A DNA stretch of 64,000 bases. Source: Nitrospirota bacterium (lineage in GTDB: Bacteria > Nitrospirota > Thermodesulfovibrionia > Thermodesulfovibrionales > Magnetobacteriaceae). The position numbers and the translations under genes are program-made. The notes below the pieces were generated by a model that did no database searches, was not told where the DNA came from, and saw only the letters and a list, made by a program, of their open reading frames with translations. Position 1 is the stretch's first letter; each line of letters opens with the position of its first letter. Positions 1 through 64,000 of the stretch are shown in pieces. The DNA lies in assembly GCA_015233895.1 (NCBI GenBank), contig JADFXG010000003.1, forward strand, positions 62,001 to 126,000. The letters run 5' to 3'.

Positions 1-394
1 CATGCGCCGGGTGAACGGCAAACAGGGCTGCAGTAAAAGCGCTCGCAATTAAATTACCGGTCATTAGCTGCACAATTACAAAGAGAAGTATTGAGCTTGC
101 TGTGTGGAGTATTATGTTTGTTATATGATGTCCGCCAATGTTGCTGCCATAGAGGGACACATCTGTCATGTGTGATATAAGAGTAAGCGGAAGCCAGTTG
201 CTGTCAACAATTGCCGTAGCTACCCACATTAACGAATGGCGGTTCAAACCCGACAGAACAATACGGTTTTGGCTTACATAGAGGTTATCGTCATAGTCAA
301 CAAATCCAAAGTGCGTAGCCTCGGAATATATAATTAATATTGCCGTAATCAGAAAAAAGCAAACTGCTGTCTTAGTATAAACTGAGCGTTCCAT
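1..394 (-). CDS. Integral membrane glycosyltransferase, TMTC/PMT-like N-terminus (partial)
   Basis: The frame is open from an ATG at 394 down to the window edge, so about 131 N-terminal residues are visible and the C-terminus lies outside. The fragment has an N-terminal membrane helix, then the motifs FVDYDDNLYV, NWLPLTLISHM and GGHHITNIILH, and a further hydrophobic segment ending in FAVHPAH. These match the first luminal/periplasmic loop of the dolichol- or undecaprenyl-phosphate-mannose transferase family (TMTC-type, often followed by TPR repeats). Members transfer sugars to proteins or lipids on the outer face of the inner membrane. The substrate cannot be told from this piece. It diverges from napA across a 219-bp AT-rich gap. 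Confidence 0.7.
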   Translation of the reverse strand, partial: MERSVYTKTAVCFFLITAILIIYSEATHFGFVDYDDNLYVSQNRIVLSGLNRHSLMWVATAIVDSNWLPLTLISHMTDVSLYGSNIGGHHITNIILHTASSILLFVIVQLMTGNLIASAFTAALFAVHPAH

Positions 395-613
395 CACTTA
401 TATTATCACTTTTCTAAGATCTATTAATTATACCAATTATTGGATACTTTCTTTTTTCGAAACCCTGACATTTTTAGATTAGCACTACAATAATAATAAA
501 AAATTTTTAGATATTTTTTTTAGCTCAATTTATGATATTGTTTTTATGCAGGGGTTAGTAACTTAAGTCACGATGAAACGCCACAAAAAACAGCTATTGA
601 AGGAGGTACAATA

Positions 614-3385
614 ATGGCATTTTCAAGGAGAGAGTTTATAAAAAGAGCTGCTGCCGTGTTTGCTGCAACAACATGTGGTATAGCAGTGCCGGCTGAGCTT
701 CTTGCTGAGGCAAAAAGCACGGAGGCTAAGTGGAAATGGGATAAAGCCGTGTGCCGCTTCTGTGGTACCGGATGCGGCATAATGGTAGCTGTAAGTAACG
801 ACAAGGTGGTAGCCGTCAAAGGTGATATCAATGCACCTGTTAACAAGGGATTAAACTGTATAAAGGGATACTTTAACGCAAAAATTATGTACGGAGCAGA
901 CAGGTTGTCGGAACCCCTTATGAGGATTAATGAAAAAGGACAGTTCGATAAAAAAGCCAATTTCAAACCGGTTACTTGGAAACGTGCCTTTGACGAAATG
1001 GAAACACAGTTTAAGAAGCACTACAACACGCTGGGGCCTGATGGTATCGCTATTTTTGGCTCCGGACAGTACACAATTATGGAGGGTGTGGCTGCGGTAA
1101 AACTGATTAAAGCAGGTTTCAGGAGTAATAACATAGACCCCAATGCACGCCACTGTATGGCATCAGCCGTGGTCGGCTTCATGCAGTCATTTGGAATTGA
1201 CGAACCTGCCGGTAACTACGACGACATGCACCACGCTGATTCCATAGTCCTGTGGGGGGCAAACATGGCAGAAATGCACCCAATTTTATGGTCTAAAATA
1301 ACCGATAGAAAATTAAGTGACAGAAAGAATATAAAGATTGTCAATCTCTCCACATATACAAACCGATGCTCAAATATTGCCGATCTGGAGATTATATTTA
1401 AGCCAAATACTGACCTTGCAATCTTAAACTATATAGCCAGAGAAATAGTGTACAACCACCCAGAGGCCATAGACCAGGAGTTTGTGAGTAATAACTGTGC
1501 TTTTGTAACCGGCCCGGTAGATATTGGCTATGGCATGAGAAACAACCCAAAGCATCCGTCGTTTGACCCTAAAGAGCAGGATACGGTTGCCAAAGAGGTA
1601 TCCAAAGTAATTTCCGAAAATGAGGCGACAGCGCTTTCTGCTCTTGGTATAAAAGCAGGGGACACGATGGAGATGAAAAACACAAACAACGCTATGAAGC
1701 ACTGGGTAATAAGTTTTGAGGATTTCAAAAAAGGCCTTGAACCATACACTCTCGACTATACGGCAAAACTTGCCAAGGGCAGGTCAGACGAATCACTGGA
1801 GGATTTTAAGAAAAAACTACAGGCATTGGTAAATATATATACGGAAAAAGGGGGAAAGGTCACAAGCTACTGGACGATGGGCTTTAACCAGCACATAAGG
1901 GGTTCATGGGTTAACGAGCAGATCTATACCGTACACCTGCTTTTAGGAAAGCAAGCGGCACCTGGTAACGGGGCATTTAGCCTTACCGGACAACCTAGCG
2001 CCTGCGGCACAGCCCGTGAGGTAGGCGTGTTCTGCCACAGGCTCCCTGCGGATATGGTTGTTGATAACCCAAAGCACAGGGAAAGAAGCGAAAAGCTTTG
2101 GAACATTCCCGATGGTACGCTTAATCCGGTAGTTGGATCACACTATACAAAAATAATGAGAGACCTCGAAGACGGTAAAATCAAATGGGCATGGGTTCAG
2201 GTAAATAACCCATGGCAAAATACCGCCAACGCAAACCACTGGATAAAGGCAGCCAGGGAGATGGATAACTTTATAGTGGTATCTGAGGCATATCCGGGCA
2301 TATCGGCAAAGGTTGCCGACCTGATACTGCCCAGTGCCATGATTTTTGAAAAGTGGGGAGCCTATGGAAATGCAGAAAGAAGAACTCAGCATTGGAAGCA
2401 GCAGGTAACCCCTTACGGCAAATCCATGTCCGACACGTGGCAGTTAGTTGAGTTTTCAAAGAGGTTTAAGCTTGAAGATGTATGGAAAGAGCATAAGATA
2501 AATAAAGATGTGACACTTCCCGACGTTCTCTCAAAGGCCGCTGAGATGGGTTACAAAAAAACCGCCACTCTGTATGATGTGTTGTTTGCAAATAAGAAAG
2601 CCAGGCAGTTTAAGTGGCCTGACCCAGTAGGGAGAAACACTCTAAACTCCGAGGCTGCCGGAGATAAGAGAAACGTGGAAAACTTCAAAGGTTACGGGTT
2701 TTTCCTGCAGAAATACCTCTGGGAGGAGTACAGGTCCTTTGGCATAGGAGAGGGGCATGATCTGGCGGATTTCGACACATACCACAGGGTAAGAGGGCTT
2801 AAGTGGCCTGTTGTGGATGGAAAGGAAACGCAATGGAGATTTAATTCCGAGTATGATCCGTATGCCAAAAAGGCAAACAAGGGTAAGTTTGTATTTTACG
2901 GTAAAGCCTTTAAAAGCCTGCCATCGGGAGACCTTAAAGATGTTACATCGAAAGAGATGGTGGATTTAACAAATAAGGCTAAAATCTTCTTACGGTACTA
3001 TATGGAGCCTCCGGAGATGCCCACTAAGGATTATCCTTTCTGGATGACCACAGGCAGAGTGCTTGAGCACTGGCACAGTGGAACCATGACCATGAGAGTA
3101 CCAGAGCTGTATCGCGCTGTGCCGGAGGCCCTTTGCTTTATACATCAAAATGATGCAAAAAAAGTTGGTGTAAAAGACGGGGAGCTTCTGTGGATTGAAT
3201 CCAGACGGGGCAAGGTTAAGGCACGGGTTGAAACCAGAGGCAGAAATAGTATGCCGGAGGGTATTGTGTTTGTGCCATGGTTTGACGAAAACGTGTTTAT
3301 AAATAAGGTAACACTGGATGCCACATGCCCGCTTTCTAAGCAAACCGATTTTAAAAAGTGTGCGGTTAAACTATATAAAGCGTAA
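614..3385 (+). CDS. napA: Periplasmic nitrate reductase catalytic subunit NapA
   Basis: NapA reduces nitrate to nitrite in the periplasm with a bis-MGD molybdenum centre and one 4Fe-4S cluster. The 923-residue product starts with a twin-arginine signal (SRREFIKR, residues 4-11) and a hydrophobic stretch, so it should be exported folded. The cluster is bound by Cys47, Cys50, Cys54 and Cys82. The Mo ligand is Cys181 in [10 protein letters not shown], diagnostic of NapA/Nas-type enzymes. Its length matches the 90-kDa NapA family. A strong ribosome site (aaggaggt, 600-607) precedes the ATG. It is the first gene of napA-G-H-B-D. Confidence 0.96.
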
Positions 3386-3409
3386 ACGGTTAAAAAAGGA
3401 AATGTGGGA

Positions 3410-4159
3410 ATGACAGGAAGACGTAAGTTTCTCGAAAGGGTTGGAATTATGGCCTCGGCAGGGTTTCTTTGGATAAACCACCTGTTTGAAGCCAAAGCGG
3501 AGAGTCTTATATTAAGGCCTCCGGGAGCACGTCCTGAGCATGAGTTTATGTCTCTGTGTATAAAGTGCGGCCAGTGTGTGGAGGCTTGCCCGTTTCACAC
3601 TCTAGCGCTTGCCGATTTTGGTTCCGGTAAGCCCACAGGGACCCCATACTTCATCCCGCGTCAGATACCCTGTAAAATGTGTAAAGACATCCCCTGTGTT
3701 CCGGCCTGTCCTACAGGAGCGTTAAACGCAAAAACTGTAAGTACCCCTGATGGTAAATTAAGCATTAATCTAGCACGGATGGGACTTGCCGTTGTTGACC
3801 GCAACACGTGTGTTGCCTTCTGGGGGCTTCAGTGCGATGCCTGCTACAGGGTCTGCCCACTTATTGACAAGGCCATAACGCTTGATCTGCACAGAAATGA
3901 ACGAACCGGTAAGCACGCATTTATTGCCCCTATTGTTCAAAGCGAGCACTGTACCGGCTGTGGAATGTGTGAGCGGGCATGTATTAACGAGAAAGCCTCT
4001 GTTTACGTCCTGCCGCGCCACATTGCATTGGGTAAGCCTAACAACAGATATTTAAGAGATTGGAAAGAGTCCGGGGAGGAGCCTCAGGCTTTACCAACGC
4101 CTGATGCAAGCCAAAGGAAAGCCAAAGATGCACTGGATTATTTAAACAGAGGGTTTTAG
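3410..4159 (+). CDS. napG: Ferredoxin-type protein NapG
   Basis: NapG is a periplasmic electron-transfer protein that works with NapH to carry quinol electrons towards NapB/NapA. The product has a twin-arginine signal (GRRKFLERVG) and a hydrophobic segment, then four cysteine clusters typical of the MauM/NapG family: CIKCGQCVEACP, CKMCKDIPCVPACP, CDACYRVCP and CTGCGMCERACI. A GTG at 3404 is also in frame. The ATG at 3410 sits 9 bases after the aaagga at 3395-3400, whereas the GTG would be too close, so the ATG is preferred. The gene lies 24 bp after napA. Confidence 0.93.
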   Translation: MTGRRKFLERVGIMASAGFLWINHLFEAKAESLILRPPGARPEHEFMSLCIKCGQCVEACPFHTLALADFGSGKPTGTPYFIPRQIPCKMCKDIPCVPACPTGALNAKTVSTPDGKLSINLARMGLAVVDRNTCVAFWGLQCDACYRVCPLIDKAITLDLHRNERTGKHAFIAPIVQSEHCTGCGMCERACINEKASVYVLPRHIALGKPNNRYLRDWKESGEEPQALPTPDASQRKAKDALDYLNRGF

Positions 4160-4166
4160 TATTACT

Positions 4167-4955
4167 ATGCTCAGACAATACAGATACACGATATTAAGAA
4201 GACTCTCTCAACTGACCATACTGAGTTTTTTTATTATGGGCAGCATATATGGGCTAAAGGTGCTCAGAGGGAATTATTCCTCAGCCAGGGTGTTTGATGT
4301 TTTAACGCTGTCTGATCCTTTTGCAGTGCTTCAAAGCCTTGTAACCGGAAATATTGTCGGCAAGCTTGCCCTGACTGGAGCACTCATTGTTGCATTATTT
4401 TATGCAATAATCGGGGGCAGGGCCTTTTGCGGCTGGGTATGTCCTATGAGCCTCATCACGGGAATTGGGAATTCGATTCGGAGGGCGTTTGACATAACTT
4501 TTTCTTATAATGCTGACAACAATACCCGGTACTTGTTTCTTATTCTTGCTCTTATTGTGTCGGCAATAGCAAAGGTGGCGGCATTTGAGTGGATAAGTCC
4601 CATAGGGGTACTTCACCGCGGGGTTATATTCGGAATGAGTTACGGATGGATGTTGATAGCGTCTGTTTTGGTTTTTGATGTGTTATTGGTACGTAACGGG
4701 TTTTGCGGCCATTTGTGTCCTCTTGGCGCATTTTATGCGCTCATTGGCCGGGGCAATTTGATAAAACCGTACTACAATCTCAGCAAATGCACTTTGTGCA
4801 TGAAATGCCTGAAAGCATGTCCGGAAAAGCAGGTGCTTAACATGGTTAGCCACAAAAGCTCTTTGGTAAAATCAGGCGAGTGCATACAGTGCGGACGATG
4901 TATAGAGGTTTGTGATGACAATGCAATAACGTTTAAAAGCAGATTTTCAAAATAA
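4167..4955 (+). CDS. napH: Quinol dehydrogenase membrane component NapH
   Basis: NapH is the membrane partner of NapG and oxidises the quinol pool. The 262-residue protein has about four transmembrane helices, the paired CxxxCP motifs CGWVCP and CGHLCPLGAF that characterise NapH/NosR-like proteins, and two C-terminal 4Fe-4S motifs (CTLCMKCLKACP and CIQCGRCIEVC). It follows napG by 7 bp. Since no napC tetrahaem gene lies in the operon, NapGH is probably the only dedicated quinol-oxidising module here. That last point is inference from gene content. Confidence 0.94.
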   Translation: MLRQYRYTILRRLSQLTILSFFIMGSIYGLKVLRGNYSSARVFDVLTLSDPFAVLQSLVTGNIVGKLALTGALIVALFYAIIGGRAFCGWVCPMSLITGIGNSIRRAFDITFSYNADNNTRYLFLILALIVSAIAKVAAFEWISPIGVLHRGVIFGMSYGWMLIASVLVFDVLLVRNGFCGHLCPLGAFYALIGRGNLIKPYYNLSKCTLCMKCLKACPEKQVLNMVSHKSSLVKSGECIQCGRCIEVCDDNAITFKSRFSK

Positions 4956-4967
4956 TAAGGAGGAAAT

Positions 4968-5495
4968 ATGAAACCAAAAAACACACGGGCTTTTGTAAAG
5001 TTGATAGTGGGCTTTGTTATAGTGCTTATGGCATTACCGGTTTGTGCTGGACAAAACTCTGTCTCAGAAGACGAAATGGGTTTAAGAAAACATTCTCTAT
5101 TTGATGAAAACAATGTTCAGAGTATAGAAGATAAGACGGTAAAACCTCCTCCCGGACAAAGCACAAGGTATGACCGTTCATTTGAAAACAGTCCTCCCCT
5201 TATACCTCACAACATAGAGGGATTGAATGTTATTACAACTGAACAAAATTTGTGCATGGGCTGCCATATGCCTGAAAACGCAAAAGCCGTTAACGCAACC
5301 CCTCTTCCAAAAACACACCTTCTTACCTCTGACAGCACCAAACTGGACGGTAATACTTATAACTGTGTCCAGTGCCACGTACCTCAATCCGATGCCAAAC
5401 CTCTTATTGATAATGAATTCACACGGACTTTCAGAAACAAGAAATCCCGCACCAGTTCAAATCTCTCGGAAATCCGTAAAGAGGGGATAAATTAG
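4968..5495 (+). CDS. napB: Dihaem cytochrome c subunit NapB
   Basis: NapB is the periplasmic dihaem cytochrome that passes electrons to NapA. The 175-residue protein has an N-terminal signal peptide (hydrophobic core at about residues 13-27) and exactly two haem-binding CxxCH motifs: CMGCH at residues 96-100 and CVQCH at 133-137. The conserved stretches after each haem motif also fit NapB. It is preceded by a strong ribosome site (aaggagg) and lies 12 bp after napH. Confidence 0.94.
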   Translation: MKPKNTRAFVKLIVGFVIVLMALPVCAGQNSVSEDEMGLRKHSLFDENNVQSIEDKTVKPPPGQSTRYDRSFENSPPLIPHNIEGLNVITTEQNLCMGCHMPENAKAVNATPLPKTHLLTSDSTKLDGNTYNCVQCHVPQSDAKPLIDNEFTRTFRNKKSRTSSNLSEIRKEGIN

Positions 5496-5496
5496 A

Positions 5497-5733
5497 GTGG
5501 AAATTTCCAGTTTGGTAGTAAAGACTGCTCCTGAGCATCTCAATGAGGTGCTCAGGACACTGGAATCCTTTGGAGGGTGCGACATACATTTTAATGACGA
5601 AAGCGGAAAAATTGTAATCACTATCGAATCATCTTCAAATGATGAAATGATAAAGAAAATGCAAGAAATCATTGATATTAAACACGTTGTAACTGCGGAC
5701 CTTGCTTATACTTATTCCGATGAGAATCAATAA
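5497..5733 (+). CDS. napD: NapD, chaperone for the NapA twin-arginine signal
   Basis: NapD is a small cytoplasmic chaperone that binds the NapA signal peptide and helps cofactor loading before Tat export. The 78-residue product has the ferredoxin-like pattern of the family: ISSLVVKTAPEHL at the N-terminus, a central GKIVITIE strand and a late HVVTADLAYTY strand. It starts with GTG one base after the napB stop, with gagggg 10 bases upstream. Being last in the operon is unusual but not unknown. No napF, napE, napC or napL is present. Confidence 0.88.
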   Translation: MEISSLVVKTAPEHLNEVLRTLESFGGCDIHFNDESGKIVITIESSSNDEMIKKMQEIIDIKHVVTADLAYTYSDENQ

Positions 5734-5813
5734 ACTTATAAGGAAAACTTCAAAACTTGTCAAACCAACGTAACTTTTGCTATCTTTAAAGCAGACCAAA
5801 AGGAGTAGTTGAG

Positions 5814-7124
5814 TTGGCAGATACGAAAATAGAAAAGCTGGGCAAGTATGAAGTAAAAGAGGAGATAGGGCGCGGCAGCATGGGCGTTGTCTATAGGGGG
5901 TTTGACCCGTTTTTAGACAGAGAGGTAGCCTTAAAAGTGGCTCTCTCTGATATGATGCAAGATAAGCACTTCTCACAAAGATACAGCAGGATGTTTTTTA
6001 ACGAGGCCAGAGTTGCCGGTATGCTTGACCACCCTAACATAGTACACGTTTATGATGCCGGAATGGAGGGCAGTTACAGCTACCTTGTCATGGAGTATAT
6101 AAAGAGTGGGAAAACCCTGCGGGATTTTTCCAGAGCGTCTAATCTTCTGCCTCAGGAAAAGGTACTTGCCATAATATTTAAGTGCTGTAAGGCTCTTGAC
6201 TACGCACACACGCTCGGTGTTATTCACAGAGACATAAAGCCAGGAAACATCATGCTTACAATGGACATGGAGGTTAAACTAGGGGATTTCAGCGTGGCTC
6301 AGATAGTTAAAGGCGATGAGACCCAGGTGGCAGGCTTTCTCGGCTCTCCGCTTTACATGTCCCCGGAGCAGGTTAAAGAAGAGGAGCTAACAAACCGCAC
6401 GGATTTATATTCGCTCGGAGTGGTCATGTTTGAGCTTTTAACCGGAACCCCTCCGTTTAGTGGCGAAAATGTATCGAGCCTCATTTATAAAATAATAACC
6501 GAGTCCCCTGTTAATATCAGACAGATTAAACCCGACATACCAGAAACAATTGAAAATATAATTAAAAAAGCGCTAAGCAGAAACCCTGACGACCGCTACC
6601 AAAGAGGACTTGACTTTGCCGCCGATATAAGCCATGCCTATAGAACCCTGAAACACTCCGGACAGGGAATCAAGGAGCAGGAGAAATTTGAAAAACTAAA
6701 GAAACTCGATTTCTTCAGGGATTTTTATAACTCCGAGCTGTGGGAGGTTATAAAGGCCTCCGACTGGGTGGAGTTTGACGAGGAGCAGCGGATAATAACC
6801 GAGGGGGAGATAGACGAATCTTTTTACATCTTAGTCACAGGCGAGGTGTATGTAAAGAAGGGGGATAATGTCTTAGTTAAGCTAAAACACGGGGACTGCT
6901 TTGGAGAGATGGGGTATTTGTCAAAATCCCGCAGAACCGCAGATATCATCTCCTTTACACAGGTGTCTTTGCTTAAGGTAAATGGCTCGTTGATTGATAA
7001 GGCATCGGTACACTGCCAACTGAGATTCAACAGGGTTTTTTTAAGGACACTGATAGAGCGCCTGGCAAGAACTAGCGAAAAACTCGCCAAAGACCGTCCG
7101 TCAAGCACATTAGATTCGCAGTAA
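5814..7124 (+). CDS. Ser/Thr protein kinase with C-terminal cyclic-nucleotide-binding domain
   Basis: Residues 12-275 form a Hanks-type kinase: glycine loop GRGSMG (19-24), catalytic lysine Lys41, HRDIKPGN (138-145, catalytic Asp140) and the APE-like SPEQ. The metal-binding DFG is DFS at 158-160, a change at the usually invariant glycine. Residues 305-400 form a cNMP-binding/Crp-like jelly roll (GEVYVKKG, GDCFGEMGYLS, RRTADI). There is no transmembrane helix, so the protein should be cytosolic. A kinase gated by a cyclic nucleotide is likely but inferred. It starts at TTG 11 bases after aggag. It lies 80 bp after napD, perhaps in its own unit. Confidence 0.88.
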   Translation: MADTKIEKLGKYEVKEEIGRGSMGVVYRGFDPFLDREVALKVALSDMMQDKHFSQRYSRMFFNEARVAGMLDHPNIVHVYDAGMEGSYSYLVMEYIKSGKTLRDFSRASNLLPQEKVLAIIFKCCKALDYAHTLGVIHRDIKPGNIMLTMDMEVKLGDFSVAQIVKGDETQVAGFLGSPLYMSPEQVKEEELTNRTDLYSLGVVMFELLTGTPPFSGENVSSLIYKIITESPVNIRQIKPDIPETIENIIKKALSRNPDDRYQRGLDFAADISHAYRTLKHSGQGIKEQEKFEKLKKLDFFRDFYNSELWEVIKASDWVEFDEEQRIITEGEIDESFYILVTGEVYVKKGDNVLVKLKHGDCFGEMGYLSKSRRTADIISFTQVSLLKVNGSLIDKASVHCQLRFNRVFLRTLIERLARTSEKLAKDRPSSTLDSQ

Positions 7125-7204
7125 GTAAGAAAAAAGTCCAGGCTCTGAGTTATGTGTACAACAAAACGTTTGCAAAACATCTCACCGAGTGATATTCTAT
7201 AAAT

Positions 7205-7411
7205 ATGAGCGACCAACTAAAAGACATAGAGATGCTCTATCGCACTGCCTTTGAAAAATATGGAGCTATTGCCCTGTGGAGCAGCCGCCCCGTGCCAAAT
7301 CCAACCCGTGCCGATGCAATGGCTATTACTCGGGCTCTCAGGACGCATGGCGGTATGAACGGGCGGAGGCTTGCCGAACAAATTGAAGAGGCCTGCAGTG
7401 CCACTCACTAA
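7205..7411 (+). CDS. Small hypothetical protein, possible partner of the AbiEii-like gene
   Basis: This 68-residue ORF starts with ATG and overlaps the next gene. It is hydrophilic and has no recognised motif. The central WSSRPVPNPTRADAMAITRAL segment followed by GGMNGRRLAEQIEEAC suggests a short helical, possibly DNA-binding or antitoxin-like protein. AbiEii-type nucleotidyltransferases are usually encoded just after a small regulator, and that context is the only support for a toxin-antitoxin role. G+C is higher than in the preceding kinase gene. Function unknown. Confidence 0.55.
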   Translation: MSDQLKDIEMLYRTAFEKYGAIALWSSRPVPNPTRADAMAITRALRTHGGMNGRRLAEQIEEACSATH

Positions 7412-8219
7412 GTTGCAATCCCACGTCCTGCGGATATTGGCGATGCAGCGCAGTCCGGATAGTTATATTGCTGGGGGCATTGCTCTTAACCGTGAGGGCC
7501 CTCGATTTTCAAATGATATAGATATTTTTCAGGACTCCGAGGATCGTCTTGAAACGGCTGCCGAGGCAGATGTTGCTGCCCTTAGTAAGGCAGGCCTTAC
7601 GCTGAGCACCCTGAAAATCAGAACAGGCAAGCGCGAAGTCCTCGTTGAAGGGCTAAACGAAAAGATGATGCTTGAGTGGGTGGCAGATAGTGATTTCCGT
7701 TTCTTCCCTACACAGACAGATGAACTTTTCGGATATGTACTTCATCCGGTTGACCTAGCAACGAACAAAGCATCTGCGGCAGCAGACAGGCGTGTCCCGC
7801 GCGACGTGGTTGACCTTGTTACGATACATGAAACCATACTGCCGCTTGGAGCTGTAATAAGTGCAGCAGTTGGAAAATTCCCGGGCATGACTCCTGAGGA
7901 GATGCTTTCAGAAATCACAAGCCACAGCCGTTTTACGGCTGAAGAGTTCCGCGTATTGGCAATGGAACGGCCAATTGATGTCCCTGGCCTGCACAAACGA
8001 ATCCGACGTATGTTAGAGGATGCAGAGGAGTTTATCAGCGCTTTGCCAAGTTCTGACGTTGGCGTGGTTTTTCTTGACGGCGACAGAGCGGTACAACCTG
8101 ATTTGAACGCATTGAGCCGTTATCAACGCAACGCCGGAGCGCGTCGGGGAGTGTGGCCTTCAAGTCCTGACATCTTAACTGCTATGCTGGAAAAGTACAA
8201 TCTGCCAAAGCCGCTATAA
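7398..8219 (+). CDS. Nucleotidyltransferase, AbiEii/AbiGii toxin-like family
   Basis: The N-terminal half carries the minimal nucleotidyltransferase signature of the AbiEii family: YIAGGIALNREG followed by RFSNDIDIF, the glycine motif and Asp-x-Asp metal site. The C-terminal half is helical. Family members are type IV toxins or tRNA-modifying MenT-like enzymes. The frame is open from a TTG at 7371, but the GTG at 7398 has gaagagg 6 bases upstream and begins closer to the domain, so it is preferred. It overlaps the small ORF before it. The locally higher G+C suggests recent acquisition. Whether it is toxic is not known. Confidence 0.75.
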   Translation: MPLTKLQSHVLRILAMQRSPDSYIAGGIALNREGPRFSNDIDIFQDSEDRLETAAEADVAALSKAGLTLSTLKIRTGKREVLVEGLNEKMMLEWVADSDFRFFPTQTDELFGYVLHPVDLATNKASAAADRRVPRDVVDLVTIHETILPLGAVISAAVGKFPGMTPEEMLSEITSHSRFTAEEFRVLAMERPIDVPGLHKRIRRMLEDAEEFISALPSSDVGVVFLDGDRAVQPDLNALSRYQRNAGARRGVWPSSPDILTAMLEKYNLPKPL

Positions 8220-8243
8220 GCCTTAATTGGCCAAAAGGTACCA

Positions 8244-9140
8244 CTACTGTCTTATCACCTCAACCCCACGTTTTTTAAGCAGATTAACCAGACCATTGTC
8301 TCCGATTAGATGTCCTGTGCCGACAACGACAAGGTAGTTTTCCGTTCCTTGCAGGAAATTTTCTATCTGTGGCAGCCAGTTCCTATTTCTGTCAATGATG
8401 AGTTTTTTATAAAGCTCCGGATAATCCTTAAAACTACTTAAGAGGACATCTTTAAGTGTGTCGTCATCTCCTGTAAGCCATGAGTTAACGACAGTGGAGG
8501 CTTCTTTTTCTGTCATTTCTATCTCTTTAATCGTTTGAAGGAGCAGCATCTCCTGCGTTTTTTCAGGTAAAGTGTTAAAAAGACCCAATTGATACTCTGC
8601 TGTTTCAAGCTGCATTATCTTTTTACCCTCAGCCCTGCTGCGCATCATAAAGTAGTTATCCACCCCATATTCCGGAGAAAAACCATAGCTTTGTAGTTTG
8701 ACGCTATAAATCATCAGCGCTAAAAACCATGGCTTTGCAGTATTATACTTAGCAATATCAAGCCCTGATGACTCCACTTGCGCTTTGGCAATTTTGTAAG
8801 CTCCCGTTGATAAAACACCTTTAAGAGTTTTGCCGTTATGGTAAAACCCCTGCTGTTTTGTCAGAGACGCTATCCTCTGTCCCTGACCGCTGGCGCCAGT
8901 GTCAGCCTCTACAACAAGGATTTTGGAATCATTATAAGCATTTTCATAGGGCTTGCCAAGCGGATAGTTCTCTACCTTTAAGAAATGGATAGAACCCAGT
9001 AAATACACCGTGTTGGTTTTCGACTTTACTTTCCACAAACAGTTTTTGTCGCTAACGTGTGACGGCTCTTCTGAGTTTGCTCCCTGAGCCAAAAATATAA
9101 AAAAAACAATTAACCACAAACTATGCCACTGTTTTCTCAT
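8244..9140 (-). CDS. TraB/GumN family protein, exported
   Basis: The 298-residue protein starts with a hydrophobic signal sequence ending near residue 22 and continues with the TraB/GumN core: CLWKVKSKTNTVYLLGSIHFLK near the start of the mature protein and VVVGTGHLIGDNGLVNLLKKRG near the C-terminus. The GSIH and GTGH histidines are the conserved residues of this fold (related to TIKI/PrgY proteases). Its substrate is unknown. It is the last gene of the minus-strand run HD-GYP, DsrE-like, selD, traB, lying 19 bp after selD. Confidence 0.82.
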   Translation of the reverse strand: MRKQWHSLWLIVFFIFLAQGANSEEPSHVSDKNCLWKVKSKTNTVYLLGSIHFLKVENYPLGKPYENAYNDSKILVVEADTGASGQGQRIASLTKQQGFYHNGKTLKGVLSTGAYKIAKAQVESSGLDIAKYNTAKPWFLALMIYSVKLQSYGFSPEYGVDNYFMMRSRAEGKKIMQLETAEYQLGLFNTLPEKTQEMLLLQTIKEIEMTEKEASTVVNSWLTGDDDTLKDVLLSSFKDYPELYKKLIIDRNRNWLPQIENFLQGTENYLVVVGTGHLIGDNGLVNLLKKRGVEVIRQ

Positions 9141-9159
9141 CTGTTATACGTTACCCTTA

Positions 9160-10182
9160 TTAATTGATTTTTAGAATTCCGGTGCCCTTAGTAACATATC
9201 CTATGGTTTTATAAAACACGCCAGAGTTTTCAAAGGCATTCATGTTGTGTTTTCCGATAGTGATGAGAAGTCCTCCGGAGGTCTGAGGATCGGAAAAAAT
9301 GTATTTTAAATGCTCAGGAATGGATTCACTAAATTGCACCCTGTTTGAAAAAAAGTTAAGATTCTTTTTTGCTCCGCCCGGGAAAATCCCCTCCTTTGCC
9401 AGTTCTACTGCGGTATCCATTACAGGCACACAGCCGGAATCTATGACAAAGTTAACGGCAGCCTCCTTTAACATGTTGCAGGCATGGCCTGTAAAGCCAA
9501 AACCGGTAACATCCGTGCATGAAGTAGCATCCGCATTAAGGGCAGCCACGGAGGCGGCACAATTCAGAGTCAGCATCCACTTTACTGCCTCCTCTATTTG
9601 TGTGTTGTTAAGCAGCTTTCGTTTCAGAGCAGTAGTTATAATTCCAATGCCAAGGGGTTTTGTTAATACAATGATGTCACCCTCTTTTGCTCCTGATTTC
9701 AAAAGGATTTTGTTTTTATCTACAGTGCCCGTTACGGAAAGTCCAAACTTTAACTCCGTATCCTCGAGACTGTGGCCGCCTAAGAGTGCAACCCCTGCTG
9801 TATTAAGCACACTTTGGGCTCCGCGCAGAACCTCCTTTAACACGTCAGTTTTGTAATCGCACAGAGGGAACGCGGCCACTGCCAACGCAGTTATAGGAGT
9901 GCCGCCCATGGAGTAAACATCGCTTAACGAATTAGTGGCGCTCACTGCTCCAAACGTGTAGGGATCATTTACCGGAGGTGTTATAAAATCCACCGTCTCA
10001 ACAAAAGCCGTATCTCCGATAAGATACACTCCGGCATCATCACCGGGGCCTACCAGCACCTTAACGCGCAAGCCGCTCTGGAGGCTGTCTCCCAGTGAGC
10101 CTATCAAATCCTCCAGGTCCGCCGGACCCAGCTTTGACACTCACCCGGCTGCTCTAACTTTTTCCGTTAACTTGTAGTCCAT
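9160..10182 (-). CDS. selD: Selenide, water dikinase SelD with selenocysteine at residue 14 (in-frame UGA)
   Basis: SelD makes selenophosphate from selenide and ATP, for Sec-tRNA and selenouridine. A frame read only from the GTG at 10140 lacks the active-site N-terminus. Upstream, without any shift, ATG at 10182 encodes MDYKLTEKVRAAG, then TGA (10143-10141), then VSKLGPADLEDL. That is the SelD active site with Sec in place of Cys and the catalytic lysine at SKL. A GC-rich hairpin with paired ggtcc/ggacc arms lies about 12-27 bases after the UGA, where a bacterial SECIS element is expected. Later motifs include GPGDDAGVY, GGHSLED and SDPQTSGGLL. The product is 340 residues, and the purine-rich agagag precedes the ATG. 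Confidence 0.93.
10130..10143 (-). promoter_or_regulatory. UGA-Sec codon and start of candidate SECIS hairpin in selD
   Basis: The in-frame TGA of selD lies at 10143-10141 on the minus strand. The hairpin that follows has arms ggtcc and ggacc with a GGC loop, spanning about 10128-10114. Distance and size are as expected for a bacterial SECIS that recruits SelB. No folding program was run. Confidence 0.6.
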
Positions 10183-10231
10183 TTTTCTCTCTTTTGGTTT
10201 ATCAAGTTACACTTTAGCTGTGAGAAAATTT

Positions 10232-10615
10232 CTAAAATGTAAGCCCCTGTCTGATAAGAAGCATCTCTCCCAGAAAACTCCCCGGTCGAATTTCGCTGTT
10301 TTTAATGAGTTGCGCCTTATCCAGTTCATAGTGCTTAACACATGAGGCACAAATGTAAAACTTTGCGTCAAAATCATCTGTCAGAGTTTTTATCAGGTCT
10401 GAAATTAGCGAAAACTGATCTTTGTGCTGCCAGATAAGTGTCTCGGCAAATCCCTCTTTTGCCAAAAGCACCGCTTTATCCATCAAAAAAAAATCTACCA
10501 CCGTACCGTAAGCTCTCATATTGACAGCAAGTTGAAACGCCCCCGCTACCGCATCCACACTGTCGTGGGAGTGGGTCATTATAAATACAAACTTCTTATC
10601 TGCATTTTCACTCAA
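10232..10615 (-). CDS. DsrE-like sulfur-relay family protein, next to selD
   Basis: The protein of about 127 residues has the DsrE/DsrF fold pattern: FVFIMTHSHDSVDAVAGAFQLA, then a central AVLLAKEGFAET, then FYICASCVKHYEL with a cysteine pair, then GSFLGEMLLIRQG. DsrE-fold proteins carry sulfur on a cysteine. In many Sec users a TusA-DsrE protein (YedF) is encoded with selD. This one has only the DsrE part. A GTG at 10624 is in frame but abuts its own ribosome site; TTG at 10615 is 7 bases after ggaggt and is chosen. A role in selenium handling is inferred from position only. Confidence 0.75.
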   Translation of the reverse strand: MSENADKKFVFIMTHSHDSVDAVAGAFQLAVNMRAYGTVVDFFLMDKAVLLAKEGFAETLIWQHKDQFSLISDLIKTLTDDFDAKFYICASCVKHYELDKAQLIKNSEIRPGSFLGEMLLIRQGLTF

Positions 10616-10721
10616 GGCAACCACCTCCGCTCTTATGATTTTACATAGCTTAGTTATTGTGCATCTTTACGAGGAAAATTTTCAAGCAGATTTGAGTGCC
10701 TTTAGTGGTTAATTCCCTGCA

Positions 10722-12017
10722 TTAATTTCCCAGCATTTTTACGAAACTTAGAAAAATCTCCATATCGTAATCCTCAAGTTGGCTGCGAATTATAGAAAGG
10801 GCCTCAAAGGAACCAAACGCCTTCTTATACGGACGTGCGGTGGTCAGTGCATCATAAACATCCGCCATGGCTACCACCTTTCCGGCAAAATGGAGATCCT
10901 CTGCCGCAAGTCCATGCGGATAACCCTTGCCCGTCATCTTTTCATGATGTTCGGTTAACGAGTAAATTGTTTCCTTTGAGATGTCTGAATGAAAGCTTAA
11001 GAGTTTTTTACCAATAAGAACGTGTGACTTCATTACTCTGAATTCGTCATCTGTCAGCTTGGTCGGTTTGTTTAGTATTGAGTGTGGAATCTTACACTTG
11101 CCTATGTCGTGAAGCATACCCCCCATTGCAAGGGCAAATATTTCGGTCTGCTTATTCATACCAAGACTTATAGCAAGGCCAACTGCTATTACACTTACAT
11201 TTACACAGTGTGTGTAGGTATAGTAGTCAGACTTATTTATCGTAAAAAGTCCGTTAGTCAATGAATTGTTTTCCTGCATCGAGCTTACAATAGCATCTAT
11301 GTTTTGCTGGCAATCTTTTAATTTCGTACCGGAGCGTGGGTCGGCAAGCAGCTCCTCCATCAACAGCTTTGAGTTTTCCTTCACCACCCTGTTTCTGATT
11401 AGCTCGGATGAACCGTTTGATGACTTTAAACTCATTAGCTCGGTAAGGTATCCCTTATATTTGGCTTTGTCATCACTGTGTATCAGGAAATCGCCCTCAA
11501 CGGCTAATATTTCATCTGTGATGGGGATATCTTTACCTTTGAACATAAATAACTTCAAGATGCGCAAATCCCTCTTTATATACATAGGAAAGTTAACATA
11601 AGTACCCACAAGTAAAGTTGTCTTATCTATATGACTATAATTGTTAAATTCGCTGTAAAACTTATCGAGGTCCTCTTTTGTATATGGCAAGCCATCGAGT
11701 TTGTCCTCTTCGGAGCCCTTCTTATATAACACGGCCTCATCCATTTCCACATGGCCTTCAACATCCAATATTTCTTCTTTTTTTATGAATTTTATCTTAT
11801 CCAGTTCTTTTGAGACATCCGTTTTCTCCTCTAAAACCTTGCTCTTGTCCGGATCTATAAAAACATATGAAATTCCAGCGTTCTTTAGCTTACTTATTTG
11901 TTCATCAGACCTTATAAGGAGACGATCGGTCAAAAACGGCGTTTTCTCCCACGCGACATCCGTCCCGTCAAGAAACATCCCTACCCTCAAATCACTTACA
12001 CTTATTTTCTGTCTCAT
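10722..12017 (-). CDS. HD-GYP cyclic-di-GMP phosphodiesterase with DUF3391 N-terminus
   Basis: HD-GYP proteins hydrolyse cyclic di-GMP to GMP. Residues 1-60 form a DUF3391 domain (KISVSDLRVGMFLDG, ISYVFIDPDKSK). The catalytic domain spans about 265-420, with His-Asp at 303-304 in MLHDIGKCKIP, the HHEKMTGKGYPHGL segment carrying GYP at 365-367, and DVYDALTTARPYK. All expected motifs are intact, so it should be active. No transmembrane segment is seen. It lies about 107 bp before the DsrE-like gene and could lead this minus-strand unit. Confidence 0.92.
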   Translation of the reverse strand: MRQKISVSDLRVGMFLDGTDVAWEKTPFLTDRLLIRSDEQISKLKNAGISYVFIDPDKSKVLEEKTDVSKELDKIKFIKKEEILDVEGHVEMDEAVLYKKGSEEDKLDGLPYTKEDLDKFYSEFNNYSHIDKTTLLVGTYVNFPMYIKRDLRILKLFMFKGKDIPITDEILAVEGDFLIHSDDKAKYKGYLTELMSLKSSNGSSELIRNRVVKENSKLLMEELLADPRSGTKLKDCQQNIDAIVSSMQENNSLTNGLFTINKSDYYTYTHCVNVSVIAVGLAISLGMNKQTEIFALAMGGMLHDIGKCKIPHSILNKPTKLTDDEFRVMKSHVLIGKKLLSFHSDISKETIYSLTEHHEKMTGKGYPHGLAAEDLHFAGKVVAMADVYDALTTARPYKKAFGSFEALSIIRSQLEDYDMEIFLSFVKMLGN

Positions 12018-12421
12018 TTAATTCCCCCCAATCGTATAAACAGACTATGTACAGCGCTCATAGTGTGGCTGCATGCACTCCCCCTTAGCAAAGTGCAAAT
12101 AACCGCATTGTATTATAACTTATTATAAATAATATGTGACTGTTTAGGAAATAATTTTTAAATAAATTTTTCATGGCATTAAATATTTTTTAGCCGCATA
12201 TGTTATACCAATTCGAGACCGTTGCGAAATCCTCAAGATGTAGAATGATTATTTGCCAATTAAGGATTTTTTCAATTTACTAGTCCCTTAACCGTATTCT
12301 ATATTTTGGTAAAACAAAAACACGCCAAATTGCCTTATAAAGAAATTCGCCGACCTTGAACTTTGGTGTTGCTTTAGGCTAAACTTTAATTAACAAATAA
12401 CCGCAAAAGAGGAGGGAAAGT
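12018..12421. other. Divergent intergenic region with a solo MITE end
   Basis: The 404-bp gap between the HD-GYP gene and the flavin-reductase gene is AT-rich and holds no ORF. At 12203-12230 lies the motif ttatacc followed by gagaccgttgcgaaat, which matches one terminus of the elements at 24224-24521 and 40023-40276. No matching second end was found in the gap, so it looks like a decayed or solo copy. The promoters of both flanking genes must lie here, but none is clear. Confidence 0.5.
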
Positions 12422-12877
12422 ATGCAAACTGTAGTAGCAAAGGGTATAACACACGGTGTCTATGTTATAACAGTAAACGCTGGCGGTAAGATTAACGGCA
12501 TGACCGCAAGCTGGGTCTCACAGGTGTCTTTTAATCCTCTGATGTTAATGGTTTCGATAGCTCCGGGCAGGTATTCAAATGAATTGATAAAAGAGTCAGG
12601 GTATTTTGCAATAAATGTCTTATCTGCAAAGCAAGACGGGGAGGCCAGGCTTTTTGGTTTCAGTAGTGGCAGGGATGTTGACAAGTTTAAGAATACCGCT
12701 CATTTTAAAGCTCCAAACGGCTCACCTGTAATTGAAAGCGCTATGGCTTATTGTGAATGTAAGCTTGCTCACGTGTTTTCAGCAGGAGATCATGAGCTTT
12801 TTGTTGGAGACGTTGTTGCTGCAAAACTTCTGAAAGATGTTAACCCATTACTGTTTGCATGGGACAAATTCTTTTAA
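12422..12877 (+). CDS. Flavin reductase-like FMN-binding protein
   Basis: The 151-residue protein belongs to the split-barrel flavin reductase/flavoredoxin family. It opens with THGVYVITVNAGGKINGMTASWVSQVSFNPLM (shown only as positions 11-42), which includes the conserved T-A-S-W FMN-phosphate-binding stretch. It continues with YFAINVLSAKQ and ends in HELFVGDVVAAKLL. Such proteins bind FMN and reduce flavins or pass electrons to partner enzymes. It has a good ribosome site (agaggaggg) and is followed by msrP after 30 bp. A role in feeding electrons to MsrPQ is possible but inferred. Confidence 0.85.
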   Translation: MQTVVAKGITHGVYVITVNAGGKINGMTASWVSQVSFNPLMLMVSIAPGRYSNELIKESGYFAINVLSAKQDGEARLFGFSSGRDVDKFKNTAHFKAPNGSPVIESAMAYCECKLAHVFSAGDHELFVGDVVAAKLLKDVNPLLFAWDKFF

Positions 12878-12907
12878 CTCAGAGAGCGTTAAAGTGAGGA
12901 TAACTGT

Positions 12908-13855
12908 ATGCTTATAAAAAAAGCGGATGATATAAAGAGTTCTGAAATCACAGATGAGTCTTTGTACCTAAAACGGAGAAGTTTCCTTGTGACGGCCTTT
13001 AAGGCCTTAGCATTTGTCCTTGTGCCGTCTGTGGGTTTTTCAGAAGAGCTGCCTCAGGGAAAAAAGTTATCATTTACTCCTGATAAGAGTTACACAGTAG
13101 AGGATGACAAGACATCCTATGATAAAGCAGTAAGCTACAATAACTTTTACGAGTTTTCACTTAATAAAGAAGATGTTAAAGACTTAAGCCGCAACTTTAA
13201 GGTGCGCCCATGGACAGTAACCGTTGACGGATTAGTAAAAAAACCAACCGTCTATGACATTGACCACCTCATTAAAACATTTCCTCAAACTGAACGTACT
13301 TACCGTCACCGATGCGTTGAGGGCTGGTCTATGGTAATTCCATGGATAGGGTTTCAGCTATCTGACCTTATTAAGCAAGTGGAACCTGATTCCCGCGCAA
13401 GGTACGTTAAGTTTACATCACTTTATAACCCTGAGGTTATGATTGGCCAAAAAACGGGTACATTAAACTGGCCATATGTGGAGGGGCTGAGGCTTGATGA
13501 GGCTTTAAACCCTCTCACTCTTTTGGCAGTAGGGATGTATGGCCATGAAATGCCAAATCAAAACGGTGCACCGCTTAGGCTTGTAGTTCCGTGGAAATAT
13601 GGATTTAAAGGTATTAAGTCAATAGTAAGGATTACTTTTACCGATACTATGCCTGTAACCTCATGGAATTTAGCAGGCCCAACTGAATATGGTTTCTATG
13701 CCAATGTTAATCCCAATGTTGATCATCCACGGTGGAGCCAGGGGACAGAAAGAAGGATTGGTAATTTTTTCAGACAAAAAACCTTGCTTTTTAACGGTTA
13801 TCAGAAAGAGGTGGCAAGTCTTTATACCGGTATGGATTTAACTAAAAATTTTTGA
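12908..13855 (+). CDS. msrP: Protein-methionine-sulfoxide reductase catalytic subunit MsrP
   Basis: MsrP (YedY) is a periplasmic mono-MPT molybdoenzyme that repairs oxidised methionines in envelope proteins. The 315-residue product has a Tat-type signal ([15 protein letters not shown], about residues 21-35). The sulfite-oxidase-fold core has the Mo-ligating Cys136 in [11 protein letters not shown] and [11 protein letters not shown], as well as [18 protein letters not shown] near the C-terminus. The stop codon overlaps the start of msrQ, which indicates tight coupling. Confidence 0.95.
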
Positions 13856-14454
13856 GTAGCGAGGATAAAAGCCCTGGCGAAAGAGTCCATGTTTTAAGGG
13901 CTCTTATATTTATTCTTTGCCTGGGTCCGTTGCTATACTTAATACTCTTAGCGCTGACTGGTTCACTTGGGGCTAATCCAATTGAAAAACTTATCCGCAT
14001 TACAGGAACCTTCACTTACCACTTTATCATACTGACACTTGCCGTAACTCCGGTCTATGACATCTTGAAAATAAATCACGTACAGCGATATAAAAAGACA
14101 TTCGGGTTGTTTAGTTTTTTTTATGCGTCGCTTCATTTTATGCTATATGCCGGTGTCGATCATTTTTTTAATTTTATGGAAATATTTGAAGACATGATAA
14201 AACACAAAAGAATATATGCAGGGGTTGGGGCTTATTTAATTATGATTCCACTGGCTGTGACCTCAACACGTTGGGCTAAGAGAACTCTTGGCGGCAGGAG
14301 ATGGAGGGGGTTGCACAGACTATTTTATCTCAGTGCCATTGCCGCCGCCGCACACTACCTGCTGGTTGTTAAAAGAGATCTGAGAGAGCCTGTAATATAT
14401 TTTACAGTTGTGCTCCTGTTGTTATTATACCGCTTGAGGCACATAAAGGCATGA
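13852..14454 (+). CDS. msrQ: Haem-binding membrane subunit MsrQ
   Basis: MsrQ (YedZ) is the six-helix b-haem membrane protein that gives electrons to MsrP. The 200-residue product has about six hydrophobic segments and conserved histidines in [27 protein letters not shown]-type context, [15 protein letters not shown] and [10 protein letters not shown]. It starts at TTG 13852, overlapping the msrP stop by 4 bases. Its 3' end overlaps the next gene in ATGA. The usual source of electrons is the quinone pool or a flavin reductase. Confidence 0.93.
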
Positions 14455-14966
14455 AAGAGGATACGTATTTTTTTGACTATCTGAGCACACAATTTGGCAG
14501 GTTCTTTCTGATTTTTTCAGACACTGATGTTAAGGGGACAACATTCAGGGCTCCGGAAAACGCAGAATATAAAAAGTGCAGCTTGACGCTGTTTTCAGAG
14601 CTTGATGAGTATTTTTGCGGTAAAAGAAGAGAATTTACGACGGGTTTGATAACTCTTTCTGATATAACCCCCTTTAGACGTTCTGTCTATGATGAGCTGT
14701 CAAGAGTGCCGTTTGGGGAGGTGGTAACGTATGGTGGTTTGGCACAAAGAGTTGGCAAACACGGTGGGGCAAGAGCAGTAGGGCAAGCAATGAGACTCAA
14801 TCCCTTTCCTGTACTAATCCCTTGCCACAGAGTTATAAGCAGCAACGGCTCGCTGGGAGGGTACTCCGAGGGAATTGGTATTAAGAGCAAACTTCTGGAA
14901 TTTGAAAAAAAGAACGCATATATTAACTTTGCAAAATCACATAAAAATTTCACTTCTCTTTTATAA
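14451..14966 (+). CDS. ogt: Methylated-DNA-[protein]-cysteine S-methyltransferase
   Basis: The enzyme removes alkyl groups from O6-alkylguanine by suicidal transfer to its own cysteine. The C-terminal domain has PFGEVVTYGGLAQRVG, a helix-turn-helix with GGARAVGQAMRLNPF, and the active site PCHRV with Cys125, followed by SLGGYSEG. The N-terminal domain is divergent. The 171-residue length fits the Ogt group. It overlaps msrQ by 4 bases, so DNA repair and protein repair are co-transcribed. Confidence 0.93.
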   Translation: MKEDTYFFDYLSTQFGRFFLIFSDTDVKGTTFRAPENAEYKKCSLTLFSELDEYFCGKRREFTTGLITLSDITPFRRSVYDELSRVPFGEVVTYGGLAQRVGKHGGARAVGQAMRLNPFPVLIPCHRVISSNGSLGGYSEGIGIKSKLLEFEKKNAYINFAKSHKNFTSLL

Positions 14967-15088
14967 AAAATTTTATTAAAAAATATAAAAAATTGGACAC
15001 TTTAATATGTAATGTAGTAAATTATACGTGGTTGAGTTTAGATGGCTGAAGGCGGCCGATAAAAATGCGAACGCAAGAGGTGAGGTAG

Positions 15089-16039
15089 ATGTCAACATCT
15101 GGCAGACCGGCTGGGCAAGGCAGTTTGTTGCTTGTTGGATCGCTTGGGTTTGTAGGCACGGAACTAGCTAATGAGTGTTTGTTCCAAGGCAAGCATTTGC
15201 GGATATTAGTACGTCCGGAGAGTTTGAGAGATGCCGATAAGCTTAAGAAGGTATCTTTACTAAAAGCAAAAGGCGCACATGTTGTAGAGGGCAGCCTTGA
15301 AGACATAGAATCCCTTAAAAAGGCTGTTGAGGGAGTAAAAATTGTCTTAAGCGCTGTCGGCATTAACAGTGTGGAAAGCCAGGGGGATCTCATACAGGTT
15401 TCTGCAGAAGCCGGCGTTGAGAGATTTATTCCGTCTGATTTCGGTCTGAACCCTTACTATGTTGGGGTTGGCATTAGTAATGTGCTTGACATGAAATTAC
15501 GAGTACATGAAGCAGTGTGGGATAGCCGCATTGGTTATACTTTTATTTATGCCGGTTGTTTGATGGAGTGGTACGCAGTTAATCTGGGAATGTTTTCTTA
15601 TCCGGAGCCTGCTCCTCCTTTGCCTCAAGTAACCGATGTTTACGGCTCTGGCGATAAACTTGCTGCCTTAACTCTGGCCCGGGACGCTGCAAAGGTCACA
15701 GTCAGAGCGCTCGATGACCCCGCAATGCTTTACAAACATGTACATATAATAGGCGAAGCTATTTCCCAAAATGAGATGATCCGGATATTTGAGTCATACT
15801 TTGACAGCCGGATTGAAAGAGTTCCTATAAGCTTTGAAGAGCTTCAGCAGACCATTTCTGATGCAAAAGAGGATAAGGATTTTTTCACATTAATAGTAGC
15901 CCAGCTTGCCGATGCTATATGGATGCGCGGCCGCAGCGCTGTTGTCCCCGACAATTGTGTAAACTCTGTTGTTGTTTACCCTGATATTAAAATGACCACA
16001 TTTACAGACTTTATCAAAACTGTTAAATACAGCCGTTAA
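15089..16039 (+). CDS. NmrA-like NAD(P)-binding reductase (isoflavone-reductase-like)
   Basis: The 316-residue protein has a Rossmann fold near its start (LLLVGSLGFVGTELANECL) with the NADP-type LRILVRPESLRDADK. It continues with GAHVVEGSLED, VLSAVGI and AGVERFIPSDFGLNP. The last motif is typical of isoflavone/phenylcoumaran reductases and NmrA-like proteins. The substrate is unknown. A strong ribosome site (gaggtgagg) precedes the ATG. It is followed one base later by the TIM-barrel isomerase gene, and both may act on the same small metabolite. Confidence 0.82.
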   Translation: MSTSGRPAGQGSLLLVGSLGFVGTELANECLFQGKHLRILVRPESLRDADKLKKVSLLKAKGAHVVEGSLEDIESLKKAVEGVKIVLSAVGINSVESQGDLIQVSAEAGVERFIPSDFGLNPYYVGVGISNVLDMKLRVHEAVWDSRIGYTFIYAGCLMEWYAVNLGMFSYPEPAPPLPQVTDVYGSGDKLAALTLARDAAKVTVRALDDPAMLYKHVHIIGEAISQNEMIRIFESYFDSRIERVPISFEELQQTISDAKEDKDFFTLIVAQLADAIWMRGRSAVVPDNCVNSVVVYPDIKMTTFTDFIKTVKYSR

Positions 16040-16040
16040 A

Positions 16041-16871
16041 GTGTGCCCAAAGCGTATCAGAATAGGCAATCAAACAGCATTCTCTGCTGAGTCTCCGGAA
16101 ACCCCTTTCAATTATGCAATAGAACACTCCTTTGACTCTTTTGAATGGTTCCCGGACAAAAAAGATTATGGGCAGGGCTGGCTTGAGGGTGATATCAGCG
16201 ATGTAAAGCGGTGTGAAATCCGCGCAAAAGCCCTGATGTACGATATAGCGCTTTCCGTTCATGCTCCGGTCACGTTTAACCCTTTAGGAGGCGGCAGCGT
16301 TGAGCATTTCACCGTCACTCTTGACTTCGCCCTCGATATAGGCGCCTCCCTTATCAACATACACTTGTTTACTGAGGAGGGAATTCCTGCATTTACCAGG
16401 GCTCTCATACCGCTTATTGAGTTAACAGCAAAGCACGGGTTGAAACTTTCAATTGAAAACACAACCACAACATCACCTGAGGACTTTAACGAATTGTTTG
16501 CGGTTTTAAAAACGTATAAATCTCTCAGCACGGACCATGTCGGAATCTGTCTGGATATAGGACATGCCAATGTATTTTACGGCACAAGAAACAATTTTCT
16601 TAGATACATGGATTTGCTTTTAGACACTGTACCTGTCATACATCTGCACATCCATGAAAACTATGGGGACATTGACAGCCACCTGACTATTTTTACAGGG
16701 CCATCGTCCACAAATCCGCTCGGTCTGAAGTGTTTTATCAAACGGCTCAAAAAAAGGAATTTTACCGGTATGATGGTTTTGGAGCAGTGGCCAGCTCCAC
16801 CTTCTGTTCTTAACACAGGCAGAGACAAAATTCTTGAATTGATACGGAGCTATGAATATGAACAGACTTAA
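16041..16871 (+). CDS. Sugar phosphate isomerase/epimerase-like TIM-barrel protein
   Basis: The 276-residue protein belongs to the xylose-isomerase-like/AP endonuclease 2 superfamily. Metal ligands are expected in LSIENTTTTSPED, HVGICLDIGHANVF, VIHLHIHENYGDID and MVLEQWPAP. It has no signal peptide. The substrate is not predictable. It starts at GTG 16041 directly after the NmrA-like gene and its 3' end overlaps the JAMM protease gene by 20 bases, so the three form one unit. Confidence 0.82.
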   Translation: MCPKRIRIGNQTAFSAESPETPFNYAIEHSFDSFEWFPDKKDYGQGWLEGDISDVKRCEIRAKALMYDIALSVHAPVTFNPLGGGSVEHFTVTLDFALDIGASLINIHLFTEEGIPAFTRALIPLIELTAKHGLKLSIENTTTTSPEDFNELFAVLKTYKSLSTDHVGICLDIGHANVFYGTRNNFLRYMDLLLDTVPVIHLHIHENYGDIDSHLTIFTGPSSTNPLGLKCFIKRLKKRNFTGMMVLEQWPAPPSVLNTGRDKILELIRSYEYEQT

Positions 16872-17304
16872 ACTTAACAAAGAAACACTCCTGCAGATAT
16901 TCAATCATGCCGTAAGTACGTATCCTGAGGAGTGCTGCGGGATTGTAACTAAAGATGGCCAAACTGAAAAAGTCCACTATTGCAAAAACATACAGAATGA
17001 ACTTCATAAAAGCGATCCGGAAAGACATTGCCGCACAGCAGCGACCGCATACGCTATAGACAGGGACGAGGCACATAGGATATTTTCAGAGGCTAACGCC
17101 TCAGGGGGAACCGTTGCAGCATTCTACCACTCACACCCTGACCACGAGGCATACTTTTCCGAGGAGGATGTAGCAGCACAGACTGTGTTTGGCGAGCCGG
17201 AATTTCCGGACGCATTGCAGATTGTTGTATCAGTCAGGCTCGGAATTATAAACAACCATAAATGTTTTTACTGGAACGGCAAGGGCTTCGAAGAGCTAAC
17301 CTGA
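16852..17304 (+). CDS. M67-family JAMM metallopeptidase
   Basis: The 150-residue protein carries the full JAMM zinc signature: Glu26/27 in YPEECCG, then HSHPDHEAYFSEED with His93, His95, Ser103 and Asp106. Bacterial members cleave ubiquitin-like sulfur carriers such as the C-terminal extensions of ThiS/MoaD-type proteins (for example CysO-cysteine hydrolase Mec). No sulfur-carrier gene is adjacent, so its partner is unknown. It overlaps the preceding gene, which supports one transcript from 15089. Confidence 0.9.
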   Translation: MNMNRLKLNKETLLQIFNHAVSTYPEECCGIVTKDGQTEKVHYCKNIQNELHKSDPERHCRTAATAYAIDRDEAHRIFSEANASGGTVAAFYHSHPDHEAYFSEEDVAAQTVFGEPEFPDALQIVVSVRLGIINNHKCFYWNGKGFEELT

Positions 17305-17383
17305 TCTCTTCAAAACACCACCTCGCCACCCGCCACAGCCTTAAAAGCTAATCTGATCTGGACATCGCCGCTCCATGTACTAT

Positions 17384-17590
17384 TTAGTCCACTGGGGTTA
17401 CTTCAGTTGCCTTTAACCCTTTATTGTCTTCAATAATTTCAAAAGAGACACGCTGCCCCTCTTCTAATGTTTTAAATCCGTTGCCTTGAATTGATGTGTA
17501 GTGCACAAACACATCCGGCCCCTCAGTTCTTGAAATAAAACCATAACCCTTGGTCTTGTTAAACCACTTCACTGTTCCTTCTAACGCCAT
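17384..17590 (-). CDS. csp: Cold-shock domain protein (CspA family)
   Basis: The 68-residue protein is a single cold-shock domain that binds single-stranded RNA/DNA. Both RNP motifs are present: KGYGFISR and VFVHYTSI. The start [15 protein letters not shown] and the C-terminal [12 protein letters not shown] are standard. The gene stands alone on the minus strand. The following 500 bp contain only repeats. Confidence 0.96.
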
Positions 17591-18093
17591 ACTTAAAAAC
17601 TCCTTACTAAATATTTACTGCCATTAAAAACGGACACTTCAATTTAACCTTTTTACGGGGCTTCTTGTCAAGAGAAATGATTTGTTTTTTTATCACGGTT
17701 TGAATTCTTTAATTAGACAGTGAATTGCGTTATACCAGGTTGCGCTCAAAGATATAAATAAAAAACTGGATTCCTGCCTTCGCAGGAATGACAGAAAAGG
17801 GACAGACTGACAGAAAAGGAAGCCCAGCCTCCTTTTCATCCCGCACCACCCTTTTGTCATCCCGCACCACCCTTTTGTCATCCCGCACCACCCTTTTGTC
17901 ATCCCGCACCACCCTTTTGTCATCCCGCACTTGTTCGGGATCCAGTCCTTTTTTAATTATATTAGCTTTTTGGCAGCAACTCGGTGTTAATCATGAGCTA
18001 AATCATAGACCCTCTGGCTACAATATATTAAAGTAGAGATAAGCTATACAAATGAAGCTAAAATAATTAATTAACGTAATGGAGGAAACAACA
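17591..18093. other. Repeat-bearing intergenic region between csp and the Fe-S protein gene
   Basis: The 503-bp stretch has no supported gene. It contains a ttataccaggttgc motif (17731-17744), a short palindrome attcctgccttcgcaggaat (17769-17788) and a 21-bp tandem array (17837-17930) closed by ttgttcgggatccagt. The last 100 bases are AT-rich and probably hold the promoter of the gene at 18094. Confidence 0.6.
17837..17930. repeat. 21-bp direct tandem repeat, four units plus a partial fifth
   Basis: The unit catcccgcaccacccttttgt starts at 17837, 17858, 17879 and 17900, with a partial copy at 17921. The copies are identical and contiguous, with no spacers, so this is not CRISPR. The flanks (attcctgccttcgcaggaat at 17769 and ttgttcgggatccagt at 17931) are the two halves of a REP-like hairpin, so the array seems to be an internal expansion of one such repeat. 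Confidence 0.9.
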
Positions 18094-18540
18094 ATGTCAG
18101 ATGAATGTCCATCGTGCTCATCGGTGAGGCCGCATGAGCCTGAGAGCGCAAGCGACTACAGGTTAACCCACTGGCCTATACAGATAAACCTAATGGGAAC
18201 AACAATACCGTTTTTAAATAATGCTGATTTGCTTGTTGCAGCTGATTGCACGGCGTTTGCCGCCTTAAATTTCCATGATAGATTTCTAAGAGACAATAAA
18301 GTGCTCATTGGCTGCCCAAAACTCGACAACGGACAGCACTATCTGGACAAGTTTACCGAAATATTTACCAACATGGCAATCAAGAAAGTAACCTGTCTGA
18401 GAATGGAGGTGCCGTGCTGTGGGGGTATGACCGCAATATTAAATGAAGCTATGAACCGCTCTGGTAAAGAGATTCCTCTTTATGAGACAATTATCGGTGT
18501 TAAGGGAGATTTGCTAAACGAAAGAAAACTAAGGGGATAG
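18094..18540 (+). CDS. Cysteine-rich redox protein, C-terminal part of a ferredoxin-like family
   Basis: The 148-residue product resembles the C-terminal half of a family of 4Fe-4S ferredoxin-like proteins: an LTHWPIQINLMG start, LLVAADCTAFAALNFHDRF, VLIGCPKLDN and MEVPCCGGMTAILNEA. The usual N-terminal 8-Cys ferredoxin part is replaced by a short tail with CPSCSS. It may bind a cluster or act as a thiol protein. The ATG at 18079 lies inside the ribosome site; the ATG at 18094, 12 bases after ggagg, is chosen. Function unknown. Confidence 0.7.
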   Translation: MSDECPSCSSVRPHEPESASDYRLTHWPIQINLMGTTIPFLNNADLLVAADCTAFAALNFHDRFLRDNKVLIGCPKLDNGQHYLDKFTEIFTNMAIKKVTCLRMEVPCCGGMTAILNEAMNRSGKEIPLYETIIGVKGDLLNERKLRG

Positions 18541-18629
18541 ACTTGTATAGTGCAGCAGATGCTCTTCGTAACCATTAGAAACTATAGTTTAAGGCATCAC
18601 TGCACGTTTCTATTCTATTATTTTTGATA

Positions 18630-19007
18630 TTACAAACCAGCAGGTGCTAAGGCTTTCCCTATGGCTGCTCTCAGGTCGTTAGGCGTGAAGGGTTTTGCAA
18701 GAAAATCAAAAGCACCCTTCTCCATTGCGTGGCGAGCTAGCTCCATCATGGCAAATCCGGTTATCATTATCACTTTTGTCTTGCTTGATTTGTTTAAAGC
18801 CTGCTCCAACACATCGATTCCATCCACGTCGTCCATCCGGACATCTGTCACAACAACATCGAATTCTTTTTCACTGATTCGTTTCAGGGCCTCAGCCGGA
18901 ACATCGAATGTCTCTACATTAAAGCCATCCTTTAAAAGAGCTGACCGCAACTGCCTCCCTACAATAGGCTCATCATCAACCACAAGCACATTATAACCGT
19001 TTCCCAT
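18630..19007 (-). CDS. Single-domain response regulator
   Basis: The 125-residue protein is a lone receiver domain. The acidic pocket is VDDEP (residues 10-14), the phosphorylated residue is Asp55 in VVTDVRMDD, the conserved Thr is in VIMITG and Lys is in FLAKPF. No output domain follows. It is downstream of the cytidylate-kinase-like gene and sulP on the same strand, and may signal by protein contact. The cognate kinase is not evident nearby. Confidence 0.92.
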   Translation of the reverse strand: MGNGYNVLVVDDEPIVGRQLRSALLKDGFNVETFDVPAEALKRISEKEFDVVVTDVRMDDVDGIDVLEQALNKSSKTKVIMITGFAMMELARHAMEKGAFDFLAKPFTPNDLRAAIGKALAPAGL

Positions 19008-19039
19008 TTATCCTCCGTTTATCTTTAGATTAACCTTGT

Positions 19040-19864
19040 TCACCTGTACGTTTCAGCATACTTCTGAAATATATCCTCAGTTACGATAACCTCCACTCTT
19101 GCTACGTCTCTTATGCGCTTTACCATATCACTAATAGAAGCTACGAGTTTTTGCCTTTTGCTTTCTGCTGCCCTGATATGAACAAACACTTTGCCGCTAG
19201 ATGCCCTTACACTTACGTCCCTGTTTATTGCTATAAGGGCTGCACGCACTTTGAAGGACAGTTCAATGTTCTTCATGCAGTGAAGCGAATAGTTCGTTGC
19301 ACGGTAACGCATTAACAGTGCCTGCTCAGAGATTATCTTTGTTGCGTCCTCCTCAGCAGTTTCACCAGTGTCAATTACCAAATCGCAGAGATTTTGCACA
19401 TTACCGTTTGTATTGTGAAAAAAACTGTTTAACTTACTGTGTCCTTTATCCTCTTTAATTATTCTTTTTATAGCCTCGTTAACGCCCATAGTGTCTGTTT
19501 TTGCCTTAAGCTCTGCTCTGACATTAATGTCTGACTTCAAGTACACCTTAAGCACATGAGACACCCCCTGTATGAGCAAATGCCCGTATCGCCCGTAATA
19601 GACAACGTTGTCTTTGTAAAGAAGGCTTGCAAGCGCGGAATGATAACAGGATATAAGTTTTATCCTTGCAGTAAAAGACATCCCTAAAAACCTCGGTGAA
19701 TCTTCAAGAGCACTAACAATATCCGGCTCAGGTATGCCAAACATATCTGACGCGGCGCTAAACACCTCATCCCCTATACACACATAACTCAGGTTGCGGG
19801 ACACGCTCTCAGCAACCTCCTTGCCCTTACAATAAGGGTTCCCGCCTATCATCACGACTGCCAT
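19040..19864 (-). CDS. Cytidylate kinase-like protein with C-terminal BON-like domain
   Basis: Residues 1-190 match the cytidylate-kinase-like family (MAVVMIGGNPYCKGKEVAESV at the start as a P-loop-like variant, then YYGRYGHLLI and VLKVYLKSD). The usual GxxGxGK loop is altered to GGNPYCKGK, so catalysis is uncertain. Residues 200-270 look like a BON domain (DVSVRASSGKVFVHIRA, VARVEVIVTED). This family often occurs beside SulP transporters and universal-stress proteins; here it lies 34 bp after sulP. A regulatory nucleotide-binding role for the transporter is inference. Confidence 0.7.
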   Translation of the reverse strand: MAVVMIGGNPYCKGKEVAESVSRNLSYVCIGDEVFSAASDMFGIPEPDIVSALEDSPRFLGMSFTARIKLISCYHSALASLLYKDNVVYYGRYGHLLIQGVSHVLKVYLKSDINVRAELKAKTDTMGVNEAIKRIIKEDKGHSKLNSFFHNTNGNVQNLCDLVIDTGETAEEDATKIISEQALLMRYRATNYSLHCMKNIELSFKVRAALIAINRDVSVRASSGKVFVHIRAAESKRQKLVASISDMVKRIRDVARVEVIVTEDIFQKYAETYR

Positions 19865-19898
19865 GTTAGTATTACCTCCATTTTGCAGCTAAGCTGTC

Positions 19899-21779
19899 TT
19901 ACACTGCTTCATATACCGGTATGCAATGACCAACGTAATCTGTCCTTTCATCATCACTGTATATTTTCAATCCGATAGACTTGTTGATGTCGCATTCGGT
20001 AAATATCCTGCACTTACAGTTAATGCACTTTTTCATGTCAAGAAGCGGAACTATGTTTTTCAGTGAATTCTTCTTGTGATCGAATATATGGTCTGAGCCG
20101 ATAATATCAATTACTCCGCTTACCTTTAAGATATCGTACACTTTCGGTTTTATGCCGCAAAAATAGATGTCTCCATTATTTCTGCGGTACTCGTTTATGA
20201 TACTCTTAAACGATTCGCACCCTGCCGAGTCTATGTGGTTTATGTTAGATGCGACAACTATGAGCTTGTTCTGTTCCGGATGGAGTGCTCTTAGGTGCGA
20301 AATCTGCTCCTCGACATAAGATGTTGCGGCAAAGTACATATCCCCTTCTATAGCTACTATTCCAAGCTGTGGGCAAGCGGAAAGACTCTGGTTTGTAACG
20401 AACTTGCGTGTGATTGGCTCCGGTACTTTGGTGAGCACGGCGGGTTTGGCGGTTTTCTTCAGGTAGAGCCATATCGAAAGAAGTGTGCCAATGTAAATGG
20501 CAAACTCCAGTTCTAAAAAAAGGACAGATAGAAAGGTAACTGCCATAACTGAAGTATCTGAACGCGATACCTTAAATATATCGCCAATGTGGTGAAAGTT
20601 TACCAGCTTATAAGCTACAACTAAAATAACTGCTGCCATCGAGGGCATAGGCAAATACGCTACATATGGAGCTATAAGGAGTAAAATACCTCCGAGTAAA
20701 ACTGCTGCAAAAACAGCAGCGGCAGCGGTTTTTGCTCCCGTTTGGTAGTTTATACCCGACCGTGTAAAAGACCCTGAACAGGCGTATGAGGAAAATAACG
20801 CCCCTACTATATTTGAAAGCCCCTGTCCTATAAACTCCTGATTTCCATCTATTCGCTGTCCCGAATGTAGCGCTATAGACCTGGCTATAGAGACGGCCTC
20901 CATAAGGCCAAGAATTGCAACGGCAAGTGCCGGAGTTGCAAGAAGTTTAATTGATTCCAATGAAAAATTCGGAATCTTAAAAGGTGGAAGTGAAGCTGGC
21001 AACGCCCCTACGACACGCACCCCATACCCGTTCCAACCAAGAGATGCCGTCAAAACGCTGCCTATAACCATCGCAATCAACATCCCGGGCCACCGTGGTT
21101 TTAACTTATGAATAACTATTACCGCTGTGAGAGTTACCGCAGCTACGGTTAGCGAACGGGGATTATACTGCCCGATATTTATGGCAAGTTGTTGTAGGTT
21201 TTCCACAAATTCCGGTTTGTTTTTAAATATAAGGCCAAACACGTGCTTTAACTGGCTTGCAGCGATAAGCAGTGCTGCTCCTGAGGTAAAACCGGTAACC
21301 ACCGAATGGGAGACAAAATTAATCAGCCCCCCTAGTCTGGAAACCCCTAAGGCAAATTGAAATATTCCGGTTATAAACGTAAGAATCATGGCAAGCTCTA
21401 TGTAATGAGCCGAGCCGGGCTCCGCCATGCCTACCAAAGTACCAAATATCACGATCGATATTGCCGTAGTAGGCCCTGAAATAAGATGCCTTGAAGAGCC
21501 ATAAAGAGCTGCGACAATTGCCGGAATCATGGCAGAATATAACCCATACTGTGGCGGTAAGCCGGCAATCATGGCAAAAGCCACTCCCTGAGGTAAAACC
21601 AAAACCGCACCCGTTAATCCTGCAAAAAGGTCACTCCGCCATGTTGTCCGAACCTCCGGCAGCCACTTCAAAAATGGGAATAACGGCTTTAACCATCGTT
21701 TGTAATTGTCCCTCAATGCGTACAACCCGGCATGGCCGGCTGTCTGCACACCGGTCATAACTGATTCTCTTCCGTTCAT
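19899..21779 (-). CDS. SulP-family anion permease with STAS domain and Cys-rich tail
   Basis: The 626-residue protein has a SulP membrane core of 12-14 helices (LPQGVAFAMIAGLPPQYGLYS near residue 65 and GPTTAISIVIFG), followed by a STAS domain (about 465-565; VVASNINHIDSAGCESFKSI). SulP proteins move sulfate, bicarbonate or related anions. After the STAS domain there is an extra tail with KKCINCKCRIFTEC, four cysteines that could bind a metal or respond to redox state. It is the first gene of a three-gene unit with the kinase-like and receiver proteins. Confidence 0.9.
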   Translation of the reverse strand: MNGRESVMTGVQTAGHAGLYALRDNYKRWLKPLFPFLKWLPEVRTTWRSDLFAGLTGAVLVLPQGVAFAMIAGLPPQYGLYSAMIPAIVAALYGSSRHLISGPTTAISIVIFGTLVGMAEPGSAHYIELAMILTFITGIFQFALGVSRLGGLINFVSHSVVTGFTSGAALLIAASQLKHVFGLIFKNKPEFVENLQQLAINIGQYNPRSLTVAAVTLTAVIVIHKLKPRWPGMLIAMVIGSVLTASLGWNGYGVRVVGALPASLPPFKIPNFSLESIKLLATPALAVAILGLMEAVSIARSIALHSGQRIDGNQEFIGQGLSNIVGALFSSYACSGSFTRSGINYQTGAKTAAAAVFAAVLLGGILLLIAPYVAYLPMPSMAAVILVVAYKLVNFHHIGDIFKVSRSDTSVMAVTFLSVLFLELEFAIYIGTLLSIWLYLKKTAKPAVLTKVPEPITRKFVTNQSLSACPQLGIVAIEGDMYFAATSYVEEQISHLRALHPEQNKLIVVASNINHIDSAGCESFKSIINEYRRNNGDIYFCGIKPKVYDILKVSGVIDIIGSDHIFDHKKNSLKNIVPLLDMKKCINCKCRIFTECDINKSIGLKIYSDDERTDYVGHCIPVYEAV

Positions 21780-22005
21780 AGTATTAGTCCCCGCTTCTGT
21801 TAAAAATTGTAATTAAGTTAACAAAGTTAAAATTCCTCTTTACCTATGCTACTAATTACAATTGGGCAGATTCAATCAGTAATGATTTGAATTTTATGCG
21901 TTATTTTTGCCTATAAAGTCATGTATTTTCCTTGGTGTTATAAGTAAATTACCTATTGTAATTATTTAAAAGGTTAGCTATTCTAAATGGAAAGAGAGGA
22001 AGTAT

Positions 22006-23568
22006 TTGGAACACATATATTTAAAACACGACATGGACGTAATCTATTTTTTCTACGGATTGTCACTATTCATTATGGGCACAGGAATCATTGCCCAACA
22101 CAAAATCAGCAGTAGTTTTAAAATAGGCAGAATAATCTGGCTGCTGGGCATATTCGGGATTCTTCACGGTATAACCGAGTGGATTCACATGTGGGAATTT
22201 GTTAAAGGCCCGTCCAGGTTATTTGACGTTGCCAGATGGACTTTTCTCATTTCATCCTATTTTTTCCTTCTTGATTTCGGCCTCAGGATGTGCCTGAACA
22301 ATCTCAACACTCATCATATGTTAAGGAGCATTGATTCCCTTGATCTCTGGCTGACATCCTCAATATTACTAACAATAATCGCAATTTCCTCACAATCTTA
22401 TAATTTCATGAAAACAAGCAACATCTTGTCAAGATATTTCATGGGATTCCCCGGCTCGCTTCTTACTGGATTGGGGGTTATCGCTTATTATTACACAGGG
22501 GAGGAAAAACTCATACACCACAAAGACATAAAGTACAAACTGTGGGCATTAGCAATATCCTTTTTTATATACGGCATACTGAGCGGTTTAATTGTACCTA
22601 TTGGCCATTTTTTCCCAGCAAGCGTCTTCAATGTAGGGTGGTTCCAATCCTCTACGAATCTCTCAATCCGTCTTGTAAGGGGGTTAATCATCATAGTGTC
22701 CTCATGGAATGTTGCCAGAATTCTTTCTGTTTTTCAATTAGAAACGAACTATAACCTTAATCTGGCACTGACAAGGCGAAAAATCATCGAGGAGGAGTTA
22801 AGAGCTTCAAAACAACAGTTAAGCTCCTTTGCCACGCGGCTGCAGTCACATGTGGAAAACGAAAAGGCATCCATTGCCAGAGAGCTTCACGATGAGTTGG
22901 GACAGGCTCTCACATCGCTTAAAATGGACGTAAACGAATTGTCTTTAGAGTATGACACATCAGTTACTCCACGTGTACCAGTACGAATAGGTGAAATTGA
23001 AAGATACATAGACAGCATAATTGACCGTATGCACAACATAGCAACAGAATTGAGGCCGAGTATCCTTGACCAGCTTGGACTTCTTGCTGCCATGGAATGG
23101 CATGCCAGGAAATTTGAGCGTCGCACTGGTATTAATTGTACAGTAAGGTACAATGATAAAATAATGCCGTCGCTAAACTATCTCAGCCCTGACTCATCTA
23201 TAACAATTTTTCGTTTGTACCAGGAGGCGTTAACCAATGTATATCGCCACGCAAAAGCACACAAAGCTAACGTGTATATTTACAGTAAAGAGGAAAAGCT
23301 GTTTATAAAAATAGTTGATGACGGCATAGGAATAGAAGAGAGCAAAATATTTGATTATAACTCGCTTGGGCTTTTAGGGATGAGGGAGCGTGTTTCATTG
23401 CTTGGCTGGCAACTGGAAATAAAACGCAGACTATCTCACGGAACTAATGTCAAGATAATTATTCCTGACACAAGCACAACTCCGGGTGAGCCGCAATTTC
23501 CTAACGAATTATCACTTTTCGATGAAACAGCCGAGAGAATATTTTCATCTGCTACCGCAATTAATTAA
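22006..23568 (+). CDS. Membrane sensor histidine kinase, NarL/UhpB (HisKA_3) class
   Basis: About seven transmembrane helices span residues 10-245, with no periplasmic domain of size, so the signal is probably within or near the membrane. A short coiled coil leads to the HisKA_3 motif ARELHDELGQALTSLKMD with His295. The HATPase domain has EALTNVYRHAKA (N box), DDGIGI (G1) and GLLGMRERV (G2). The start is TTG 22006, preceded by agagaggaag. It lies 10 bp before the matching response regulator. Confidence 0.92.
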   Translation: MEHIYLKHDMDVIYFFYGLSLFIMGTGIIAQHKISSSFKIGRIIWLLGIFGILHGITEWIHMWEFVKGPSRLFDVARWTFLISSYFFLLDFGLRMCLNNLNTHHMLRSIDSLDLWLTSSILLTIIAISSQSYNFMKTSNILSRYFMGFPGSLLTGLGVIAYYYTGEEKLIHHKDIKYKLWALAISFFIYGILSGLIVPIGHFFPASVFNVGWFQSSTNLSIRLVRGLIIIVSSWNVARILSVFQLETNYNLNLALTRRKIIEEELRASKQQLSSFATRLQSHVENEKASIARELHDELGQALTSLKMDVNELSLEYDTSVTPRVPVRIGEIERYIDSIIDRMHNIATELRPSILDQLGLLAAMEWHARKFERRTGINCTVRYNDKIMPSLNYLSPDSSITIFRLYQEALTNVYRHAKAHKANVYIYSKEEKLFIKIVDDGIGIEESKIFDYNSLGLLGMRERVSLLGWQLEIKRRLSHGTNVKIIIPDTSTTPGEPQFPNELSLFDETAERIFSSATAIN

Positions 23569-23578
23569 AGGAGGATAA

Positions 23579-24217
23579 ATGATTAAGGTGTTGCTGGTTG
23601 ATGACCACCCTATAGTAAGGGAGGGAGTTATCAAGATACTGCACAGACTGCCGGATTTAGAGTCTGTAGAGGAGGCTGAAACATCTCAGGATGGTATGGC
23701 ACTATTAAAAAAATTCACGTTCACCATAGTTATACTGGACATATCACTGCCGGATAAGAGCGGACTTCTAATGTTGGATCAGATAAAGCAGTGTTATCCA
23801 ACTTTACCGGTACTTATTTTAAGCATGTATCCTGAGGAGGAGTATGCCATACAGTCAATGAGAATCGGGGCCTCAGGCTACATCACTAAAAAAGCGCTTC
23901 CTGAGGAACTACTGAAATCTGTTAATAAAATTGTATCCGGAGGGAAATATATAACCGAAACTCTGGCTGAAAACCTTGCTAATGTGCTCGATATGAGAAG
24001 TGAAAAGCTCCACTTTAAGCACCTGACCAAAAGAGAATTCCACATAATGGATATGATTGTGGCAGGCAAGACTCCCATGGAGATTGCCAGTGTGTTAAAT
24101 CTCAGCGTAAAGACCATTAACACTTACAGGATAAATATATTGAATAAACTGAAAATCAGGGGTAATGCCGAACTTGTAAGATATGCAATGGAAAACAACC
24201 TCATAGGAAAGTATTAG
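23579..24217 (+). CDS. NarL/FixJ-family response regulator
   Basis: The 212-residue protein has an N-terminal receiver (VDDHP, phosphorylated Asp54 in VILDISLPDKSG, and KKALPEELL) and a C-terminal LuxR helix-turn-helix (LTKREFHIMDMIVAGKTP, EIASVLNLSVKTINTYRINI). It is the partner of the kinase directly upstream (10-bp gap, aaggagg ribosome site). The targets are unknown. A MITE begins 7 bp after the stop codon. Confidence 0.95.
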   Translation: MIKVLLVDDHPIVREGVIKILHRLPDLESVEEAETSQDGMALLKKFTFTIVILDISLPDKSGLLMLDQIKQCYPTLPVLILSMYPEEEYAIQSMRIGASGYITKKALPEELLKSVNKIVSGGKYITETLAENLANVLDMRSEKLHFKHLTKREFHIMDMIVAGKTPMEIASVLNLSVKTINTYRINILNKLKIRGNAELVRYAMENNLIGKY

Positions 24218-24223
24218 CAACTA

Positions 24224-24521
24224 GAGACCGTTGCATAATTCGATATTTTGAATTTTCACAATAAAAAAACTCTTATAGCGATATGCATAATTACGTTAAT
24301 TATTTTTAAAGGCTGAGATTGCCACGTCGCTATCGCTCCTCGCAATGACGAATAAAAAACACAGTAAAAACTATTATTTATCGTCATTGCGAGCCCCCGC
24401 AGGGGGCGTGGCAATCTCATCCTTTTAAATAATCAATATGAATATCTTTTTGAATTTTGGTATATTTACAATTGTGTTTTTTGTAAAGTTTTGGCTGAAA
24501 AATGATTTTTGCAACGGTCTC
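24224..24521. mobile_element. MITE-like element, copy A (298 bp)
   Basis: The ends are inverted copies: gagaccgttgca at 24224 and tgcaacggtctc at 24510-24521. The flanks carry acta on both sides (aacta/tacta), consistent with a 4-5-bp target duplication. Inside is a large imperfect hairpin: gagattgccacgtcgc with cgcaatgacg on one side and cgtcattgcg with ggcgtggcaatctca on the other. There is no ORF. Copy B lies at 40023-40276. Confidence 0.85.
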
Positions 24522-24544
24522 TACTAGGATTAGGTGGTTACTAT

Positions 24545-25693
24545 CTAAAACGGAGATATGGCTCTTAGCTTTCTGACCACGGATGTGACAGCCTCAGCGG
24601 CTTTGTCTATTTCAGATGTGGTGTTGTAGCGGCTAAGGGAAAGCCTCAGGGAACCGTGTATGGCAGTAGCGGGGACACTCATAGCACTAAGTATGCGGCT
24701 GGGCTCAGATGACCCGGAGGAGCAGGCAGAACCAGTTGAGACACAGATATTTTGCATGTCAAGCATCATAAGTATAGCCTCGCCGTCAACAAATTCAAAA
24801 CTTATGTTGGTAGTGTTAGGGAGACGGTTTTTCTTATCCCCGTTAACTATGCTGCCTGGAAGGTTAGTTATAAGCGTATTTTCAATGTTATCGCGTAATT
24901 GTGCAAGGTAAGCCGCCTCTTTGAAAATCAGGCTTTCCGCCAGTTGGCAGGCTTTGCCAAGACCCACTATGGAGGCCGCGTTTTCCGTGCCGGCACGTCT
25001 GCCGTTTTCCTGGTGTCCTCCAATTATTAGCGGATGATATGGCAGTCCCTCCCTCACATAAAGAGCCCCTATTCCTTTTGGTGCATGAAGCTTATGCCCG
25101 GAAAGAGAAAGCATATCGACGTTTAGTTCCTTAACATTTATAGGGATTTTACCAACAGCTTGTACAGCATCAGTGTGAAAAATAATTCCGGTTCCTTTAA
25201 GAAGCTCTCCGATTTCTTTAATTGGAAAGACAACTCCGGTTTCATTATTAGCATACATAACGGACACAAGTGCCGTGTCAGGCAAAAGGGCGTTCTCTAA
25301 ATCTTTCATACTTAACCTGCCGCTTGTGTCAACCGGTAAATATGACACTCTGTACCCGCGGCTTTCCATTAAGGCACAGTATTTATACACGGCAGGATGT
25401 TCTACGACTGTTGTAATTATATGTTTTTTCAAAGGGTTAGCGCTTAATGCGCACGCTATTGCTGTGTTATCGCTCTCAGTGCCACAGCTTGTAAAAATTA
25501 TCTCCTCAGATTTAGCTCCGATTAAAGAGGCAACCTGTAAGCGAGCCTGCTCTATGGCTGATAAGACACGGCCTCCAAAAGAGTAGGCACTTGAGGGATT
25601 CCCGTAGTTTACGTCTAACCACGGTGACATGGCCTCCTTAACCTCCGGGGCCACCATCGTGGTTGCATTATTGTCCAGATATATAAACTCCAA
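24545..25693 (-). CDS. Cysteine desulfurase, NifS/IscS family
   Basis: The PLP enzyme removes sulfur from cysteine as a persulfide (or selenium from selenocysteine). The 382-residue product has YLDNNATTMV at the start, HTDAVQAVGK, the PLP lysine in SLSGHKLHAPKGIG, and the loop with the catalytic cysteine in VSTGSACSSGSSEPS. It is the last gene of the unit with two YeeE/YedE transporter genes (10-bp gap), so imported sulfur or selenium compounds may be linked to it. No iscU or iscA follows. Confidence 0.93.
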   Translation of the reverse strand: MEFIYLDNNATTMVAPEVKEAMSPWLDVNYGNPSSAYSFGGRVLSAIEQARLQVASLIGAKSEEIIFTSCGTESDNTAIACALSANPLKKHIITTVVEHPAVYKYCALMESRGYRVSYLPVDTSGRLSMKDLENALLPDTALVSVMYANNETGVVFPIKEIGELLKGTGIIFHTDAVQAVGKIPINVKELNVDMLSLSGHKLHAPKGIGALYVREGLPYHPLIIGGHQENGRRAGTENAASIVGLGKACQLAESLIFKEAAYLAQLRDNIENTLITNLPGSIVNGDKKNRLPNTTNISFEFVDGEAILMMLDMQNICVSTGSACSSGSSEPSRILSAMSVPATAIHGSLRLSLSRYNTTSEIDKAAEAVTSVVRKLRAISPF

Positions 25694-25703
25694 ACGAGCG
25701 GCT

Positions 25704-26471
25704 CTACTTAGAGAAGATATCCCTTATATTTTTCTTAAGATTACGAACTGTTTCGCTGACACTACTCTGTGATTGCTTAACCGCAGGTGGAACTTTTTCC
25801 TCAAGGGCATCAGTCAGATCCATGTACATATTAAACGTTCTCCTGATAAACACCAGCATCCAGTCAAACATAGTCATCATGATAAGAAACAAAGCTGCCA
25901 TTAACAAAAATAACACAATCAGATACCAGTGATTTATTTTAAGCAGCTCGGCAAACGTATCAGCGCCAATGTCTCCCCAGGTAAGAAATGTCTTAGACCA
26001 CTCATCGTGGAAAAACTCAGCATATATGGCTGCTCCCGCCATCAAGCCTGCAATGGCTGGAATAGCATCAAGAGAGCCCTCACCCAGAGCGCCTACTGCC
26101 GTCCCGGGACAAAAACCCATTATAGAAATAGCAGCGCCAAACATCAAACCACCCACTATCTGAGGGATTATGACAGTTTTAGGTACATGGAGCTCTATAA
26201 TTCCCATATCGGTTAACATATACACCAGCAGCATGGAAACCATTAGAATAGGAGTGCCAAGACGAAACACTGTAAAGTCCTGAAGCCTGAAAAGCCCGCT
26301 CACTGTATCATATTTGCAGAGTCTTCCTTTTTGCAGCACCACGCCAAACAAAAGCCCGATAATTAATCCTCCGTAAAGACTCGACGCACCCCTTACAGCT
26401 TCAATCGTAGATGGGTCAAATATATCCGCTAATCTTTTTAGAAATTCATTTAAAGATACAAGCTCCAGCAT
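25704..26471 (-). CDS. YeeE/YedE-family sulfur-compound transporter (second copy)
   Basis: The 255-residue membrane protein has about six helices. It holds the family motifs LLFGVVLQKGRLCKYD and IMGFCPGTAVGALGEG, with the cysteines that in YeeE relay thiosulfate through the pore. A long C-terminal cytoplasmic tail follows. It lies 1 bp after the companion gene and 10 bp before the desulfurase. Family members import thiosulfate or are linked to selenium metabolism. The substrate here is not known. Confidence 0.85.
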   Translation of the reverse strand: MLELVSLNEFLKRLADIFDPSTIEAVRGASSLYGGLIIGLLFGVVLQKGRLCKYDTVSGLFRLQDFTVFRLGTPILMVSMLLVYMLTDMGIIELHVPKTVIIPQIVGGLMFGAAISIMGFCPGTAVGALGEGSLDAIPAIAGLMAGAAIYAEFFHDEWSKTFLTWGDIGADTFAELLKINHWYLIVLFLLMAALFLIMMTMFDWMLVFIRRTFNMYMDLTDALEEKVPPAVKQSQSSVSETVRNLKKNIRDIFSK

Positions 26472-26472
26472 G

Positions 26473-27234
26473 TTACTCCTTCTTTACCGCTACAATTCCG
26501 CCCCTGTAAAAGAGAAACGTTGTCAGCACTCCTCCAACCCACAGGGAGATCATAAATATAAACCCGGAGGGCACCAATTGAATTGCGCCGGAAATTAAAA
26601 GGCCGCTTACGCACCCGCCTGCAATCCTTGCCGCAAATCCCATCACTATTCCTGCTAAAAACACCCATACCCACCGTTTAAACACCGAGGGTCCCTTAGA
26701 CTGCCTCCACATATCCGGCACTTTCATCCATTTAAATTCCCCTGAGTATCTTGCCGAGAGGAAACTCCCTAAAATCACTCCAAGAATCAGAGCCATAGTC
26801 CAGTCAATCTTCGGTTGGTAAATGCTCCAGTACTCTACGTTGTCAATGTGGGCAGGATTAATCAAATATTCCGTAATAGCAGACATAACGGTAAGACCGC
26901 GGGTAATCCCTATGGGTCTTTCTGATAAATAAAAGGAGAAAACCTCTACAAGGGCAAAAGCAATACCTGCGGGTATTGGCCACCATCGCTTAGGTTTCCC
27001 AACAACTGCAAAAACAACCGACCCAATAAGAGGCCAACCGCTTTTGAGAAATACCGTATAGGTAAAACCCATAATTATAACCAGCCACCAACTGGGTTTG
27101 TAAACGAAAATCGCCGTTACAGCCAAAAGCATCGGCCAGCCGTTACGAAACGCTATAGACAATACCACTGAAAGAAACAAAATAATCAGCGCCGGAATCA
27201 ACTTCCTGACATCTCTGCTGCTATCTATACCCAT
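26473..27234 (-). CDS. YeeE/YedE-family sulfur-compound transporter (first copy)
   Basis: The 253-residue protein has about seven hydrophobic segments and the family motif FAARIAGGCVSGLLISGA with a membrane cysteine. The N-terminal half (two to three helices with VFAVVGKPKRWWPIP) differs from its neighbour, so the pair may form two halves of one transporter. It starts with ATG at 27234 and is first in the unit yeeE-yeeE-nifS. Confidence 0.83.
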   Translation of the reverse strand: MGIDSSRDVRKLIPALIILFLSVVLSIAFRNGWPMLLAVTAIFVYKPSWWLVIIMGFTYTVFLKSGWPLIGSVVFAVVGKPKRWWPIPAGIAFALVEVFSFYLSERPIGITRGLTVMSAITEYLINPAHIDNVEYWSIYQPKIDWTMALILGVILGSFLSARYSGEFKWMKVPDMWRQSKGPSVFKRWVWVFLAGIVMGFAARIAGGCVSGLLISGAIQLVPSGFIFMISLWVGGVLTTFLFYRGGIVAVKKE

Positions 27235-27298
27235 AATTTACAGCCCCATCACACTTATTTTCTGACTCTGTACAGCTAAACTTAAATGTAAAAAACTC

Positions 27299-27329
27299 AG
27301 GGGTGGAACACCCACTAAAGCCACCCCCT
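27299..27329 (-). terminator. Candidate intrinsic terminator after the TM2 gene
   Basis: On the minus strand a stem formed by ccacccc/ggggtgg encloses a loop of about 14 bases and is followed by tgagtttttt (27298-27290). It would end transcription of the minus-strand TM2 gene before the YeeE unit. Confidence 0.6.
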
Positions 27330-27359
27330 ATAGTTTATTACCAACATAACCTTTACAAA

Positions 27360-27596
27360 CTACCACCTTGATATAGGAAGATTGTCCTTGTCTTTAAACG
27401 AGCCCAGAGAAATCATCACTATGTCAACAAAGTACCACAACCCGAATCCTCCCATAGTAAAGAGCATTATCAATCCGGTGCCGAGCTTGTTGCAGTAAAA
27501 CCTGTGTCCACCAGCCCAACCCAGGAAAAAGCACAGTAACAATGCTATTAAACGGCTCTTTGGAGATTCGTTAGTTAAAGTTTTGTCATCAGACAC
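27360..27596 (-). CDS. TM2-domain membrane protein
   Basis: The 78-residue protein has two transmembrane helices joined by a short loop, with the TM2 motifs LLCFFLGWAGGHRFYCNKLGTG and GFGLWYFVDIVMI (each read within residues 18-65). Family function is unknown; the domain is often found alone in bacteria. It precedes an intrinsic terminator. Confidence 0.88.
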   Translation of the reverse strand: MSDDKTLTNESPKSRLIALLLCFFLGWAGGHRFYCNKLGTGLIMLFTMGGFGLWYFVDIVMISLGSFKDKDNLPISRW

Positions 27597-27651
27597 AATA
27601 TCACCTCCTTGATTCTGTCATGTATTTTAGAAAAATCTTACCGTAGAAATC

Positions 27652-27987
27652 CTATTCTCCGGCCACTATGGTGCACTGCCTTGTGTAAGTTCCGAAGATG
27701 TTCAGATTTGCTTTGTTTATTGTATATACAGTTTTAATTCCAGCAGCTTTCATAGCTGTTTCAATACTGGCATCTCCTATGGCCACAGCGCCAAAAAACG
27801 AGTGAATACAAGCCTGACCCGCCTTTGCACCGCTTTGAGCCGGCCCTATGGCAACTGGCACCTTATTGTCCGTATAGACCCATCCAAACGGTCCGTCAGC
27901 CACAAAACCGCAACTTGCTGTAAACAGCAAAAGCACCATAAGCCCTAAAATAACCACCCTTCTTTTCGCCAATTTATTTCCCTCCAT
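27652..27987 (-). CDS. TRL-like family lipoprotein
   Basis: The 111-residue protein has a signal sequence ending in a lipobox-like LLFTASCGF. The mature part fits the TRL-like family: PFGWVYTDNKVPVAI, GQACIHSFFGAVAIGDASIE and KTVYTINKANLNIFG. Members are small envelope proteins of unknown role, first named from spirochaete tRNA-linked loci. A thick poly-T run lies upstream of it at about 28030. Confidence 0.8.
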   Translation of the reverse strand: MEGNKLAKRRVVILGLMVLLLFTASCGFVADGPFGWVYTDNKVPVAIGPAQSGAKAGQACIHSFFGAVAIGDASIETAMKAAGIKTVYTINKANLNIFGTYTRQCTIVAGE

Positions 27988-28202
27988 AATTAATTAAAGT
28001 ATTTAAACAAAAATTCAATAACATAATATAACAATTTTTTTTTTTTGTCAATACATTATTAATGTTATTTTCAGGCAGATAATATTTAAATTGTTACTGA
28101 CTTAATGCAGGTTAGTGGAGGGAGTGTTTTACATGCAGAAAATATCTTTACATCAAAGACACTTGACGCCCGCACTTTGCTTTTACAGCCCGATGTGCTT
28201 TT

Positions 28203-28952
28203 TCAACGGTTATTCTTTTCAAATATTTTGTAATTCATGATTTTTTTCTGTTGAAAAAAATACTGCAGCGATGTTCCCATAACCCCAAGACCGTATGTTA
28301 CGCTTCGGGAGAAATTAATAGAGGACGCCTCTTCAAAATACTTGGTAGGACAGCTTATCTCTCCGATTTTAAACCCATAGTGAAGTGCCTGGACTATCAT
28401 CTGATTATCAAAAATAAAATCGTCCGAATTATTTTCAAACGGAATGGTCTCAAGCACAGTTCTACTGAAAGCCCTGAAACCTGTGTGGTATTCTGATAGT
28501 TTAATGCCGAGAAAAAGGTTTTCAAAAAATGTCAGAAACCTGTTGGATACATACTTGTAGGAGGGCATTCCGCCCTTAAGTGCATCTCCGCCAAGAATTC
28601 TTGAGCCAAGCGCAACATCATAATGGCCGGAGATAACCATAGCGGCAAGAGCTGTGACAAGTTTTGGCGAATACTGATAGTCCGGGTGCAGCATCACAAT
28701 TACATCAGCGCCGCCAACAAGTGCATTTTTGTAACACGTCTTTTGATTACCGCCATAACCGCGGTTCTTTTCGTGAACTATAACCTTAAGGCCAAGCTTT
28801 TTAGCCACCTCCGGAGTGCTGTCTTTTGAGGCGTCATCAACAACAATTATCTCATCAACATACTCATGAGGTATCTCATCATAAGTTTGTTGCAGAGTCT
28901 TTTCGGCATTATAAGCCGGCATGACAACAGCTATTTTTTTCCCTAAAATCAT
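28203..28952 (-). CDS. Family 2 glycosyltransferase (DPM1/polyprenyl-phosphate type)
   Basis: The 249-residue protein has a GT-A fold: VVMPAYNAEKTLQQTYDEI at the start, the metal-binding VDDASKDST and VMLHPDYQYSP. It matches the dolichyl/undecaprenyl-phosphate glucose or mannose synthase group. There is no membrane anchor. It may supply lipid-linked sugar to membrane transferases such as the one at 1-394. The sugar is unknown. It diverges from the gene at 29198. Confidence 0.88.
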   Translation of the reverse strand: MILGKKIAVVMPAYNAEKTLQQTYDEIPHEYVDEIIVVDDASKDSTPEVAKKLGLKVIVHEKNRGYGGNQKTCYKNALVGGADVIVMLHPDYQYSPKLVTALAAMVISGHYDVALGSRILGGDALKGGMPSYKYVSNRFLTFFENLFLGIKLSEYHTGFRAFSRTVLETIPFENNSDDFIFDNQMIVQALHYGFKIGEISCPTKYFEEASSINFSRSVTYGLGVMGTSLQYFFQQKKIMNYKIFEKNNR

Positions 28953-29038
28953 AAGTTTTTCATTTTATAACATAACTGAGCCTGCATTTACAAGATTTGT
29001 CATTAATCATGTAGAAAATAAACATTTTAAATTTTTGC

Positions 29039-29190
29039 TTGACAAAATATATTTTTTATATTACCTTAAATTGTGGACGGTGTGCCCGGAGAGTTGCTCT
29101 CAGGCAGACTGCTGGCATGAACAGGCTTGGGACGCTATGAAGCAGCGAACATTTAATTGCTCAAAATGGCATAGCGCGGCCTTAGAAAGC
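29039..29190 (+). promoter_or_regulatory. Putative promoter and structured leader of the 29198 gene
   Basis: A TTGACA hexamer at 29039-29044 is followed by an AT-rich stretch. The following ~120 bases are far more G+C-rich and can pair: gcccggagag/ctctcaggc around 29080-29105 and ctgc/gcag arms around 29110-29146. It could be an RNA leader or riboswitch of unrecognised class. No fold was computed. Confidence 0.3.
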
Positions 29191-29197
29191 AGGGGGA

Positions 29198-30115
29198 GTG
29201 GATTTGAAACGCTTGGGATGTTTCCTTATAGTGCTGATGTTGTGTATTTCGATTAGCCGTTCTTTGTTTGCAGAAAATGTAGTAGTAATTGAGGGCTCAT
29301 CTGTTAAACCATTTGAAGAGGCGCTGCAGGGGTTTGAGCGTAGTTGCGGGTGTAATGTAAAAGGAGTGCTGGCTCTGGATATGAAAGGCGCTGATTCTAT
29401 GGCTTTCATAGAAAAGTTCAAGCCTGATAAGGTCGTAACCATTGGCGAGGAGGCTCTTAAAAGTGTTAAAAACTTAACAAATACGCCGGTTATTTACATG
29501 ATGGCCCTAAATCCTTTGCTCTATACGGCAGGGAAAAATAATTTTACAGGGATCAGCATGATTATCCCTCCGGTTAAACAGTTAAGGGCGATAAGGAGCG
29601 TGTTTCCTAACGTTGACCGTCTTGGGGTACTGTATAATCCTGAAAACTCAGAAAATATAATCCGCGCTGCCCGAAGTGTTGCCGCAAGTCTGGGTTTTGA
29701 GATTATAATCCATGAGGTACACTCCGCCAAGGACATACCTGGCGCTCTAAACGCTATTAAAGACAAGATTGAAGCCCTGTGGCTTATTCCGGATGTGACC
29801 GTGGCACCGCCTGAGATGATAGAGCTATATGAGCTTTTTTCTGCCCGGTACAATAAGCCGTTATTTACTTTTGCAGATAAACACTTAGAGCGCGGCGCCT
29901 CTTTGTCTGTCTCAGTATCGCCGGTTGATATTGGAAAGCAGGCTGGTGAAATCTTAAAAGGCAGCTTGTTTGCCAATAAAAATAACCTTTATGACGTGAC
30001 TGTCGCAAAGGTATCTGTTAATCCAGTAGTAGCTACCAAGATGGTTTTGGTTATAAATGAGCCATTCAGGAAAGAAAACTCTGTTATCATAGATCTCACC
30101 CAACTTAAACGCTAA
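29198..30115 (+). CDS. Periplasmic ABC-type substrate-binding protein (ABC_sub_bind)
   Basis: The 305-residue product has a signal peptide (about residues 1-24) and the two-lobe fold of the ABC_sub_bind family: DKVVTIGEEALKSV, NTPVIYMMALNP, VDRLGVLYNPENSENI and LWLIPDVTVAPPEM. No permease or ATPase gene is adjacent. Instead a membrane histidine kinase follows 30 bp later, so it may be a ligand sensor. The start is GTG 29198 with aggggga directly upstream. Confidence 0.85.
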   Translation: MDLKRLGCFLIVLMLCISISRSLFAENVVVIEGSSVKPFEEALQGFERSCGCNVKGVLALDMKGADSMAFIEKFKPDKVVTIGEEALKSVKNLTNTPVIYMMALNPLLYTAGKNNFTGISMIIPPVKQLRAIRSVFPNVDRLGVLYNPENSENIIRAARSVAASLGFEIIIHEVHSAKDIPGALNAIKDKIEALWLIPDVTVAPPEMIELYELFSARYNKPLFTFADKHLERGASLSVSVSPVDIGKQAGEILKGSLFANKNNLYDVTVAKVSVNPVVATKMVLVINEPFRKENSVIIDLTQLKR

Positions 30116-30145
30116 CCGGATAGTTGTGCTCAATTTTTTATTAAA

Positions 30146-32170
30146 ATGAATTTGGGAATATTTAGAAGATTCAGAGAGAATTTCGCTGCTAAAGTCTATG
30201 CCGTTGTCACTATCTTTATCATATCAGTATCTGTTGTTTTTGTCACCATAATAGTGCGCGGACAGTACAAACAACTAATGGAAAAGAGCATAACGGAGGG
30301 AACTCTGCTTGCTAAATTACTGGCATATAACTGCCGTCTCGGGGTGTTTTCAGAAAGTGAAACTATCCTGGCAGACGCTGTAGATGCGATAAAAAGGCAG
30401 CAAGATGTGGTTTATGTGTCAATTTTTAATAATGACGCTAAACTTCTTTCAAGGTATGAAAAACATAAATTACATAAAGACAATTCAGATAACCATGATG
30501 AATTAAATAAAATAATAGAACAGCTACAAAGAGATAGAACCCCCTTTTTCACAAAGGGTAAAAACGTAATATGTTTTTGGGCGCCAGTACTGTCCGATTA
30601 TGCAGGGGATGATTACATGCAGGCAGGGGATGCCAATAAATCAAAACTGTTTGGTTTTGTCGAAATCTGTCTGACTACGAAAACTCTTAAAGCGCAGGTT
30701 ACCGGACTTTTTTTTAAAAGCATAATTATGAGTGTCTTTTTTCTCATAACCGCCCTGTGGATTACATTTGTTGTACTTAGAAAAATTATACAACCAGTCA
30801 TAGACTTAACCCGCTGCATGAGGGAATTTGGTGAAATTGGCAGTATAAAAGGTGGGCTTCCCGTAAATGCGCAAGATGAAATCGGCCAATTATCAATTGC
30901 TTTTACTAAAATGATTGCAGATCTTCATGAAAGGGAAAGTGAAAAGCGTAAAATGGAGGAGCATCTTATAAACTCACAAAAAATGGAGGCTATAGGCACA
31001 CTTGCCGGAGGTATTGCGCACAATTTTAACAACGTGCTGACCGTGTTTGCATCAAAGCTTGCAGTGGCTAAAAACCACCTTCCTAAAACTCATGGTGCCT
31101 ATGCAAAACTGATACAGGCTGAGGAAACAATAGACAAGGCAAAATATTTGTCTAACCAACTTTTTACTTTTGCCCGCGGCGGGTCCCCAATTAAGGAGTC
31201 ATCCTCACTGGGCGCTCTTATAAAAGAAACAGTGCCGCTTATTATGGCAGGCTCTCAGTTAAACTATGAACTGGATATAGCAGAGGATCTGTGTTTAGTG
31301 ATGATTGACAAGGACCAGATAAGGCAGGTAATCAATAATCTGCTTTCCAATTCCAAAGAAGCAGTAAAAGACAACGGCTCTATTACAGTCAGAGCACACA
31401 ATGCTAAACTGACAGACCATAGCTCAGTGTCTTCAAACGGTAAGTTTATTAAGATTGATTTTATAGACACCGGCACAGGGATAGAAAAAGAGAATATAAG
31501 CAAAGTATTTGCCCCGTTTTTTACTACAAAATACAATGGGCGCGGCCTTGGATTAACAATTGCACATTCTATCGTAAGAAAGCATGGCGGAGATGTTATA
31601 CTTACATCAGAGCCTGGCAAGGGGACTCACTGTGAGGTCTATATCCCTGCTGAGTGTGAGCTGGATGCTGCAGTGGTAACAGAAGAGAGAAAACCGGTAA
31701 AGTTCTGTGATTTCTCTGTAAGTGAACCAGCCAAAGGTGTGCAAACGTCCGTTTACCCGGCTGCGGCGCAAAATGGTAAAAAACGGGTGCTCCTGCTTGA
31801 AGACAATGATGAGATAAGAATATGGGTTGGGTTAATAATGCGTGAAAGCGGCTACAGAGTGTCTATGGCAAGGGACGGAGTGGAGGCCCTGTATCTGTAT
31901 AATGAGGGTAAATTACATGGGCAACCGTTTGACGTAGTGATAGTGGATTTGGTGATAGAGGGTGGTATGGGAGGCAAGGAGGCCATGGAGGAACTTCTAA
32001 AAACTGACCCTGATGTTAAGGCGATAGTGGCAAGTGGTTATTCCGATGACCCAGTGATGGCTGAGTATAAAAGGTATGGCTTTAAAGCGCGTGTATCAAA
32101 ACCCTACGGAATGGATCAACTGTTGGATGCTATAGAGTTTGCGGCAGGCTCAGGCAATGGCGGTGGCTAA
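30146..32170 (+). CDS. Hybrid sensor histidine kinase with C-terminal receiver
   Basis: Transmembrane helices at about residues 15-36 and 190-212 enclose a periplasmic sensor region. A HAMP domain follows, then a HisKA domain with His292 in GGIAHNFNNVL. The HATPase domain has NLLSNSKEAV, DTGTGI and GRGLGL. A receiver with VIVDLVIEGGMGG occupies about 545-670. The kinase class resembles NtrB-like regulators that phosphorylate their own receiver and a downstream NtrC. Only a weak ribosome site precedes the ATG. Confidence 0.93.
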   Translation: MNLGIFRRFRENFAAKVYAVVTIFIISVSVVFVTIIVRGQYKQLMEKSITEGTLLAKLLAYNCRLGVFSESETILADAVDAIKRQQDVVYVSIFNNDAKLLSRYEKHKLHKDNSDNHDELNKIIEQLQRDRTPFFTKGKNVICFWAPVLSDYAGDDYMQAGDANKSKLFGFVEICLTTKTLKAQVTGLFFKSIIMSVFFLITALWITFVVLRKIIQPVIDLTRCMREFGEIGSIKGGLPVNAQDEIGQLSIAFTKMIADLHERESEKRKMEEHLINSQKMEAIGTLAGGIAHNFNNVLTVFASKLAVAKNHLPKTHGAYAKLIQAEETIDKAKYLSNQLFTFARGGSPIKESSSLGALIKETVPLIMAGSQLNYELDIAEDLCLVMIDKDQIRQVINNLLSNSKEAVKDNGSITVRAHNAKLTDHSSVSSNGKFIKIDFIDTGTGIEKENISKVFAPFFTTKYNGRGLGLTIAHSIVRKHGGDVILTSEPGKGTHCEVYIPAECELDAAVVTEERKPVKFCDFSVSEPAKGVQTSVYPAAAQNGKKRVLLLEDNDEIRIWVGLIMRESGYRVSMARDGVEALYLYNEGKLHGQPFDVVIVDLVIEGGMGGKEAMEELLKTDPDVKAIVASGYSDDPVMAEYKRYGFKARVSKPYGMDQLLDAIEFAAGSGNGGG

Positions 32171-32177
32171 GGCAGCT

Positions 32178-33530
32178 ATGAGCACAGAGCAGATACTCAT
32201 AATAGACGATGATGCAACGCTTGTGGAAAGTATCGGGGATGTGGTGAGCTCAGTCGGCTACGGGGTATTGAGTGCGCCAAACGGTAATGACGGGATAGAG
32301 TTATTTAAGCGGGGCGGTGTGTCTGCGGTTCTTTTGGACTTAGTGATGGATGGCATGGGAGGAATGGAGACACTGCAGGAATTAAAAAAGATTGACACTG
32401 ACGTCCCGGTAATAATAGTGACCGGCTATGCAGACATTCAATCCGCTGTAGAGGCAACGAAACTGGGGGCGTATGATTTCGTGGTGAAGCCGCCCGATTT
32501 TGACAAGTTGATAATAACGTTAGGACGCGCAATACAGCAGTTGCAGTTAAAGCAGGAGACGAGGGCATTAAAATATGCAGTGGATACGTCTTTAGAGAGC
32601 CAGTTAGGCAAAAGCCATGCTATGAGTAAACTTATATCCGATATTCAACAGGTAGCGGCAAGCAACTTTTCAATAATTCTGCAAGGTGAGACAGGCACCG
32701 GGAAATCGTACATCGCCAGAATAATCCACAACCTGAGCGTAAGGGCAGATAAGCCGTTTGTGAAAGTTGACATAGGGAGCTTAGCGGAAAGCGTAATGGA
32801 AAGTGAGCTATTTGGCCATGAGAAGGGCGCATTTACGGGAGCTGACAGAAGAACGAGGGGATTTTTCGAGGCTGCCAATGGCGGCACTATATTTATAGAT
32901 GAGATACAGAACATGTCGCCAAACATTCAGGCAAAGCTCTTATCTGTGGTTGAGGACAAGCTGATTTATCCGGTAGGAGGCAGAACACATGTTGACATTG
33001 ATGTAAGAATAATAACCGCAACTAACAGAAACGTAAATCATCTGCTGGAGACAAAAAATCTGCGGAGCGATTTGTATTTCCGCCTTGGGGAGTTTATAAT
33101 GACAGTGCCTCCGCTAAGGAGCAGGCGTGAGGACATAGGGTTTTTTGTCAACAAGTTTATAGCCGAGGCATCGGATGAGTTGGATAAACCAATCAGAGAT
33201 GTAAGTGATGAGGCGATGGCTCTTTTGGAGAACAATCCGTGGGTAGGTAACATTCGGGAATTGAAAAATGTAATACGTCGGGCAGTGCTTTTTAGTGATG
33301 ACGGCACGATACGTTACGAGCACATAAAGATGCTGCTGGATGTCAAAGCAGGCGTGGCAGTGGATAATAAGACGTTTATGTCGTTAAAGGAAACGTTGAA
33401 AACCGAGGAGACAAAGGTTATCAGAAAAGCGCTGGAACTATCAGATGGTAACAGAACCAAAGCAGCAGCCATACTTAAGATTTCCTACCGCGGCCTCCTC
33501 GCTAAAATGAAAGAGTATGATATTGACTGA
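32178..33530 (+). CDS. NtrC-family sigma-54-dependent response regulator
   Basis: The receiver has LIIDDD and phosphorylated Asp54. The AAA+ domain has Walker A GETGTGKS (170-177), the sigma-54 contact loop GAFTGA in ELFGHEKGAFTGADR, Walker B GGTIFIDEI and the arginine-finger region RSDLYFRLGEF. A Fis-type helix-turn-helix ends the protein (GNRTKAAAILKISYRGLL). The frame is open from 32139 inside the kinase gene; the ATG at 32178 with aagg 5 bases upstream is preferred. The cognate kinase is immediately upstream. Confidence 0.95.
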   Translation: MSTEQILIIDDDATLVESIGDVVSSVGYGVLSAPNGNDGIELFKRGGVSAVLLDLVMDGMGGMETLQELKKIDTDVPVIIVTGYADIQSAVEATKLGAYDFVVKPPDFDKLIITLGRAIQQLQLKQETRALKYAVDTSLESQLGKSHAMSKLISDIQQVAASNFSIILQGETGTGKSYIARIIHNLSVRADKPFVKVDIGSLAESVMESELFGHEKGAFTGADRRTRGFFEAANGGTIFIDEIQNMSPNIQAKLLSVVEDKLIYPVGGRTHVDIDVRIITATNRNVNHLLETKNLRSDLYFRLGEFIMTVPPLRSRREDIGFFVNKFIAEASDELDKPIRDVSDEAMALLENNPWVGNIRELKNVIRRAVLFSDDGTIRYEHIKMLLDVKAGVAVDNKTFMSLKETLKTEETKVIRKALELSDGNRTKAAAILKISYRGLLAKMKEYDID

Positions 33531-33741
33531 GAAAATACACAAACACTTTCAATCCTCGATAAGGATACCACTACGGAGGGTTCGCAACCTCAGAATGTAC
33601 TTTCGGATATTTCCGCTAAGTTTTGGTTGAGGCTTCTTTTGGAGGTGTCTGCTTCTTTTTTTACTCACTCATTATACCAGAAGCCTTATCTTTAGTATGT
33701 TTTATCTATATGAAAATCGGTGCTAAGCTATAATTGTACTA

Positions 33742-34284
33742 TTATAAATTCTTTGTTTCCTCGATCATCTGATCGACCTTTTCAATAGCATCACGAGCAT
33801 TATCAGGTAAAATGTGTGGTTTAATGCGCACCAACTCTTTGGCTCTTTCATCTACAGAGTTATTTGGGCTTTTCCGTTTTGAGATATATAAAGCTGTTGC
33901 TAATTGCTCTAATTCTGTTACACCTTTATCGCCAAGTTTCTTACCTACAAATTCAAGTTGTTTCTCATATTCCTTGAGCGTCTTAGGAAATGATTCCTTA
34001 ACACTTGCAGATCGTTTTGATAAGACGATTTTAGGACCATAAGGAGGCGACTGAGGTTCCAATTTGAGTAATTCATCTGCTCTTAATGCTGTTAACTCAT
34101 CACGAAGGTCAAACGAAAATGGTCCGTGTTTATAAATGATAAAGTCCATTTGTAAAGGTACTCCGAGAAGGTCCTCAAGAAAATAAACCGATTTTTGCAA
34201 GTGAGTTTCTCCGCACCAACTGCCATTTTCCCTTAACTTTTCAACTAGAGTAATAAGAATTGCAGCCTTTTTCAATCTATCCAT
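33742..34284 (-). CDS. Panacea/DUF4065-like protein paired with an HD phosphohydrolase
   Basis: The 180-residue protein opens with LKKAAILITLVEKLRE and has LQKSVYFLEDLLGVPL followed by FIIYKHGPFSFDLRDEL. That spacing resembles the Panacea (SocA/DUF4065) antitoxin-type domain. The C-terminal half is helical and charged. It overlaps the HD gene by 8 bases, downstream of it. Panacea domains neutralise many unrelated toxins, so an antitoxin or adaptor role is plausible. The match was judged by eye, and no search was run. Confidence 0.6.
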   Translation of the reverse strand: MDRLKKAAILITLVEKLRENGSWCGETHLQKSVYFLEDLLGVPLQMDFIIYKHGPFSFDLRDELTALRADELLKLEPQSPPYGPKIVLSKRSASVKESFPKTLKEYEKQLEFVGKKLGDKGVTELEQLATALYISKRKSPNNSVDERAKELVRIKPHILPDNARDAIEKVDQMIEETKNL

Positions 34285-35626
34285 CTTTTTTCTCCTCTAT
34301 TTTCATTTGTATGATTTCATCTTTTTTTACCTTAAGCCATTTCATGGCTTTAGGTAAAATTTCCCTGTCAGCAAAAACATAATCTATTGAAACAACCGGC
34401 ATATTGCTCAAGGTAGATGGGATTGCAAGGGAAGATACAATCTGTTCGTCCGGCATTTTTACAGGGAATTCAGGAGCACCACTTTTTTGATGAGAATAGT
34501 CATGTTTGACAAAATCATCTCCAAACTTATCCTTTGCCGATTCATAAATGGCTTGCCCAGCTTCAAGGTTAATATCCTTATCTGTTGGTGTTGCTTGATA
34601 TAATAATTTAAAATGCTTACGAAATGCTAATAGTCTTGCCTTATTATACAGCTCATCATTTGAGTTTATAGATGCTTTATAAATACCGGCTGTAACTTCG
34701 TTATCCGTAATTTTAAGATGTTCGTTCAAATCGGTTGAAAAAAAGTTGTCTGGAAGCCACTTTTTAAGAAAATCTTTTAGGTGTATGTCATAAATTCTAC
34801 GCACTGGATGAAAATAGACCTGAGAGTACATAAAGTACCTTGCGAGAATTAACGCCTCTGCAGATTGAAACCCACCAAATTCCACTCCTAAAGCAGGCTC
34901 ACTGTTTTCTTCATTTTTACCGGAAGGTGCAGAAGGTAAAATTCTTAATGTGTCAATAAGGCGATAATGATCAAACTTTCCATAAGCTACACCTATATGA
35001 TGAGAGTCTCTTAGAAGATAATCCATCCGATCAACGCCAAAGGCATCACCAACTATAATCTCGGACAAAATCGTTTCCCATGTAGAAAAATCTAAATCCT
35101 GTGCCTTCTTGGGACCAATAGCCAGTTTAACAATATATTCCGGCCTTAGAGGTGGAGTCATTTTACTCCAGATTTCTTTCATAGTGTCACTAAGAATGAT
35201 TTCTTTTGTTAATTGCTCGTGGTCCCAACCCTTCGGAAGCAAATCTTTCTCTGCAGCATGAGAGAAAGGCAAATGCCCAATGTCATGGCAAAGTGCGGCC
35301 ATTGGGATTATCCTACGCCAATAACGCCGTTTCTCATCATTATTGACTTCAGGTAGTTCATCTTTTATTTTGTCTGTTACATTATCTGGATGAGATACAA
35401 TGTCGTAAACCCGGCTTGCCAATTCCATTACTTCAAGTGAATGCTCAAAGCGTTTATGAGTCGCACCAGGATAAACAAGGTATGTCAACGCTAACTGGTG
35501 TATATGTCGCAGCCGTTGAAAATGAGGTGAGTCTAAAACCTCTCGTTCATCATTGTCAAGCCTAACAAAAACGTGTATTGGATCACGTACTTCATGAAAA
35601 TTCTTTCGCATACTAAATACACTCAT
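34277..35626 (-). CDS. HD-domain phosphohydrolase, dGTPase/SAMHD1-like
   Basis: The 449-residue protein has the full HD set of the dNTP triphosphohydrolase group: FQRLRHIHQLALTYLVYPGATHKRFEHSLEVM (residues 34-65), the metal pair in ALCHDIGHLPFSHAAE and the distal Asp in GDAFGVDRMDYLLRDS. Family members cleave dNTPs or related nucleotides, and some deplete dNTPs during phage infection. The start is VRDPIHVFVRLD, also typical. It is transcribed with the Panacea-like gene, which overlaps its 3' end. An unlinked 200-bp AT-rich gap lies upstream. Confidence 0.86.
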   Translation of the reverse strand: MSVFSMRKNFHEVRDPIHVFVRLDNDEREVLDSPHFQRLRHIHQLALTYLVYPGATHKRFEHSLEVMELASRVYDIVSHPDNVTDKIKDELPEVNNDEKRRYWRRIIPMAALCHDIGHLPFSHAAEKDLLPKGWDHEQLTKEIILSDTMKEIWSKMTPPLRPEYIVKLAIGPKKAQDLDFSTWETILSEIIVGDAFGVDRMDYLLRDSHHIGVAYGKFDHYRLIDTLRILPSAPSGKNEENSEPALGVEFGGFQSAEALILARYFMYSQVYFHPVRRIYDIHLKDFLKKWLPDNFFSTDLNEHLKITDNEVTAGIYKASINSNDELYNKARLLAFRKHFKLLYQATPTDKDINLEAGQAIYESAKDKFGDDFVKHDYSHQKSGAPEFPVKMPDEQIVSSLAIPSTLSNMPVVSIDYVFADREILPKAMKWLKVKKDEIIQMKIEEKKDG

Positions 35627-35824
35627 ATGCTAACATATCAACCACCTCGTAGAGATTAATATTTTAATTGAGAAAACGCATAAAATAATGTATGATACAC
35701 ATCATGCTTCTAATGATAACATGATCTCACTCGCCATTTATGTTAATTTATATAAGTTAAGAAGTCAATACTGTAATTACAATAAAAACTGTAGCCTTTA
35801 GTGGGTGGCAAAGCTTTCCCCCCA

Positions 35825-36970
35825 CTATCCCACCCTAAAATCCCTAAACGCAACAATCGTCTCAAGGATGGCAAGGGCTCCGGAGGTTAAGTCATTGACG
35901 TATATGTGTTCCTCAGTGGTGTGAGGCTGCTGCATTCCGGTTGAGAGCACAAGTGACTTAATCCCACGTTCGTTAAACACGTTAGCATCCGAGCCGCCGC
36001 CATAGACAAGGTGTTCAGGAAGGGTACCGCTTTTGTGTAACGCCACGTCAATGAGTCTTACAAATGGATCATCATCAGCTATTTTAAATCCTACATAATG
36101 CCGCTTATCTTCTATGTGGATTTTTACCTGATGTTTCCTTGCTAATTTAGTTGCCATCTCAAACATACTTTCTTTCAGCCGCTCTATGGTCTCAAGGGTG
36201 TGGCTTCTCATCTCTCCCTCTATGACCACCTCGCGCGGCACCACGTTTGTGGCTGAACCACCCCAAATTGTGCCTATGTTTGCTGTTGTAACTGGATCGA
36301 TTCTGCCATCGGGAAGCTCTGAGATTATTTTTGCCGCAGCTGTTATTGCATTTATCCCTTTTTCAGGCTCAATGCCTGCATGGGCAGAGCGTCCGCTTAT
36401 CCTCATAGTGTAAGCATCATGAGTGGGCGCTGAAACTACTACCCTGCCAACACTCCCGCTGCTGTCTAACACTAACGCATGTTTGCTTTGTAACAAAGTA
36501 TAATCAAAATTCTTTGCCCCATGCAGTCCCCTTTCCTCTGCCGATGTAAACAGCACCTCTATGTCTCCAACAGAAAGCCCCATGTCCTCTATTACACGCA
36601 AAGCCTCAAGTATCTCCACTATCCCGCTTTTGTCATCTGCTCCCAACACGGTTTTCCCGTCTGTCTTAATCACTCCGTTTTCCCTGATTACCCTTATTCC
36701 CCCCGTTGACTCTACCGTGTCCATGTGGCTGCTTAACATAAGCGGCATTGCCCCTGTGGCGTTGCCCTTCTTATATCCTACAAGGTTAAATGAATCCCCA
36801 TAAGACTGGATACTCACACTAAACCCCAGTCCAATTAACTTGCCAGCTAAAACCTCTCCGATTACCTGTTCCTGAAACGACATCGAGTCTATACTGATAA
36901 GCTCAAGGAAATTATTAATAAGCCTGTCTGTATTTATACTATCACGAAGCATCTGCCCTGTTGTTTTCAA
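35825..36970 (-). CDS. M20-family metallopeptidase, peptidase T-like
   Basis: The 381-residue cytosolic enzyme has the di-zinc ligands of the M20 family: SSHMDTVES, GADDKSGIVE and TSAEERGLHGA (catalytic Glu-Glu), with the late HTTEEH. The central dimerisation domain has GRSAHAGIEPEKGINA. It resembles PepT-like tripeptidases. It is last in a minus-strand unit, 3 bp after the yggS homologue. The start could also be the ATG of MLRDS 7 codons in. Confidence 0.9.
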   Translation of the reverse strand: MKTTGQMLRDSINTDRLINNFLELISIDSMSFQEQVIGEVLAGKLIGLGFSVSIQSYGDSFNLVGYKKGNATGAMPLMLSSHMDTVESTGGIRVIRENGVIKTDGKTVLGADDKSGIVEILEALRVIEDMGLSVGDIEVLFTSAEERGLHGAKNFDYTLLQSKHALVLDSSGSVGRVVVSAPTHDAYTMRISGRSAHAGIEPEKGINAITAAAKIISELPDGRIDPVTTANIGTIWGGSATNVVPREVVIEGEMRSHTLETIERLKESMFEMATKLARKHQVKIHIEDKRHYVGFKIADDDPFVRLIDVALHKSGTLPEHLVYGGGSDANVFNERGIKSLVLSTGMQQPHTTEEHIYVNDLTSGALAILETIVAFRDFRVG

Positions 36971-36973
36971 TGT

Positions 36974-37681
36974 CTAATTCCTCTGTCCAAACAGGGCGCT
37001 CCCCACTCTGACCATTGTAGCACCCTCTTCTATCGCCACTCTGAAATCATCAGACATCCCCATAGACAAATGTACCGCATCTGTATGGCCACGTGCTATT
37101 GCTTCATCCCTGATTGTGCGTAACCTTTGGAAATACGGTCGGCTGGCCTCAGGATTATCTAAATTTGGAGGGATTGCCATAAAACCCACAAGCTGCACAT
37201 TTTTCATGTTTGCAATGCAGGTTGTTAACTCAGGCAGAAGATCAATCTCTATACCAGTTTTTGTATCCTCATCGGAGAGTTTTGGCTGAATCAGCACTTT
37301 CTGTATCATCCCAAGTTTTTTGGCTTCTTTATCTATAATCTCAACCAACTCCACAGAGTCAACCGAGTGAATATAGTCAAAAAGTCCGACAGCTTTTTTC
37401 ACCTTGTTTTTTTGCAGATGCCCAAGCAGATGCCATCTCACACATGGAAACGATTCATGCGCTGTTAGTGTCTGGATTTTCTCAAGCCCCTCTTTAACGT
37501 AACTCTCTCCAAAATCTCTGACACCGGCCTCCATTGCAATACAAACTAACTCTGCAGGATAATACTTAGACACAGCTATTAATGCCACTTCATCGGGGTT
37601 TCTGTCTGCTTTAGCAGAGGAGTTACAGATTGCCTTATGGATGTCAGAAATACGGCGGACAAGCTCCTGTGTGTCAATCAT
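36974..37681 (-). CDS. YggS/PLPBP-family pyridoxal-phosphate homeostasis protein
   Basis: The 235-residue protein is the single-domain alanine-racemase-like PLP carrier. It has the PLP lysine in VALIAVSKYYP, FGESYVKEGLEKI, WHLLGHLQKNKV and the C-terminal LSMGMSDDFRVAIEEGATMVRVG (read at residues 205-227). It controls free PLP and amino-acid pools. It overlaps the upstream kinase gene by 4 bases and precedes the M20 gene, so all three are co-transcribed. Confidence 0.95.
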   Translation of the reverse strand: MIDTQELVRRISDIHKAICNSSAKADRNPDEVALIAVSKYYPAELVCIAMEAGVRDFGESYVKEGLEKIQTLTAHESFPCVRWHLLGHLQKNKVKKAVGLFDYIHSVDSVELVEIIDKEAKKLGMIQKVLIQPKLSDEDTKTGIEIDLLPELTTCIANMKNVQLVGFMAIPPNLDNPEASRPYFQRLRTIRDEAIARGHTDAVHLSMGMSDDFRVAIEEGATMVRVGSALFGQRN

Positions 37682-39018
37682 AAAGGAAGAACAAAATAAA
37701 AACTGTTTCCCTTAGGCATAGGGTCATAACCAAAGACACCGCCGTGAATTTCCACTGCGTTTTTAATAAACGTAAGTCCATGCCCGGTTCCCGGACGTGA
37801 CCCAATGTTTGACCCCCTAAAGCCCTCCTCAAATATCTTGTCCCTTTCCTCTGACCTGATGTTTTGGCCAGTAGTGAATACGCTGTACTTTACTCCGTTT
37901 TTATTAGCTCCGAAATAGCCGGGTAGTATCTCTCTGCAGTAGCGCATTAGCTTATATTTTTTACCGTGCTCATCTACGGCATAATCGGTATATTTTAAGG
38001 CATTAGAAAAGAGATTGGCAAAAACCTGCGCTATAAGGCCAAGGTCAACTACCGTTATTATCTCATCTGCCTCATTGCTGCAACAGTCCTCTACGGTTAT
38101 ATTCATCTCTTTGAATCGGTCAATAAAACGGTCTATCTGATGCAGGATTATATCCTTGTGCATGTTGCACGGCTTTGTTCTGAGAGTTAAGTGTCCTTTG
38201 TCAAAGTGGCTCTTTCTGAACAGGGTTTCAAGAAACAGGGATGTGTTATGGTAGTGTTTATCTATGTTTTGAAACTCCTCTATAAGACCCAGGTTTACCT
38301 CCGTGAGTTCTGCCAAAAGGTGCTCTATACACACCTCGTCACACTCAGCATCATGCGTGTATTTATTGAGAAACTTTTCAATCTCCATGTTTTTTGTGAT
38401 TTTACCTTTCATCCGGCGCAAAAACAGTTTAAATATCATATTGGGCACAATGATGTTATGTTCAATATCGGCTACAAGATTGCGGATAAACCTCAGGTGC
38501 TCTATGTTTTTATTAAGCAGCAACCGGTTATGGATGTTAAAACCGATTCTGTTTGCATACTTTTCTAAAAAAAACTCATCCGCCTCTGAAAGATTAGTGT
38601 TGGGATAAACTACGAGAGTGCCAAGAATGTTATTTTTATGCGTATTTGGCAACTGTTCGCTTAGGATCCTTTTCCCCTTTATTGTTATTATGAGATTGTT
38701 GCCTGCGCGGTATGTGCTGTCTGCGGGGCTGATGTCATCAGGGGGCGGCTTATAAAGGCCATTTTCAGGATTTTCCGTTTTTGCCACTAAAGAAAGCTCA
38801 AGTGAACGTGAATCGTAGAGGTAGAGCATGGCATCGAGTTTCAGAAACACTTTTGGCACTGCCACGCACAGAAAATAGAGCTCCTCTATTTCATTAAACT
38901 CCTGAGCAAGGTCATAAAAAGTCTTAAGTGCATCGGCCTGCTCTTGCGTAAAATCGTATTGTCTGTAAGTATTACGCTTACTTTCAGCATACTCCAGTAT
39001 CTGGCTCATTACGGCCAC
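37678..39018 (-). CDS. Cytosolic sensor histidine kinase with GAF-like N-terminus
   Basis: The 446-residue protein has no membrane helix. A GAF-like domain occupies about 25-165. The phospho-acceptor helix appears to be ADIEHNIIVPN, with His at the H box, followed by FANLFSNALKYTDYA (N box) and the atypical GTGHGLTFIKNAVEIHGG (G2). The G1 box is weak. The start is GTG 39018 with gagg 8 bases upstream; ATG 39009 is an alternative. No receiver gene is adjacent, so the partner is unknown. Confidence 0.82.
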   Translation of the reverse strand: MAVMSQILEYAESKRNTYRQYDFTQEQADALKTFYDLAQEFNEIEELYFLCVAVPKVFLKLDAMLYLYDSRSLELSLVAKTENPENGLYKPPPDDISPADSTYRAGNNLIITIKGKRILSEQLPNTHKNNILGTLVVYPNTNLSEADEFFLEKYANRIGFNIHNRLLLNKNIEHLRFIRNLVADIEHNIIVPNMIFKLFLRRMKGKITKNMEIEKFLNKYTHDAECDEVCIEHLLAELTEVNLGLIEEFQNIDKHYHNTSLFLETLFRKSHFDKGHLTLRTKPCNMHKDIILHQIDRFIDRFKEMNITVEDCCSNEADEIITVVDLGLIAQVFANLFSNALKYTDYAVDEHGKKYKLMRYCREILPGYFGANKNGVKYSVFTTGQNIRSEERDKIFEEGFRGSNIGSRPGTGHGLTFIKNAVEIHGGVFGYDPMPKGNSFYFVLPL

Positions 39019-39146
39019 GTGTTTTACCTCTTTACGCCTCTTAATTTAAGCAACATCAGACGTTCTAAAGTCTAACAAAAGCTTTTTTCTGCTGTCAACT
39101 CTAAAACCCCGGGTTTATGTTTTTGATTGCTCTGCCAGGCCCATGT

Positions 39147-39833
39147 TTAATGAAACAAATCAAAATTATTCTTTATAAAACTCACAGCAGACACGTAATC
39201 TTTAAACTGCCTCTCTAACTCTTTAAATTCCCTGAAGTGCACTTTGCATCTGTTTTTTTCTCTTCTAACGCCGACACTGATGTGCAGCATTTCGTGATAA
39301 ATAATATATTCTATAATATACCTCGGTATAAGTGGTTTATCAAGTACCGGATTTATGGTAATAATTCCGAGTTCGGAGTTGTAAGCGCCAAGCCTGCGTC
39401 TTTTTGCAAATCCCTTAGACGGACGTTTTGCCCACGTTATTACACAACTGATGCTCCCCCCAAAGTACGCACAGTTAACGGCGTCAAACATTTCCCTGAG
39501 GTCGTGGAATTTTCCCCGTGTGATGACAGTTCTTTTGCGGTTGGCTGGAGGGGTCTTAATGGAATCAGCATTGTCTTTAATATATTTCTTTAAAACTGAG
39601 CCACTTGTTTTTCTGTTTGAGGCAATCATGGCTATTTCTTTCATAACACCATACGGAGCCGTAAGAAACATTTTATGAGCCCTTATGATAAGTTTTTTAT
39701 CTTTGGTGCTTATCGTAAGAAGGCTTGAGGAATTGTCGGTTATGGTTAGGTTAACAGATAAGCGTGCGGTCTCTTCAATATAGCTTTTTAACCTGTTAAA
39801 ATCATTCACATTCCCTGCACCGAAGTCAGACAT
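39147..39833 (-). CDS. SprT-like zinc metallopeptidase
   Basis: The 228-residue protein has the gluzincin motif HEMLH in IIYHEMLHISVG and a later histidine in CKVHFREFKELE, as in SprT/YgjP-like families. Upstream is HDLREMFDAVNCAYFGGSI with GAYNSELGIITINPVLD. The N-terminal 100 residues are of unknown type. Proteins with this core act in DNA-protein crosslink repair or RNA metabolism; its role here is open. Confidence 0.8.
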   Translation of the reverse strand: MSDFGAGNVNDFNRLKSYIEETARLSVNLTITDNSSSLLTISTKDKKLIIRAHKMFLTAPYGVMKEIAMIASNRKTSGSVLKKYIKDNADSIKTPPANRKRTVITRGKFHDLREMFDAVNCAYFGGSISCVITWAKRPSKGFAKRRRLGAYNSELGIITINPVLDKPLIPRYIIEYIIYHEMLHISVGVRREKNRCKVHFREFKELERQFKDYVSAVSFIKNNFDLFH

Positions 39834-39903
39834 AATAGATATTTTAAAACAAACTAACTATCAGTGTAAAATTTTGATGTTCAGACTGTGTGTCCACTGA
39901 CTT

Positions 39904-40286
39904 ATACCGAGTTGCAGACAGAAGCATAACGCGGCGGCAAGGAGAAAGCGACGTAGGCGTACTTTTAGTACGTTGAGGAGCTTTTGACGATGCCAACAAA
40001 GTTAGGCGATAGAATGCAACTCGAGACCGTTGCAAAATTCCCAAAATGGGGGAAAAGTATTTCCCAATTAATACCGAGTAGCAGCCTAAAATATAATAAT
40101 GATGAGATTACCACGTCGCTATCGCTCCTCGTAATGACGGATAGGTACGCCCACGCACAGCCCACGCCGTCATTGCGAACCCCCGCAGGGGGTGTGGCAA
40201 TCTCATCCTTTTTCTATAACATTTTGTTATATTTTTGAACTCAACTTTGGTGTTATAATATTTTTGCAACGGTCTCAACTCGGTAT
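39904..40286. repeat. Nested repeat region, outer inverted ends ataccgagttg/caactcggtat
   Basis: The interval is bounded by ataccgagttg (39904-39914) and its inverse at 40276-40286. Inside are a 114-bp unit (39909-40022) with ends gagttgca/tgcaactc and an internal hairpin gtacttttagtac, and the complete MITE copy B (40023-40276). The outer end overlaps the stop codon of the glycoside hydrolase gene. A further ataccgagtagcag copy lies inside at 40071-40084. It looks like insertion of one repeat at the edge of another. Confidence 0.65.
40023..40276. mobile_element. MITE-like element, copy B (254 bp)
   Basis: The ends gagaccgttgca (40023) and tgcaacggtctc (40265-40276) match copy A. It is flanked by a perfect 5-bp direct repeat aactc (40018-40022 and 40277-40281), a target duplication. 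The interior carries gagattaccacgtcgc/cgtaatgacgg and cgtcattgcg/ggtgtggcaatctca arms, as in copy A. There is no ORF, so mobility would need a transposase in trans. Confidence 0.88.
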
Positions 40287-41683
40287 TACTTGTTGCTGAT
40301 TTCCTCAATATAACACGGTGTGTCAGAGACATATAAGTCAATTGACCCGTTAGTTACGCTGTAGTATGAAACATTGAAGTTACCGCTTTCATCTGCCGGT
40401 GTACTTTGTGTTACTAAAGCGCCTGTGACAGTTGTGCCTGAAAGAGGAAATGTTATTATCTTGTCTGAGGCAGCCCATACCACATGTACTGGTTTACCGG
40501 CTACCTCAAATCTATAGGCATACGTGGAGGTATCATGATTAAGCGGTATAGTTGTAACTGATGTGAAGGAATCAATTTTTTTTATTAAATTCTTAAGTGT
40601 AAAGTAAGCTGGTTTTTTTCTGCCTCCCCGGGGGTCAATCAAGCCAGCATCTGACATTTTATAATACACATAAAAGATTTTTTCTGCTCCTGCAGCAAAA
40701 GCTCTGACATAACCTTTCACTATGTTCTTAGCCTGAGATAATTCATCCGGCGAGTTGTTAGCGCCTGTATCCGGATGGTTTGTGCTAAACACCATGTACT
40801 CTGTGTTCCAGAGTCTGTTAATATTTTTATGGCTAAAGACATCGTGCCAAACGCTTGTTGCAAGATCCCCAACATCATCACGCTGTGGCAGATAGTGCCA
40901 ATTACCTACATCAAAAGGTGAAAAGTCCAGCGAATCTAACACATACTGCCAGTATGACGTGTTACCGCCCGTTGCTCCGCCGTTTAATATCTTTGCCTGT
41001 GGGTAAACCTCTTTAATCGCCGTCGTTGTGACCTTGACCAGCTCTACATAATCGCGCGCTGTTCCCTTATAAAATATCATCGGCGAGCCGGCGGTAAGGC
41101 TGGATTCAGGTTCGTTTAATATTTCCCAGTAATTGACAGGATAGAGAAGCCCGGGCATGTCATTGACGCCGTCTCCGTTATAGCGGTCAACCAAAGCCTT
41201 CACAAAGTTACTGTAAGCTTCAATATCATACGGATTGTACCTGCTTGCTGGCAAATCGGCAAGCCATCCTGTTGAGGTCTCCCAACCTGGTAATCCCTCC
41301 CAGTGCTCCTGGTCCCAGTCTACAAAGGGCCAAATTGTTGCTATTATTGAAATCCCGTGCTCTTCAGCCGCTCTTACGTATGCATCCGGTATCGTAAAAT
41401 CATAGACTCCCCTTTCGTGCTCGATTATGTTACGGTTAAAGGGGCCGGGATGGGGCCTGTCCCACTTAAATCCAAGATCATCGTACGGTGTAAAATACGA
41501 ATATGAAGCAAATGCAGTACTCCACGGCATTGCCACTGACGAGCTGCCAACTAACCCAAAGGCATTTCCGAGATAACCAAACCGGTGTGTGTTACTATCT
41601 GCACACAGCACTTCACCCAGAGAAAGAAACGCCCCAAAAAGCGCTAAAAGCAATATAGAAAAAATCTTTGACATAAAATCCAC
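40286..41683 (-). CDS. Secreted glycoside hydrolase, clan GH-A (GH39-like)
   Basis: The 465-residue protein has a signal peptide (about residues 4-28) and a TIM-barrel hydrolase core. The acid/base glutamate is in VNYWEILNEPESS and a nucleophile glutamate is likely in RLWNTEYM. The ends of other strands are ATIWPFVDWDQEHW and VGNWHYLPQRDD. A C-terminal beta domain follows. Its substrate, a beta-glycan or exopolysaccharide, is unknown. A second possible start is 9 bases in. It ends inside a repeat region. Confidence 0.8.
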   Translation of the reverse strand: MDFMSKIFSILLLALFGAFLSLGEVLCADSNTHRFGYLGNAFGLVGSSSVAMPWSTAFASYSYFTPYDDLGFKWDRPHPGPFNRNIIEHERGVYDFTIPDAYVRAAEEHGISIIATIWPFVDWDQEHWEGLPGWETSTGWLADLPASRYNPYDIEAYSNFVKALVDRYNGDGVNDMPGLLYPVNYWEILNEPESSLTAGSPMIFYKGTARDYVELVKVTTTAIKEVYPQAKILNGGATGGNTSYWQYVLDSLDFSPFDVGNWHYLPQRDDVGDLATSVWHDVFSHKNINRLWNTEYMVFSTNHPDTGANNSPDELSQAKNIVKGYVRAFAAGAEKIFYVYYKMSDAGLIDPRGGRKKPAYFTLKNLIKKIDSFTSVTTIPLNHDTSTYAYRFEVAGKPVHVVWAASDKIITFPLSGTTVTGALVTQSTPADESGNFNVSYYSVTNGSIDLYVSDTPCYIEEISNK

Positions 41684-41937
41684 CCGCTAAAATAGCTATT
41701 GTTGATTTGTCATCAAAGACTACACAACTTAATCTATCATTTTTGGACAAAGTTGTCAATAAGTCCTTTTATCACAGTAAATAGCACGGTTAGAAAAAAA
41801 AACATTAAAATACCAAAAAAGACTGAATAAGGCATTTGACATTTCAATATCGTTATGTTACAGTATTCTGAGTGGGTAGTTTTAAGGCAGCACAGATACG
41901 GTGTAGTCAGTAGAGAGTTAGTATATAGTAAATTTGA

Positions 41938-42014
<77 letters not shown>

Positions 42015-42138
42015 AATTCCTCCTTAGTTTGTTAAATAACCCAAAAAATCTTAACTTTATGACATAGCTCATATATATAAAAGCCGATTTTGTTAGATAA
42101 TTATGTAAGATGTTAATAACTCTATTAGGAGGAAGGCT

Positions 42139-42336
42139 ATGGCTGAGAAAATAACAAAGGACTCTGTGATTGGGCAGGTTATAAAGGATGTGCCGGGGGC
42201 AAAGGATGTTATAGAGAAGTACTTCGGTAACGGCTGTTTTACTTGTCCAGGAATTAATATGGAATCAATATCGTTTGGTTCTATGATGCACAATATGGAT
42301 CCGCAGAAAATTGTGGACGAAATAAACTCATTATAA
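42139..42336 (+). CDS. DUF1858-domain protein
   Basis: The 65-residue protein matches DUF1858: ITKDSVIGQVIKDVPGAKDV, then the cysteine pair in NGCFTCPG, then MESISFGSMMHNMDP. The domain appears alone or beside hybrid-cluster and redox proteins. The CFTC pair may undergo thiol-disulfide exchange. It has a good ribosome site (aggagga) and is followed by a second tiny Cys protein. Confidence 0.88.
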   Translation: MAEKITKDSVIGQVIKDVPGAKDVIEKYFGNGCFTCPGINMESISFGSMMHNMDPQKIVDEINSL

Positions 42337-42352
42337 GGGGGACAAAACCATT

Positions 42353-42481
42353 ATGGAATGTAAATGTTTTGTATGCGGCACCCAGAGCAAAGACAGGGTG
42401 TATTTAGAGTGTTATCATGAGGGTGAGAAAAAGATGGTTTGTGTGCGGTGCCTTCCGCCTCTCATTCACGGCGCCCACTAA
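42353..42481 (+). CDS. 42-residue zinc-ribbon-like mini-protein
   Basis: The ORF starts with ATG 42353, 13 bases after gggggac and 17 bp after the DUF1858 gene. It encodes a protein with CKCFVCG, a central LECYHEG, and CVRCLPPLIHGAH. The spaced CxxC pairs suggest a zinc ribbon. The high cysteine content, the ribosome site and the tight spacing argue for a real gene. Function unknown. Confidence 0.65.
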   Translation: MECKCFVCGTQSKDRVYLECYHEGEKKMVCVRCLPPLIHGAH

Positions 42482-42496
42482 ATTTTAATAGTATTG

Positions 42497-42552
42497 AACA
42501 CAGATAAACGCAGATAGATTAAATAATCCTAATCTCTGTGCTAATCTGTGTT
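42497..42552 (+). terminator. Long inverted repeat after the mini-protein gene
   Basis: Arms aacacagat (42497-42505) and atctgtgtt (42544-42552) with inner cagat/atctg pairing are followed by ttatttgg and tttttg. It may serve as a terminator or be a dispersed repeat. Confidence 0.45.
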
Positions 42553-42620
42553 TTATTTGGTTTTTGTTAATTTGCTTTTTTGATTGCTTATTGTTATAAT
42601 TTTCTACAGAGTTAGAAAAT

Positions 42621-43547
42621 ATGGAAAATAAGCACTCAAAAGGCGTAATATCGGCAATAGGCAATACCCCGCTTGTTACTCTTAAAAACATAAACCCTGT
42701 CAGTGGGGTTGAAATTCTTGCTAAATTAGAGGGTAACAACCCTGGCGGTTCCGTTAAGGACAGAATAGCGTGGTATATGGTCAAAGACGCTGAGGACAGG
42801 GGACTTCTTACAAAAGATAAAATAATCCTTGAACCAACAAGCGGCAACACCGGCATTGGTTTGGCTATGGTGGGGGCGGCAAGGGGTTACAGGGTTAAGC
42901 TTGTAATGCCCGAGTGTGTTAGTATGGAAAGAAGAATGACTCTTGAGGCATTTGGCGCAGAATTAATCCTGAGTCCCGGCTGTGAGGGCACAGACGGTGC
43001 AATTCGCATGGCTCACAGAATATATGATGACAACAGACAAGTATATTTTATGCCGGATCAGTTTAATAATCCTGCCAACATCAGAGCCCACTACGAAACA
43101 ACAGGTGTTGAGATTTATGAGCAAACCAAAGGAGAGGTAAGCGTTTTTGTAGCCGGCATGGGAACAACCGGAACTCTGATGGGTACAGGTAAGAGACTTA
43201 AGGAGTATGATGCCTCAATAAAAATAGTCGGCGTAGAGCCGCTTCTGGGACATAAGATTCAGGGACTTAAAAACATGGCTGAATCCATAGTGCCGGGCAT
43301 ATGGGACTTATCAAAAATAGATGAGAAACTTAATGTCGAGGATGATGACGCATTTACAATGGCTCGGAGTTTGGCAGTAAAAGAGGGACTCTTTGTTGGT
43401 ATGAGCAGCGGAGCTGCGGTGCATGCCGCAGTTGAAATGGCTAAGAGCATTAAAAGTGGTATGATTGTTGTGATATTACCCGACAGAGGGGACAGATACC
43501 TGAGCACAACCCTGTTTAAATCAATATGTGCTGACTGCCCGCCCTAA
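42621..43547 (+). CDS. cysM: Cysteine synthase (CysK/CysM family)
   Basis: The PLP enzyme forms cysteine from an activated serine and sulfide (or thiosulfate for CysM). The 308-residue protein has the PLP lysine Lys46 in NPGGSVKDR, the phosphate-binding PTSGNTGIGLAM and the GMSSGAAVHAAV loop. The NPGGSVKDR form fits CysM/CysK of anaerobes. It is 139 bp after the mini-protein gene, and the NeuB-like gene begins 7 bp after its stop codon. It could be co-transcribed with the glycan genes by chance. Confidence 0.92.
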   Translation: MENKHSKGVISAIGNTPLVTLKNINPVSGVEILAKLEGNNPGGSVKDRIAWYMVKDAEDRGLLTKDKIILEPTSGNTGIGLAMVGAARGYRVKLVMPECVSMERRMTLEAFGAELILSPGCEGTDGAIRMAHRIYDDNRQVYFMPDQFNNPANIRAHYETTGVEIYEQTKGEVSVFVAGMGTTGTLMGTGKRLKEYDASIKIVGVEPLLGHKIQGLKNMAESIVPGIWDLSKIDEKLNVEDDDAFTMARSLAVKEGLFVGMSSGAAVHAAVEMAKSIKSGMIVVILPDRGDRYLSTTLFKSICADCPP

Positions 43548-43553
43548 GATACC

Positions 43554-45086
43554 GTGATGGAGAGCAAAAATTTGTTTTCAAACCTGTTCATATTTGAGAT
43601 GGCAAATAACCACATGGGTGATGTGCAACATGGGTTGCGTGTTATCAGGGAGTTCCACAACGTATGCAGCGGTTTTAAGGAATTTAACTTTGCTTTTAAA
43701 TTTCAATACAGAGACATAGAGACCTTTATTCACAATGATTATAAAAACAGAACAGATATAAAATACGTTAAGAGATTTTTGGAAACAAACATCTCTGCCT
43801 CTGAAAAAAAACTCTTAAAAACTGAGGCTGAAAAGCTGGGCTTCATAACCATCTGTACCCCGTTTGACGAAAACTCTGTTGATTTAATAGAGGACCATGG
43901 ATTTTCAATCATAAAAATCGCAAGCTGCTCATTTACAGACTGGCCACTTCTTGAAAAAATCGCAAAAAAAGATAAACCAATTATTGCCTCCACTGCCAGC
44001 GCATCGCTTGAGGATATAGACCAGGTTGTACTGTTTTTTGAACACAGGGAAAAAACACTTTGTCTCATGCACTGTGTGGGCGAGTACCCGACGGCTGAGA
44101 GCAACTTACAGTTGAACCAAATTGATTTGTTAAAGAGAAGATATCCTGACCTGACCGTTGGATTTTCAACTCACGAATCCCCCGACAACACCGACTCAAT
44201 AAAAATCGCAATAGCTAAAGGAGCGAAGGTTTTTGAAAGACATGTTGCCCTTAAGACCGAAAAATATGATATAAACGCATATTCCTCTACTCCTGAGCAA
44301 ATACAAGCGTGGCTTAAATCGGCAAGCAGTGCGTTTGCCATGTGCGGGGGTGTAAGTGTGGAGAGGTTTGCTGGTTCTGACAAAGAAAAAGCAGACTTAA
44401 GGGGATTACAAAGGGGAGTTTTTGCTAAAACCACAATTGAGGCAGGACAATGCATTGACACTTCAAACACCTTTTATGCAATCCCTAATCTTGAAAATCA
44501 AATAGTAGCAAATGATATGTCAAAATACATCGAGTTTATCGCCATAAAAAATATTAAAGCCGGTGAACCGGTTACGTTACCTGATGTCTCCACAAAAAAC
44601 TTCAGAGCTGACGTGCTGGCAATCATTAATAAACTAAAACCACTACTGACGGAAAGTAAGATAGCACTCAGTGACAAGCTGGAAATGGAACTGTCTCACC
44701 ACTACGGAATAGAGCGGTTCAGTGAGTGGGGCGCTGCTATTATAAACTGTATAAACAGAGAGTACTGTAAGAAGATAATTATCCTGCTTCCCGGACAAAA
44801 GCACCCAGTTCATTTCCATAAAAAGAAAGAAGAGACCTTTCATGTCCTCTATGGCAGCGTAACGGTTAACCTTGGCGGCATAGAAAAGACATACAAGTGT
44901 GGGGACATTGTGGTTGTTGAGCGGGAGGTAAAACACAATTTCAGCTCAGAAGACGGCGCAATTTTTGAGGAGATTTCAACCACTCATTACAAGGACGATT
45001 CGTTTTATGACGATGAAAAGATTGCAAAAAACAGAAAAACCGCTATGACTTTCTGGGCCGATTGGCTTTATAAGCCTATATTTTAG
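43554..45086 (+). CDS. NeuB-type nonulosonic acid synthase fused to a C-terminal cupin
   Basis: Residues 8-275 are the NeuB synthase barrel (FIFEMANNHMGDVQHGLRVI, FAFKFQYRD, TICTPFDENSVD, KIASCSF, VGFSTHESP). The enzyme condenses phosphoenolpyruvate with a hexosamine-type aldehyde. Residues 295-350 form a SAF-like domain (FIAIKNIKAGEPVTLPDV). An extra 400-510 cupin domain follows (LLPGQKHPVHFHKKKEETFHVLYG). A NeuB-cupin fusion is less common. The start is GTG 43554 or ATG 43557. The likely product is a sialic-acid-like sugar. Confidence 0.88.
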   Translation: MMESKNLFSNLFIFEMANNHMGDVQHGLRVIREFHNVCSGFKEFNFAFKFQYRDIETFIHNDYKNRTDIKYVKRFLETNISASEKKLLKTEAEKLGFITICTPFDENSVDLIEDHGFSIIKIASCSFTDWPLLEKIAKKDKPIIASTASASLEDIDQVVLFFEHREKTLCLMHCVGEYPTAESNLQLNQIDLLKRRYPDLTVGFSTHESPDNTDSIKIAIAKGAKVFERHVALKTEKYDINAYSSTPEQIQAWLKSASSAFAMCGGVSVERFAGSDKEKADLRGLQRGVFAKTTIEAGQCIDTSNTFYAIPNLENQIVANDMSKYIEFIAIKNIKAGEPVTLPDVSTKNFRADVLAIINKLKPLLTESKIALSDKLEMELSHHYGIERFSEWGAAIINCINREYCKKIIILLPGQKHPVHFHKKKEETFHVLYGSVTVNLGGIEKTYKCGDIVVVEREVKHNFSSEDGAIFEEISTTHYKDDSFYDDEKIAKNRKTAMTFWADWLYKPIF

Positions 45087-45101
45087 AGGCTGCTGACATA
45101 T

Positions 45102-45662
45102 TTGAAAACAATCGTGTGGGACAATGATGACGTGTTAAATGACCTGATGCGCCAGTGGTTTAACTTAAAGTGGCTTGCGGAAAATCATAACTGCCCGGTT
45201 TGTTATGAGGAGCTTACTGAAAATCCTCCGCACCGGATTCTTGGCGTTACTTTAACACAATACCTACAGTCTCTGGATGAGTTCAGGGTTTCACAAAAGT
45301 ATGAGGATATGGAGCCCGTGCGAGAGGTAATGGAGTGGTTTAAGCGTCATGGCGAAAGTTTCAGACACATTGCACTCACTGCAACATCCTTTGCTTGTGC
45401 CCACATTTCAGCCTCATGGGTTATTAAGCACTATGGAAAGTGGATACGCACTTTTCACTTTATACCGGCTATGAGACCAAATGAGGGCTATCCGGTGTAT
45501 GACACGGATAAAGCCTCCTTTCTAAAGTGGCTTGACAAGGACTGCACTATTGTTGATGACAGTATAACAAACATAGCAGACAGCAACGGTGTTTTATTTC
45601 CACGTCCCTGGAATGGAGCCACAACGACTATAACTGAAGCACTTGATGCTCTTTTACAGTAA
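45102..45662 (+). CDS. HAD-like phosphatase
   Basis: The 186-residue protein has HAD motif I in VWDNDDVLND, a Thr motif in HIALTATSF, a Lys in DTDKASFLKW and the acidic motif IV in CTIVDDSITN. A small insert with CPVCYEEL may bind zinc. It lies 15 bp after the NeuB-like gene; a nonulosonate 9-phosphate phosphatase is a reasonable but untested role. It starts at TTG 45102. Confidence 0.72.
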   Translation: MKTIVWDNDDVLNDLMRQWFNLKWLAENHNCPVCYEELTENPPHRILGVTLTQYLQSLDEFRVSQKYEDMEPVREVMEWFKRHGESFRHIALTATSFACAHISASWVIKHYGKWIRTFHFIPAMRPNEGYPVYDTDKASFLKWLDKDCTIVDDSITNIADSNGVLFPRPWNGATTTITEALDALLQ

Positions 45663-45679
45663 TGATGGGAGGGTAAGCG

Positions 45680-47485
45680 CTGATAACAAAACTTTCAGAC
45701 TATGTGATTGACCTGATTAAAGGCTTCGGAGTCAATCATGTCTTTATGCTGCCCGGTGGCGGCTGTATGCACCTGGTTGATTCTGTGGGCAGAAAAATTA
45801 ACCACACCGGATTTCTTCACGAACAGGCGGCTATCATTGCCGCCGATGGCTTTGCCCAGTACAACAATGATGTAGCCGTTGCTCTTGTTACAACAGGCCC
45901 CGGAGGCACTAACGCTATAACCGGAGTCACTGCTTCATGGATAGATTCAACACCGCTTGTGGTGCTATCGGGGCAAGTTAAACGTAAGGATTTGCTTTTT
46001 GGCAGGGGACTGAGACAGATGGGTGTTCAGGAGGCAGACATTGTCTCTATGGTAAAACCCATTACAAAGTATGCTGTCACCGTTATGGAACCTGATGAGA
46101 TTCGTTATCATATAGAGAAGGCCTTCTATCTTGCAAAGACCGGTCGCCCTGGTCCGGTTTGGATTGACATCCCGCTTGATGTTCAGGGAGCTGGCATCAA
46201 TACTGAAAATCTCAAAGGTTTCGAGCCTGACTCAGAAAGGTATAAGGTAGAAAAAACAGTGCTAAACTCTATGCTTGAAAAAACTATAGAGCTACTAAAT
46301 AACTCAAAGCGGCCTGTAATTTTGGCAGGAAGGGGTATCAGGTTTGCTGAGGCTCAGGGGGAATTTCTATCGCTTGCAGAGTTTCTTAAAATTCCTGTCC
46401 TTGCCACATGGCGGCTTATGGATATACTGCCTGAGGATAGCGATTTGTATTTTGGACGTCCCGGCTCTATTGCCTCACGCGGGGCAAATTTTATCCTCCA
46501 AAATTCCGATTTTCTGCTAACTATTGGCGCCCGGCTTGACCTTCCGCAGGTTGGATACAATTATCGCGACTTTGCCCGCAGCGCTAAAAAAGTTATCGTA
46601 GATATAGATGAGGCTGAAATCAGAAAAATTGATACAGAAATTGCAATCCCAATAGTAACAGATGCAAAGGAGTTTCTAAACAAGTTCATACATAAATTAC
46701 ACCTAATAAAACACACGGAGCGCTCAAATTGGCAGCTTATGTGTAAAAAATGGAAAGAGGCGTATCCGGTAGTGCTGCCAGAGTATCTATCACAATCAGA
46801 ATACGTCAATACATATGCCTTGATAAATACGCTATCAGATCTTCTTACGGAAAATGATGTGATTGTACCCGGATCTTCAGGCAGTTGCGCAGAAATAACC
46901 TGTCAGAGCTTTAGGGTTAAGAGGGGCCAGCGGGTTATTAACTCCCCGGGGCTGGGCTCGATGGGGTTTGGACTTCCTCAAAGCATAGGGGTAGCTATAG
47001 CAAGCAGCAGACGCTCAATTTGTATAGTGGGAGACGGCGGCCTTCAGCACAACATCCAGGAACTCCAAACCATGAAACGCCTCAATCTGCCCGTAAAACT
47101 GTTTGTGCTAAACAATAATGGATATGCTGCTATCAGAAACACTCATAACAGGTTTTTTGAAGGCCGGCTTGTTTGCTGTGATCCCTCAAGCGCTCTGACG
47201 CTGCCCGATACGTGTAAAGTTGCCCGGGCTTACGGACTGCCCGCTGTAAGAATATCCGATCAGAGAATCCTAAAACACGAGGTCACTAAGGTTCTCGACA
47301 CAGATGGCCCTGCGGTGTGTGAGGTGATGGTTGACCCTGATTTACAAACCGCGCCCAGACTGTCCTCTATGGCAATGCCGGATGGCACTATGGTCTCTAA
47401 ACCGCTTGAGGATTTGTGGCCTTTCTTAGACAGGGATGAGTTTCTTGCTAATATGAGTGTAACTTCTAACGGAGACTCAGGATAG
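45680..47485 (+). CDS. Thiamine-diphosphate enzyme, acetolactate-synthase-like, probable non-AUG start
   Basis: The protein has the ThDP glutamate in GFLHEQAAIIAADGFAQ, the GPGGTNAITGV loop, and the pyrophosphate motif GDGGLQHNIQELQTM. It resembles the N- and C-domains of acetolactate synthase but belongs to a polysaccharide-linked branch. The first ATG/GTG/TTG (GTG 45704) lies about 30 bases from the ribosome site ggaggg (45668-45673). Homologous LSDYV-type residues are already encoded from CTG 45680 (6 bases after the site) or ATA 45683. An unusual start is likely. Substrate unknown. Confidence 0.82.
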   Translation: MITKLSDYVIDLIKGFGVNHVFMLPGGGCMHLVDSVGRKINHTGFLHEQAAIIAADGFAQYNNDVAVALVTTGPGGTNAITGVTASWIDSTPLVVLSGQVKRKDLLFGRGLRQMGVQEADIVSMVKPITKYAVTVMEPDEIRYHIEKAFYLAKTGRPGPVWIDIPLDVQGAGINTENLKGFEPDSERYKVEKTVLNSMLEKTIELLNNSKRPVILAGRGIRFAEAQGEFLSLAEFLKIPVLATWRLMDILPEDSDLYFGRPGSIASRGANFILQNSDFLLTIGARLDLPQVGYNYRDFARSAKKVIVDIDEAEIRKIDTEIAIPIVTDAKEFLNKFIHKLHLIKHTERSNWQLMCKKWKEAYPVVLPEYLSQSEYVNTYALINTLSDLLTENDVIVPGSSGSCAEITCQSFRVKRGQRVINSPGLGSMGFGLPQSIGVAIASSRRSICIVGDGGLQHNIQELQTMKRLNLPVKLFVLNNNGYAAIRNTHNRFFEGRLVCCDPSSALTLPDTCKVARAYGLPAVRISDQRILKHEVTKVLDTDGPAVCEVMVDPDLQTAPRLSSMAMPDGTMVSKPLEDLWPFLDRDEFLANMSVTSNGDSG

Positions 47486-47562
47486 CAAATTTAATGCAAG
47501 CTTTATTCTATTGCAGGCAGACCAAATTGATTAACGTAGTCTCTCTTAGATGACTATATCTT

Positions 47563-47584
47563 AATACCACTTAAAAGTGGTATT
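47563..47584. terminator. Perfect palindrome between convergent genes
   Basis: Arms aataccactt and aagtggtatt are perfect inverted copies with a two-base AA centre. It lies between the converging TPP-enzyme and methyltransferase genes, so it may end transcription from both sides. There is no long T run. Confidence 0.5.
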
Positions 47585-47598
47585 GACAAATGGATTCT

Positions 47599-48798
47599 CT
47601 AAAACATACCTTCACTGTATATTGTTATTATTTCATTATTTAATTTCAGAAATTCTTTAATTTGATGGACGATTTCATCCTGACAGGAATATGTTGATAT
47701 TAATATTGGAGATTCATCTTTAATATCGCAGGGTAACTTTATTTCTATTCCTTTTACTTTCTTGCCTGCATATCTTGTATTTGAATCAACAAAATACAGT
47801 ACTTTTGAGAGATCCAAACCTGACGCAATAAGTCTTTGGGTATGAGTGCCTACTCCCCATACAATTATTTTATTTTTATTTAATAATTTGTTTTTGATTA
47901 TTGATTTTACTTCTAAATCAATAATGGAACATTTAGTTATATAATCTCTTATCTTTAATTCACTAATATTATCTCTAATCATTGTAAAGTTATTTTCATC
48001 TGTTTTTTGTGATAGCATATGAATGTCAGGATGTATCGTACGATTTAATTTGCATTCGTTCTGTTGCATTTTAAGTATTTTAAAATGGAAAATAGATAAA
48101 AGATTTTTTATAGAATATTGTGAAAAATAATTGATATGTTCGATGCTAAATTGCTGAAAAGGCGCTGAAATGTATAAATCAAATCTTTCTGCGTCAGGCA
48201 CTTCTATAAATAATAATCCATGGTCTTTTAATAAAGAATAAATCTTCTGCATTGAATTGTTGCAATCAACCAGATGTTCTAAAACAGACGATAAAATAAT
48301 TAAATCAAACTTTTCATCAGTATCGAAGCTATAAATACTATTGACAGTTGCTTCTATATTATATAATTCTTTTATAGTTTTTACACAAGAAGATGAGGGA
48401 TCGAGTCCTAACAGATTTAGGTACCCATTTAACTTAAATAAGGATAATAAGCAACCTGTTGAACACCCTATATCTAATATTCTTGCATTTTTATCGTTCA
48501 AATGCGGAATTAAGAAATTAACAATCTTTGTAAACATAACAACGTACTCATCTGAAACAATGCCATCGCTATAATTAAACTCATACTTAGACATTTGTGC
48601 GTAATAATTGTTAAAATCGGCCTGCGAAGGAATTCCCTCCGCATATACAAAGCCACAATGATTACAAACAACAACATCATAACTTTCTGATAAAGAAAGT
48701 ACCTCATTACCAAACATCTGAGTATAAAGATGAGATTTCTCAGGAAAGGAACAAATAGGACAAATCCTCTCATGCAACGCTGTTTTTAAATTTAACAT
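47599..48798 (-). CDS. SAM-dependent C-methyltransferase with N-terminal zinc domain
   Basis: The 399-residue protein has an N-terminal zinc-binding motif (CPICSF, CNHCGFVYAEG), a class I methyltransferase domain (ARILDIGCSTGCLLSLF) and a C-terminal Rossmann-like domain (KIIVWGVGTHTQRLI). This three-part form is typical of sugar C-3 methyltransferases (TylC3/methyltransf_13-14). It probably methylates a nucleotide-linked deoxysugar in the nearby glycan locus. The gene is strongly AT-rich. Confidence 0.87.
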   Translation of the reverse strand: MLNLKTALHERICPICSFPEKSHLYTQMFGNEVLSLSESYDVVVCNHCGFVYAEGIPSQADFNNYYAQMSKYEFNYSDGIVSDEYVVMFTKIVNFLIPHLNDKNARILDIGCSTGCLLSLFKLNGYLNLLGLDPSSSCVKTIKELYNIEATVNSIYSFDTDEKFDLIILSSVLEHLVDCNNSMQKIYSLLKDHGLLFIEVPDAERFDLYISAPFQQFSIEHINYFSQYSIKNLLSIFHFKILKMQQNECKLNRTIHPDIHMLSQKTDENNFTMIRDNISELKIRDYITKCSIIDLEVKSIIKNKLLNKNKIIVWGVGTHTQRLIASGLDLSKVLYFVDSNTRYAGKKVKGIEIKLPCDIKDESPILISTYSCQDEIVHQIKEFLKLNNEIITIYSEGMF

Positions 48799-48952
48799 TT
48801 AGCCTCCATTTTAGCAGAACAAGCTATTTTTTGAATTTACTAAGAATCATAGAAATATTGTATAATCTCTTGCGGACTCCTTTATCAAAGCTGCTTCATC
48901 TTGAGTTTCTGAAGCCGGACAGCCATGCTTAAATTTCCTGAAGAAAGTATTT

Positions 48953-49975
48953 TTATGATAACAAAGATACGGTATCTATATCATCTTCTTTGGGACATCT
49001 GAATAACGTTTCGCAATTTTTACAACTGCTGTTTAGATGTCTCATGCCTTTAAGATGGAGTTCCTGAAATATTTTCAATCGTTCTCCGAGCCATATACTT
49101 TTTAAGGATTGCTCTTTTACATTTCCGACTTTCGTCTGTTTGTTCCAGTCAACGCAGCAGCATACGACATCACCATCAGAGGTTATAGCCATAGTATAAA
49201 ACGGATAAGGGCATGTTTTTCGTAAATTTCTGGTAATTTTTATTTTAAGATCAGGCTTGTCTGAATATAAATTATTTAATAAAGGATGTTCCTCGAAACC
49301 ATTCCAATTCATCGGTTCTTCAACAACAGCCTCATCTGCTACGTTTCTGTAATAATTTATGAAATCCTGATTTTCGTCACTAAAAGTGTCTATCATTTTT
49401 GCATATATAAATAAATTATTTGCCTTTTGAGAATCACGTATTTTCCGGAGGTTCAAAACATTGTCTCTGATTCTTGTTACCGGAATTTGTGATTTTGTTA
49501 ATTCAAAATGCTTTTTCTGAAAAATAGAGGAAACTGAAACACGGAGATAGAGTGCACCAGAATAATTTTTACTGACATGAACTAATTTCTCTGAAATATC
49601 CGGATAGAGCATTGTGCCATTTGTTGTAATTTCTATTCGCTCGCTGATGTTAAAGTTGATCGCCTTTTCAAGCATATTGAGAAAATTTGGGTTTAAGAAA
49701 GGTTCACCGATATAATAGAACTTCAAACTCTTTATCTGACCCCAGGTCTTCAGCTCATCTGCGATTTTGTCGAATAGATCCATATCCATATGGCATAATT
49801 TACCGGCGTGTTTCATGAAATCCGGCAAATGTCTGGCGCAAAATACACATTTATAATTACAATAATTAGTTGGATCAATATTAAGTGTAAAGGGCATCTT
49901 TAATGGTATGATATCTTTCAAATATTTCCTATTGTAATTCTGTAATTGAGAATATGGCACTATATTTAGATTCAT
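48953..49975 (-). CDS. Radical-SAM/SPASM enzyme (upstream copy's partner)
   Basis: The 340-residue protein has the CxxxCxxC cluster motif CNYKCVFC after NIDPTNY, then YYIGEPFLNP and SITTNG-like text (IEITTNGTML). A SPASM C-terminal auxiliary domain follows (CPYPFYTMAITSDGDVVCCCV, CKNCETLFRCP). Radical-SAM/SPASM enzymes modify peptides or sugars. Its neighbours are glycan genes, so a sugar substrate is likely but unproven. Confidence 0.87.
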   Translation of the reverse strand: MNLNIVPYSQLQNYNRKYLKDIIPLKMPFTLNIDPTNYCNYKCVFCARHLPDFMKHAGKLCHMDMDLFDKIADELKTWGQIKSLKFYYIGEPFLNPNFLNMLEKAINFNISERIEITTNGTMLYPDISEKLVHVSKNYSGALYLRVSVSSIFQKKHFELTKSQIPVTRIRDNVLNLRKIRDSQKANNLFIYAKMIDTFSDENQDFINYYRNVADEAVVEEPMNWNGFEEHPLLNNLYSDKPDLKIKITRNLRKTCPYPFYTMAITSDGDVVCCCVDWNKQTKVGNVKEQSLKSIWLGERLKIFQELHLKGMRHLNSSCKNCETLFRCPKEDDIDTVSLLS

Positions 49976-50014
49976 AGGATCACCTCGGTATTTACGCTCA
50001 GATAATATAAGTAT

Positions 50015-51034
50015 TCAAATATCGTATAATATCTTAAGTCTATCTGCATCATTACTCAAAATATCCTCAGAAGACATTCTAAATTTGAATATATTGCAAT
50101 TTGCACAAAACTCACCTGCATTCTCAATTCCATCAAGCATCCGACGTCTAAACTTTTTAAATTGCTTACCGTTCCATATTTCACGTACTGATTTCGTATT
50201 GCAATCATCTATAATTATTGGGTAAGGAATAGCACAGCAAGGTGCAACTTTCCCATCAGGCATAATTTGCATCTGGAAAAAAGGTTTTGGACAAAATCTA
50301 ACTACAGAAACCGGTAAGCCAAACTGAGTAACTGATGAATCTGTAACACCTGATAATTTTCCATAGTCCACGCCAGGAACTATAGGAACGGTATGTTCAA
50401 CTGCAATGGTATCGCAAATATCCCCAAACATCTTGTAAAACCTTTCCTCATCCTCCTTGTCCTCAAGCGCAGTATCCACAACCTTGATATATAAGTGTGC
50501 TTTTTTTTTGTTATTATAAAAATAGCGTATATTATCAACATGTTTCTCGAAATCAATGACTACACCGCTTACATCCTTATATTTTTTTTTTGTAGTTCCC
50601 TGTATTGATAAGAGCAATCTTGAGAGCCCGGCCTCAGTAAGCGCATCTGTCATTGCAGGGGTTAAAAGAGATGCATTTGTCGCGATTTCAACTGTATTTG
50701 CTACATTTTTTAAAACCGCATATTCAACCATCTCTACGATATTATTGTGTAAAAGCGGCTCGCCCATTCCTGCAATACGCAATATCTTCAACTTATTTGG
50801 AAATAAGGCTGCATCGTCTATACATTTCTTATATAAATTAATGTCCAAACTGGTTTTATCGCAAACAAAACCACGATTCGCTTTCTCTACAGAAAACAGG
50901 CAATAGTTACATTTAAAATTACATGCATGTATTGGAAATATGAGCAATAAAAAGGGGGTGTCTAAAGGCAGGACCTCTGCAAGTGCCACTCGTTTACCAC
51001 CCGGCGTTTGCCCGCTGACGTTTCTTGCTTTCAA
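50015..51034 (-). CDS. Radical-SAM/SPASM enzyme (second of a tandem pair)
   Basis: The 339-residue protein has CNFKCNYC after FPIHA, with GMGEPLLHNNIVE and a SPASM domain (CPKPFFQMQIMPDGKVAPCC, CANCNIFKFR). It is a diverged paralogue of the gene 39 bp downstream. The start is TTG 51034, 5 bases after gaggggg. Together with the neighbour it may act on the same glycan or a donor. The substrate is not known. Confidence 0.87.
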   Translation of the reverse strand: MKARNVSGQTPGGKRVALAEVLPLDTPFLLLIFPIHACNFKCNYCLFSVEKANRGFVCDKTSLDINLYKKCIDDAALFPNKLKILRIAGMGEPLLHNNIVEMVEYAVLKNVANTVEIATNASLLTPAMTDALTEAGLSRLLLSIQGTTKKKYKDVSGVVIDFEKHVDNIRYFYNNKKKAHLYIKVVDTALEDKEDEERFYKMFGDICDTIAVEHTVPIVPGVDYGKLSGVTDSSVTQFGLPVSVVRFCPKPFFQMQIMPDGKVAPCCAIPYPIIIDDCNTKSVREIWNGKQFKKFRRRMLDGIENAGEFCANCNIFKFRMSSEDILSNDADRLKILYDI

Positions 51035-51071
51035 TATTACCCCCTCTCGATTATTAACTTGTGCACTTATA

Positions 51072-52118
51072 TTAAAAACTTCTTATAGTTCTTAAAAAAC
51101 CCTCTTTTACACTGAACGATGGCCTCCATCCAATCCCGATTATTTTGGCGATATCCATATTTCCTCTTATTATTTTGCTTTTTATGTAGTTAGAATCTTT
51201 TGGAAGTTCCTTTTGTATAACCCTGAGATTCTTTTCCGGGAACAGGCTTACAAGCATTTGAGCTAGTTCCATAATACTTGTTTCCTCACCAGTCCCGATA
51301 TTATATGCATCCCCATTTTCCCCTTTAAATAATACAGTAAAAAAACCTGCTACAGCGTCTGCCAAATAACAAAACGATCTTATAGCTGTTCCATCACTAT
51401 ACAAAGTAATGTCCCTGTCATTAACGATATCTGCAACAAAATCACTAAACACCCGTCCATCGTCAAGCTTCATCCCAGGACCATATGTATGAGTAGGTCT
51501 TATGATTTTTACACAAATATCGTACTGATGATGCCAGCTTATACACATATTCTCTCCCATCCGTTTGCTTTCAGCATAGCAAGAACGCACCTGCAAGGGA
51601 TCCAAAGGTCCAAAATAATTTTCTCTTGCAGGAATCATATCTGAGGGAAGGTCACCATAAACGTCACCGCTGCTAAAAAAAAGAAATGCCTCTACACCTT
51701 TGCGCCTGGCATATTCAAGGAGGTGATATGTGCCTATAACATTAGGACATAGCGTTCCTACAGGGTCATTACCATAATACTTTGGGCTTGCATTACTGGC
51801 AGCATGAATGATATAGTCAATTTTTTCTGTTATATTTAACGGATTACATACATCCTGGATTAAAAAACTCAGATCAGGCCTGCCAATATAATGCTCGAAT
51901 CTTTTTATCGCATATTCTTTGTTTCTTGCTAACACAATAACCCTGCTTTTTAAATCAGAAGGTAGTTTCTCGTTTATGAATAATATAGTTTCTATCATAT
52001 AAGCAGGCAGAAAACCGTTTCCACCTGTAACCAGAATGGTTTTGCCTCTAAAACACTCCCACTCAAGTTTCACAGATGAAATAAAGTGTAAGTCCTCTTC
52101 AATAATAGGATGTCTCAT
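51072..52118 (-). CDS. NAD-dependent sugar epimerase/dehydratase
   Basis: The 348-residue extended SDR has the dinucleotide loop in ILVTGGNGFLPAYM, the active-site Tyr and Lys in CYAESKRMGENM, and the late NIGTGEETSIMELAQ. The proline in the loop places it in the GFLPAY branch common in O-antigen and LPS clusters. It probably makes a nucleotide-linked sugar for the locus. The exact reaction is not known. Confidence 0.9.
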   Translation of the reverse strand: MRHPIIEEDLHFISSVKLEWECFRGKTILVTGGNGFLPAYMIETILFINEKLPSDLKSRVIVLARNKEYAIKRFEHYIGRPDLSFLIQDVCNPLNITEKIDYIIHAASNASPKYYGNDPVGTLCPNVIGTYHLLEYARRKGVEAFLFFSSGDVYGDLPSDMIPARENYFGPLDPLQVRSCYAESKRMGENMCISWHHQYDICVKIIRPTHTYGPGMKLDDGRVFSDFVADIVNDRDITLYSDGTAIRSFCYLADAVAGFFTVLFKGENGDAYNIGTGEETSIMELAQMLVSLFPEKNLRVIQKELPKDSNYIKSKIIRGNMDIAKIIGIGWRPSFSVKEGFLRTIRSF

Positions 52119-52187
52119 CAGTTGTCTACCCTTATTTAAACCAAAGTTAACCGCATTTTACAAGAGCCGGGTGTGTATATAGTGGTT

Positions 52188-53363
52188 TCATATTGTTGAA
52201 TAAAGCACAGTATCCGTGATAAACGATGTGTAGTTACGCAAAAATAAATTATAACCCAGCTTTAAGCTTTCAACAAAGAGAGGAATGTCCCAAATGTGGT
52301 TTGGCAGGTGGTAAACGCTTATGGCAAGGTCGGGTTTGCTTTCTCTTATGAGTGCCTCAGCGCCTTGTAGCGCTTCTAACTCTGCCCCCTCCACGTCCAT
52401 ATTGATAAGGGTTGGATTAAACCCGGGTATTACCTTATCTAATGCAACACACTGAATGACCGATTCCCCTTCTTCTGAGATTACACTGATAGTCCCGTTA
52501 CCCCCCGCAAAACGAAATTGAGTATTATGGCTAAAGACACCGCACGGAAAGGCAACAACACTTCGTGCCAGTTGAATGTGGTTGAGGCACAGGTATTGAG
52601 TTAGAACGTCAAAATTTTTCGGGTCGGGTTCAAAGCAGACGATTGCCTCTGTTTTACCATGCAGGTTATTAAGCAGCCTAACCGTATCGCCGTCATATGC
52701 CCCGCAATTTATAAAGCGTGAAACTCCTTTATTCAATTTAATATCAGGCGAAAAATATTGTGATTCAGGAACATCGGCAGGGATTCTAACCGGTTTTCTC
52801 TGCATATGTGTTTGAATAAAGCGAACATATATTTCACGGCTCAGCTCATCCTTAAAAAGATCAAAGGAGGCAACAATTTTATCTTTGTTAACTACATAAT
52901 AATCAAACCCATCCTTTCCAATTCCTGTCAGTGCATCATGACACAGATGATACTCATATATATCAGTTGCCGTTATTATATTTTTAAATCCCAACTGGAG
53001 CAGGCAGTTGAATATCTCTTCATGATATTGCGTCTTTCCTACGGTTACTACCACTACTGCATTTTCCTTTTCATCATTGGTTGGTGAAAAATCAAATGGT
53101 GAAAACGCAGGCACACCGCAACAAGCATCACCGGATTTAAATTTGATGTCTATCACAGCATGTACTTTAAGCTTATATCGTTTTAAAATAAAAACTGAGA
53201 ACCCTATAAAACCTCTGCCTCCACCGTAAAGTATTATTTTTTTATTACCAAGCAAATTATGTACACAGTTTGTTGGATTATTAAATAAAGAGGGATGGTC
53301 AAACAATTGAAGGAGTCTTTCTCTATGGTCTTGCATATCTTTCCACCTGTTCAATGATAACAC
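52188..53363 (-). CDS. FkbM-family methyltransferase with extra N-terminal domain
   Basis: The first 170 residues carry a Rossmann-like segment (KIILYGGGRGFIGFSV) similar to those seen in sugar-acting proteins. The FkbM methyltransferase core follows (FINCGAYDGDTVRLL, IVCFEPDPKNFDVL, LINMDVEGAELEALQGAE). It likely O-methylates a sugar. It overlaps the upstream glycosyltransferase gene by one base. Confidence 0.87.
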   Translation of the reverse strand: MLSLNRWKDMQDHRERLLQLFDHPSLFNNPTNCVHNLLGNKKIILYGGGRGFIGFSVFILKRYKLKVHAVIDIKFKSGDACCGVPAFSPFDFSPTNDEKENAVVVVTVGKTQYHEEIFNCLLQLGFKNIITATDIYEYHLCHDALTGIGKDGFDYYVVNKDKIVASFDLFKDELSREIYVRFIQTHMQRKPVRIPADVPESQYFSPDIKLNKGVSRFINCGAYDGDTVRLLNNLHGKTEAIVCFEPDPKNFDVLTQYLCLNHIQLARSVVAFPCGVFSHNTQFRFAGGNGTISVISEEGESVIQCVALDKVIPGFNPTLINMDVEGAELEALQGAEALIRESKPDLAISVYHLPNHIWDIPLFVESLKLGYNLFLRNYTSFITDTVLYSTI

Positions 53364-54412
53364 TATCCCCTTGATTTGTCTATCACTAAGGGGGCAGGAG
53401 TGATCTTAAATATCTTTTCCTGAACAAATCGGTATATATGTCTCATCACGATATACACAGGTCTTGGAATAAAGATCATGGGTAAACTTATTAAACGGAG
53501 TTTCCATGAAAATCTGACAAATATAGTCAACATGTCTTTATAAAAAGTACCTTTATTAAATATTTTCCCATGGCCTATAAACATCATTAGAAACCTGTAA
53601 CCACCTTGTTGTTTGAAAGGTGAGGCCATAGTTAGCTCCCTCAGTTTTGGGTCATGGATGATTGAACAGCAATATATCCAGTGCCTATACCATGAAAGAA
53701 GAGTAATAGGGGAGGCTCCCAGAAGATTCCTGATGACTATCAATTGTTCCGATACATATACAGTGAAATTTTCTCTGACCGATTTGTCAATAATTGCAAA
53801 ATGGGGATAAGAATATGGGAAGAACTTATAATTTTCTATAAGGCACTGGGAATCATATTTTTCGGTTCTGTAAATAAATCCAGGGATAAAAGACAAAACA
53901 TAATAATAATATATTCCTTGTTTAATTAAATCCATAGGATTGCCTCTTATCCCTCTTTGTGTATCAAAGAGCCCGGGGGAACCAACTATAATAATATCAT
54001 AAGTACCGTAAATTATCGCACCAATGACATCAGAGACTTCTGTAAAATCAAAAGTGTCATCATCACATAATATCCATGTGTACTCCATATCCGAAATTTC
54101 AACAGCACGGGCATAATTCCCCGCGCCACCTATATTGTGTTTATGTCGAAAAATTGCAATGTTTCTGAAAAGATGGCTGTACTTTTCACATACCACAGGC
54201 GTATCATCCGGTGAGCAATTGTCTAAAACTGTTATCTTACAGTCTTTAAATGGACTACTTAGGAGTTGGCGCAGGGTTTCATCTAAGTATGAGGCCCTGT
54301 TGTAGGTAATTATCGTGATGCCGAGTTTCTCTTCTACCACTGTTTTGCAAAATAGCAGCAAGTGGGCTCTTTTGTCAAGAACATTTTTTACAGAGTTCTG
54401 CATACGATCCAT
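53363..54412 (-). CDS. Family 2 glycosyltransferase
   Basis: The 349-residue protein has the GT2 start GITIITYNRASYLDETLRQL, VLDNCSPDDTP, and the metal-binding DDD in WILCDDDTFDF. The C-terminal third runs to about 80 residues after the core and is positively charged. It is the intact version of the shortened gene at 54577. It is the first gene of the glycan unit that runs down to 47599. Confidence 0.88.
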   Translation of the reverse strand: MDRMQNSVKNVLDKRAHLLLFCKTVVEEKLGITIITYNRASYLDETLRQLLSSPFKDCKITVLDNCSPDDTPVVCEKYSHLFRNIAIFRHKHNIGGAGNYARAVEISDMEYTWILCDDDTFDFTEVSDVIGAIIYGTYDIIIVGSPGLFDTQRGIRGNPMDLIKQGIYYYYVLSFIPGFIYRTEKYDSQCLIENYKFFPYSYPHFAIIDKSVRENFTVYVSEQLIVIRNLLGASPITLLSWYRHWIYCCSIIHDPKLRELTMASPFKQQGGYRFLMMFIGHGKIFNKGTFYKDMLTIFVRFSWKLRLISLPMIFIPRPVYIVMRHIYRFVQEKIFKITPAPLVIDKSRG

Positions 54413-54576
54413 GGTGAGAGGACAGACTTGTTTTCTTCTTATACTTAGGGTAGTATAAATATAGGGTGATTAGTTGTTAATGTTAATACAAGCAAGTGCT
54501 GTCCGATTTGTTATTGACAGAGGTGGCTGCTATCTGCTTATTTCATACACTAATGGATTAACGAGGGGTGTTGACC

Positions 54577-55215
54577 GTGCTTGAAGAGAAGCTCGGTATA
54601 TCAATTATAACTTACAACAGGGACAAATACCTTGACCACACCTTGTCGAGCGTTTTAAACAGCATTTTTAAAAAATGCAATATAACAGTCTATGACAACT
54701 GCTCCACAGATGAAACACAAACAGTATGCGAAAAGTACAGGAGTTTGTTTTCAAACTTTGTAGTGATTCGGCATAGGTTGAATATTGGAGGCAGCGCTAA
54801 TTACCTTCGTGCGGTGGAAAATTCTGACACTGAATATACATGGATATTGGCTGCTGCCAATGATTACGACTTTGAAGACGTTAGCGAAGTTGTTACAGCA
54901 ATAGAGGATGGTACTTACGATATGATTGTCGTTGGTGATCAGCAGCCAGGTGAAGCTAGGAATGTGCAATGGAGATGGAATCAGCGTGGTGTTGGTAAAA
55001 AAGCAAAAGAATTACACATGGAAGGGATGAAGTACTTTTACCATATTAATTCTGTTCCTTGTATTATTTTTAAGACAGAGCTTTTTGATTCTGTTTGCTT
55101 ACAAAGAGGTTACGAGTGTTTGTCCTGTAATTGGCCCAACGCTGAATTTATAAATAAATCAATAAGAGATAACTTCAAAGTATATATTTGCAAAAAATAT
55201 CTGATATCTGGATAA
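54577..55215 (+). pseudogene. Truncated, degenerate copy of the 53363 family 2 glycosyltransferase
   Basis: The 212-residue product shares EEKLGISIITYNRDKYLDHTL and the YDNCSTDETQTVCEKYRSLFSNF stretch with the intact gene on the other strand. It ends about 100 residues early (YICKKYLISG). The metal-binding DDD is changed: WILAAANDYDF in place of WILCDDDTFDF. Both losses argue for an inactive duplicate. The GTG at 54577 is favoured (gagggg 8 bases upstream). The two copies lie head to head, 155 bp apart. Confidence 0.75.
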
Positions 55216-55266
55216 CTATTTACCTGCGGCCTGTGTAACGAGCACCGTATCGGATAACCCTTTACT

Positions 55267-56838
55267 TTATAAAAAGAACCGCTTAATGCGGTCATGTATT
55301 TTAATTAATTTAACGAATAATCTGTAATTCCACGGATATAAGAACAGTAACAATAATTTCCTGATAATATTATATGCAGAGGATAAGGGATAGAATCTTC
55401 GTTTGCAGTTTTTGCAAAAGATATGCCATGTTGTAGTGAATAAACGGGTTGTGTCAAAGTTTTTATACTCTAATCTTTCCTTACAATATGGGCAGCATAC
55501 TATAAAACTATCTTTTTGTATCAGCTCAGGAACAACGTATTTGTTATATTTCCATGAATATCTATAGATTAATACAGACATTCTATAAAAGTCATTATCG
55601 TCCATTTGAGTCATGTTTATAATTTCAAATAAATGGTTCTTTACGAAATCAACACTGTCTTTAATGAGTCCTTTTTCGATACAATAACGATATAACATGC
55701 TGTTTGGAAAAGGTAAAATGAATCCAAGCAATATACCGGCTTCTATGTGTGTACGCCAGAACTCAAGAGTTTCCTTAGCAGTGTCAAGAGTTTCTTTCAC
55801 ATCGCCAAAAATGAAATTGCCCTGTATTGATATTCCGCAGTCCAACGTCATATGAATCGCGCTATGTATTTGTTCCTGAGTTATATGTTTTTTCATGCTT
55901 TTTAGTACAACAGGGCTATAGCTTTCAAATCCATAACTTATTATAAAACATCCGGATTGTTTCATAGACTTAAGGACTGTCTCATCTAATGACTCAACCC
56001 GCATCTGACAACCCCATTTAATATCCCATGATAATGTTTTTGTGAAATCCTTAAATCTTTCGCAAAACTCTAATATCCTGTCTGAATTATATGAAAACAA
56101 CTCATCATAAATCCCTACAATATTTATACGGTATCTGGGAATCATAAGTTTCAGTTCCTGCATGATGGAGTCAATTGAGCGTTGCCTGTATTTATCACCT
56201 AAAGGATGATAACAAAACGTGCATGAGTATGGGCACGAACGGGACGATACCAGAGGATATTCCCTTGGAAAATCATAGAGATTATAATAATATGAATCCG
56301 ATGATCTCAGTGAGTCCAGATGGTGGCTGAAATCGAAACTCTCATAATCCGGCATCGGTAATGAATCAAGGTTTTCTCTCTGTCTCCGTCTTCCGTTTAA
56401 GATAAACTCTCCGTTTTTGTAGTAACCAAGACCTAAGACATTAGATAAATCCATCCCATTATCCAAACAAGACAGAAGCTCTGTGACTGAATCCTCACCC
56501 TCGCCGACAACAGCATAATCAACGCCCAGGTGCCGGCTCATCAGTTCCGGGTCAGATGTGATAATACCACCACCGGCAATTATTTTCTTACCGTTTTCTT
56601 TTGCTAAATTCGTTATATCCTTGATATTGTGATATTGAAAAGATAGTCCGCCTGTTGCAACGAAATCGTAATTGTTCTTATTTAAGAGGTTCATCATGCC
56701 ATTTTTACCCTTAAACACAAGGCAATCTACCTCATGGCCGGCAGACTTCAACGCTGCTGTTATATAAGAGAGCCCTACGGGGAAAATAAAATCTCCGCCT
56801 CCAATGCCAATATCAGGCGAAACGGCCAGTATTTTCAC
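55267..56838 (-). CDS. B12-binding-type radical-SAM protein
   Basis: The 523-residue protein has a B12-binding-like start (GIGGGDFIFPVGLSYITAAL, AGGGIITSDPELM), then the radical-SAM motif CPYSCTFC with GVYDELFSYN-type text. A zinc-ribbon-like C-terminus (CCPYCKERL, FCKNCKRRFYPL) follows. Such enzymes are common in natural-product and lipid/glycan modification. No substrate can be assigned. It is the last gene of the cluster, upstream of the ilv operon. Confidence 0.87.
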   Translation of the reverse strand: MKILAVSPDIGIGGGDFIFPVGLSYITAALKSAGHEVDCLVFKGKNGMMNLLNKNNYDFVATGGLSFQYHNIKDITNLAKENGKKIIAGGGIITSDPELMSRHLGVDYAVVGEGEDSVTELLSCLDNGMDLSNVLGLGYYKNGEFILNGRRRQRENLDSLPMPDYESFDFSHHLDSLRSSDSYYYNLYDFPREYPLVSSRSCPYSCTFCYHPLGDKYRQRSIDSIMQELKLMIPRYRINIVGIYDELFSYNSDRILEFCERFKDFTKTLSWDIKWGCQMRVESLDETVLKSMKQSGCFIISYGFESYSPVVLKSMKKHITQEQIHSAIHMTLDCGISIQGNFIFGDVKETLDTAKETLEFWRTHIEAGILLGFILPFPNSMLYRYCIEKGLIKDSVDFVKNHLFEIINMTQMDDNDFYRMSVLIYRYSWKYNKYVVPELIQKDSFIVCCPYCKERLEYKNFDTTRLFTTTWHIFCKNCKRRFYPLSSAYNIIRKLLLLFLYPWNYRLFVKLIKIHDRIKRFFL

Positions 56839-56880
56839 ACACTATCTCCCTCTTGTTGTGGAAAATTCTGAATTACACTG

Positions 56881-57366
56881 CTATTGCCTGATTTTTTCTC
56901 TAGCGATAGCAATCTTACCGGAGCGTACAAATTCCTTTACACCCATAGGTTTCATAAGTTCTACAAAGGCCTCGATTTTCTTTTCATCTCCGGTAATTTC
57001 TATGGTGTAAGTTTTTTGGCTTGAGTCAACTACCCTGCCCCGGAATATCTCGGCAAGCCTCAAAGCCTCTGCCTTTAATTGTGCCGGAGGAGTTATTTTA
57101 ATCAGTACCATTTCTCTTTCAACGTGTTCAACCTCGAAGAGATCCTGCACTTTTATGACGTCAATTAGTTTGTTCAACTGCTTTGTAATCTGCTCGACAA
57201 TTGCCTCCTCACCCTCAGTAACAATAGTCATAACAGATATTTTAGGGTCAAGGGTTTCACCAACAGAAATACTCTCTATGTTGTATCCGCGGCCACTGAA
57301 AAGTCCGGCTACGCGGGACAGTACTCCAAACTTATTTTCTACCAAAATCGAAATAGTGTGTCTCAT
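56881..57366 (-). CDS. ilvN: Acetolactate synthase small (regulatory) subunit
   Basis: The 161-residue subunit has an N-terminal ACT domain (HTISILVENKFGVLSRVAGLFSGRGYNIES within residues 3-32) that binds valine for feedback control, and a C-terminal ACT-like domain (TYTIEITGDEKKIEAF). It follows ilvB after 13 bp and regulates it. Confidence 0.96.
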   Translation of the reverse strand: MRHTISILVENKFGVLSRVAGLFSGRGYNIESISVGETLDPKISVMTIVTEGEEAIVEQITKQLNKLIDVIKVQDLFEVEHVEREMVLIKITPPAQLKAEALRLAEIFRGRVVDSSQKTYTIEITGDEKKIEAFVELMKPMGVKEFVRSGKIAIAREKIRQ

Positions 57367-57379
57367 GTCCCTTAGCTCC

Positions 57380-59113
57380 TTATTTTATAACTTTTAACTT
57401 TTTTTCTTCTTTCTTAGGCTCTTCATCAAAAAGCATCTGGTCTATCGGAGCGCCTGCCGGTACCATTGGATAAACCTTCTCCTTCCAGTCTATGACAAAA
57501 TCCATAAACACTGGCTTCCGCACACGCAGCGCCTCCCGTATAACAGGCTCAACGTCAGAGGGTTTCTCTGCTCTGAGTCCTACCGCTCCGTAAGCCTCTG
57601 CGATTTTTACAAAACTTGGCACCTCGTGCAGATAACTGTGCGAGTACCGCTCGTTAAAAAACAACTCCTGCCACTGTCTGACCATACCGAGATAATGATT
57701 ATTTAAAATAGCCACCTTTACCGGCAGATCATATATGACCGCCGTGGCAAGCTCCTGAATGTTCATCTGAATACTGCCGTCTCCGGCTATATCTATTACG
57801 GTTTTATCGGGAAACGCCACCTGTGCCCCAAGGGCTGCCGGAAAGCCGTAACCCATTGTGCCAAGTCCGCCTGAGCTTAAAAATGTCCGCGGCTTTTTGT
57901 ATTTAAAGAACTGGGCTGCCCACATCTGGTTTTGCCCTACCTCGGTGGCTATTATAGCATCCCCTCCGGTTGCCTCATAAAGCTTCTCAATAACATACTG
58001 CGGCTTTATGATATTTTCGTCAAACCGGTAACTAAGCGGCCTTGCCTTTTTCCACTCATCTATGTGTTTAATCCATGACTTCCTGATTTCCTCCCACTGC
58101 GGCTTGTCCGTTTCCTTAAGTATCTGATTAAGGGTAAACAGCACTTTTGTTGAATCGCCAACTATTGGGATATCCACATCCACATTCTTTCTTATAGACG
58201 TTGGGTCTATGTCAATGTGGATGATTTCTGCATTAGGAGCAAAGGCATCTATTTTACCTGTAACCCTGTCATCAAACCTCATTCCAACGGCAATTAGGAG
58301 GTCTGACTCCTGAATGGCCATATTGGCGTAGTAGGTACCGTGCATACCGAGCATTCCAAGCGACAGATGATGGTCGGTGGGAAATGCGCCTATTCCCATA
58401 AGTGTGGTAGTGACGGGAATATCCGTAAACTCGGCAAAAATTCTCAGCTCATCTGAGGCCCCGGAAAGTATTACTCCGCCTCCGGCGATTATAACCGGTT
58501 TTTTTGAACGGGTGATTTTTTCTGCCGCCTTTTCTATCATCCACCGGTTGCCCTCCATAGTGGGGTTATAGCTTCTTAAGTTAAGTTTGTCCGGCCAGTG
58601 GAATTTTCCCGTAGCGGCAGAGACGTCTTTTGGTAAATCTATGACAACCGGCCCGGGTCTGCCTGATGAGGCTATGTGAAAAGCCTCCTTTATTGTATAA
58701 GCCAGGTCATTTATATCTTTGACAAGGTAATTGTACTTACAGCAGGGACGGGTGATTCCAACAATGTCAGCCTCCTGAAAGGCGTCATTTCCGATAAGCA
58801 TTGTGGGCACCTGACCAGTTAAGACCACAATTGGGATAGAGTCCATGGCAGCTGTTGCAATTCCTGTAACTGTGTTTGTAGCGCCCGGGCCTGAGGTAAC
58901 AAGAGCAACCCCCACCTTGCCGGTTGAGCGGGCATAACCGTCTGCCATATGCGTTGCCCCCTGCTCATGCCGCGTTAGAAATAACTTTATGTCCTTGGCA
59001 TCATAGAGAGCATCAAAAATGTTTAAAACCACCCCGCCCGGATAACCAAATATGTGCCTTACCCCTTCTTTTTTTAACGACTCAACTATTATCTGTGATC
59101 CTGTTGCTTTCAT
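57380..59113 (-). CDS. ilvB: Acetolactate synthase large (catalytic) subunit
   Basis: The enzyme makes acetolactate or acetohydroxybutyrate, the first step of branched-chain amino-acid synthesis. The 577-residue subunit has the ThDP glutamate in FLTRHEQGATHMADGYA, the loop SGPGATNTVTG, FAD-domain stretches and the pyrophosphate motif GDGSIQMNIQELATA. It is first in the operon with ilvN. No clear leader-peptide attenuator was seen upstream. Confidence 0.97.
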   Translation of the reverse strand: MKATGSQIIVESLKKEGVRHIFGYPGGVVLNIFDALYDAKDIKLFLTRHEQGATHMADGYARSTGKVGVALVTSGPGATNTVTGIATAAMDSIPIVVLTGQVPTMLIGNDAFQEADIVGITRPCCKYNYLVKDINDLAYTIKEAFHIASSGRPGPVVIDLPKDVSAATGKFHWPDKLNLRSYNPTMEGNRWMIEKAAEKITRSKKPVIIAGGGVILSGASDELRIFAEFTDIPVTTTLMGIGAFPTDHHLSLGMLGMHGTYYANMAIQESDLLIAVGMRFDDRVTGKIDAFAPNAEIIHIDIDPTSIRKNVDVDIPIVGDSTKVLFTLNQILKETDKPQWEEIRKSWIKHIDEWKKARPLSYRFDENIIKPQYVIEKLYEATGGDAIIATEVGQNQMWAAQFFKYKKPRTFLSSGGLGTMGYGFPAALGAQVAFPDKTVIDIAGDGSIQMNIQELATAVIYDLPVKVAILNNHYLGMVRQWQELFFNERYSHSYLHEVPSFVKIAEAYGAVGLRAEKPSDVEPVIREALRVRKPVFMDFVIDWKEKVYPMVPAGAPIDQMLFDEEPKKEEKKLKVIK

Positions 59114-59218
59114 TCCTTTTACCTCTCTCTATACGTACTTTCATACTTTTTTTAACGTTAGCGTGTATTAAAGCATATTTTTAATGATAAGGTAAAGTAA
59201 TCAAGAGAGTTTAAGAGA

Positions 59219-59450
59219 AAGGGAAAGGGCTTTGCCCTCTCCCTTAGACCTTCTCCTACAAGGAGGCTAGCCTCCTTGACCTCAGGTTTTTTGTCAGCGA
59301 TTTGGTGGTTTAGTATTATGTTTTGTTTGTATGATTGTGATTTTAAGTTTTTTAACCGGCGTTCCGCCGCTTAAAAAGTTTCACAGGGGAATCCCCATTT
59401 GGGGAGGCGAGCTCTGCCCGCAAAACAGACAAGCAGATTAAAAGATTTAT
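59219..59450 (+). repeat. Left inverted-repeat arm
   Basis: This is the plus-strand arm of the element. It includes a perfect 20-base palindrome (caaggaggctagcctccttg, 59259-59278), and ends with gcagattaaaagatttat. The remaining bases up to 59624 are AT-rich and likely hold the promoter of the DUF4062 gene. Confidence 0.8.
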
Positions 59451-59624
59451 AAATGTTATTGCTTTGAACTCAATTTGCTATACCACTTTGAGCTTACTGT
59501 TATTACTTTCTTAAAAAGAATAATTCTGGACGGCGACGCTTTCTTATTCACATAAAATATGTTAAAATCTCCCATACACTAAGTAAGTTTCTATATATTA
59601 TAAAAGGGAGTAGACCTCGAGACC

Positions 59625-60623
59625 TTGGAAGAGACTGTAAGAGTATATATTTCCTCAACGTTTGATGATCTGAAAGACTATCGGGCTGAGGTTAGAAAGG
59701 CGTTGAGTAAGATAAAAGCCCAACCAGTAGGCATGGAGGATTATACGGCACAGGATTACCGTCCTGTGGATAGCTGCCTTGAGGATGTTGCTTCATGCGA
59801 TATATATGTCGGGATAATTGCCAGGCGTTACGGGGATATTCCGGACGGGCACAGTGAATCAATTACTGAGCTTGAATACAGAAAGGCTGTAGAGTTAAAA
59901 ATCCCTATTCTCATTTTTTTACTTGACGAGAAAACAACAGACTGGCCGAGTGAATATTGTGCTATTGACAATGATAAAAAATGTCTTAATAAACTAAAAA
60001 ATGAACTAAAAGGCAATAAGATGATAGCTCAGTTCACAAATCGTTATGATCTTGCCCTGGAAGTTATGCCTGCTGTTGCGGACTATCAAAAAAAGAAAAT
60101 CATCAGGCTTCAAATGGAAAAAACCCTGAGAGACCAGTATGCAGAACTGAGTGTTACCGATAGCCTCAAAAAGGAAGCTGCCATAGTGCAATCTTTGTCT
60201 GAAAAGGGAAAAATGCAATCAGACGAGGTAAGTGAAATAACAGAAAGTGAGCAACAGAATATAGAGGCTATTAAAGAAATAGTTTTGTCTGGAGTTTATA
60301 ATAAAGATAAAGAGAAGATTGTAAAAAATAAATTAAAAGAAAAGCTTGATAAAGTCTTAGCATCAGGACATAATAAAGAAAACTGTATAGATATTCTAAA
60401 AAGGGACTTAAATATTAATATCAAGGAAATAGCTGATGAAATAAATAATTATCTTAGAAAATACGGTAATAATTTAAATGAATATCAACAAATGAATATA
60501 GGTTTGTTGAATTCCAATTACCGCGATCTGGAACGTTTAAACAAAACAATTGAGAGTATTCTAAACACGAATAAGGATTCAAATAAAGCATTTGCTGAAA
60601 TAATGATTGAATTATCTACCTAG
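59625..60623 (+). CDS. DUF4062-domain protein
   Basis: Residues 4-155 are a DUF4062 domain: VYISSTFDDLKDYRAEVRKAL, then a MEDYTAQDYRPVD segment, SCDIYVGIIARRYG and SITELEYRKAVELKIP. This TIR-related fold is often the N-terminus of NTPase/TPR defence-like proteins. Residues 160-330 are helical and charged, with no NTPase motif. The start is TTG 59625; gggag is 14 bases upstream, a long gap. The stop overlaps the next gene by one base. Function unknown. Confidence 0.82.
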   Translation: MEETVRVYISSTFDDLKDYRAEVRKALSKIKAQPVGMEDYTAQDYRPVDSCLEDVASCDIYVGIIARRYGDIPDGHSESITELEYRKAVELKIPILIFLLDEKTTDWPSEYCAIDNDKKCLNKLKNELKGNKMIAQFTNRYDLALEVMPAVADYQKKKIIRLQMEKTLRDQYAELSVTDSLKKEAAIVQSLSEKGKMQSDEVSEITESEQQNIEAIKEIVLSGVYNKDKEKIVKNKLKEKLDKVLASGHNKENCIDILKRDLNINIKEIADEINNYLRKYGNNLNEYQQMNIGLLNSNYRDLERLNKTIESILNTNKDSNKAFAEIMIELST

Positions 60624-60949
60624 TGGACTTAATAAGTATATATTTGGTTTATCTTGGCGTACTTTTACATGAAAAGAAACAGACGGCGGAGGCTCAGGAT
60701 TTTATAGACCGTGGAATCACAATATGCAGGGATATTCTTGAAAAAACGCCAAAACAGTATGAGCAGCTCTATACGTTAGCGCTCGCGTTTATAGATAAAA
60801 GAAATGTAACTGAATCATTGGGCACTTACAAAAAAGCTATCGTAACATGCCCGGCAAAAGGCGTTTTGAAAAAAGAACTAATGACCTTAGATTTGCTGAC
60901 AGGGCAGTACCGGAATGCCCAGAGCTTGACGAGGTTCAGAAGCTTCTGA
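60623..60949 (+). CDS. TPR-like protein with apparent 3' frameshift
   Basis: The 108-residue product starts at GTG 60623, overlapping the DUF4062 stop. It has two TPR-like helical pairs (LGVLLHEKKQTAEAQDFIDRG; LYTLALAFIDKRNVTESLGTYKKAI). Its end reads YRNAQSLTRFRSF. In another frame the same DNA reads PELDEVQKLLTEANT and stops at 60964-60966, which looks like the original C-terminus. A one-base indel near 60918 would explain this. The N-terminal DUF4062 and this protein may once have been one gene. Confidence 0.6.
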   Translation: MDLISIYLVYLGVLLHEKKQTAEAQDFIDRGITICRDILEKTPKQYEQLYTLALAFIDKRNVTESLGTYKKAIVTCPAKGVLKKELMTLDLLTGQYRNAQSLTRFRSF

Positions 60950-60962
60950 CAGAGGCTAATAC

Positions 60963-61220
60963 ATAAATCTTTTAATCTGCTCGTATGTTTAGCGGGCAGA
61001 GCTCGCTGTGAAACTTTTTAAGCGGCGGTACGCCGGTTAAAAAAATATTTACCTCACAACACACAATCAAAACAGCATATTTATTAAAAGCTGAGATTGC
61101 CACACCCCCTTACGGTGGTTCGCAATGACGTCAAAGAAGTCTGACAACAAACTTAGGGTCAAGGGAGCTAGCTCCCTTGTGGGAGAGGGTTTAAGGGAGA
61201 GGGCAAAGCCCTTTCCCTTA
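60963..61220 (-). repeat. Right inverted-repeat arm
   Basis: This is the minus-strand arm. It includes the palindrome caagggagctagctcccttg (61160-61179), the inverse of gggaaagggctttgccct near 61200, and a REP-like insert (gagattgcca at 61092 with caatgacg at 61124). It ends 12 bases before the ubiD stop. Confidence 0.8.
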
Positions 61221-61231
61221 CTTACTTACTC

Positions 61232-62674
61232 TTAAAAACCGTACTCTTTCCACTTTTCAGTAACTAACTTTATGATTTTTTCATCCATAACAATGTCAGG
61301 CGGCCACTCTCTGTGAAACCCCTCTGAGGGAAGTTTTTTTGTGGCGTCAATCCCCATCTTTCCGCCGTAAGCGGTTATAGGAGAGGCATGTTCAAGCACA
61401 TCTAACGGCCCCTCAAGGATAACAACATCCCGTTTTGGATCCACATTGTTGCCAATTCTCCAGACAACCTCCGATGTGTTTTGCACATCCACCCACTTAT
61501 CAACAATCACTATCATTTTAGTGAAACTCATCTGCCCCATTCCCCAAAGAGCATACATAATCCTTCTGGCATGACCCGGGTAACGTTTATCTATAGAGAC
61601 TAATGCAATGTTATGAAACACTCCCTCAAGCGGCAAATTCATGTCAACCACCTCTGGCAGCTGCTTTCTGAGTAGCGGCAGGAAAATCCGCTCCGTAGCC
61701 TTTGCTATAAAGCAGTCCTCCATCGGAGGCTTACCCACTATGGTGGCAGGATATATGGCGTCTTTCCGGTGTGTGATACAGGTTATATGAAATACGGGGA
61801 AATCATCTTTCATAGAATAGTAACCGGTGTGGTCGCCAAAGGGCCCTTCAGTCCTTCTTTCAAACGGGTTCACGTATCCCTCAAGGACAATTTCCGCATT
61901 TGCCGGAACCTCCAGCTCCACGGTTTCACACTTGACAAGCTCAACGGCTGATTTTCGTAAAAATCCGGCAAAGAGCATCTCGTCAATTCCCTCCGGAAGT
62001 GGCGCTGTAGCGGAGTACATCACTGCCGGGTCTGCCCCTATTGCTACTGCCACCTCAAGCGGCTTGCCCAGTTTCTCTGCTTTTCTGTAGTGCCGTGCCC
62101 CGTCTTTGTGCATATGCCAGTGCATGCCGGTTGTGTGCTCATCGTAAACATGCATACGGTACATGCCGCAGTTGCGCTCGCCGGTTTCAGGGTCTTTTGT
62201 AAAGACCAATGGAAGGGTTATAAAGCGGCCTCCGTCTGAAGGCCACGTTTTAAGAATCGGAAATATACTTAATGATGGATTTTCTTTTGTTATAACATCC
62301 TTACAGTGTCCTGTTTTAACATATTTGGGTAAAAAATCCGCAAGGCGCTTTAACTTAGGAAGCGCCCTCAGTTTGGATATCAGATTTGTCGGTATCTCAG
62401 GCTCTAAAAACTCAAGAATCTCCACTCCGATATCATCTAATTTATCCACCTCAAGAGCCAGACACATCCTTTCAAAAGTGCCAAAGAGATTGACAACGCA
62501 TGGAAATTGCGCTCCCTTGCAGTTTTCAAAAAAAAGAGCCTCTCCGCCGTTTTTGACAAACCTGTCGTTAATCTCAGTAATTTCAAGCTCAGGGTCAACC
62601 TCTGCTTTAATATACTTAATAAGCCCCTTCTTCTTTAATAACCCTATAAAGTCTCTGATATCTCTGTATGCCAT
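61232..62674 (-). CDS. ubiD: UbiD-family (de)carboxylase
   Basis: UbiD enzymes use prenylated FMN to decarboxylate aromatic or unsaturated acids, for example 4-hydroxy-3-polyprenylbenzoate or menaquinone precursors. The 480-residue protein has the family's substrate/cofactor stretches GMYRMHVYDEHTTGMHWHMHKDG (residues 171-193), GPFGDHTGYYS and GALWGMGQMSFTKM-like text. Length and start are normal. No ubiX or prenyltransferase gene is present, so the flavin source must be elsewhere. Confidence 0.93.
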   Translation of the reverse strand: MAYRDIRDFIGLLKKKGLIKYIKAEVDPELEITEINDRFVKNGGEALFFENCKGAQFPCVVNLFGTFERMCLALEVDKLDDIGVEILEFLEPEIPTNLISKLRALPKLKRLADFLPKYVKTGHCKDVITKENPSLSIFPILKTWPSDGGRFITLPLVFTKDPETGERNCGMYRMHVYDEHTTGMHWHMHKDGARHYRKAEKLGKPLEVAVAIGADPAVMYSATAPLPEGIDEMLFAGFLRKSAVELVKCETVELEVPANAEIVLEGYVNPFERRTEGPFGDHTGYYSMKDDFPVFHITCITHRKDAIYPATIVGKPPMEDCFIAKATERIFLPLLRKQLPEVVDMNLPLEGVFHNIALVSIDKRYPGHARRIMYALWGMGQMSFTKMIVIVDKWVDVQNTSEVVWRIGNNVDPKRDVVILEGPLDVLEHASPITAYGGKMGIDATKKLPSEGFHREWPPDIVMDEKIIKLVTEKWKEYGF

Positions 62675-62697
62675 CTCATCCTTTTTGCAATCAGCCC

Positions 62698-64000
62698 TTA
62701 ACTCAGAGGCTTTTTACCACCTTTATTTTTACCACGGTTGCTGTTGCTCTTTTCTGCCGGAGTATCTTCAGTTGATACGTCATCTATACCGGCGATGCCT
62801 AAATCAGCCGGCAAGGAGATATCCGGTGTCATCTCCTCAGGTGTTATTTCAACACCACTGACACTCTCCTCACTGAGAATCTCCACAGTCGTGTCATTCA
62901 GCGATAAGTCATAATTTTCAAAAGACAACTTGGACGGCACTATCGTCTCCTCATCAAAGTCCGGAGTGCTGCTCTCATCTGTAGCTAACACTGCTGAATC
63001 ACTTAGTCCAGGTTCATCATCAAGAGAGAGTTCAAGGTCCGGAATATCGTCTAAGTCCGGAGCGCTGCTCTCATCTATAGCTAACACAACTGAATCGCTA
63101 AGTCTTGGTTCATCGTCAAGAGAAAGTCCAAGGTCCGGAATATCCTCTAAATCCGGAGCGCTGCTCTCATCTATAGCTAACACAGCTGAATCACTTAGTC
63201 TCGGTTCATCGTCAAGAGAAAGCTCAAGGTCAGGAATATCCTCTAAATCCGGAGTGCTGCTCTCATCTATAGCTAACACAGCTGAATCACTAAGTCTCGG
63301 CTCATCCTCAAGAGAAAGCTCAAGGTCAGGAATATCCTCTAAATCCGGTGCGCTGCTCTCATCTGTAGCTAACACAGCTGAATCACTAAGTCTCGGCTCA
63401 TCATCTAGCGAAAGTTCAAGGTCCGGAATATCGTCTAAATCCGGAGTGCTGCTCTCATCTGTAGCTAACACAGCTGAATCGCTAAGTCTCGGTTCATCGT
63501 CAAGTGTAAGCTCAAGATCTGGCTCTACAGCAACTTGCGGCTGTTTTTTGCTATCAATATCAATTCCAAAGTCCTCTATATCCTGGCCTAAAACAACAGT
63601 GGAATCATCCGAATAATCATAGTCCTCATCCTTAATCTCAAAGTCCTCTTTATTCTCCTCATTATAGTCGGAGTGCTCATCTTTTTCAGCTTGCGGCTCA
63701 TCCCCCAAATCTATTTCCAGTGAAGAGGATAAATCCACTTCTGCATCATCATATGGTTTTTGATTTTCTATATTTATCTGATCTGATGGAGTTTCCAGAA
63801 CAAGGTCGGAGTCAAAATCATCTGATAGTTCAAAGTCTTCACTGCCAGCTTCATCAAGTTTAAACTCCTCATCAGATGAAATCATGTCAACCGGTGTTTC
63901 CAGGCTGTCTTCTAACGCCTCAGCGTTTTTAATGCCAGGGCCTGTTATTGTCTCATACTCTTCATCGTCAGTTTTGAGAGCTGAGTCCTCCCCTGAATCG
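62698..64000 (-). CDS. Acidic protein with six 32-residue tandem repeats (5' end outside)
   Basis: The frame is open from the edge at 64000 to the stop at 62698, so about 433 residues are visible. The ATG at 63885 is internal. It is very rich in Asp, Glu and Ser. Six 32-residue units starting with PDLELSLDDEPRLSDSA lie between 62947 and 63522, 96 bp each. The end is basic (NRGKNKGGKKP). No fold is recognised. It may be a surface, scaffold or intrinsically disordered protein. Confidence 0.82.
   Translation of the reverse strand, partial: DSGEDSALKTDDEEYETITGPGIKNAEALEDSLETPVDMISSDEEFKLDEAGSEDFELSDDFDSDLVLETPSDQINIENQKPYDDAEVDLSSSLEIDLGDEPQAEKDEHSDYNEENKEDFEIKDEDYDYSDDSTVVLGQDIEDFGIDIDSKKQPQVAVEPDLELTLDDEPRLSDSAVLATDESSTPDLDDIPDLELSLDDEPRLSDSAVLATDESSAPDLEDIPDLELSLEDEPRLSDSAVLAIDESSTPDLEDIPDLELSLDDEPRLSDSAVLAIDESSAPDLEDIPDLGLSLDDEPRLSDSVVLAIDESSAPDLDDIPDLELSLDDEPGLSDSAVLATDESSTPDFDEETIVPSKLSFENYDLSLNDTTVEILSEESVSGVEITPEEMTPDISLPADLGIAGIDDVSTEDTPAEKSNSNRGKNKGGKKPLS
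62947..63522 (-). repeat. Six tandem 96-bp coding repeats
   Basis: Each unit encodes PDLELSLDDEPRLSDSA followed by VLATDESSTPDLDDI. The six copies differ at few positions (T/S, A/V, T/I), and the changes lie mostly at A/T, S/T and D/E sites, consistent with recent expansion. The opposite strand also stays open, which explains a spurious Ser-rich frame there. Confidence 0.9.

Follow-up and report, generated by a model that had tools for sequence, protein, structure and literature searches.

Among prokaryotic selenoprotein families, Sec-type SelD ranks second in breadth of distribution, and it has been recognized for some twenty years. Because a SelD of this type can be made only with selenocysteine (Sec), the pathway depends on itself, a property inherent to the type and not special to the genome described here. 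Three publications report Sec-containing SelD (TIGR00476) in many bacteria (PMC1794560, PMC9312934, PMC13188914). We analyzed a selD gene in a window of 64,000 nucleotides from an uncultured member of the Nitrospirota. It resembles known Sec-SelD genes over the whole protein, in the UGA at the active-site Cys position, in the Lys at +3, in the hairpin just past the UGA, in the presence of selA, selB and selC in the genome, and in having formate dehydrogenase alpha (FdhA) as a companion selenoprotein. Nothing essential differs; what is particular is the host, a relative of Candidatus Magnetominusculus, and an N-terminus of 13 residues ahead of Sec. The locus is thus a well-supported further example of a long-known bacterial selenoprotein type, and the gene almost certainly encodes a selenophosphate synthetase that is itself a selenoprotein, Sec insertion and catalysis being assigned by analogy with the family.

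The coding features, in window coordinates, are:

9160–10182, minus strand: selD, full selenoprotein frame, 340 aa, ATG start, TAA stop, Sec predicted at codon 14
10141–10143, minus strand: in-frame UGA, almost certainly read as Sec, at the active-site position (Cys in 2yye)
10132–10134, minus strand: AAG codon of the catalytic lysine K17, three residues past Sec; also K in 2yye

The frame is directly observed: it opens with the ATG at 10182–10180, the TAA ends at 9160, and the TGA at codon 14 is the sole interruption, with no frameshift and no second stop. At this locus the mechanical ORF list contains only a 326-aa frame from GTG 10140 to 9160, whose first codon (10140–10138) directly follows the TGA. 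The initial annotation had recognized that this visible frame lacks the N-terminal active site and that it extends through the TGA to ATG 10182 without a frameshift, and both points stand. Automated gene calls would indeed miss the N-terminus, but the missing part is 14 codons long, ending with the Sec codon, and not the 15 codons that the annotation had given. The gene start is corrected here, the visible ORF being without the active site.

Read through the TGA, the N-terminus is MDYKLTEKVRAAG-U-VSKLGPADL, which places U14 and K17. The SelD profile TIGR00476 matched residues 4–311 (profile positions 1–308 of 311) with 321.8 bits, against a cut-off of 125. The closest solved structure is Aquifex SelD (2yye, E = 2.5e-78); the alignment starts at residue 5 and runs across the UGA, which falls on the Cys of 2yye, with Lys at +3 in both proteins. 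This agrees with the active site proposed earlier, Sec in the Cys position and the lysine three residues on. The translation also contains the glycine-rich N-terminal ATP-binding segment GPGDDAG. Since the profile match begins upstream of the TGA, and since the peptide before the TGA is kept in dozens of genomes, the SelD frame is far beyond chance. By sequence, the gene is identified as SelD, selenide, water dikinase.

The Cys-type SelD proteins, represented by 2yye and by five genomes of the phylum, belong to the same family, align over nearly the full length and have Cys at the UGA position. They differ in having a Cys codon where the Sec genes have UGA; among 148 sampled genomes of the phylum, five full-length SelD genes from other families read TGC at the site. 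These five genes have TRKDL or GRExL, whereas the Sec genes nearest the window's own have GPxDL, and the five are without the GGTCC...GGACC hairpin sequence.

The source genome (3.71 Mb, 65 contigs, listed as 100% complete) was found to contain a tRNA-Sec with anticodon UCA (C31:5425–5518, 70.7 bits), SelA (C2:105551–106906, 605 bits) and SelB (C25:4216–6057, 362.5 bits). The Sec-decoding trait (selA, selB, selC, selD) is therefore complete in this genome, as the initial annotation had predicted; it had counted absence of selB or selC against its reading, and both are present. A second selenoprotein gene encodes FdhA (861.6 bits), with one in-frame TGA (...DHCARF-U-HSPTV...). TGA-containing FdhA is also found in two relatives (G001 and G002). 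Further selenoproteins were looked for by named families: FlpD/MvhD and DsrE families are present and have no in-frame TGA inside the match, and SelU/YbbB (TIGR03167), the selenouridine trait, gave no match in the genome at E ≤ 0.001. Another relative, G010, has FdhA matches without TGA, and searches of its genome for SelD, SelB and tRNA-Sec found none of them. The window itself holds, at about 749–3370 on the plus strand, a second formate-dehydrogenase-like molybdoenzyme, a 949-aa frame with no internal stop that TIGR01591 matches in pieces.

A further feature lies just past the UGA:

10113–10131, minus strand: SECIS-type hairpin CUGGGUCC-GGC-GGACCUGG, 8 bp, 3-nt loop starting GG and lying 17 nt past the UGA

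The initial annotation had placed a hairpin at bases 12–27 after the UGA; a hairpin is present, and its position, close to that estimate, is 13–31 counted from the T of TGA. The published bacterial SECIS model calls for a loop of 3–9 nt with G in its first two positions, an upper stem of 4–16 bp, a distance of 16–37 nt from UGA to loop, and a minimum free energy of at most −7.5 kcal/mol (PMC13188914). When the sequence after the TGA was folded, as the annotation had suggested, the window hairpin fell within this model, with its GGC loop, 8-bp upper stem, 17-nt distance and, with the lower pairs included, −11.4 kcal/mol. Against shuffled sequence it gave z = −1.2 to −1.7 for segments of 46–59 nt, matched in stability by 12 to 29 shuffles out of 200, and the 84-nt segment gave z = +0.2. 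Taken alone, the window hairpin is thus not clearly more stable than shuffles, and the case at the RNA level rests on comparison.

The hairpin also encodes the conserved G-P-x-D-L, so that any comparative test must use synonymous choices. Seventy-four distinct Sec genes entered the codon and folding tests. Of 72 genes, 65 have T as the third base of the Gly/Ser codon, where the genes' own codon usage predicts 18.4, and 63 of 65 encode Asp by GAC (32.2 expected on the same basis), although the P values for these biases treat related genes as independent and overstate the significance. The biased Gly/Ser third bases and the bases of the Asp GAC pair in the hairpin stem. Compared with synonymous recodings, codons +1 to +14 fold with a mean z of −1.57 (sem 0.11, 74 genes), and ten further windows in the same test gave z between −0.42 and +0.18. 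Only within the 14 codons that follow the UGA does folding thus exceed that of synonymous recodings; this constraint at the RNA level is directly observed, and its confinement to the predicted place is independent of gene relatedness. By our script, 28 of the 74 genes yielded no hairpin under the strict SECIS constraints, which the window passes; published work notes a similar shortfall for some known genes (PMC9312934).

Two N-terminal types of Sec-SelD were seen in the family, LTEKVRAAG-U and LT/MGLSRTCG-U (the latter in G007 and G009, loci L034 and L047, which stand apart from most of the family). In the second type the hairpin is shifted, with the loop 21 nt past the UGA in L047. The occurrence of both types in one bacterial family suggests horizontal transfer or old paralogues.

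These observations bear on whether the UGA could be read otherwise, by near-cognate readthrough or under a reassigned code, as Trp or Cys. We consider this very unlikely: the genome has a tRNA-Sec with the UCA anticodon together with SelA and SelB, the sole in-frame TGA within SelD and within the best FdhA match is the Sec site, and the hairpin codons past the UGA are constrained. Decoding as Sec is almost certain on these sequence grounds.

Conservation of the codon was surveyed in 60 genomes (the window's own and relatives), 52 of which had a SelD match above cut-off. TGA occupies the Sec site in all 52, spanning 13 families of the order sampled. In 51 a single TGA was reported inside the match; in G006 it was read from the upstream frame. 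A G006 SelD without UGA was considered and rejected, because the profile match sets in only past the site, and the frame, followed upstream, reads AKAAG-U-GSKLGPADL. A long-frame SelD in G011 was likewise rejected as a fusion, the frame running into a stretch of N. Lys at +3 accompanies every Sec site listed, but K belonged to that search pattern. The peptide ahead of the UGA was compared among 26 distinct Sec genes of the type nearest to that of the window: 25 have Met at −13, and all 26 share Leu −9, Glu −7, Ala −3 and Gly −1, so that conservation of both the UGA and its upstream peptide is a direct observation. The nearest named loci are those of a Nitrospirae MAG (L074, 96% identity over the matched part) and of Candidatus Magnetominusculus (L076, 59%).

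If the TGA were a true stop, or unused, a truncated SelD-like protein without the active-site residue would be made from GTG 10140, which is exactly the ORF that the mechanical list offers. We regard this as extremely improbable. The peptide before the TGA, with its Met at a fixed place, is conserved and is matched by the SelD model; GTG after the UGA is limited to the nearer relatives of the window, mostly giving way to GCN elsewhere, so that a GTG start is not conserved there; and no ribosome-binding site lies at usable spacing before GTG 10140. That the TGA is a sequencing or assembly error or marks a pseudogene, the codon really being Cys (TGC/TGT), has a negligible probability, since, despite an assembly in 65 contigs, the rest of the selD frame is intact and the same codon is TGA in independent genomes, 52 of 52 with SelD, among them G001, which belongs to the same genus and is assembled as a single contig; this also answers the initial annotation's own reservation about sequencing error.

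Some relatives have unusual selenium gene sets. In G037 and G057 (98–99% complete), SelB and TGA-containing FdhA are present and SelD was not found; G037 also gave no tRNA-Sec at E = 1e-9. Gaps in the assemblies, or else a selenium donor of another kind, would account for the missing SelD. Two tRNA-Sec genes each were found in G048 (C1:231988 and C16:80860) and G057. The latter has two SelB genes, one of them about 50 nt from a tRNA-Sec on the same strand (G057 tRNA-Sec/SelB loci, C20:13633–15631 and C41:13858–13951). No SelB was found in G048 at E = 1e-75, though its SelD is Sec-type. Four genomes (G063, G064, G082 and G163) have two SelD genes each, all with an in-frame TGA.

The immediate surroundings of selD comprise:

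10183–10200, minus strand: leader before the ATG, AAACCAAAAGAGAGAAAA, purine-rich, a possible weak ribosome-binding site judged from the letters alone
10232–10624, minus strand: DsrE/DsrF-like gene, 49 nt upstream of selD (PF02635, 40 bits)
8244–9140, minus strand: TraB/PrgY/GumN family gene, 19 nt downstream of selD (PF01963, 223.8 bits)

Both neighbors are possibly cotranscribed with selD. The C-terminal peptide of the same DsrE/DsrF-like gene also stands ahead of selD in L074 and in L066, a locus from the same genus. Elsewhere in the window, on the plus strand, are MsrP and MsrQ, a methionine sulfoxide reductase pair (12908–14454), of which MsrQ also matches the C-terminal portion of the magnetosome protein MamZ at 135 bits, below the model cut-off; a Ser/Thr protein kinase (5814–7124) with an apparent C-terminal cyclic-nucleotide-binding domain (weak CRP match); and an AbiEii-type nucleotidyltransferase-like protein (7371–8219; PF08843, 31.6 bits).

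In the mechanism that we propose, translation would begin at ATG 10182. At the UGA of codon 14 the ribosome would insert Sec, as in the family, brought by SelB-GTP with Sec-tRNA-Sec; SelB would bind the hairpin starting about 10 nt after the UGA, which would position the insertion. Sec would then take the place that Cys has elsewhere in the SelD family, three residues ahead of the catalytic Lys. By family analogy, SelD would convert selenide and ATP to selenophosphate, and SelA would use this to convert Ser-tRNA-Sec to Sec-tRNA-Sec. The product would supply at least SelD itself and FdhA.

Among the literature matches listed for selenoproteins in Nitrospirota or magnetotactic bacteria (ten of 43), none mentions selenoproteins, and the present order-wide survey may be unpublished, though its outcome is unsurprising. 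We think it doubtful that the order's selenium activation rests on Sec-type SelD alone, made only via its own product, with some relatives perhaps using another selenophosphate source; the latter idea arises from the two genomes that have SelB and an FdhA gene with TGA yet yielded no SelD. The findings point to an uncultured Nitrospirota lineage equipped to insert selenocysteine at UGA and to employ selenium in its formate metabolism, and they add an order-wide example of a SelD that requires its own product to be made.
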